Below, piece after piece: positions 1 through 29,515 of a stretch of 29,515 bases of DNA. The DNA comes from a virus: the IMG/VR virus record IMGVR_UViG_3300027708_000234, positions 1 to 29,515 of that record. One strand, given 5' to 3'. Made by a program: the position numbers and the translations under genes. The notes beneath the pieces were generated by a model, which was not told where the DNA came from, did not search any database, and saw only the letters and a list, made by a program, of their open reading frames with translations. How positions within the stretch are numbered: position 1 is the first letter of the stretch; every line of letters begins with the position of its first letter.

Positions 1-433
1 CGGAAACTCGACCGCTCATGTCATCAACGTTACCGCTGCCTCGTGAGCTGACGCCTAGTTTTACACCGCTTTCAAGCATAGTACGAATTAAGTTACCCAT
101 TGGCGTAGGCAAAATTTTCATCTTGCCATATCCATTAGGACCCTCCATCCACATCTGAGTAATCATATGGGATACACGGTCCAAATTCACTTTTAGATCA
201 TCTGGATGGTCTACTTCACCTAATACAGAGTATCCACTTTGTAATTGCTCATTCAGTGTTTTCACTGCACGTTCAATTTCATCTACTGGGTAGACTCGTT
301 GATTTGCATTGCGAATACCACCTTGGATGGCAATACCTTTTAGGTAAAGGCTTTTGCCGTCCTTATCATCCGACTCCATTACAATACCGGATTGATCAAA
401 ACTTAGGTGTTCTCTTAGATAAGTTACTTTCAT
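1..433 (-). CDS. 21: Prohead core scaffold protease, gp21-like (partial, C-terminus off the left edge)
   Basis: The ATG is at 433-431 and the frame stays open to the window edge, giving 144 N-terminal residues. T4-type gp21 sits in the prohead core and cleaves scaffold and capsid proteins before DNA packaging. Visible family marks are the GEVDHP motif, with the candidate catalytic His at residue 76, and the GVSSRG motif at residues 127-132, with the candidate nucleophile Ser at 129 or 130. The segment between them (DRVSHMITQMW) has the expected core strand pattern. It lies 13 nt downstream of the gp67-like gene and completes the portal-core-protease order of T4. The assignment rests on motifs and synteny. 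The rest of the protein, including any self-cleavage site, is outside the window. Confidence 0.9.
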   Translation of the reverse strand, partial: MKVTYLREHLSFDQSGIVMESDDKDGKSLYLKGIAIQGGIRNANQRVYPVDEIERAVKTLNEQLQSGYSVLGEVDHPDDLKVNLDRVSHMITQMWMEGPNGYGKMKILPTPMGNLIRTMLESGVKLGVSSRGSGNVDDMSGRVS

Positions 434-446
434 CCTATTTCTCTAA

Positions 447-1433
447 TTACAGTTTCTTCAAGAATGTAGGAACTTTAGCAACGCTAGTTTGACCAGCTTT
501 GTCACCTGTACCAGAACCTACTGGACCTGGACCAGAACCTTTCTTCTCAGCACCGTGTCCGCCAGCAACTTTAGCTAGGTTTTTAACGCCCATCTTGCCA
601 CCAGGAACATTACCGTTACCTGTGCTCATGTCTTTAGCTGCACTTAGGAAACCGCCTGCTTTACCAGCTGGGCTTGTTCCTGTTGGTGAACCGCCTTCAT
701 GCGCAGTTTTTGCAATGTTACCAGCAGTAGCGCCAGTTGTTGGCTTACCTTTGCCAGAGCTTACTGGACTACGACCTTCAACTGGAGAACCATCTTTTTC
801 ACCAGAACCAGAACCTACGTACTGCCCTTGTGTCTTTTGGCTACCAGATTTATCCCAGTCGTTACCGACTTTCTCAACGTATTCACGTGTCATGCGACGA
901 CCTTCAAATGCTGGTTGACCCATCATTTCGTCTTCCCCTTCTTCGTCGTCCATTCCCATTTCTTCTTCGTCACCAAAACCGTGTTCTTCTTCACCGCCTT
1001 GTGCTTGCTCTAGTTCTGCAAAAGCAGCTTCTAATTCAGCAATAGCATTCTTGATGTCAAAGATTGCTTGGTCTTCTTGACCTTCAGGACCTTCTTCGTC
1101 GTCCATTTCCATTTCATCATCGCCGGCACCAACTTCGGCACCAAGCTCGTCAGTAGCATCGCCTTCGGCTCCACCACCAAAACCATCATCGGATTCCATT
1201 GAATAAGAATCTTCTAGTTCAACGGATTCGTCCATTTCTTCATCATCAGCAGATTCGTCCATTTCTTCGTCTTCGGCAGACTCGTCCATTTCTTCATCTT
1301 CTGCTTCTTCAGCGATTAAATTTTCATAAATTTCTCTAGACTTCTCAACAACGATAGCATGGAAAAGCTCACTAGCTTTTTCACTTTCTTCGTTAACGAT
1401 AAGATCTAATAGTTGTTCAAACTTTGTAGACAT
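447..1433 (-). CDS. 67: Acidic prohead core protein, gp67-like with long low-complexity tail
   Basis: This 328-aa protein starts at an ATG behind a strong AAGGAGA ribosome-binding site. Residues 1-45 form a short helical segment (LFHAIVVEKSREIYENLIAE) that resembles the N-terminus of T4 gp67 (PIP), an abundant internal prohead core protein with an acidic tail. Residues about 46-75 hold three copies of a DEEMDES unit. Asp/Glu-rich stretches continue to about residue 180. The last 150 residues are Gly/Ser/Lys-rich with recurring GSG-x-K-x-G patterns and end in a short basic hydrophobic tail (VPTFLKKL). T4 gp67 is only about 80 aa, so this is much longer. Its place between the portal region and gp21 fits a core or scaffold role. 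A fused gp67/gp68 or other scaffold is possible. A late-promoter-like TTTAAATA lies upstream. Confidence 0.65.
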   Translation of the reverse strand: MSTKFEQLLDLIVNEESEKASELFHAIVVEKSREIYENLIAEEAEDEEMDESAEDEEMDESADDEEMDESVELEDSYSMESDDGFGGGAEGDATDELGAEVGAGDDEMEMDDEEGPEGQEDQAIFDIKNAIAELEAAFAELEQAQGGEEEHGFGDEEEMGMDDEEGEDEMMGQPAFEGRRMTREYVEKVGNDWDKSGSQKTQGQYVGSGSGEKDGSPVEGRSPVSSGKGKPTTGATAGNIAKTAHEGGSPTGTSPAGKAGGFLSAAKDMSTGNGNVPGGKMGVKNLAKVAGGHGAEKKGSGPGPVGSGTGDKAGQTSVAKVPTFLKKL

Positions 1434-1484
1434 TGCGTGTATTCTCCTTAATTAGATATGCGCGGCACGGCTGTATTGTGTGTA

Positions 1485-1492
1485 TATTTAAA
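1485..1492 (-). promoter_or_regulatory. Candidate late promoter TTTAAATA upstream of the gp67-like gene
   Basis: On the minus strand this reads TTTAAATA, one mismatch from the T4 late -10 consensus TATAAATA. The predicted start of transcription is near 1479, leaving a leader of about 45 nt with an AAGGAGA site. A second TTTAAATA copy occurs ten bases upstream, at 1495-1502. Confidence 0.5.
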
Positions 1493-1522
1493 CTTATTTA
1501 AATAATCACACACAGAATAGGC

Positions 1523-1550
1523 CAAAACGAGTCAATATTGATCGTTTTTG
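1523..1550. repeat. Imperfect palindrome in the 82-aa/gp67-like intergenic gap
   Basis: The perfect 10-bp palindrome TCAATATTGA (1532-1541) is flanked by CAAAACGA (1523-1530) and TCGTTTTTG (1542-1550), which are complementary apart from a bulged base on each side. On the minus strand no T-run follows, so a terminator for the upstream gene is unlikely. A protein-binding site or an mRNA-processing hairpin is possible. Confidence 0.35.
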
Positions 1551-1566
1551 ACGTTTTTTTGATTTT

Positions 1567-1815
1567 TTACATTGCTGCTTGGGCTTCCGGAGGAGGCGCA
1601 GCATACATTTTTCTTACTAATCCCAATTCTTCTTTTTTCTCCTGCTCTCTAGCATCGCCCGCTTTACGGAGATCATTTAACATACGTAGTGTTAGTCTAG
1701 TCTTACGAAGATCTTTAGATTTTAATCTACTGGTATCATTGTCAGAATTGTATCGCAGATCATCTGTCTGCTCTGCTTGCTGACCATCAAAGTAAATGAA
1801 CTCGTTTAATAACAT
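1567..1815 (-). CDS. Small prohead-region protein (gp67/gp68 position)
   Basis: This 82-aa protein lies directly after gp20, 8 nt from its stop. Residues 25-70 are strongly charged and probably helical, with alternating Lys/Arg and Glu/Asp (for example LRKTRLTLRMLNDLRKAGDA). The C-terminus is an Ala/Pro-rich tail (YAAPPPEAQAAM). T4 and its marine relatives carry one or two small core proteins (gp67, gp68) between the portal and protease genes, and this ORF occupies that slot. I cannot confirm which one it is from sequence alone. There is no Shine-Dalgarno sequence. The ATG falls almost exactly where transcription from the upstream CATAAATA motif would begin, so the mRNA may also be made leaderless, besides translation coupled to gp20. 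Confidence 0.75.
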   Translation of the reverse strand: MLLNEFIYFDGQQAEQTDDLRYNSDNDTSRLKSKDLRKTRLTLRMLNDLRKAGDAREQEKKEELGLVRKMYAAPPPEAQAAM

Positions 1816-1820
1816 ATAGA

Positions 1821-1828
1821 TATTTATG
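1821..1828 (-). promoter_or_regulatory. Candidate late promoter CATAAATA overlapping the gp20 stop codon
   Basis: On the minus strand this reads CATAAATA, one mismatch from TATAAATA, and it contains the TAA stop of gp20. With T4 late spacing, +1 would be position 1815, the A of the next ATG. Confidence 0.4.
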
Positions 1829-3557
1829 CTGCTGGCGCAGATTCTGGAGGTGCTGCCCCCACACCTGCAGGACTTTCTGCATTAGGATCTTCTGGAGGAG
1901 GTTCAGCTGTAGCATTGTTCAATGAAGAAATATCTCCGCCCATAGCATTTGCAGTAATGCCAACACTTCTAAGTTCTGCACTTGCTGGCAATGTAGCATC
2001 ATCGTCAACGTTTTCTTCACGCCATAGTGTTTCGTTTTCTGCCATTTCTTCTGCACTTAAACCTAAGAAACGTTTCAATGCAAATCGTTTGCTAATCTGA
2101 GGGATAGCTATCATGGTGCCAAATGTTCCAACACGAGCAGTATCCATTTCTGCTTGTCGATATGCTGCAAAGTTTTGTGGAGGATTAAACTTAACTTCAA
2201 AGATATTACTATCTACGTTAATACCTTTGTTATGTAGATACAGTTTAAACTCTGTATCAAACTGTTCATTCATTAGAGACTGAAGTCGTTCGCAGTATTT
2301 GTTGAATCGTAGTTCTTGTATATAAGCTGTTCCGACTCGTCCGTCATTGAAGCTGCTGCCGCCATCGTCCGCGCCAGTAGGTAAGTAACTACTAGGAATC
2401 CGCAACGCTCTAAACAACTTGTTAGTAAAGTACCTAAGGTCATCAATTTCTCCTAAGTTAGTACCACCCGGCAATACTTCAACTTTACTTCCACGACCTT
2501 CAGCAGTCTGCGGAAAGAAGTAATCTTCATTGGTACTTAATGGATTATAACTAGAATCTACTACACTCGAACCGCCACCTGTGCTACTGGGAATTCGACG
2601 TTGATTAACTTCATTTTTAACACGCTCAACAAATCCCATAGCCAAGTGACTTGGCATATTACCTACATCAATATAAAACACACGACGTTCTGGCGCACGT
2701 TGTATACGGTAGATTAAGATCGCATCTTCTAACAATTCTTTTTGTTTATATACTTTAAACACGCTTTCCAATAGGCTTGTCCCAAATGGAAAGTTGTTAT
2801 CCATACCTTCACTCATGCTGATATGAATTACATGACGTGCATCAATAGCGTATTGATTTTCGCTTCGTGTAAATCTACTGCCTGCAATATTGCTAGGATA
2901 TGCTCCGGTCATTCCCCTACTGCCACCAGCACCGCCCTGACCTGTATTGTAACCACCACCTGCATATTGACTGCCGCCGCCTCCTGTAACATTACTAGGA
3001 TTAATTGCAGTAGTTGCTAGTGTTTCTAAGTTGGGATTAAAGTCACGAATCATGTATTGTTCAGGTTTTTTACCTTCTGACTCATTGACAATAATACGGT
3101 CTACTTTGTTAGGATCAATGTACATCCATGATTGCGTTTCTGGATCTCTAACAAAAAATGTATCACCATATTTGAAACTGTTACGAACAATTTTAAAGAT
3201 TCTAGTTTGAAATTTGTTTAGTTTAGACCACTGTTGCATATACTTGCGAATGATCTTAATCTCAGTAGGAGTAGCTTGTTCTTTGAAGAATACTCTAAAA
3301 GGAGTGCCATTTTCTTCGTTTGATTGACTGCAAAATTCTGCCAAAATATCTAATGCAGCATTAACTTCACTATCCGAATCCATAGTATCGTATTGACCAT
3401 AACGTTCTAAACGATTAGGATGGCCAGAATACACATCAGGCAAATAACTCGAATAATTTCTATGAGAGGGACTGGCGTGGGATCCTCCTTGATTACCGCT
3501 AACGGGGCTCAACGTACCTGTTGCGTTAACCGGAGTAAAATACTTTTTCCATGCCAT
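1824..3557 (-). CDS. 20: Portal vertex protein of head, gp20-like
   Basis: This 577-aa protein matches the T4 portal family in length (T4 gp20 is a little over 500 aa) and in recognisable segments. These are an N-terminal QYDTMDSDSEVNAALDILAE helix and a core with VFYIDVGNMP followed by an NEVNQRRIP segment. Next come a conserved PGGTNLGEIDDLRYF stretch around residues 363-377 and an ALRIPSSYL motif. The portal forms the dodecameric ring at the head vertex where prohead assembly starts and through which DNA is packaged. Residues about 180-225 are an unusual Gly/Ser-rich insertion. The C-terminal 45 residues are Ala/Pro/Glu-rich. An AAGGAAA site precedes the ATG. The gene begins 12 nt after the tape-measure stop, so the two are probably co-transcribed. 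Confidence 0.95.
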   Translation of the reverse strand: MAWKKYFTPVNATGTLSPVSGNQGGSHASPSHRNYSSYLPDVYSGHPNRLERYGQYDTMDSDSEVNAALDILAEFCSQSNEENGTPFRVFFKEQATPTEIKIIRKYMQQWSKLNKFQTRIFKIVRNSFKYGDTFFVRDPETQSWMYIDPNKVDRIIVNESEGKKPEQYMIRDFNPNLETLATTAINPSNVTGGGGSQYAGGGYNTGQGGAGGSRGMTGAYPSNIAGSRFTRSENQYAIDARHVIHISMSEGMDNNFPFGTSLLESVFKVYKQKELLEDAILIYRIQRAPERRVFYIDVGNMPSHLAMGFVERVKNEVNQRRIPSSTGGGSSVVDSSYNPLSTNEDYFFPQTAEGRGSKVEVLPGGTNLGEIDDLRYFTNKLFRALRIPSSYLPTGADDGGSSFNDGRVGTAYIQELRFNKYCERLQSLMNEQFDTEFKLYLHNKGINVDSNIFEVKFNPPQNFAAYRQAEMDTARVGTFGTMIAIPQISKRFALKRFLGLSAEEMAENETLWREENVDDDATLPASAELRSVGITANAMGGDISSLNNATAEPPPEDPNAESPAGVGAAPPESAPAA

Positions 3558-3569
3558 TATATGTTTTCC

Positions 3570-5681
3570 TTAAAATTTAAACATGTCGCCGCCTAAAGAT
3601 TTAGTAGCATCCACTGTTCTACGAGTGTATTCTGCGGTTTCTTTGAGGTATTTCAACATCTCTACTGTTTGTTTATTTAATGTTTGCAGCTCAGTTCGCA
3701 AAGTTTCTAAGTGTGATAATGGTAGGATAGCCTCTGGTCCTGCTTCACCTGCTTGAATAGTAGTTGGTTTGGTAACAATACCTCCTGACGCCATTTTTGG
3801 AGTACCAAATAGTACATCTTTATTTTGATAAGCACCGTATGCACCGCCCAATAAACCACCAATTGCGCCCCCTATTGCTGTACCAATACCAGGAATAATA
3901 CTACCAATCATTGCACCTGTGCTGGCACCACTTAATGCAGAGGATCCAATGTCCAATCCTGCGCTTGTTTTAGTCATTCCGTTTTCTTTAGCATAATCAC
4001 TAGCAGCACCTAAAGCAAGTCCGCCCACAATACCGCCGAGACCACCTTTTAGTGATCCTGCCAGCTTGCCGCCCAGCCTGCCCAGCCTTTTTCCAATACC
4101 CGAACCCCCTAATCCGCCAGCACCGCCGCCGCCGGTTGGAATTTGTCCAGCAGCTTGCCGAGCACTTTTTAACTTTTGAAATGCTAGCCAGGCTATACCG
4201 GCAGCAATTAAAGATTGTACAATACCGTTTAATTTTTCAAACTGTGCCATGACCGCACTAATAATTTTAGCAACAGGATTCATTACAGCAGTTAAAAACT
4301 TGATAGCAGGCATTAAAATACTTAATATCGATTGGCCCAATTCTTGCATGGCTTTTTGATTTTCAACTGCGGACTTGGCTTCAGACGCTTGACGTTTTTT
4401 TTGTTCTTCAGTAACTGTCTTCATTTGATTTTCAGCATCTGCCGCAGTTTTAATGCCTTGTTGTTTGTTTATATTATCTTGCTTTTGTAGAGCAGACGCC
4501 ATCTGTGCATCAGGTCCCGACATCATAGAGAGCGCACTTAATAATCCTTTTCCTAAATTTGCTGTATCTTTACTAGCGCCCGCTTGAGCAGCAGCTCTTC
4601 CTTTCTCAACGTCTTTCATAGACTTACTAGTATCACCAACTGCATCGCCCATTTGTTTAATACCATTTGCAACATTAGGACCTAATGCTTGTAATTTTTG
4701 TGCAGCTTCGGTCATAGGAGGCAAACCTAATAATTGAGATTTTAATAAATCAGCACCAGCTTTGCCTCCTGTAGCTAATGCATTTTGCATAGCTAATGTG
4801 GCTTTCTTTTTACCTTCTTCATCTAACCCTTGTAAATATGCTTCATATGCAGCATTGTCACTGGCTGCTTTTAATTGCTTTTCTTGTTCTTCTCTGCTTT
4901 TACCTGTAATTGCAGCCAGAGCATCTTGCTGTGTTAAGTAAGCGCTTGCGCCTTCTGTTAATTTTGCAGTATTCTGCATTTCTTGTTTATTTCTACCGCC
5001 TGTAACTGAAAGATATCCAGCAAGTCCTTCATTGACCTGTTCAGTTGTATATCCCAATGCTCTGAGGTTATCTCCAGCTTCACTTTTTAAAAGAGAATTA
5101 CTAAGTCCGGTAAATGCCCGAGCACCTTGGTCAACAGTTCCACCTAATTTAGCAAATGTTTCACCGTTACGTTTCATTAGACCAGTAAACTGCTCTAAAG
5201 TCATATAGGTGCTGGCCGCCGCAGTTCTCATGTCGGTCAAGCTGCCGCCAAAACTAACACCAGCGTCTGTAATCTTTTGATAAGCCCCTAAGTTTTCTTC
5301 TTGAAATCTTGCAACTTTTGCAAATCCGCTTGCAACTAAACCAGCAGCTCCGGGCAATTTTGAAAAAGCATCAAATAAATCACTGCTCTTGTCAGACCCA
5401 TTGAGTAACTTGCCAGTAAGGTCCGCCATGCCTGATGCCAGTGCGGAAAATGTCTTTTTAAGATTGTCTGCTTTTTCAGCAAGATCTTTTTGGGCTTTAG
5501 CGGCAGCAGCTACAGCGGCGGTATTAACACCTGCGGCGCTGGCAGCGGAAGCAGTTGCACTAGCCGCGCCTGTTCCTCCCTGCTTCTGGACCGCCGCTAA
5601 GAGTTGTTTTAATGTAGCTTCCGTGGCTGCATTATTCAGTTCTACAAATTCGTTGCCTATTGATCCGGTGACGTCTGCCAT
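3570..5681 (-). CDS. Tail tape-measure protein
   Basis: This 703-aa protein is Ala-rich and largely helical. Near the C-terminus (about residues 630-655) it has the SGGIVTKPTTIQAGEAGPEA segment typical of phage tape-measure proteins. There is a hydrophobic stretch at about 487-506 (GIVQSLIAAGIAWLAF), and Gly/Ala-rich membrane-like segments follow at about 540-615. Coiled-coil-like Gln/Lys/Glu segments occupy about 400-450. The tape measure fixes tail length and is held in the tail lumen; T4's counterpart is gp29 (590 aa). The usual rule of about 0.15 nm per residue would give a tail of roughly 105 nm. It lies immediately upstream of the portal gene and is divergent from the gp26-like chaperone genes. 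There is no clear Shine-Dalgarno before the ATG. A small hairpin (TTATCT-ACGC-AGATAA on this strand) lies just ahead of the start. Confidence 0.8.
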   Translation of the reverse strand: MADVTGSIGNEFVELNNAATEATLKQLLAAVQKQGGTGAASATASAASAAGVNTAAVAAAAKAQKDLAEKADNLKKTFSALASGMADLTGKLLNGSDKSSDLFDAFSKLPGAAGLVASGFAKVARFQEENLGAYQKITDAGVSFGGSLTDMRTAAASTYMTLEQFTGLMKRNGETFAKLGGTVDQGARAFTGLSNSLLKSEAGDNLRALGYTTEQVNEGLAGYLSVTGGRNKQEMQNTAKLTEGASAYLTQQDALAAITGKSREEQEKQLKAASDNAAYEAYLQGLDEEGKKKATLAMQNALATGGKAGADLLKSQLLGLPPMTEAAQKLQALGPNVANGIKQMGDAVGDTSKSMKDVEKGRAAAQAGASKDTANLGKGLLSALSMMSGPDAQMASALQKQDNINKQQGIKTAADAENQMKTVTEEQKKRQASEAKSAVENQKAMQELGQSILSILMPAIKFLTAVMNPVAKIISAVMAQFEKLNGIVQSLIAAGIAWLAFQKLKSARQAAGQIPTGGGGAGGLGGSGIGKRLGRLGGKLAGSLKGGLGGIVGGLALGAASDYAKENGMTKTSAGLDIGSSALSGASTGAMIGSIIPGIGTAIGGAIGGLLGGAYGAYQNKDVLFGTPKMASGGIVTKPTTIQAGEAGPEAILPLSHLETLRTELQTLNKQTVEMLKYLKETAEYTRRTVDATKSLGGDMFKF

Positions 5682-5705
5682 TGTTTTTTACTGGTTATCT
5701 GCGTA

Positions 5706-5713
5706 GATAAATA
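5706..5713 (+). promoter_or_regulatory. Candidate late promoter GATAAATA for the gp26-like gene
   Basis: GATAAATA is one mismatch from TATAAATA. The predicted start is near 5719, giving a leader of about 37 nt that contains a GGAG site ahead of the ATG at 5756. Confidence 0.55.
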
Positions 5714-5734
5714 TTGTATTCATTTAGCATCATT

Positions 5735-5742
5735 TATTTATC
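5735..5742 (-). promoter_or_regulatory. Candidate late promoter GATAAATA for the tape-measure operon
   Basis: On the minus strand this reads GATAAATA, identical to the plus-strand motif at 5706-5713. The predicted start is near 5729, about 48 nt upstream of the tape-measure ATG. The two promoters face each other, so their transcripts would overlap by about ten bases at the 5-prime ends. Confidence 0.5.
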
Positions 5743-5755
5743 GGAGATACAACCC

Positions 5756-6631
5756 ATGTTAACCAACGTTCCACCTATGCAACAACCAAACCCGTTAGCA
5801 TCGTTTATGAGACAACCAAAGATTTACATTAGATTGCCTAGCAATGGTGCTTACTGGCCTGCAGGTTCTATTGTTCTTACAGAAACTGGAGAATATCCAG
5901 TGTACTCAATGACTGCTAAAGATGAGTTAATGCTTAAAGTTCCCGACGCTGTTATGAATGGCCAGGCTGTGGTAGATGTTATTCAACATTGTATTCCAAA
6001 CATTAAAAATGCGTGGCAGATGCCTAATATTGATTTAGATGTTGCCCTTATTGCCATTAGACTAGCAACCTACGGTGAAAAAATGACAACACCCATTACA
6101 TTCGGTGACGACATTGAATTAGAATATACAGTTGACTTAAGAAATGTTATGGATTCTCTGCTGGCATCTATTACGTGGGATCCTGTTGTACAAGTTAGTG
6201 ATGATCTAACTGTATTTGTGCGTCCCATGACTTATAAACAGATCAGCGAAAGTGCGTTAAAAACTTTTGAAACTCAAAAGATTATGCAAGTGGTAAACAA
6301 TGATAAACTCGAAGAAAGTGAAAAATTAAAATTGTTTAAGGAAAGTTTTGGTAAACTAACTGATATTACCCTTGGCACAGTACAAGCAAGTATTTTTAGG
6401 ATTGATTCCAGCGAAGGTAGCACTGATAATCAAAAATTTATTGCTGAGTTCATTGAAAACGTTGATAACAGTATCTTTAATAAAATTCAAGAACATTTAG
6501 ATCGGTTAAGAGAACTTAATACTATTAAACCTATCATTGTCAATGTTACAGACGAAATGCGAGAAAAAGGATTTACCGGTGAAACTATTGAAGTACCGAT
6601 GATATTTGATCCTTCAACTTTTTTCGTGTAA
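5756..6631 (+). CDS. 26: Baseplate hub assembly protein, gp26-like (likely tail assembly chaperone)
   Basis: I chose the ATG at 5756 because a GGAG site (5743-5746) lies 9 nt before it; an in-frame TTG at 5714 has no such support. The protein is 291 aa. An N-terminal IYIRLPSNGAYWP segment is followed by MTAKDELMLKVPDAVMNGQA (residues about 58-77), then VIQHCIP and IRLATYG. This pattern is typical of the T4 gp26-type baseplate family. In T4, gp26 and gp51 act in assembly of the central hub with gp29. Here the gene lies divergent from the tape measure. It ends in a T TTT TTC heptamer followed by a stem, which suggests that a fraction of ribosomes shift to the -1 frame and add the gp51-position ORF, as in lambda G/GT. 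Family assignment is moderately sure; the chaperone role is inference. Confidence 0.75.
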   Translation: MLTNVPPMQQPNPLASFMRQPKIYIRLPSNGAYWPAGSIVLTETGEYPVYSMTAKDELMLKVPDAVMNGQAVVDVIQHCIPNIKNAWQMPNIDLDVALIAIRLATYGEKMTTPITFGDDIELEYTVDLRNVMDSLLASITWDPVVQVSDDLTVFVRPMTYKQISESALKTFETQKIMQVVNNDKLEESEKLKLFKESFGKLTDITLGTVQASIFRIDSSEGSTDNQKFIAEFIENVDNSIFNKIQEHLDRLRELNTIKPIIVNVTDEMREKGFTGETIEVPMIFDPSTFFV

Positions 6632-6699
6632 GGCTTTTGTATCTTGATAACGACGGTATTGACCGTGTTGTTAAAGAATACGAAAAAGATACAAAAGCC
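6619..6699 (+). promoter_or_regulatory. Programmed -1 ribosomal frameshift signal
   Basis: In the zero frame of the gp26-like gene the codons ACT TTT TTC form the classic slippery heptamer T TTT TTC (6619-6625). After a 6-nt spacer (GTGTAA, containing the zero-frame stop) comes a perfect 14-bp stem: GGCTTTTGTATCTT (6632-6645) pairs with AAGATACAAAAGCC (6686-6699). The 40-nt loop contains a further small hairpin, ACGGT-ATTG-ACCGT. Slippage places ribosomes in exactly the frame of the next ORF, which is open from 6610. The result would be a 366-aa fusion alongside the 291-aa short form. Confidence 0.8.
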
Positions 6700-6855
6700 A
6701 TAAGAGAAGAATTATTTAGACTTTGTTGGTTTATGAGAGGAGGCCTCTCATTTACTGAAGCATTTTTGTTAAGTCCCGAAGATCGAGAAATTGTTGCAAA
6801 GATTATCGAAAGCAATCTTACAGCAACTAAAGAAACCCAAATGCCGTTCTTTTAA
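6625..6855 (+). CDS. Frameshift extension, gp51-position hub assembly segment
   Basis: This short reading frame gives 76 codons if entered by -1 slippage at 6625, or 72 if started at the TTG at 6637. It reads YLDNDGIDRVVKEYEKDT, then a Cys/Trp/Met-containing helix and a LLSPEDREIVAKIIE helix, and ends MPFF. T4 gene 51 is next to gene 26, so the position fits a hub assembly partner, but length and sequence do not let me identify it as gp51. There is no ATG near the start, and the AAGG at 6630-6633 is too close to the TTG for a good ribosome site. The slippery heptamer and stem just upstream argue that it is made mainly as the C-terminal part of a gp26-like fusion. It ends tail-to-tail with the next gene, with a 4-nt overlap. 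Confidence 0.7.
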   Translation, partial: RVRLLYLDNDGIDRVVKEYEKDTKAIREELFRLCWFMRGGLSFTEAFLLSPEDREIVAKIIESNLTATKETQMPFF

Positions 6856-7703
6856 AGATCAATACCCAAGAAGTTACTATAAAAACTTTCATTGGTGCCA
6901 GTTGCTAATCTTGCTTGATCAGCTTTGATAGACCGAGCATTACGTTTTCTAATAGCATTCGGAGTTTGACTAACTTGTCCTGCTACTTTTCCTCCTGTAC
7001 GAGTTGGTGTAGTTGCAGTCGGTGCCACAGTTTGTTGACTAGTATTAGATGGTCCTGGAGGAGTAGTTGTGTTTAATTGTCCTGCCATTTGACCAAATGC
7101 ATTTGCGCCAGCCGGTGCCGGTGTTCCACTTGACGGTGTTTGATTAACATTATTAGGACTTGCAGTATGTACTTGACCAGTTGCGGTTTGTTGAGTAGTT
7201 CCACCTGTGCTAGATGTTTCTGGAGGAGCTTTTGCTCTTAATTGTCCTGCCATTTGACCAAATGCATTTGCACCAGCCGGTGCTGGTGCCGGAGTTGGTG
7301 CCGGAGTTGGTTCTGCGGCTTGCCGTTCAATCTCATCTGCTTGTTGAGTAAGTTCAGCAGCTTGTTGACGCAATTTCTTAGGATCAGGTCCTTCAGGTGC
7401 TGGCGCAGTTGGTGCATTACCCGGAGTAGTTCTTGCTGCTGCTGGAGCAACATATGGTTGACCTGTCCCACCTGTTGATGCAGTTGCTCCGGGAGTCTCA
7501 GCACCAGTTGTTGCAGGATCATTTGTATAAGTTCCAGCAGGATCTTTTGGATCCCATACTGCTTTTGCATCTTTGTATCCCTGTTTAGCATCTCTCCATG
7601 CTGCACCAGTAGCCCCAGCTATATGCCCAGCTGCCTTACCTAAAAAAGAGCCAACGCCTTCATCGATGTCTTGCTGTTCTGAGATTAATTCATTTATACG
7701 CAT
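6852..7703 (-). CDS. Pro/Ala/Thr-rich late protein, candidate internal head protein
   Basis: I do not recognise a named family. The 283-aa protein begins MRINELISEQQDIDEG, which resembles the short N-terminal capsid-targeting leaders of T4 internal proteins. It contains I-D-E/G at residues 13-16, a match to the T4 prohead protease rule (L/I)-x-E before Ala or Gly. Residues 60-235 are low complexity (Pro, Ala, Thr, Gly, Gln), with a short helical patch LRQQAAELTQQADEIERQAA. The segment APAGANAFGQMAGQL occurs twice. The C-terminus is basic, then ends FYSNFLGIDL. An exact TATAAATA late promoter lies 29 nt upstream, so it is made late as a single gene. A packaged internal protein or a structural linker are both possible; the function is inferred. 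Confidence 0.6.
   Translation of the reverse strand: MRINELISEQQDIDEGVGSFLGKAAGHIAGATGAAWRDAKQGYKDAKAVWDPKDPAGTYTNDPATTGAETPGATASTGGTGQPYVAPAAARTTPGNAPTAPAPEGPDPKKLRQQAAELTQQADEIERQAAEPTPAPTPAPAPAGANAFGQMAGQLRAKAPPETSSTGGTTQQTATGQVHTASPNNVNQTPSSGTPAPAGANAFGQMAGQLNTTTPPGPSNTSQQTVAPTATTPTRTGGKVAGQVSQTPNAIRKRNARSIKADQARLATGTNESFYSNFLGIDL
7074..7123. repeat. 50-bp direct repeat, copy 1
   Basis: This stretch encodes an APAGANAFGQMAGQL segment of the 6852-7703 protein. It matches 7239-7288 at all but two positions, which points to an internal duplication within the gene. Confidence 0.85.
7239..7288. repeat. 50-bp direct repeat, copy 2
   Basis: This is the second copy of the 7074-7123 repeat, with two base differences by eye. 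It encodes the other GANAFGQMAGQL unit. Confidence 0.85.
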
Positions 7704-7731
7704 AATAGGAAAACCTTTGATTATTAAAAGT

Positions 7732-7739
7732 TATTTATA
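7732..7739 (-). promoter_or_regulatory. Late promoter TATAAATA (exact T4 consensus)
   Basis: The minus strand reads TATAAATA exactly, with the predicted +1 near 7726 and the ATG at 7703. It lies directly after the terminator at 7743-7763, so it restarts transcription for the 6852-7703 gene after the early operon ends. Confidence 0.75.
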
Positions 7740-7742
7740 TCG

Positions 7743-7763
7743 AAAAATGAGCTAACGCTCATT
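7743..7763 (-). terminator. Intrinsic terminator at the end of the early operon/RNA
   Basis: On the minus strand AATGAGC-GTTA-GCTCATT forms a perfect 7-bp hairpin (7763-7746). The last two T of the stem run into TTT, giving five T in a row (7747-7743). A second hairpin just before it pairs TTGCTCT (7763-7769) with AGAGCAA (7783-7789), sharing one base with the first. The stem is only moderately GC-rich, so efficiency is uncertain. Confidence 0.6.
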
Positions 7764-8210
7764 TGCTCTTTCGTTCGCACTCAGAGCAATTGATTACATC
7801 GTTAACGAATTAATATTATCTAGATTAATCGGTCACACTTAGCCCAGACTAGGGCTAAGAAAAAACTGGGCATTATCTGAGTAGCACAGTCACACAGCGT
7901 TAGAACTACAAGCATTGCTGCTATCACAGGCGGTTGACCGATACCTGTTCATTCTGTCTTATTCAACGGCGGCTTACAAATATACGCTATCATATTTGTA
8001 AAGCGTGGAGTTTATGTTTGTTACTCCATCCTTGGGCCTTACTTTTAACTCTATTCAAACAATCAAACCGCAGGCATTTTGCGATCGTGGTCCTGTTAAG
8101 GATACTGATTGAGCACTCTTATCGGCAAGAGTTTTCCCTCCCTGTGATCCAAGATCCAGGTTTCCGGGCACTAGAAATTAGCCAGTGCAAGCTATAACCG
8201 ATTAATTGAG
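7743..8210 (-). ncRNA. Candidate structured non-coding RNA of unknown class
   Basis: No credible gene lies here, but helices are dense. A closing helix pairs minus-strand 8206-8193 with 7837-7824: ten Watson-Crick pairs, then four more of which two are G-U only on the minus strand. This favours minus-strand RNA. Inside are a 9-bp stem (7975-7983 with 7992-8000), an 8-bp stem CTTAGCCC/GGGCTAAG (7838-7845 with 7852-7859), a 6-bp ACTCTT/AAGAGT hairpin near 8113-8131, a CCTGGATC/GATCACAGG hairpin near 8141-8160, and a GGAGT/ACTCC hairpin near 8007-8027. The RNA follows the GIY-YIG gene without a gap and ends at the terminator at 7743. I looked for tmRNA, RNase P, tRNA and group I intron core signatures and found none. 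Boundaries are approximate. Confidence 0.6.
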
Positions 8211-8211
8211 C

Positions 8212-8640
8212 CTAAATTTTGTCTTTGATGTGTGAGCCATGTATCCGACAATTTATAATACCATTATAGTAATCGTCGGATTCTAATACTTTGCGGTCGA
8301 ATTGTTCGCGGGCCTCAATGTAGGATGTTACTGCCTTACTGTTACAGTAATGCAGTATTTCTCTTGTGAAATTTTCTTTGCCTAATGTATCTATATCTGC
8401 CTGAAGATTGGGGCTACTACCCCAATATTCTTGCCAGTCCGAATCAATTTTGCTTCGAACTCGCTTTTTCTTTTTGGTGCCATTCTTGAGTTTTACTGTT
8501 TTATAGCTAGTCTTTGAAAACTTTGCTAATTTTTTGCCAATGTATTTCCTACCATTAGTTAAATTTACTATACAGTAAACATAACCAACACAATCTTCTG
8601 GCAGCTGTTCAACTAAGGTACCTTGATAGTACCATGACAT
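8212..8640 (-). CDS. GIY-YIG family endonuclease
   Basis: This 142-aa protein has the GIY-YIG signature as GYVY (residues 19-22) and KYIGKK (32-37). A Lys/Arg-rich segment (KLKNGTKKKKRVRSK) follows, then SDWQEYWGSS at 67-76. A Glu in SYIEAREQF (about residue 109) is the likely metal-binding residue, and YNGIIN lies near 125-130. Such nucleases include T4 Seg-type homing enzymes and small phage endonucleases; it is a single domain without an obvious DNA-recognition extension. It starts 3 nt after the H1-like gene stop and ends right before the structured RNA, so it is part of the early operon. Homing versus DNA-degrading function cannot be told apart from sequence. Confidence 0.85.
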   Translation of the reverse strand: MSWYYQGTLVEQLPEDCVGYVYCIVNLTNGRKYIGKKLAKFSKTSYKTVKLKNGTKKKKRVRSKIDSDWQEYWGSSPNLQADIDTLGKENFTREILHYCNSKAVTSYIEAREQFDRKVLESDDYYNGIINCRIHGSHIKDKI

Positions 8641-8643
8641 AAT

Positions 8644-8844
8644 TTACTTGCCGGCCTTTTTGGCTTCAGCCCGTGCATTCTTTTCAGCAGTAATTTCGTT
8701 ACGGCGTGCTTTGATCAACTTGCTCATCTCGGCTAATGCTTTGCGAGCACGGGTTCCTGCTGCGGCATTGCCCGCTGTGAATTTTGTGTCTTCTGTCAAA
8801 AATTCTTCGTATTGTGTTTTTAATTGGTCTAATGTGTTATTCAT
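8644..8844 (-). CDS. Histone H1/Hc1-like small basic protein
   Basis: This 66-aa protein has FTAGNAAAGTRARKALAEMS at residues 22-41, which closely resembles the core of bacterial and phage histone H1-like (Hc1-type) proteins (GNKAAGxRARKAxxEL). A Lys/Arg/Ala-rich helix (KLIKARRNEITAEKNARAEAKKAGK) follows to the end. Family members bind DNA or nucleoprotein without known sequence specificity. An AAGGAAA site precedes the ATG. The start overlaps the end of the upstream gene by 8 nt, suggesting translational coupling. Its role in the phage, such as DNA compaction or host nucleoid interference, is inference. Confidence 0.7.
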   Translation of the reverse strand: MNNTLDQLKTQYEEFLTEDTKFTAGNAAAGTRARKALAEMSKLIKARRNEITAEKNARAEAKKAGK

Positions 8845-9145
8845 TTTTATTTTCCTTTTTCAACTTTACTCGTTGTTTTGGCAATCTTTTAACTCTTGCC
8901 TTCTCTTTCTTTTCTGCTCTGCGCCCTTCAAGTACATTTTTTTCATGTTCTCTACTCACAGTAGCAGACAATCTTCGTAACTTTATAGCCACATCAATCA
9001 TTTCATTAATGCTTTTACGGGCTCTAGGACCATGGAATGTGCTAGGCCATTCTATAAACTTATGATGATAGTTATGTAAATCTACAAAGTGGGAGACTAA
9101 TTCTGAATATAACGCTTTATATTTTTCTAATTCTTCATTCGACAT
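8837..9145 (-). CDS. Small basic helical protein, possibly H1-like relative
   Basis: I place the start at the ATG at 9145, giving 102 aa, in preference to a TTG two codons upstream. The first half is rich in Tyr/His (YKALYSELVSHFVDLHNYHH). GPRARKSINEMIDVAIKLRR at residues 40-59 parallels the RARKALAEMSKLIKARR core of the following gene. The last 35 residues are very Lys/Arg/Glu-rich. The resemblance suggests an old duplication of an H1-like gene, but identity is low and the function is unknown. It overlaps the end of gp46 by 11 nt and the next gene by 8 nt. Confidence 0.7.
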   Translation of the reverse strand: MSNEELEKYKALYSELVSHFVDLHNYHHKFIEWPSTFHGPRARKSINEMIDVAIKLRRLSATVSREHEKNVLEGRRAEKKEKARVKRLPKQRVKLKKENKNE

Positions 9146-10913
9146 AATCAATATCGTTGCTATAGCTGGTGAATCCGTTCTCTTTAATAACTCTTAGAAC
9201 ATTATTAACCCTGCCAATTAACTCATCCTTGTGTGATATTAAGTATATATTCTTATTGCGTTCTCTGGCCATCTTTTTTAGGACCGCTAGAGCACTTTCT
9301 ACGCCAGCAGCATCCATGCCAGCATCGACTAACTCATCAATAAACAATAAATTAATACTTTGATACAACCCTTCCCATACATCTCTAAAGGCAAAACTCA
9401 TTGATAAAATTAATCGATTACGTTCGCCACGTGATAAATTATCAAAATCTAAATCTTGTCCCAGCTGAGTAATCTCTACACTAAGATCGTTCTGAAATAC
9501 CACACGATGGGGCAAACCTAATTTATCGATATAATAACTCAATCGCTTGTTTAAGTAGCTTAGGTTTTGATCAATAATCTTTTTACGGATAAAACTATCC
9601 TTGTTGGTTAATAGTTTATGTAAAAACTCTTGATGGTCTTTAATTTTTGTTAGGTCGTTTATTCTTTCCCAATTGATTTCTTGAATTGCAGTCTTTTTTA
9701 ATTCAACAATTTGTTCTTGATAGGGATTATTTTCTTCAATCTTTGCAGTTAAACTTTTTTCAAGTCCCTCTAGATTGTTTTTATGTCCTAACGCTTCTGC
9801 TTCTGTATCATAAAATGTAGTAGGCATACGCGATTGTTTACCTGTACCTAATTCATCTACAATTTTTAGTAAGTCCTGGGACACTTTATCAAAGTATTTC
9901 ATTGCCTCGCCTAAACTTTGCACAGCAGCATTGGTCATTTCTTCATGTTTATGATCATGGAGTTCTTGTTCGCAAGCATGACAAGTCTTGTTTGCTAAAC
10001 TTGCTAGTTCTTTTTCATACTTCTTAACAGTTTTTTCAGCTTGCCCTAGCGCAGATTCTAATGTTGCACGTTGTTTATTAAGATTTTGTATCTTAACATT
10101 CTGTTCTTTCCATTGTTTAAGTAGTGTATGTGCAGTTAACTCAGATTCAATATCGACATTTTCAAGTCGCATCATAGCACGACCTAAATTTTCAATGTCT
10201 GTTTCTTTCTTTGTATCCCATGCATTGCTTTTAATACCCAGGCTATCAATACTTTTTTGAACATTTTCGTTTGCGGCTTTAATACCTTCAATTTTAAATG
10301 TTTCTTGTTGTATAAGATCTTTGCTTTCTTTAACTAAAATCTTTAATGATTCTGCTTTTTCACTTAACAGAGTAATACCTAACAGTTGTTCAATGACTTC
10401 ACGCTGATCCGCAGCCTTCATACTCAAGAACGGTTCTGTATATGTATTCAATGCAACAAGATGTTTGAACATAGTATGACTCATTTCCAACATCTGCTCA
10501 ATGGCTTTTTGTGTTTCTCTGCTGTCTCCCTGACTATCATCTTCGCTTTCGCTAGTTTTTATTTGATCGTCGTTGACAAATAACTTAAGAACATTTGGTT
10601 TACGTCCTCGCTCGATGCGATATTTGACATTATTCTTTATAAACTCCACAGTGACCAACATGGCTTTACCGTTAGTCTTGTTAATTAAGTTTTCTTTCTT
10701 AATATTAGTAAGTGCTTGCCCATATAGGGCATATGATAAGGCATTGACAATTGTAGTTTTTCCAGTACCGTTGCGAGAGCCCGTATCATCACCCCCTAGA
10801 TCAAGATTGCTGCCTAGCACCAATGTTAGTGCCTGCTTGTCAAAGTCTACAGCTTGAGTCTGGTTACCCACGCTCATAAAATTTTTCACAGTTATATTTT
10901 TAAGTTGAAACAT
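9135..10913 (-). CDS. 46: Recombination endonuclease subunit gp46 (Rad50/SbcC-like ATPase)
   Basis: This 592-aa SMC-type ATPase works with gp47 to process DNA ends for recombination-dependent replication and host DNA breakdown. The Walker A is GSRNGTGKTT (residues 45-54). The zinc hook CHAC (311-314) sits at the tip of a coiled coil running from about 185 to 440. The ABC signature is LSRGERNRL (493-501), the Walker B NLLFIDE (521-527), with a D-loop-like DAGMD after it, and the H-loop His is residue 561 in YLISHKDE. All catalytic parts are intact. Its start shares one base with the gp47 stop (TAATG), which indicates translational coupling and balanced production of the two subunits. Confidence 0.97.
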   Translation of the reverse strand: MFQLKNITVKNFMSVGNQTQAVDFDKQALTLVLGSNLDLGGDDTGSRNGTGKTTIVNALSYALYGQALTNIKKENLINKTNGKAMLVTVEFIKNNVKYRIERGRKPNVLKLFVNDDQIKTSESEDDSQGDSRETQKAIEQMLEMSHTMFKHLVALNTYTEPFLSMKAADQREVIEQLLGITLLSEKAESLKILVKESKDLIQQETFKIEGIKAANENVQKSIDSLGIKSNAWDTKKETDIENLGRAMMRLENVDIESELTAHTLLKQWKEQNVKIQNLNKQRATLESALGQAEKTVKKYEKELASLANKTCHACEQELHDHKHEEMTNAAVQSLGEAMKYFDKVSQDLLKIVDELGTGKQSRMPTTFYDTEAEALGHKNNLEGLEKSLTAKIEENNPYQEQIVELKKTAIQEINWERINDLTKIKDHQEFLHKLLTNKDSFIRKKIIDQNLSYLNKRLSYYIDKLGLPHRVVFQNDLSVEITQLGQDLDFDNLSRGERNRLILSMSFAFRDVWEGLYQSINLLFIDELVDAGMDAAGVESALAVLKKMARERNKNIYLISHKDELIGRVNNVLRVIKENGFTSYSNDIDYVE

Positions 10914-11926
10914 TATAAATTATTATAGATTTCTAGTAAAGTTGATTTATCAAATTGTTCGCTGTCGATATTGATCAATTGCTCTGTGACAATTTGATCC
11001 ACACTTTCAAATTGTGCATCTGGATTATCTTCAATTGTGCCCTCCATATTAGTTTTATCTTGGATAAGACTAATTTCGCGGATGTCGTAATCACGAATAA
11101 AAGTTTCTTTAATGAAGTTTGCTTCTTCGTAACTGATATCAATGTCAAGATTTACTTTGATATGCATCTTAGACTTCATAATAGTTTCAGCGTTATCAAT
11201 TAAGTCGCTAAGTTTAACGGTTCTATACTTGGGGCAGTTGGGCCAATCAATAAATTGAGGTTTACCTCCCCATTCTAAAGTCATCATCCCTCTAGCATCA
11301 TCCCATGTATCGGCAAAATTGTGTGGAAATGCATTACCAATATATATTACATTGTTATTAGTTTGACGTTTATGGAAGTGCCCGCTGAATATATAGTCAG
11401 GGCCGTTAAAGTCTTCTGCCCGTAATTCACCGTGATCGGGCATCTGTACCATGGCATTCATAAAGAACTTGGGCAATTCAAAATGACCAAATACATATTT
11501 GCTCTTGATGTCCTTCATTGATTTCCACTCATCGCCCACTAGCCAAGGTACAAGGGTGACATCATCAAGAGTTGTAATACCATCTACAACGGTAACTCCT
11601 GGAATGTGCCGACCAAAGGCACTAGAATGAATGTCACGCTTGTCTTTGTAGAACAGATCGTGATTACCTGGAAACCAAAAGAACTGCTCAAATGCAGCGC
11701 CTAGTTTTTCAAGACATCTCAGACTGGAATCCAATGTAAACAGATTAAGACTGTTACGATTGTGACTCCAGTCGCCCAGAAAAATACAAGTTTCACACCC
11801 TTCTTTCTGAGATTCTGCAATAAACCAATCTACAAATTCTTCACAGTCACGTAAGTGAGTGCTGCTATTGGACTTTAGACCAAAATGTATATCTGTAAAA
11901 CATGCTACTTTCTTAAACAACGCCAT
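10913..11926 (-). CDS. 47: Recombination endonuclease subunit gp47 (Mre11/SbcD-like nuclease)
   Basis: This 337-aa metallophosphoesterase carries the Mre11 motifs in order: FTDIHFG (residues 10-16), FLGDW (49-53), WFPGNHD (84-90), GHFE (147-150) and SGHFHKRQ (181-188). These supply the Asp, His and Asn ligands for two metal ions. It forms the end-processing nuclease with gp46, which begins at its stop codon. An AGGAGA site precedes the ATG. It lies 44 nt after the gp55 gene, so late sigma factor and recombination genes share a transcript. Confidence 0.97.
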   Translation of the reverse strand: MALFKKVACFTDIHFGLKSNSSTHLRDCEEFVDWFIAESQKEGCETCIFLGDWSHNRNSLNLFTLDSSLRCLEKLGAAFEQFFWFPGNHDLFYKDKRDIHSSAFGRHIPGVTVVDGITTLDDVTLVPWLVGDEWKSMKDIKSKYVFGHFELPKFFMNAMVQMPDHGELRAEDFNGPDYIFSGHFHKRQTNNNVIYIGNAFPHNFADTWDDARGMMTLEWGGKPQFIDWPNCPKYRTVKLSDLIDNAETIMKSKMHIKVNLDIDISYEEANFIKETFIRDYDIREISLIQDKTNMEGTIEDNPDAQFESVDQIVTEQLINIDSEQFDKSTLLEIYNNL

Positions 11927-11970
11927 TAGTTATCTCCTAATAACGAGTTTAGCAGATAGAAATTTAAAAG

Positions 11971-12882
11971 TCAAAGGTCAGTTTGCTCATCATCTTCTAT
12001 ACTGGTTTCTTCTGACTTAGGTTGTCTAAAGTGTTTGTATAGTTCTGCTTGCCGTGCGGTTTCTTCGGCATACTCTTGTTTATATTGTCGAGTCATACTT
12101 GGAGTAAGACCGTGTTCTTCTAACATATCATCACGAATATTTTGATTCTTCTTTTCAATGTTTAGAACACGAGTAAACGAGTTAGTCACTGCTGCGGTAT
12201 AATATGCAAAAGGATTCTCTGATTTACTTTCATCAAATTGTAGACCAATTTGACTTAGTTGTAGAATTGCTTGACCACGCATTTCTTCGTTGTAAGTATA
12301 TCCACGCCAGTTGCTTCTCTGTGCATACCGTTCACTTAGTTTGATAAACATCTTGCCTAAGTTCTCAGTAATGCGGCCGTGATCTTTAGAAAACTTACCA
12401 GTTTCAATATCACCTTTCCAATGACTCTTACCTACACAGATCAATTCACCTGCGTCGTTAAATTTCCAATGTTGAAAAGGTGGAAAGTTTACTTTCTCAT
12501 GACTGTCTGCGGTATTTTTGAGTGTCTTCTTACGACCTGGTGCTAGTGGAATATGATCAAATGTCATAATACGAATAATAACATCGGTCTTTGCAATGGT
12601 TGTATAGTCCTCAGTGCATTCTGCAAGTTTAATTTTTTTATCACCTGCGATTCTTGCTGCACCAAATGCTAGTATACCTTGTCTTTTTGCACGAGCTCTT
12701 TTTGCATCTGCTATAGTTCTAATGTTAACTTTATCTAAACTTGTTAAGATTATATCATGTTGTTGATATGCGGGATCTGTATAGCTGCTGAAAGAGCATT
12801 TACTTTTATGTATCTCTGATAATAAGTCCCTATTATTGAGATACTTTACTCTTTTTCCGGTCACGGATATATGTGTGGGCAT
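11971..12882 (-). CDS. 55: Late-transcription sigma factor gp55-like, with N-terminal extension
   Basis: Residues about 170-265 match the phage late sigma family: MFIKLSERYAQRSNWRGYTY, then RGQAILQLSQIGLQFDESKS, NPFAYYTAAVTNSFTRVLN and IEKKNQNIRDDMLEE. gp55 binds host RNA polymerase core and directs it to TATAAATA promoters. The protein is 303 aa, against about 185 in T4. The extra length is N-terminal: a basic segment ADAKRARAKRQG at 59-70 and a region including RIMTFDHIPLAPGRKKTLK at 104-122. The C-terminus is acidic (EDDEQTDL) and does not show an obvious hydrophobic clamp-binding tail. A consensus sigma70 promoter lies upstream. The AGGAG site is about 16 nt from the ATG, which is longer than usual. 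Confidence 0.88.
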   Translation of the reverse strand: MPTHISVTGKRVKYLNNRDLLSEIHKSKCSFSSYTDPAYQQHDIILTSLDKVNIRTIADAKRARAKRQGILAFGAARIAGDKKIKLAECTEDYTTIAKTDVIIRIMTFDHIPLAPGRKKTLKNTADSHEKVNFPPFQHWKFNDAGELICVGKSHWKGDIETGKFSKDHGRITENLGKMFIKLSERYAQRSNWRGYTYNEEMRGQAILQLSQIGLQFDESKSENPFAYYTAAVTNSFTRVLNIEKKNQNIRDDMLEEHGLTPSMTRQYKQEYAEETARQAELYKHFRQPKSEETSIEDDEQTDL

Positions 12883-12905
12883 TGTTGTTATAATTATTCT
12901 CCTGG

Positions 12906-12940
12906 TTATAACATTATAACATGGATTTTGCCAATGTCAA
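12906..12940 (-). promoter_or_regulatory. Consensus sigma70 promoter for the gp55-gp47-gp46 operon
   Basis: On the minus strand TTGACA (12940-12935) is followed after 16 nt by TATAAT (12918-12913), preceded by TG one base away (extended -10). The predicted +1 is near 12906, with a 24-nt leader containing AGGAG. Both hexamers are exact, so host RNA polymerase should read the operon early. Confidence 0.8.
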
Positions 12941-12968
12941 CAATGTTATATGGGCAGTTTATTTATTA

Positions 12969-12976
12969 GTTAAATA
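12969..12976 (+). promoter_or_regulatory. Weak late-promoter-like motif GTTAAATA for the baseplate operon
   Basis: GTTAAATA has two mismatches to TATAAATA and lies 23 nt before the ATG at 13000. A GAGGAA ribosome site sits at 12985-12990. It is the best late-type motif in this divergent gap. Confidence 0.35.
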
Positions 12977-12999
12977 CACTATACGAGGAATTTTAGATT

Positions 13000-13833
13000 A
13001 TGGCCATCCAATACGACGAATTAGGTAATGTTATACAGGGTAGTGGGTTTGATATTGCTTCTGCTGGACAAAGTATAAATGAACAGGCTGCTGCCCGTAT
13101 TAAACGTCAGGGTGCAACTGCATTTGGGGAACGATCTGTGCCCGGAATACCAGAAGGTGCAGAAAAAGAAACATTTTTACCTACTGTAAACAAATATACA
13201 GATTCCAACGGTATCGATACTTCGGCATCCACAGACATGCGTGTTAAGATTAGGGTACCTCCAAAGTATCTTACTCAAGTAACGTCCGGAATTAATGATG
13301 AATTGTCATTAGACAATATAGGTGGAATAATTTTCCCATATACTCCGTCTATATCGTATGAAGCCAAAGCAGATTATGCTGCTCAATCACCATTACATTC
13401 AAACTTTGCTATAAACTTTTATCAAAGAAGTAATGTTGGTCCTATTACTATTGCTGGAAAATTTTCTGTTGAAAACAAAGCAGATGCGGGAGTATATCTT
13501 GCAACTAGGCATTTATTAATGGCATTAACTAGAATGCGATCCGGCGGCGCAACATCCGGCGATTCTGATAGCGGAGCACCTCCTCCTATTTGTAGACTTG
13601 ATGCATTTGGAGAGATGTTAAGAAATGTACCAGTAGCAATTACAAGTTTTAGGGTAGAATTACCAGACAGTGTAGACTATTTTATAACTGATAATGGTTT
13701 CGGACTACATTCGGTTCCTACCATCTCGACTATTTCAGTTACTTGTTTACCGATGTACAGCAGAGACGAAATGCAACGGTTTTCAGTTACCGGATATCTT
13801 AATAAAACATATAATAATCAAGGATATATCTAA
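13000..13833 (+). CDS. Baseplate-tail tube junction protein, gp48/gp54-like
   Basis: This 277-aa protein contains IIFPYTPSISYEAKADYAAQ, then PLHSNFAINFYQRSNVGPIT and a VENKADAGVYLATRHLLMAL segment. A PPPICRLDAFGEML motif is followed by VPVAITSFRVELPDSVDYF and CLPMYSRDEMQRFSV near the end. This set is typical of the tube-cap and tube-initiator proteins of T4-like phages, which share a tail-tube fold and connect baseplate to tube. I cannot decide between gp48 and gp54. It opens the late baseplate operon, and the stop overlaps the next start as TAATG. The first 45 residues are Gly/Ala-rich and probably flexible. Confidence 0.72.
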   Translation: MAIQYDELGNVIQGSGFDIASAGQSINEQAAARIKRQGATAFGERSVPGIPEGAEKETFLPTVNKYTDSNGIDTSASTDMRVKIRVPPKYLTQVTSGINDELSLDNIGGIIFPYTPSISYEAKADYAAQSPLHSNFAINFYQRSNVGPITIAGKFSVENKADAGVYLATRHLLMALTRMRSGGATSGDSDSGAPPPICRLDAFGEMLRNVPVAITSFRVELPDSVDYFITDNGFGLHSVPTISTISVTCLPMYSRDEMQRFSVTGYLNKTYNNQGYI

Positions 13834-14126
13834 TGTATAGCAAAACTAGTCCGTATTATACTACACCAGTAACTAATGGATATCTTGATGTCATGGCATT
13901 TCGAGATTTGCCCAATGAGCGTGATGATATTTTATTTGAATTAACTAATACTTATGAAAATCGTCCAGATTTGTTAGCGTATGATTTATATAAAGATTCT
14001 AGACTATGGTGGGTATTTGCTGTTCGAAATAAGCGAACAATTAAAGATCCTGTTTATGATTTAAAAGCAGGTGTAAAAATATATCTTCCTAAGATGTCTA
14101 CTATTAAAACAGTGTTAGGAATTTAA
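13833..14126 (+). CDS. 53: Baseplate wedge protein, gp53-like
   Basis: This 97-aa protein runs from YLDVMAFRDLP through YENRPDLLAYDLYKDSRLWW (residues 42-61) and VFAVRN to KDPVYDLKAGVKIYLPK, ending near the C-terminus. The final part has the LysM-like pattern seen in gp53, a wedge subunit that joins wedges to the hub. T4 gp53 is about twice as long (196 aa), so this may be a minimal version. It is coupled to the gene before it by a 1-base TAATG overlap and lies one base ahead of the next gene. Confidence 0.78.
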   Translation: MYSKTSPYYTTPVTNGYLDVMAFRDLPNERDDILFELTNTYENRPDLLAYDLYKDSRLWWVFAVRNKRTIKDPVYDLKAGVKIYLPKMSTIKTVLGI

Positions 14127-14127
14127 T

Positions 14128-17100
14128 ATGGCTGTGACAGCAATGGGAGATCAAGGTGGATATGAAGATGGATCGTGGTTTTCAGACGATACTTCTCATA
14201 AGACTGAAAAACCCAGTATAACTCCTGAGCAACAATTTGCAGCCGAGTCAAAGCAAGTAGTAGACCAGTCGGGCGAAGGCAATGTACTCAACGGATATAG
14301 ATCAATAACTTATAGTTTTACACTAGCTGCGCTTGATAACTCAAATCTTAAAGATCCTACTTCTTATAGAAATAGTGAATTAAAATTAGTTATTTTAAAA
14401 TCCGGTGGCAAAGGCACTACTGGTTTATCAGCATCTCCAAATGAACAATCATTTCGATTAGCCGCAGGATCAGAAAATTCTGATCCTCGAGACCGCGTAG
14501 TTCAGCGTGCTGTGCAAACAACTATAAATTATAATGCAGATCTAGTTGAGGGGTTTAATAAAAATAGTCCTGGAAAATTTGACATGTTCATTGAGGACAT
14601 CAGTATTGACACACTGATGGCACCTAGTGAACAAACTAATACCAGTCTTGCTACACAGATCAAATTTGAAGTCATTGAACCGTATAGTATTAACGGTTTT
14701 ATTGAAGCATTGCATGTAGCTGCTGTAGCCGCGGGATATCCTAGTTACCTTCAAGCTAGTTTCCTTCTCAAAATGGAATTTTGGGGTTATCCTGATTCTA
14801 GTGATTTTTCAGATCCTGAAATAGTACCAAATACCACTAGATATTTTCCAATCGGCCTCACTGGCATTGAAGTTGATATAACCGAAAAAGGTACTAGATA
14901 TCGTTGTTCGGCAGTCCCCTATAATGAACGAGCATTCGGGCAACCTAATGTTGTTAAGAAACCTATTAAAATGGCAGGTGAAACCGTTGGTCAAATACTT
15001 GAAGATTTTTTTAAAAATATTAATAAACAAGTTGCAAACTCTGACGAAAATAGTAAAGCAGGTATTACATCAAACAAACATGATACCTATGAAATTACAT
15101 TTCCAGTTTGGGATGATGCTGATGGATTTAAGAAAGGATCTGCTTCTAAAATTGCCAATGCAAAGTTAACAGAAATATTAAAAGATAATGCGTTATATAA
15201 AATGATCGATCCCGGTGCTCCAGGATCGCCAAACGCTTATCAAAAGGACGGGAGTAAGCAACCTACTCCTGAGCAACAGGCTAAACAGCCAGAAAGTATA
15301 AAATACAATCCTAAAGATAATGTAATTCAGTTTGGAGAAGGAATGGCAATTAGTGATGCTATTACTGCTGTGATCAGAGATAGTGAATATGTAAGAGAAA
15401 TTTTAAAGAATATAGGAAAAGTTCCCGGTGTTCCTGACCAATACGGAATGTTAGAATATTTTTTAATAAAAATAGAAGTAACAAATTTAGATGTAGTTGA
15501 CGACATTTCTAAGAAACCTTTTCAAAATTATAATTATGTAGTAACTCCGTATAAGATACATATTAGTCGTATTCCCAATTACGGGCATGATCTAATAAAA
15601 GAAGAAACATTAAAAAAAATAAGTTTGAGAGAGTACAATTATATCTATACAGGACAAAATATAGACGTATTGGCTTTTAAACTTAATTTTAATACGCTAT
15701 TCTTCGAAGCAGTGCCTGCCGCTATGGGTAATAAAGATATAATGGGATCAAAGAATGCTGCGGCCCCTAATAATGGTGTAGATGTTAAAATTGTTGATTC
15801 TAATGCCGATGCTAAAGATTTAAGATTACATAACCAAATACCTCTTTCTCCGGTAAAAACAGTTACAACTCCATTGCAATCGTATTCGGGAGGCAATGCT
15901 AGTCAACCATTAGATGATCCGTATAGTGTGTTGGCAAGAAATATGCATGATTCTGTAATCAATTCTAAAGCAAGCATGTTAACCGGCGAGCTTGAAATAT
16001 TGGGAGATCCTGTGTTTTTAGTTACCGGCGGTGCAGGTAACTATAAGCCTAAACCTAAGCCTAATAGTAGAGCAAAAACTGATCAAGGTGAAGTTGATCA
16101 CAATTATGGTGAAGTGTTAATAACTATCAACTTTAGAAACCCTATTGATATTAATAGTTTTGAAGACGGAGGCATGATGCAATTTGATGCTAATCGTGTT
16201 CCATTTAGTGGAGTTTATCGAGTTACAAAAGTTACCCACACTTTTAAAGAAGGAGCATTTAAACAACGATTGGAAGTTCTTCGAATACCAGGCCAAATAT
16301 TAGATTCTAATCTTCGTGCTAGTGATCCTGCTGATAGGATGAAAACTGATCCAAATCCTGATGCTGAAGTAACACAAGATCAAACTAATGCCCAAAGTCC
16401 ATCGCAGAGAATGGATTCATCAACGGTACTAGGACAACTTAATAGGGGAATTCCTAGTCCTGGATTGCCTGGGGAACTTAGTAATTTTACAGCAGCAACT
16501 GGAGGATTAGGAGGAGAAACTCCTACATTGTTAAATCAAACATATGGCGCTATTTCAAAAACTGGCGCTTCTTTACCTACTTCTATTGTAGGACAATCTT
16601 TACCATCTGATATATCGTCTAACATACGGTTAGGTTCGTCCGGTCTTAGTAAATTAAGTCAGGGAACTCTAGCGCCCGCAGCACTAGTTTTAAGTGCAGC
16701 AAGTGTATTAAGTGGCAGCCTTTCTTCAAAGCAAGCATCTGGAGCAATTGTAAGCGGCCTAGTAGGGGGATTATTAGGATCTGCGTTGAGTAAATCTAAT
16801 ATAGGATCTGGAATAGGTAAAGGAGCAACGGTATCGATCAGCCCTACATCATCTATACCAACTAGTCCTACAATGAATGAAATTAGACAAGGTGCAAATA
16901 TTGATTCTAGCTCGTTAGAGATTGGCAGTCTGAGTAATATTGCAGGTACTGCTAAGTCAATTGGCAGTAATGCTATTAGTGCGGTATCAGGATTAGGCAA
17001 AGGGATAGGAAATCTTGTAGGAGGAATAGGTGATAAAATAACTGGATTGACTTCATCACCGTCAGATCCTCAAGGCATTGCTGCCACGGTGGGATTAGAT

Positions 17101-17631
17101 CCAAGTAGATTATCTGGTCTTTCGGGCGGATTGCAAAGTAAATTGCCTGGTCAAATTTCAAATATTGTTAATAGCACTCCTGAAAATGTTAATTTAACTC
17201 AGGCTGCTAGTGCTGGTCTTGTATTAGACTATATCCCTGCTAGTAAAATGGCTAATATACCTGCAACTCCCCCGTATGCTTCTGCACCTGCTCCTCAAGC
17301 AGATCCTGCATATGCTAAAGAAGTAGTACAACGTGGGGGTATTACTGCACTTGAAAATTTATATGGTGTTAATAGTCCTAGTAAATTATCTACCAACTTA
17401 GTTCCTGCTGAATTAATATCTGAAGCCAGCCAAGCATCAACTATTCGTACTAATCCTTATTCAAATATATCGGTCAATAATTTAGTTGATAGCACTTCGG
17501 CATTGGATAAATTATCAAGTGCTAAAACACAATTAGCGGGATTACCAAATATACCTAACATCTCCAATGTGGGATCATTAGGACAAAGTCCCTTGAGTAA
17601 ATTAGTTAATAAAATAAATCCAATATCATGA
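14128..17631 (+). CDS. Large baseplate hub protein (gp27-position) with low-complexity C-terminus
   Basis: This 1167-aa protein has an AGGAAT site and lies immediately before the gp5-like spike gene, where T4-like phages need a hub (gp27-type) protein. Residues 55-290 contain FDMFIEDISIDTLMAP, YSINGFIEALHVAAVAAG and a following FLLKMEFWGY. The hub-like part ends near residue 725 with PFSGVYRVTKVTHTFKEGAF, a pattern seen at the end of hub/tail-tip domains (a strand before a basic turn). From about 740 to 1167 the protein is Ser/Gly/Leu/Ala/Pro-rich, with many SNI, GLGKGIG and SKL type motifs and hydrophobic Gly-rich segments. The tail may be flexible or membrane-interacting. The gp27 equivalence is inferred from position and partial pattern; no specific family was confirmed. 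Confidence 0.6.
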   Translation: MAVTAMGDQGGYEDGSWFSDDTSHKTEKPSITPEQQFAAESKQVVDQSGEGNVLNGYRSITYSFTLAALDNSNLKDPTSYRNSELKLVILKSGGKGTTGLSASPNEQSFRLAAGSENSDPRDRVVQRAVQTTINYNADLVEGFNKNSPGKFDMFIEDISIDTLMAPSEQTNTSLATQIKFEVIEPYSINGFIEALHVAAVAAGYPSYLQASFLLKMEFWGYPDSSDFSDPEIVPNTTRYFPIGLTGIEVDITEKGTRYRCSAVPYNERAFGQPNVVKKPIKMAGETVGQILEDFFKNINKQVANSDENSKAGITSNKHDTYEITFPVWDDADGFKKGSASKIANAKLTEILKDNALYKMIDPGAPGSPNAYQKDGSKQPTPEQQAKQPESIKYNPKDNVIQFGEGMAISDAITAVIRDSEYVREILKNIGKVPGVPDQYGMLEYFLIKIEVTNLDVVDDISKKPFQNYNYVVTPYKIHISRIPNYGHDLIKEETLKKISLREYNYIYTGQNIDVLAFKLNFNTLFFEAVPAAMGNKDIMGSKNAAAPNNGVDVKIVDSNADAKDLRLHNQIPLSPVKTVTTPLQSYSGGNASQPLDDPYSVLARNMHDSVINSKASMLTGELEILGDPVFLVTGGAGNYKPKPKPNSRAKTDQGEVDHNYGEVLITINFRNPIDINSFEDGGMMQFDANRVPFSGVYRVTKVTHTFKEGAFKQRLEVLRIPGQILDSNLRASDPADRMKTDPNPDAEVTQDQTNAQSPSQRMDSSTVLGQLNRGIPSPGLPGELSNFTAATGGLGGETPTLLNQTYGAISKTGASLPTSIVGQSLPSDISSNIRLGSSGLSKLSQGTLAPAALVLSAASVLSGSLSSKQASGAIVSGLVGGLLGSALSKSNIGSGIGKGATVSISPTSSIPTSPTMNEIRQGANIDSSSLEIGSLSNIAGTAKSIGSNAISAVSGLGKGIGNLVGGIGDKITGLTSSPSDPQGIAATVGLDPSRLSGLSGGLQSKLPGQISNIVNSTPENVNLTQAASAGLVLDYIPASKMANIPATPPYASAPAPQADPAYAKEVVQRGGITALENLYGVNSPSKLSTNLVPAELISEASQASTIRTNPYSNISVNNLVDSTSALDKLSSAKTQLAGLPNIPNISNVGSLGQSPLSKLVNKINPIS

Positions 17632-17640
17632 AAGTAAATT

Positions 17641-19920
17641 ATGGCAATTGAAACAAGAACACGGCCTCCATTATCTACTCCTGGACCATTCTTAGCTGAA
17701 GTAACTAATCATCTTGATTCTACCTATATGGGTAGTTTAGAAGTTGCGTTAATTAAAGGAATGCCTAGCGTTGTTAAAGCTCAGGGAGAAACTTATATTG
17801 TACGATACCTAAGTCCATTCTCAGGTGTAACATCTATTAGATACGAAGGCACTAATAGTAGCGACTTTAATGATGTCCAAAAGAGTTACGGTATGTGGAT
17901 GGTGCCGCCCGATATTGGCACCACTGTCATGGTAATTTTTATTGATGGGGATCCTAATCAAGGATACTGGATGGGATGCGTCTCTGACACATTTCAAAAT
18001 CATATGATACCGGGAATCGCTGCAAGCAAACAAGTAGAAATGACTGATGAGCAACGAAGAAAATACGGGACAGATTATCTTCCAGTTGCAGAATTTCATA
18101 AAAAATCAAAAGGATTAGAAAATCCCAACCCAGAAAGATTTGCTAAACCAATTCACCCATTTGCAGATAGACTGTTACAGCAAGGCCTATTGCTTGATAC
18201 TGTTAGGGGTGTTACTTCCAGTAGTGCTCGTAGAGAAGTACCTAGTGGTGTATTTGGTATTTCAACTCCTGGTCCATTGGATACCAGTTCTGGTGCAAAG
18301 CGTGGTATCATAGGATATGAAACAGGTGTTAAAGCACCCGTAAGTAGATTAGGTGGAACTACTTTTGTTATGGATGACGGCGATGTTAATGGTCAGAACG
18401 AACTAGTAAGATTACGCACTAGGACAGGTCATCAAATTTTAATGCATAACAGTCAAGACTTGATATATATTGCCAATAGTGCAGGCACATCATGGATTGA
18501 AATGACCAGCAATGGCAAAATTGACATCTATGCACACGATAGCGTTAGTATACATAGCGAACACGATTTTAATTTTCGAGCCGATAGAGACATTAATTTA
18601 GAAGCTGGTCGTAATATTCATGTCAAAGCAGGTAAAAATATGGAAACTAATATTACCGGTTACAATTATCTAACAGTGGATAAAGAACAGAAAATTGCAG
18701 TGCGAGGAACACACGACGAAACTATCGGCGATACTGTTAAAATTACAGTAGGTAACAGTTATAATTTAAGCTCTTCTAAAGATATTAAACAATCTGCGGT
18801 GGGGGCAATTAGTTTAGCAGCAGACGGTAATATTAATATCGGTACTGCTGCTCAACTTAACTTAGGGGCCAATGGAAATATTATAGGTTCTGGCGCCGAT
18901 ATTCACTGGAATGGACCAAGTGCAGGCCCACCTGCTCAGGCAGACCCTGCAGAAGTACCGCCGGACTTGCCATTGTTTAGCCTGCCTAACAAGCAAGTCA
19001 GTGCAGGATGGGCAAATAGTGTATTCTATAATACTGGAACTATTAAATCTATTATGCAGCGTGTCCCTACCCACGAACCATGGCCGCAACATGAAAATAT
19101 TAAACCTGTGCAGTTTGCCCCTCCGGCAACTGATGTTACATTAGCAGATAGAACAGCATCTGGTATACCTCCTAATCCTGCAATGGGAGTACAGGAGCCT
19201 GCTAACCCACCTGATGTAACTCCAGGAACTTGCACGCCAGAATATTCTAAAGATATTAATGCCAGTTCATCACAAGAGGGCATCAGTGCTATTAAAGCAG
19301 CTTGTGCCAAGTACGGTATTACTACCCCCATTGCAATTGCATCATTGCTTGGTATTGCTGGCGGCGAATGTAGATGGAAACTTGTTGAAGAAGGATTTAA
19401 ATATTCTGCAGATAGATTATTGCAAGTATTTCCTAGTGTATTCAAAGGTGATAAAGCCCTTGCTCAACAATATGCAGGCAATCCTAATAACTCATTGCCT
19501 GAATTCTTGTATGGTAGCACCACTGCCAAGGGCAAAGGATTGGGTAATACTCAACCGGGTGATGGTGGTAAATTTATTGGAAGAGGTTATATTCAATTGA
19601 CAGGCAGAAGTAATTATGCAAGATACGGCAATATGATTGGTCAAGATTTGATTGCTAATCCCGCATTGTTGAATAGTCCCGCAATCGCCGCAGAAGTTGC
19701 TGTTAAGTATATGCTCGATAGATGTAAGGTATCACAATCTGATCCTGGATATTTTGAAGCAGCTTGCAAAGCAATTGGATTTAATACACCTGATATTCAT
19801 ACTCGCAAGAAGGGATACTATGAATGTTTCTTGGGGCAATTACAGGGTTCTATGCTAAGTTCTGGTAATAATGGAATTGTTACTGATAGTAGTGGTAACC
19901 CAATTAAGACCGGTTCTTAA
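17641..19920 (+). CDS. 5: gp5-like baseplate spike with C-terminal GH19-type lytic domain
   Basis: This is 759 aa with three parts. Residues about 15-125 form a gp5/VgrG-type OB-fold domain (MWMVPPDIGTTVMVIFIDGD, NQGYWMGCV). Residues about 250-430 form a beta-helix made of short repeats (IDIYAHDSVSIHSEHDFNFR, INLEAGRNIHVKAGKNM). After a Pro-rich linker, residues about 540-740 are a glycoside hydrolase 19-like domain: GGECRWK (likely acid Glu 576), EEGFKYSADRLLQVFP, then GKFIGRGYIQLTGRSNYARY (643-662). The spike punctures the outer membrane and the lytic domain would open peptidoglycan. T4 gp5 instead has a GH24 lysozyme between OB-fold and beta-helix. No clear Shine-Dalgarno is visible; the start follows the previous stop by 9 nt. 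Confidence 0.9.
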   Translation: MAIETRTRPPLSTPGPFLAEVTNHLDSTYMGSLEVALIKGMPSVVKAQGETYIVRYLSPFSGVTSIRYEGTNSSDFNDVQKSYGMWMVPPDIGTTVMVIFIDGDPNQGYWMGCVSDTFQNHMIPGIAASKQVEMTDEQRRKYGTDYLPVAEFHKKSKGLENPNPERFAKPIHPFADRLLQQGLLLDTVRGVTSSSARREVPSGVFGISTPGPLDTSSGAKRGIIGYETGVKAPVSRLGGTTFVMDDGDVNGQNELVRLRTRTGHQILMHNSQDLIYIANSAGTSWIEMTSNGKIDIYAHDSVSIHSEHDFNFRADRDINLEAGRNIHVKAGKNMETNITGYNYLTVDKEQKIAVRGTHDETIGDTVKITVGNSYNLSSSKDIKQSAVGAISLAADGNINIGTAAQLNLGANGNIIGSGADIHWNGPSAGPPAQADPAEVPPDLPLFSLPNKQVSAGWANSVFYNTGTIKSIMQRVPTHEPWPQHENIKPVQFAPPATDVTLADRTASGIPPNPAMGVQEPANPPDVTPGTCTPEYSKDINASSSQEGISAIKAACAKYGITTPIAIASLLGIAGGECRWKLVEEGFKYSADRLLQVFPSVFKGDKALAQQYAGNPNNSLPEFLYGSTTAKGKGLGNTQPGDGGKFIGRGYIQLTGRSNYARYGNMIGQDLIANPALLNSPAIAAEVAVKYMLDRCKVSQSDPGYFEAACKAIGFNTPDIHTRKKGYYECFLGQLQGSMLSSGNNGIVTDSSGNPIKTGS

Positions 19921-19925
19921 CCGGT
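19909..19925 (+). promoter_or_regulatory. Hairpin over the gp5 stop codon
   Basis: ACCGGTT-CTT-AACCGGT forms a perfect 7-bp stem that includes the TAA stop of the gp5-like gene and abuts the TATAAATA motif. No T-run follows, so it is a poor intrinsic terminator. It may protect the 3-prime end of the upstream message or limit read-through. Confidence 0.4.
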
Positions 19926-19933
19926 TATAAATA
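19926..19933 (+). promoter_or_regulatory. Late promoter TATAAATA (exact) abutting gp25
   Basis: This is an exact match to the T4 late -10 consensus. Standard spacing puts +1 at about 19939, inside or at the ATG of the gp25 gene (19938), so transcripts from it would be leaderless. Confidence 0.6.
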
Positions 19934-19937
19934 TAAT

Positions 19938-20375
19938 ATGCCCTACAAGAATCTTGAAATTAATACTACCAATTATAGTAATCAACACACTGATAAACTA
20001 AGCCAATTCTACAAAGGTTTTAGCACAGTCAATCCTACTAACCGAGGATCGCAGATGTACGATTTTGATTTAATTAAACAAGATTTGTTAAATCAGTTTA
20101 ATACACGCAAGGGGCAGCGTGTAATGAATCCTACGTTTGGAACCATAATTTGGGATATTTTAATGGAGCCATTGACTCCAAAAATTAAAGAACTACTTAC
20201 TCAAGACATTAATAATATTTGTAATTCTGATCCTAGAACATATCCATTAGAAATTGTAATCAACGAATATCCGCAAGGATATCTTATTGAAATTACTCTA
20301 GCAATGAAAAATACAAATGAAACTTCGATATTAAAATTAGCGTTTGATCAAAAGATTGGCCTAAGGGTACAATAA
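19938..20375 (+). CDS. 25: Baseplate wedge subunit gp25 (lysozyme-like fold)
   Basis: This 145-aa protein matches gp25 over most of its length: an N-terminal KNLEINTTNYS, then FYKGFSTVNP, MYDFDLIKQDLLNQFNTRKG (residues 40-59), QRVMNPTFGTIIWDILMEPL and a GYLIEITLAM strand. gp25 forms the inner wedge with gp6 and gp53 and nucleates sheath assembly. T4 gp25 is 132 aa. The gene has no Shine-Dalgarno; instead the ATG lies 4 nt after an exact TATAAATA. The next gene in the window is gp6, its direct partner. Confidence 0.95.
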   Translation: MPYKNLEINTTNYSNQHTDKLSQFYKGFSTVNPTNRGSQMYDFDLIKQDLLNQFNTRKGQRVMNPTFGTIIWDILMEPLTPKIKELLTQDINNICNSDPRTYPLEIVINEYPQGYLIEITLAMKNTNETSILKLAFDQKIGLRVQ

Positions 20376-20395
20376 TATACCCACTTAATTTCTAC

Positions 20396-20403
20396 AATAA
20401 ATA
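20396..20403 (+). promoter_or_regulatory. Candidate late promoter AATAAATA for gp6
   Basis: AATAAATA is one mismatch from TATAAATA. The predicted +1 is near 20409, leaving only about 9 nt before the gp6 ATG at 20418 and no clear Shine-Dalgarno. Confidence 0.45.
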
Positions 20404-20417
20404 CGTTATAGAACATT

Positions 20418-23400
20418 ATGATTCCTTCAACTAACACAAAACTACTGGTCAGTGAAGATTGGAAAAAAGTTTACCAATCTTTCCGCAATGCCGACTTTAA
20501 AAGTTACGACTTTGAAACTCTTCGTCGTACAATGATTTCGTATCTTCAGGAAAAATATCCTGAAGAGTTTAACGATTTTATCGATAGCAGCGAATACATT
20601 GCTCTTATTGATGTAATTGCTTTCTTAGGTCAAAATTTAAGTTTTCGTATTGATTTAAACGCACGTGAAAACTTTTTAGAAACTGCTCAACGTCGTGATA
20701 GTATTTTACGACTTGCTCAATTAATCAGTTACAATCCTACTAGAAACATACCAGCAAGCGGATTCTTAAAAGTTACTGCAATTTCTACAACTGATAGTGT
20801 TTTTGATTCTAATGGGACCAATTTAGCAAATACCACAATAGGATGGAATGATCCTACTAATCCGGATTGGTATCAGCAATTCATTAATATTATGAATTCT
20901 GCAATGTCTAGTAATTTTGGAAATCCTGCTGATAGGGCTACTATAGATTCTGTTGAAACTGAACAATATAGAATTAACAGCTCTAATGTAGACGTTCCTA
21001 TTTTTAGTTTCTCTAAAACTATCAACGGCACTTCTATGAATTTTGAAGTAGTTCCTGCTACGTTTGCAGGTAATACTTATATTTACGAAGAAGCACCGAC
21101 ACCTGCTAATCCTTTTAGCATTGTTTACAAAAATGATAATCAAGGAAGTGCTAGTGCTAATACTGGATTCTTTTCACATTTTAAACAAGGCAGTTTAAGT
21201 GTTGCTCGTTTTAGCATTGATAATCCTGTTCCTAATGAAATTGTAGGTGTCAATACACCCGATATCAATGACACCGATACATGGTTATGGCAATTAGATA
21301 AAACTGGTTCATTTTCTACACTATGGTCTCAAGTTCCTTCTTTATTGGGAAACAATATAATTTATAACAGTCTTAATAAAAAACTGCGTTCTATATATGC
21401 TATCAGTACCCGTGATCAAGATCAAATTGATTTAAATTTTGCCGATGGAGTGTTTGGTGATTTACCTAAGGGCAATTTTAACTTATTCTATAGACAAAGT
21501 AACGGATTAAAATATGTAATTAAACCAGAACAAATGAGCGGAGTTGTAATTTCAGTCCCGTATACAAATTCTGTTGGTCAATCTCATACATTGCAAATGA
21601 CATTAAGTTTGCAATATACCGTTACCAATAGTGCTGGACCAGAATCTAATACCAGTATACAGACTAAAGCACCGCAAACATATTATACACAAAATAGAAT
21701 GATCACGGGTGAAGATTATAATATCGCCCCGTTGAAAGCTGGTGCTGATATTCTTAAAATTAAAAGTGTTAATAGAGTATCTAGCGGATTAAGCAAGTAT
21801 TTTGATTTATCGGATGTTAGCGGAAAATATAGTAAAACAAATATATTTGCTACTGATGGTATTTTATACAAAGAAGATAATACACACGAATTTGAATTTG
21901 AATTTACTAGTAGAAATCAAGTTTTATCAATTATTAAAAATAAATTAAATCCTATAGTTGCATCGAATGACATGCGCTCCTTTTATTTAGATCACTATAA
22001 TAGATTTAGTTTAGATTCGCTGGCATTAATTTGGACAGAATCAACTCAAACTCCGGGAGAAAGTCGCGGCTATTTTAGTAACACCTACGGCCCTGCATCA
22101 GTTGGAACCTATTCTAAAAGTGCATTGCAGTATCTAGTACCCGGGTCTATTATAAAATTTCTTCCACCAACTGGAAAATATTTTGATCAAAAGAATGTAT
22201 TAAAAACCAAAATAAACGGTGTAATTCCAAACAACAGCCGCCCTTATATTTGGGCCACAGTTAAACAGGTTATAGGTGACGGCTCAAATTATGGATCTGG
22301 TACATTAGCTGACGGAACTGGTCCTATTATATTTTCAACAAGAGTTCCTCAAGGGAGTATTCCTTCTGAGGCTATTTACAAATATAATAATATTTTAAAT
22401 TATTCAATTGAAACTGAAATTGCAAATATTTGTATGACAAATAGAAATTTTGGATTAACAATTGATGCATATACAAGAGAGTGGGGTATTATTCTTAACT
22501 CTAATTTAGATATAACTAATCCGTATAGTTTATCAAATCAAAATAATGTAGAGGACCAAGGATTGGATGCCAGTTGGTTAGTTGCATTTGTATGGACGGG
22601 TAAAGGTTATAAAGTAAAATATAGAATTCTTAATTACATTTTTGAAAGTGATAAAGAAACTGCGTTCTTTAATGATCCCTCATCAGTAAATTATGATTTT
22701 ACAAATAATTCAGTAATTAAAGATAAAATTATTGTGTTATCTATTAATGCTACAACTGCCACTAGCACAACGGGATTAGGATATGATCACATTTGGCAAA
22801 TTGATAGTCCTGTAATTGAATCTGATGGATATATAGAACCTAAAAAAGTAAAAGTTAGTTTCTATGATCAAACAAATACCGGCCAAATATTAGATCCTAA
22901 CTCTTTTAATGAAGTTGCAGAATCACAATTTGTTTACTTTAAACAGGTAAATTCTAGTACACGATATAGTTTAACTAATGATGATATTATTCCGCATCAA
23001 TTTGAAAGTAATGTTTTAGCAAGTGAAAAGATAGATGGTCAATTATTTTATTTCTATAACCCTTCTTTGAATGTAGTAAAGTATTGGTCTAACGCTACTG
23101 CATCTTTAGTATATACCGATCAATATTATGGTAGAGTTGGTAGATCTAATATTAACTCCCATCATGAACATAATAGCGGCGAAGAAAGAAGAATTGATCC
23201 GAGCAAATCGAATATCATTGATATATATGTACTGACTACGGCATATGACAATGATATCAGAAGTTGGTTACTAGGCAATCTATCTAGTAAGCCTGTTGCG
23301 CCTACCAGTCAGAGTTTATCACAAAATTATCTTTCAACATTGAATCCAATCAAAGCAATTAGTGATGAAATAATTTTTCATCCTGTAAATTATAAAATAT

Positions 23401-23786
23401 TATTTGGTTCAGCAGCTGATATTAATTTGCAAGCAAAATTTAAAGCAGTTAAAAATCTTAACAAAATTACTACTGATAATGATTTGAAAACACGTATTCT
23501 ATCAGCAATTAACGAGTTCTTTGCATTAGAAAATTGGGAGTTTGGACAATCTTTTCACTTTAGTGAATTGTCTACATATGTAATGAATTTACTTACACCG
23601 GATATCACTAATTTTGTTATTGTTCCTGTTACTAATAATAGTTTTGGAAGTTTATACGAAATTACTTGCCTATCAAATGAATTGTTTATTAGTGGAGCAC
23701 AGATTGCCGATATAGAAATTATTGATGCTGTCACTGCATCAAAATTAAAATCTTCTTCATCAATTATAACAACAAGCGGAACTTAA
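20418..23786 (+). CDS. 6: Baseplate wedge subunit gp6
   Basis: This 1122-aa protein begins with the gp6 signature: WKKVYQSFRNADFKSYDFET, LRRTMISYLQEKYPEEFNDF, then SSEYIALIDVIAFLGQNLSF and RENFLETAQRRDSILRLAQL (to about residue 101). It also carries QIDLNFADGVFGDLP in the middle, a segment typical of gp6/J-type wedge proteins. The C-terminal part has a WEFGQSFHFSELSTYVMNLL segment. gp6 forms the ring of the baseplate wedges with gp25 and gp53. T4 gp6 is 660 aa, so this is a long version with extra inserted domains between about 450 and 1000. The stop is directly followed by the next gene. Confidence 0.93.
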   Translation: MIPSTNTKLLVSEDWKKVYQSFRNADFKSYDFETLRRTMISYLQEKYPEEFNDFIDSSEYIALIDVIAFLGQNLSFRIDLNARENFLETAQRRDSILRLAQLISYNPTRNIPASGFLKVTAISTTDSVFDSNGTNLANTTIGWNDPTNPDWYQQFINIMNSAMSSNFGNPADRATIDSVETEQYRINSSNVDVPIFSFSKTINGTSMNFEVVPATFAGNTYIYEEAPTPANPFSIVYKNDNQGSASANTGFFSHFKQGSLSVARFSIDNPVPNEIVGVNTPDINDTDTWLWQLDKTGSFSTLWSQVPSLLGNNIIYNSLNKKLRSIYAISTRDQDQIDLNFADGVFGDLPKGNFNLFYRQSNGLKYVIKPEQMSGVVISVPYTNSVGQSHTLQMTLSLQYTVTNSAGPESNTSIQTKAPQTYYTQNRMITGEDYNIAPLKAGADILKIKSVNRVSSGLSKYFDLSDVSGKYSKTNIFATDGILYKEDNTHEFEFEFTSRNQVLSIIKNKLNPIVASNDMRSFYLDHYNRFSLDSLALIWTESTQTPGESRGYFSNTYGPASVGTYSKSALQYLVPGSIIKFLPPTGKYFDQKNVLKTKINGVIPNNSRPYIWATVKQVIGDGSNYGSGTLADGTGPIIFSTRVPQGSIPSEAIYKYNNILNYSIETEIANICMTNRNFGLTIDAYTREWGIILNSNLDITNPYSLSNQNNVEDQGLDASWLVAFVWTGKGYKVKYRILNYIFESDKETAFFNDPSSVNYDFTNNSVIKDKIIVLSINATTATSTTGLGYDHIWQIDSPVIESDGYIEPKKVKVSFYDQTNTGQILDPNSFNEVAESQFVYFKQVNSSTRYSLTNDDIIPHQFESNVLASEKIDGQLFYFYNPSLNVVKYWSNATASLVYTDQYYGRVGRSNINSHHEHNSGEERRIDPSKSNIIDIYVLTTAYDNDIRSWLLGNLSSKPVAPTSQSLSQNYLSTLNPIKAISDEIIFHPVNYKILFGSAADINLQAKFKAVKNLNKITTDNDLKTRILSAINEFFALENWEFGQSFHFSELSTYVMNLLTPDITNFVIVPVTNNSFGSLYEITCLSNELFISGAQIADIEIIDAVTASKLKSSSSIITTSGT

Positions 23787-23787
23787 A

Positions 23788-26700
23788 ATGGCGTCTAATA
23801 AGAAATCAGTCAACTTACTACCGGAATATTTAAAAACAGATAAGAATACTAAATTTTTATCTGCTACATTAGATCCGTTTATACAAACGCCACAACTCGA
23901 GCGCATTAGTGGTTTTGTGGGTTCGAAGATAACTCCTAATTACAATCCAACTACGGATTTTTATATTAAGGAAGATCTTCCTTTAAGAAAAGAATATTCT
24001 CTTGAACCGGGATTGGTATTTAAAGATCAATTTGCCACAGTTACTGATGTAGTTGGGTTTGATGATATCATTAATGAAATCAGTATGCAAGGAGGAAAAA
24101 CTGAAAATCTTGATCACTTATTTAGATCAAAGTTTTATTCATACGATCCTCACATTGATTGGGATAAACTAGTAAACTATAATCAATACTATTGGCTACC
24201 CAATGGACCAGATGCAATCACTATTGATGGATCTTCACCTAGTAGCTTGTTTACTGTTAACTTTGCAGGTGCTGCTACATATGTTATGCCTAATGGTTAT
24301 GCATTAAGTAACGGCATGAAGATTCGATTTGGTTTAAATGTAACACCAAATTTGTATAGAGATAAAGAGTATTATGTTGAGGGAGTTGGAAATAGCATTA
24401 AATTAATTGCAGCTACACTATTAACAGTTAATGAATCAGCCGCAGGGTTATATAATGAAACATTTGATAGTACTGGTTTTGATAGCTATCCCTTTGATGG
24501 TAGTAAAAAGTTACCAGTAACTCCTGAATATATTACAATTAATAGAGCAAGCAATGATTTAAATCCTTGGTCTCGTTACAATAGATGGTTTCATGGTGAA
24601 ATTATTCGTATTTCTGCTGAAATCAATAATCAAGCTGTAGTGTATCCGTTAAAATCTAGAGCACAACGCCCTGTTATTGAATTTAAACCTAACTTACAAC
24701 TATACAATTTTGGTAATTTAGGAATTAAAAATATTGATATAATCGACACTGATACTGACAATGTATTTGCTAAAGTTGACGGCACTTTTGGATACTATGT
24801 TGACGGTGTATTACTTGAAAAAGGTAATAGAGTAATATTCAATGCTGATCCATTAGTACGTAATAAAATTTATCGTGTAAATTATGACGTTGCAACTAAT
24901 CCACCAACTCTTAGATTAGTTGAGGATCATTCTGCAACTGAGTTAGAATCAGTTGCTGTAAATTATGGTACAGTAAATCAAGGAACAAGTTGGCATTATA
25001 CAAATCAGAAAAATGATGCCGGTATTGAAGAAACAAAATGGTGGAAGTCTCAACAACACACTACAGTAAATCAAGCACCCTTATTTGATCTATTTGCTAG
25101 CGATCCAACAAGTGTTGACGGAATTAGTTATAGTGGTCGATCTAGTTTCACTGGATCTAAGATATTCGGATATGACATAGGCACAGGGGCAGCTGATAGT
25201 GTGTTAGGGTTCCCGTTAAAATATCAAAATAGTGTAGGCGTAGGAAGTTATCTATTTAAAAATTACTTCATGTCGGACACTATTGGTATTACTAATTCTA
25301 AGAATGTAAGTTCGGTTATTTCAGCCGGCACAACTTATTTTAAATTTGAAGGCACGCTAACTAATGTGTGGACTGTTGCGGCCGATTATCAAACACCAAT
25401 TATTGAAATTCAAAAAATTGTAACTGCTACAAATGTATTAAAACTTGCATCGTTAACTACTACTGCAACTTCGGTAGTCACTTCAGTTAACAGCAGAGTA
25501 GTTAATTCTACACTTGCAGAAGATGGAATAACTGTTACTATTAGTTCTTCTACAGTTGTTAACGCCAACGACACCGTTTCTTTTGAAATTACATCTGACG
25601 GTATACCTAATAAAAATGGATTTTATAAAACGCCATTAGGACTAACTAACAATCCGTTAAACGGTCCTATAACTGATATGACACTAAGCGAGTTAAGTGA
25701 TCATGTATCGACAATGGTTAATCGTACCTTGGCGTTTTCAGGAATATTTCCTGGAGTAAGCAACCTTAGAGATTTAAGTGACTATAGTAAATATGGTACT
25801 CGATTAATTATCAACGCTAATCCAATCGCTTTTTCTCAAATATTTTTAGGCAAAAAAGAACATAATGTAGTCGATTCTATTCGTCAAGCATCTGATCAAT
25901 ATAATCAGTTCAAGATGAACCTATTGAAATCAATGCTTAATGTTGATAACAATCTAACTCCGGCTGATGCACTTGATCAAATATTAACTTCTATTAATTC
26001 TAATAAAGATTCTCGTTCTCTATACTATACTTCTGATATGTTAGGATATGGTTCAGATAAAATTATAAGAAAATATACAGTTAAGTCAATATATGATATT
26101 TTTCCAATTGGAATTAATTTTGATTTATCAAAATTAAGTTTTCAATCGGTACTAGTATATCTCAATGATGTACAACTTATCTATGGTACCAATTATTCTT
26201 TCAATACAATTGATGAAAGAATATTAATTTCTACCCCTCTCACAATAGGTGATGTAGTATCTATTCATTATTATGCAAATACTCAGGGTGCTTATATTCC
26301 TGCAACTCCTAGTAAATTAGGATTGTGGCCAAAATATGAACCTGCGTTATATAATGAAACCACATACAATAGTGATGTTACAGTGGCTGTTATCCGTGGT
26401 CACGATGGTAGCATTATGAAAGCCTATGATGATTATAGAGACGCTATTATTCTTGAATTTGAAAAACGTATCTATAACAACATCAAAGTAACTTATAATT
26501 CTAAAATTTTTGATATTACGGCATCGATGCCTGGCGCATTTAGAGAAAGCAGATATTCTTTATCCGATGTCACTGACATTTTAACAAAAGATTTTATCAA
26601 GTGGACGGGTGTATATAATATTGATGCAACCACTAACAATATAACTAACGAGGGTAATTTATATAACTGGAATTATGGTAGTATGGTTAATCCCTTTTCA

Positions 26701-29515
26701 AATAAACCTGTTCCAGGATACATACGGGGGATATACAAGCATTTTTATGATACTGACCGTCCTGACATTCGTCCGTGGGAGATGCTAGGATTCTCTAGTG
26801 CCCCAACTTGGTGGTACGATCAATACGGTGATACAGTAACGTCAACCAATACTAATTTATGGTCTGATTTAGAAACAGGAACAGTAAATGACCCAGCCGG
26901 AGCATATATCTTATCAGCATATGCAAGACCCGGCTTGTCTGAAATTATCCCAGTTAATGATACCGGAGTGTTAAAAGATCCATCATTTATTTTTGGTGCT
27001 TATCCAGAATATTCTAATAAGATTGCCAATTGGAAATTTGGCGACCAGGGACCAGCAGAAACTGCATGGAGAAGAAGTAGTTACTGGCCGTTTGCTGCTA
27101 ACGTTGCAGCAGCATTACTTGATCCTTGCTCTTATACTGCATTGATGTATGACGTTAGTTCTGAAACTTTTAACGTACCGGGACAAGTAACTTATTCGGA
27201 TAATCTTTACATAAATCCCAGCAAGTTGAAAATAGACGGCGAATCTCAAATTGCCGGTTATGGAGTTTATGTTGTTGAGCATGGAAAGAGTAAAGATTTA
27301 AATTATGTTGCATCTTTAAAACAAGATTTATCTTACATTAATTTTAACTTATTCCATAAATTAGGAGGATTTGCCAGCAAGGATAAGCTTCAGGTTATTA
27401 TTGACTCGGTGGATCCTATATCTCAATCTCAAGGGGCAATTCTTCCACCTGAAGATTATACGTTGCTATTAAATGTAAGTAATCCAATTAAGTCTGCTAG
27501 TATCTCAGGTGTAATTATTCAAAAATTTGAAGGCAAATTTATTATTAAAGGTTATGATAAATCTAATCCTTACTTTGAAATTTTTAAACCACTAAAAACT
27601 TCTTCATCGGGTGCTATTACTATTGGCGGTAAATCAGCGGCATTTACTGAATGGACAGGTACAGTAAATAATGGCAACCGCGGTCTTGTTGCAATTGACA
27701 TTACATCTACTACAGCTAATACTACCCATTATTACAAGCAAGGTCAAATTGTAAGATACAATGGAAAGTATTATGTAGTAAAAATTGGACATACTGCACA
27801 ACCTACTTTTGATCTGACATATTTTCAAGGACTTCCTTCATTACCGATGACTGGCGGTGCAACAGTCGAAACAACTAATAAATTTGAACCAACCGTAACT
27901 CGAATTTCTTATGGTACTAATTTTTCTACAATTCAAGATGTTTACGATGTGCTGGTCGGATATGGTGCATTCTTAGAAAAGCAAGGATTTATTTTTGACG
28001 AATATAATAATGATTTGGGAGAAATTGTTGATTGGAAATTCACCGGAAAGGAATTCTTATTCTGGAGCACACAGAATTGGGCTGATGGTAACCTAATTAC
28101 ATTAAGCCCATTTGCTGATTATTTAAAATATTCATATATCGATTCTATTGTTGATGATATTTCTACAGGAAAATATGAATACAGTTTATTAAAAGCTGAT
28201 GGTACATCATTTCCTATTGATAAATTCCGTTTATCAAGAGAAGATGGTGTTTGTACAATTAATACAATTGATACGTTAGACGGTATGTTCTTTGCTACAT
28301 TAAATTCTGTACAAAAAGAACATGCAATGGTTTTTAACAATTCTACAATATTCAATGATACTATATATGATATAGAAACAGGATATAAACAACGAAGAAT
28401 TAAACTATCTGGATTTAGAACCGCTAATTGGAATGGTGATTTATCTAGTCCTGGATTTGTTTATGATTCTGTTAATATCACTGATTGGTCGGCATATAAA
28501 ACATATCTACCAGGAAAAGTAGTTCGTTATAATGGCTCATACTATGAATCTAATGTTAAGATTATCGGCGATGCTGTATTTGATTTTGCCAAATGGGCCA
28601 AATTAGATGGTAAACCAGTGTCTAATTTGTTACCTAATTTTGATTATAAAATTGATCAGTTTGAAGATTTTTATAGTTTAGATATTGATAATTTTGATGC
28701 TGCTGAACAGCAATTAGCACAACATCTTATTGGATACACACCTCGTACATATCTTAATAATATTTTTTCTAACTCTATTAGTCAGTATAAATTTTATCAA
28801 GGATTTATTAGAGAAAAAGGTACTAAAAGGGCCATTGACAAATTATCTAAAGTTGGAAAATTTTCTCGTCAAGGTGATATAACATTCAACGAAGACTGGG
28901 CATTTAGAGTAGGTAACTACGGAAGTTTCAATACTTATAAAGAAATTGAATTTACACTAAACGAAGTTACTACTTTAGAAAATCCAGTACTTGTTAAGTT
29001 TGTTAATAATATACCAACTAATGCTAATCCTTTAGTTAGTTATGTACCTGCATCGTCTCTTTTATTAACGCCTGACGATTATACTGTAGACACAACATTT
29101 ACTACAGTCGCAGGAACATTAGTTAATAATAATTTAGAATTAACTAACGCAGGTTATGTACGATCTGATGATGTTACCGTTACCGCATATAACAAAAATA
29201 GTTTATTAGATATTGCAAATAATGAATTAATTCAAGAAGGTAATACTGTTTGGTTAGGATTTTTAGAGAATGGTGATTGGGGAATTCGTAGATACTCTCG
29301 CCAAACTGCTAAAATTGCAGGTGTATATATAAGTTCTCCGGCAATTGATATTACATTTTCTACCGATATTAATCATGGGCTATCAGTAGGTGATATTGTT
29401 TCGGTAGTTAAATTTAATGAACAGGTGAATGGAATACACATTGTAACTGCTATTCCTCGATTAGATCAATTTACAGTAGCATCTACTTTAAGTACTATTG
29501 TTAATGCAGACTTAT
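23788..29515 (+). CDS. Giant virion/baseplate wedge protein in gp7 position (partial, C-terminus off the right edge)
   Basis: An ATG one base after the gp6 stop opens a frame with no stop to the window edge, at least 1909 codons. It begins MASNKKSVNLLPEYLKTDKN, a start seen in giant structural proteins of marine T4-like phages. Recurring segments include YSYDPHIDWDKLVNYNQYYW (about 116-135), RGIYKHFYDTDRPDIRPWEM (about 980-999) and WKFGDQGPAETAWRRSSYWP (about 1082-1101). FYQGFIREKGTKRAIDKLSK lies at about 1670-1689. The region between is Asn/Thr/Ile-rich and beta-strand-like. T4 has gp7 (1032 aa) after gp6, so a wedge role is likely by synteny, but I see no specific gp7 motif. A weak GCGGAA precedes the start, and coupling to gp6 is likely. 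Confidence 0.7.
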   Translation, partial: MASNKKSVNLLPEYLKTDKNTKFLSATLDPFIQTPQLERISGFVGSKITPNYNPTTDFYIKEDLPLRKEYSLEPGLVFKDQFATVTDVVGFDDIINEISMQGGKTENLDHLFRSKFYSYDPHIDWDKLVNYNQYYWLPNGPDAITIDGSSPSSLFTVNFAGAATYVMPNGYALSNGMKIRFGLNVTPNLYRDKEYYVEGVGNSIKLIAATLLTVNESAAGLYNETFDSTGFDSYPFDGSKKLPVTPEYITINRASNDLNPWSRYNRWFHGEIIRISAEINNQAVVYPLKSRAQRPVIEFKPNLQLYNFGNLGIKNIDIIDTDTDNVFAKVDGTFGYYVDGVLLEKGNRVIFNADPLVRNKIYRVNYDVATNPPTLRLVEDHSATELESVAVNYGTVNQGTSWHYTNQKNDAGIEETKWWKSQQHTTVNQAPLFDLFASDPTSVDGISYSGRSSFTGSKIFGYDIGTGAADSVLGFPLKYQNSVGVGSYLFKNYFMSDTIGITNSKNVSSVISAGTTYFKFEGTLTNVWTVAADYQTPIIEIQKIVTATNVLKLASLTTTATSVVTSVNSRVVNSTLAEDGITVTISSSTVVNANDTVSFEITSDGIPNKNGFYKTPLGLTNNPLNGPITDMTLSELSDHVSTMVNRTLAFSGIFPGVSNLRDLSDYSKYGTRLIINANPIAFSQIFLGKKEHNVVDSIRQASDQYNQFKMNLLKSMLNVDNNLTPADALDQILTSINSNKDSRSLYYTSDMLGYGSDKIIRKYTVKSIYDIFPIGINFDLSKLSFQSVLVYLNDVQLIYGTNYSFNTIDERILISTPLTIGDVVSIHYYANTQGAYIPATPSKLGLWPKYEPALYNETTYNSDVTVAVIRGHDGSIMKAYDDYRDAIILEFEKRIYNNIKVTYNSKIFDITASMPGAFRESRYSLSDVTDILTKDFIKWTGVYNIDATTNNITNEGNLYNWNYGSMVNPFSNKPVPGYIRGIYKHFYDTDRPDIRPWEMLGFSSAPTWWYDQYGDTVTSTNTNLWSDLETGTVNDPAGAYILSAYARPGLSEIIPVNDTGVLKDPSFIFGAYPEYSNKIANWKFGDQGPAETAWRRSSYWPFAANVAAALLDPCSYTALMYDVSSETFNVPGQVTYSDNLYINPSKLKIDGESQIAGYGVYVVEHGKSKDLNYVASLKQDLSYINFNLFHKLGGFASKDKLQVIIDSVDPISQSQGAILPPEDYTLLLNVSNPIKSASISGVIIQKFEGKFIIKGYDKSNPYFEIFKPLKTSSSGAITIGGKSAAFTEWTGTVNNGNRGLVAIDITSTTANTTHYYKQGQIVRYNGKYYVVKIGHTAQPTFDLTYFQGLPSLPMTGGATVETTNKFEPTVTRISYGTNFSTIQDVYDVLVGYGAFLEKQGFIFDEYNNDLGEIVDWKFTGKEFLFWSTQNWADGNLITLSPFADYLKYSYIDSIVDDISTGKYEYSLLKADGTSFPIDKFRLSREDGVCTINTIDTLDGMFFATLNSVQKEHAMVFNNSTIFNDTIYDIETGYKQRRIKLSGFRTANWNGDLSSPGFVYDSVNITDWSAYKTYLPGKVVRYNGSYYESNVKIIGDAVFDFAKWAKLDGKPVSNLLPNFDYKIDQFEDFYSLDIDNFDAAEQQLAQHLIGYTPRTYLNNIFSNSISQYKFYQGFIREKGTKRAIDKLSKVGKFSRQGDITFNEDWAFRVGNYGSFNTYKEIEFTLNEVTTLENPVLVKFVNNIPTNANPLVSYVPASSLLLTPDDYTVDTTFTTVAGTLVNNNLELTNAGYVRSDDVTVTAYNKNSLLDIANNELIQEGNTVWLGFLENGDWGIRRYSRQTAKIAGVYISSPAIDITFSTDINHGLSVGDIVSVVKFNEQVNGIHIVTAIPRLDQFTVASTLSTIVNADL

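Follow-up and report, generated by a model that had tools for sequence, protein, structure and literature searches.

Sequence evidence for a −1 frameshift cassette with a covarying downstream stem in a T4 gp26-like, putative tail assembly chaperone gene of an uncultivated virus

The DNA analysed here, referred to as the window, is a 29.5-kb record (29,515 nt) of an uncultivated virus. It carries a gp26-like gene whose start lies 74 bp from a divergent, tape-measure-like gene, and the 3' end of the gp26-like gene is arranged as follows:

3570..5681, minus strand: tape-measure-like gene (PHROG 794 tail length tape measure protein, E 8e-8), with a Gly-zipper
5756..6631, plus strand: gp26-like gene, putative short tail assembly chaperone (TAC-N), 291 aa, C-terminus STFFV followed by the stop
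6619..6625, plus strand: slippery heptamer T TTT TTC, in zero-frame phase as read from the sequence
6629..6631, plus strand: zero-frame stop TAA, one sense codon past the heptamer
6632..6645, plus strand: 5' arm of the stem, GGCTTTTGTATCTT, 14-bp perfect pairing with covariation in 51 distinct relatives
6686..6699, plus strand: 3' arm of the stem, AAGATACAAAAGCC, pairing with GGCTTTTGTATCTT, with covariation
6625..6855, plus strand: −1 frame extension, 76 codons and a stop, giving the predicted long form (TAC-NC, 366 aa)

The zero frame reads ACT TTT TTC GTG TAA at 6617-6631, and the heptamer is thus in phase, as a first-pass annotation made from the sequence had proposed. The remaining layout that it described also holds: the 6-nt spacer (GTGTAA, 6626-6631) contains the stop, the two arms are fully paired over 14 bp, the −1 frame is free of stops from 6610 to 6855, and the 366-aa fusion would join 290 zero-frame residues to 76 more at the predicted junction STFF-RVRLLYLD. 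The nested hairpin that it saw in the loop is a weaker point, being absent from the consensus structure of the relatives. RNA folding of 6600-6720 gave −34.4 kcal/mol (z −5.06), a value as low as which was not seen in any of 200 shuffles. In-frame heptamers of the general form X XXY YYZ are common, with 39 across the window's ORFs; T TTT TTC occurs in frame only once, at 6619-6625, and the 6632-6699 stem is the window's only 14-nt perfect inverted repeat with a loop of up to about 60 nt. A −1 frameshift cassette in the gp26-like gene is well supported.

The gp26-like product belongs to the T4_baseplate family PF12322 (31.8 bits, above the cutoff of 24.5; E 1.5e-7) and matches PHROG 150 baseplate hub (E 9.5e-12). 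The fold predicted for this product (pLDDT 83.6) matches those of T4-like proteins for baseplate hub assembly (E 5e-21, TM 0.84), and the named matches among viral models are mainly T4-like baseplate hub proteins. Fold searches of the PDB gave no significant match for the window protein, including no solved chaperone of the HK97 gp13 type, and nothing useful for a T4-type gp51. For T4, a review counts gp26 and gp51 among the chaperones of hub assembly; it states that the final particle contains no gp51, and that genetic studies support the presence of gp26 in the hub (PMC3004832). The tail-chaperone role put forward at first pass, a predicted function, is well supported by the PF12322 family, the hub-assembly fold and the tape-measure neighbour. 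As the T4 gp26/gp51 proteins are listed as chaperones, and given the neighbouring tape measure gene and the fold match, a pair of the lambda G/GT type seems to be the best reading of the locus. The fold also matches uncharacterised proteins of about 440-690 aa (E 6e-8 to 8e-4, TM about 0.5 by query) from Erwinia phages Special G and phiEaH2, Ralstonia phages RSF1 and RP12, and Achromobacter phage Motura; these large-phage proteins are possible chaperone relatives.

A scan of IMG/VR returned 80 uncultivated relatives at 63-100% identity, which make up the window's clade. The heptamer, the stop and the −1 extension are kept in all 80, an agreement that led us to reject a pseudogene or a sequencing error. 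In 79 the heptamer lies 9 nt before the stop, with the same FFx-stop spacing, and the −1 frame runs for 73-74 codons beyond the stop. The 80th (L060) has a TAA at position 737 inside its gp26-like gene, either an assembly error or a true nonsense change, with the frameshift cassette intact downstream. The slippery site is TTT TTC in 61 of 61 distinct genes, and TTC accounts for 16% (105/645) of the Phe codons elsewhere in the gp26-like gene; since the counts at the site include related sequences, we attach no probability to them.

The alignment of these relatives, which the first-pass annotation had proposed as a check, shows an invariant heptamer followed by a stem that covaries. Among 51 distinct sequences the covariation score of the stem is 0.187, against 0.083 after shuffling (none of 500 shuffles reached the observed value) and at most 0.066 in slid controls. 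Standard pairs make up 91.6% of the stem, and both partners have changed at 8 of the 14 pairs. The most variable pairs are the inner ones, with the stem base GGCTTTT/AAAAGCC nearly fixed. The distance from heptamer to stem is 3 nt in 27 of 54 sequences and 6 nt, as in the window, in 25; the shorter spacing arises in many members because the stop TAA itself pairs with TTA (TAAGGC...GCCTTA). The 75 nt downstream fold with a median z of −5.6, versus −0.4 elsewhere in the gp26-like gene.

These features bear on two explanations that dispense with ribosomal slippage at the heptamer. A strong hairpin at the end of a gene might be a terminator or processing site with no role in frameshifting, but the stem is not followed by a T run, it lies inside a −1 frame under purifying selection, and it begins 3 or 6 nt past the invariant heptamer in 52 of the 54 sequences; we give this explanation almost no weight. 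The six-T run at the slippery site raises a second explanation, in which RNA polymerase slips on it and changes the frame. Six Ts are a short run for transcriptional slippage, however, and the invariant final C and the codon phase fit tandem tRNA slippage instead; the covarying downstream RNA stem would be a ribosomal stimulator. We regard polymerase slippage as highly improbable.

The −1 frame encodes a protein domain that is under purifying selection, with pN/pS of 0.42 in that frame versus 0.84 and 1.31 in the other two (58 sequences). The peptide of the window's clade is homologous to the −1 peptides of the isolated jumbo phages Phosso and Atu_ph07, and it matches the jumbo-isolate −1 profile with E 2.5e-20. 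Profile comparison with the T4 gp51 C-terminus detected no link (E 0.08), and jumbo-isolate and cyanophage −1 peptides match each other weakly (E 0.012); we infer the relationship of the clade's −1 domain to T4 gp51 from its position and a weak motif resemblance.

Such a domain could instead be the product of a separate gene, with TTG 6637 or an internal ATG serving as an independent start or as a point of re-initiation. Many relatives have a separate small ORF annotated here, and in Cygsa01 an ATG that overlaps the gp26 stop would suit a separate start. Against this, the window's AAGG is just 3 nt from TTG 6637. The codon at that site is TTA instead of TTG in five of 54 relatives, in four relatives none of the first 20 codons is a start codon, and the earliest ATG that the commonest patterns share comes at codon index 36, midway through the −1 domain. 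In three sequences altered at the stem position of the TTG site the partner has changed too and the pair is kept. Because the start is lost while the pairing is kept, the candidate start is expendable and the stem is not; on these grounds we rejected a separate start, which we consider very unlikely.

Beyond the window's clade, we compared isolated jumbo phages whose proteins are about 25-32% identical to the gp26-like product. In-frame T TTT TTC, 9-39 nt before the stop and with a −1 extension, is kept in 12 of them: Phosso, Atu_ph07, PA5oct, RaK2, 121Q, CBB, GAP32, XaC1, pEa47, Munch, Vibrio 2.275 and SCTP-2. XacN1 and RAS14 have the U7 form T TTT TTT instead. The stem is clearly kept only by Phosso (z −4.6) and Atu_ph07 (z −7.1) among these isolates and is absent as a conserved feature from most Enterobacteria jumbo phages. 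In the cyanophage set, RNAalifold gave no consensus pair and thus no conserved downstream stem. The stem is therefore clade-specific. Distant jumbo phages have thus retained the heptamer and mostly lost the stem, and the heptamer itself is lost in Cygsa01 and PhiSH19. Homologues that lose the heptamer or the stem, named at first pass as grounds for abandoning the proposal, occur outside the window's clade, and the proposal stands.

The heptamer extends well into other T4-like lineages. All 80 cyanophage-type gp26 loci retrieved read T TTT TTC NNN stop, and the preceding codon varies (AGT, TCT, GCT, GGT, AAT, GAT) but is always T-final (78 distinct genes). T TTT TTC is likewise separated from the stop by one codon in S-BM1, DSL-LC02, Ah1 and the KVP40-like VH7D, and in Aeromonas 65, Cronobacter S13, PX29 and YB07; an Aeh1-type record (L184) has both the heptamer and the −1 frame. 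Pelagibacter phage HTVC008M has T TTT TTT TAA, and P10VF has T TTT TTG. In S-BM1 the annotated gp51 maps to this part of the genome and is encoded by the −1 frame. Cygsa01 (L099, near 2307) and the Ackermannviridae phage PhiSH19 (L200, near 1939) still encode the domain in the −1 frame, with no X XXY YYZ heptamer near the gp26 end, which in both reads ATT TTC AYY TAAT; since the heptamer is absent and the domain kept, these phages likely use another route to the long form. In the cyanophage loci (L102-L182) a purine-rich GAGGG or GGAGGG often lies about 8-13 nt upstream of the heptamer, a spacing compatible with an anti-Shine-Dalgarno contact that could stimulate −1 slippage.

T4 itself differs: its genes 26 and 51 form a divergent pair, and no heptamer stands at the end of gene 26. 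T4 gp51 matches PF12322 over residues 1-201 (E 3.9e-52) and gp26 over 7-204 in a profile comparison (E 2e-16). It also aligns end to end (6-248) with a conceptual fusion of cyanophage gp26 and its −1 peptide (E 2e-12), better than with cyanophage gp26 alone (E 5e-6), and there is a match between its C-terminus and the cyanophage −1 peptide (E 1.7e-6). These comparisons indicate that T4 gp51 is paralogous to gp26 and has the C-terminal domain in addition. The first-pass term of an ORF in the gp51 position needs correcting to this extent: T4 gp51 is more than a bare ORF of that kind. The fusion alignment fits a remark made in 2010, according to which cyanophage gp51 has just some 20% of its normal length and is similar at the C-terminus (PMC3037559). 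The same note names Aeh1 as the sole case lacking gp51 (PMC3037559), beside which we set the heptamer and −1 frame of the Aeh1-type record.

According to papers that cite it, a 2022 study identified the T4-like gp26/gp51 pair as tail assembly chaperones (Vladimirov, Gautam and Davidson 2022, Virology 566:9-15, via PMC10885494 and PMC12846349), and it is credited with the poly-T slippery sequences of T4-like chaperone genes (PRFect, PMC10885494). We ourselves take the T4 pair meant there to be gp26/gp51, reading those papers together with the profile comparison. The first-pass doubt whether the pair is generally described in this way has thus been overtaken, since the citing papers place the chaperone pair in 2022, and from the PRFect summary of that work both this kind of frameshift and the gene pair are already known. 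Our literature search turned up no paper that names frameshifting for gp26/gp51 or for jumbo phages of the RaK2 type. Insofar as the 2022 paper can be judged through those citing it, the present analysis adds members from jumbo phages and from fresh water, the covarying stem beside the stop codon and the wide reach of the census.

As in lambda G/GT, slippage into the −1 frame would occur towards the 3' end of a chaperone gene that lies close to the tape measure gene, and would yield a minor, C-terminally extended product (PMC5009743), which in the window is predicted. Unlike lambda, the window's gene has the heptamer T TTT TTC followed by a 14-bp stem and is divergent from the tape measure gene, not upstream of it on one strand; no sequence similarity of the window gene to lambda-type chaperones was found. 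With T4 gp26 (short) and gp51 (long) it shares the PF12322 family and the short and long forms with a common N-terminal part, but the window has one putative frameshift gene where T4 has two divergent genes without a heptamer. The cyanophage, KVP40-like and Aeh1-like gp26/'gp51' loci share the heptamer T TTT TTC at one codon from the stop, and a gp51-like domain in the −1 frame; that domain is shorter than the window's (about 56-66 codons past the stop), and in cyanophages the conserved stem is lacking. A conserved −1 frameshift has likewise been inferred from an uninterrupted −1 frame for the chaperones of Vandenendeviridae and Andersonviridae, which are other phage families with a GTTTTT motif (PMC12846349).

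Taken together, we think it very probable that the gp26-like gene is a tail-assembly-chaperone frameshift gene of the lambda G/GT type. Most ribosomes would terminate at 6629-6631 and produce a short chaperone of 291 aa. A minority, held up by the stem that lies 6 nt further on, would shift from TTT TTC onto TTT TTT and continue as CGT GTA AGG..., giving a 366-aa product with an additional C-terminal domain. By analogy with lambda gpG and gpGT, the short form would coat the tape measure protein, the rarer long form would recruit tail tube subunits, and both would be absent from the virion.

A 2016 review described G/GT frameshifting as conserved in long-tailed phages 'except T4' (PMC5009743). 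That exception looks narrow, as most T4-like lineages sampled keep the signal and T4 appears to have replaced it with two genes. We somewhat favour a history in which the T TTT TTC frameshift is ancestral for the T4-like lineage including the jumbo phages, the T4 pair arose by duplication and fusion, and the stem, which can include the stop, was added by one freshwater jumbo clade. Many database entries split one frameshifted chaperone into a 'baseplate hub' protein and a hypothetical protein or 'gp51', and others omit its second part; both kinds can now be re-annotated. The natural variants of the covarying stem could also be used to measure how stem and spacer control the level of frameshifting.

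About 1.4 kb past the chaperone gene and on the opposite strand, the window contains a Polynucleobacter-1 RNA (Rfam RF01718, 104.5 bits; 8057-8193, minus strand). As the record is a fragment, freshwater origin and jumbo size are inferred from the relatives and from this RNA. It is present in 11 of 20 relatives searched (L002, L003, L006, L010, L016, L027, L030, L047, L066, L071 and L075), there too on the strand opposite to the chaperone gene, a recurrence that points to an element carried by these phages. Directly adjoining it is a gene for a SegE-like GIY-YIG endonuclease (8212-8640, minus strand; PF19835, E 5e-32).
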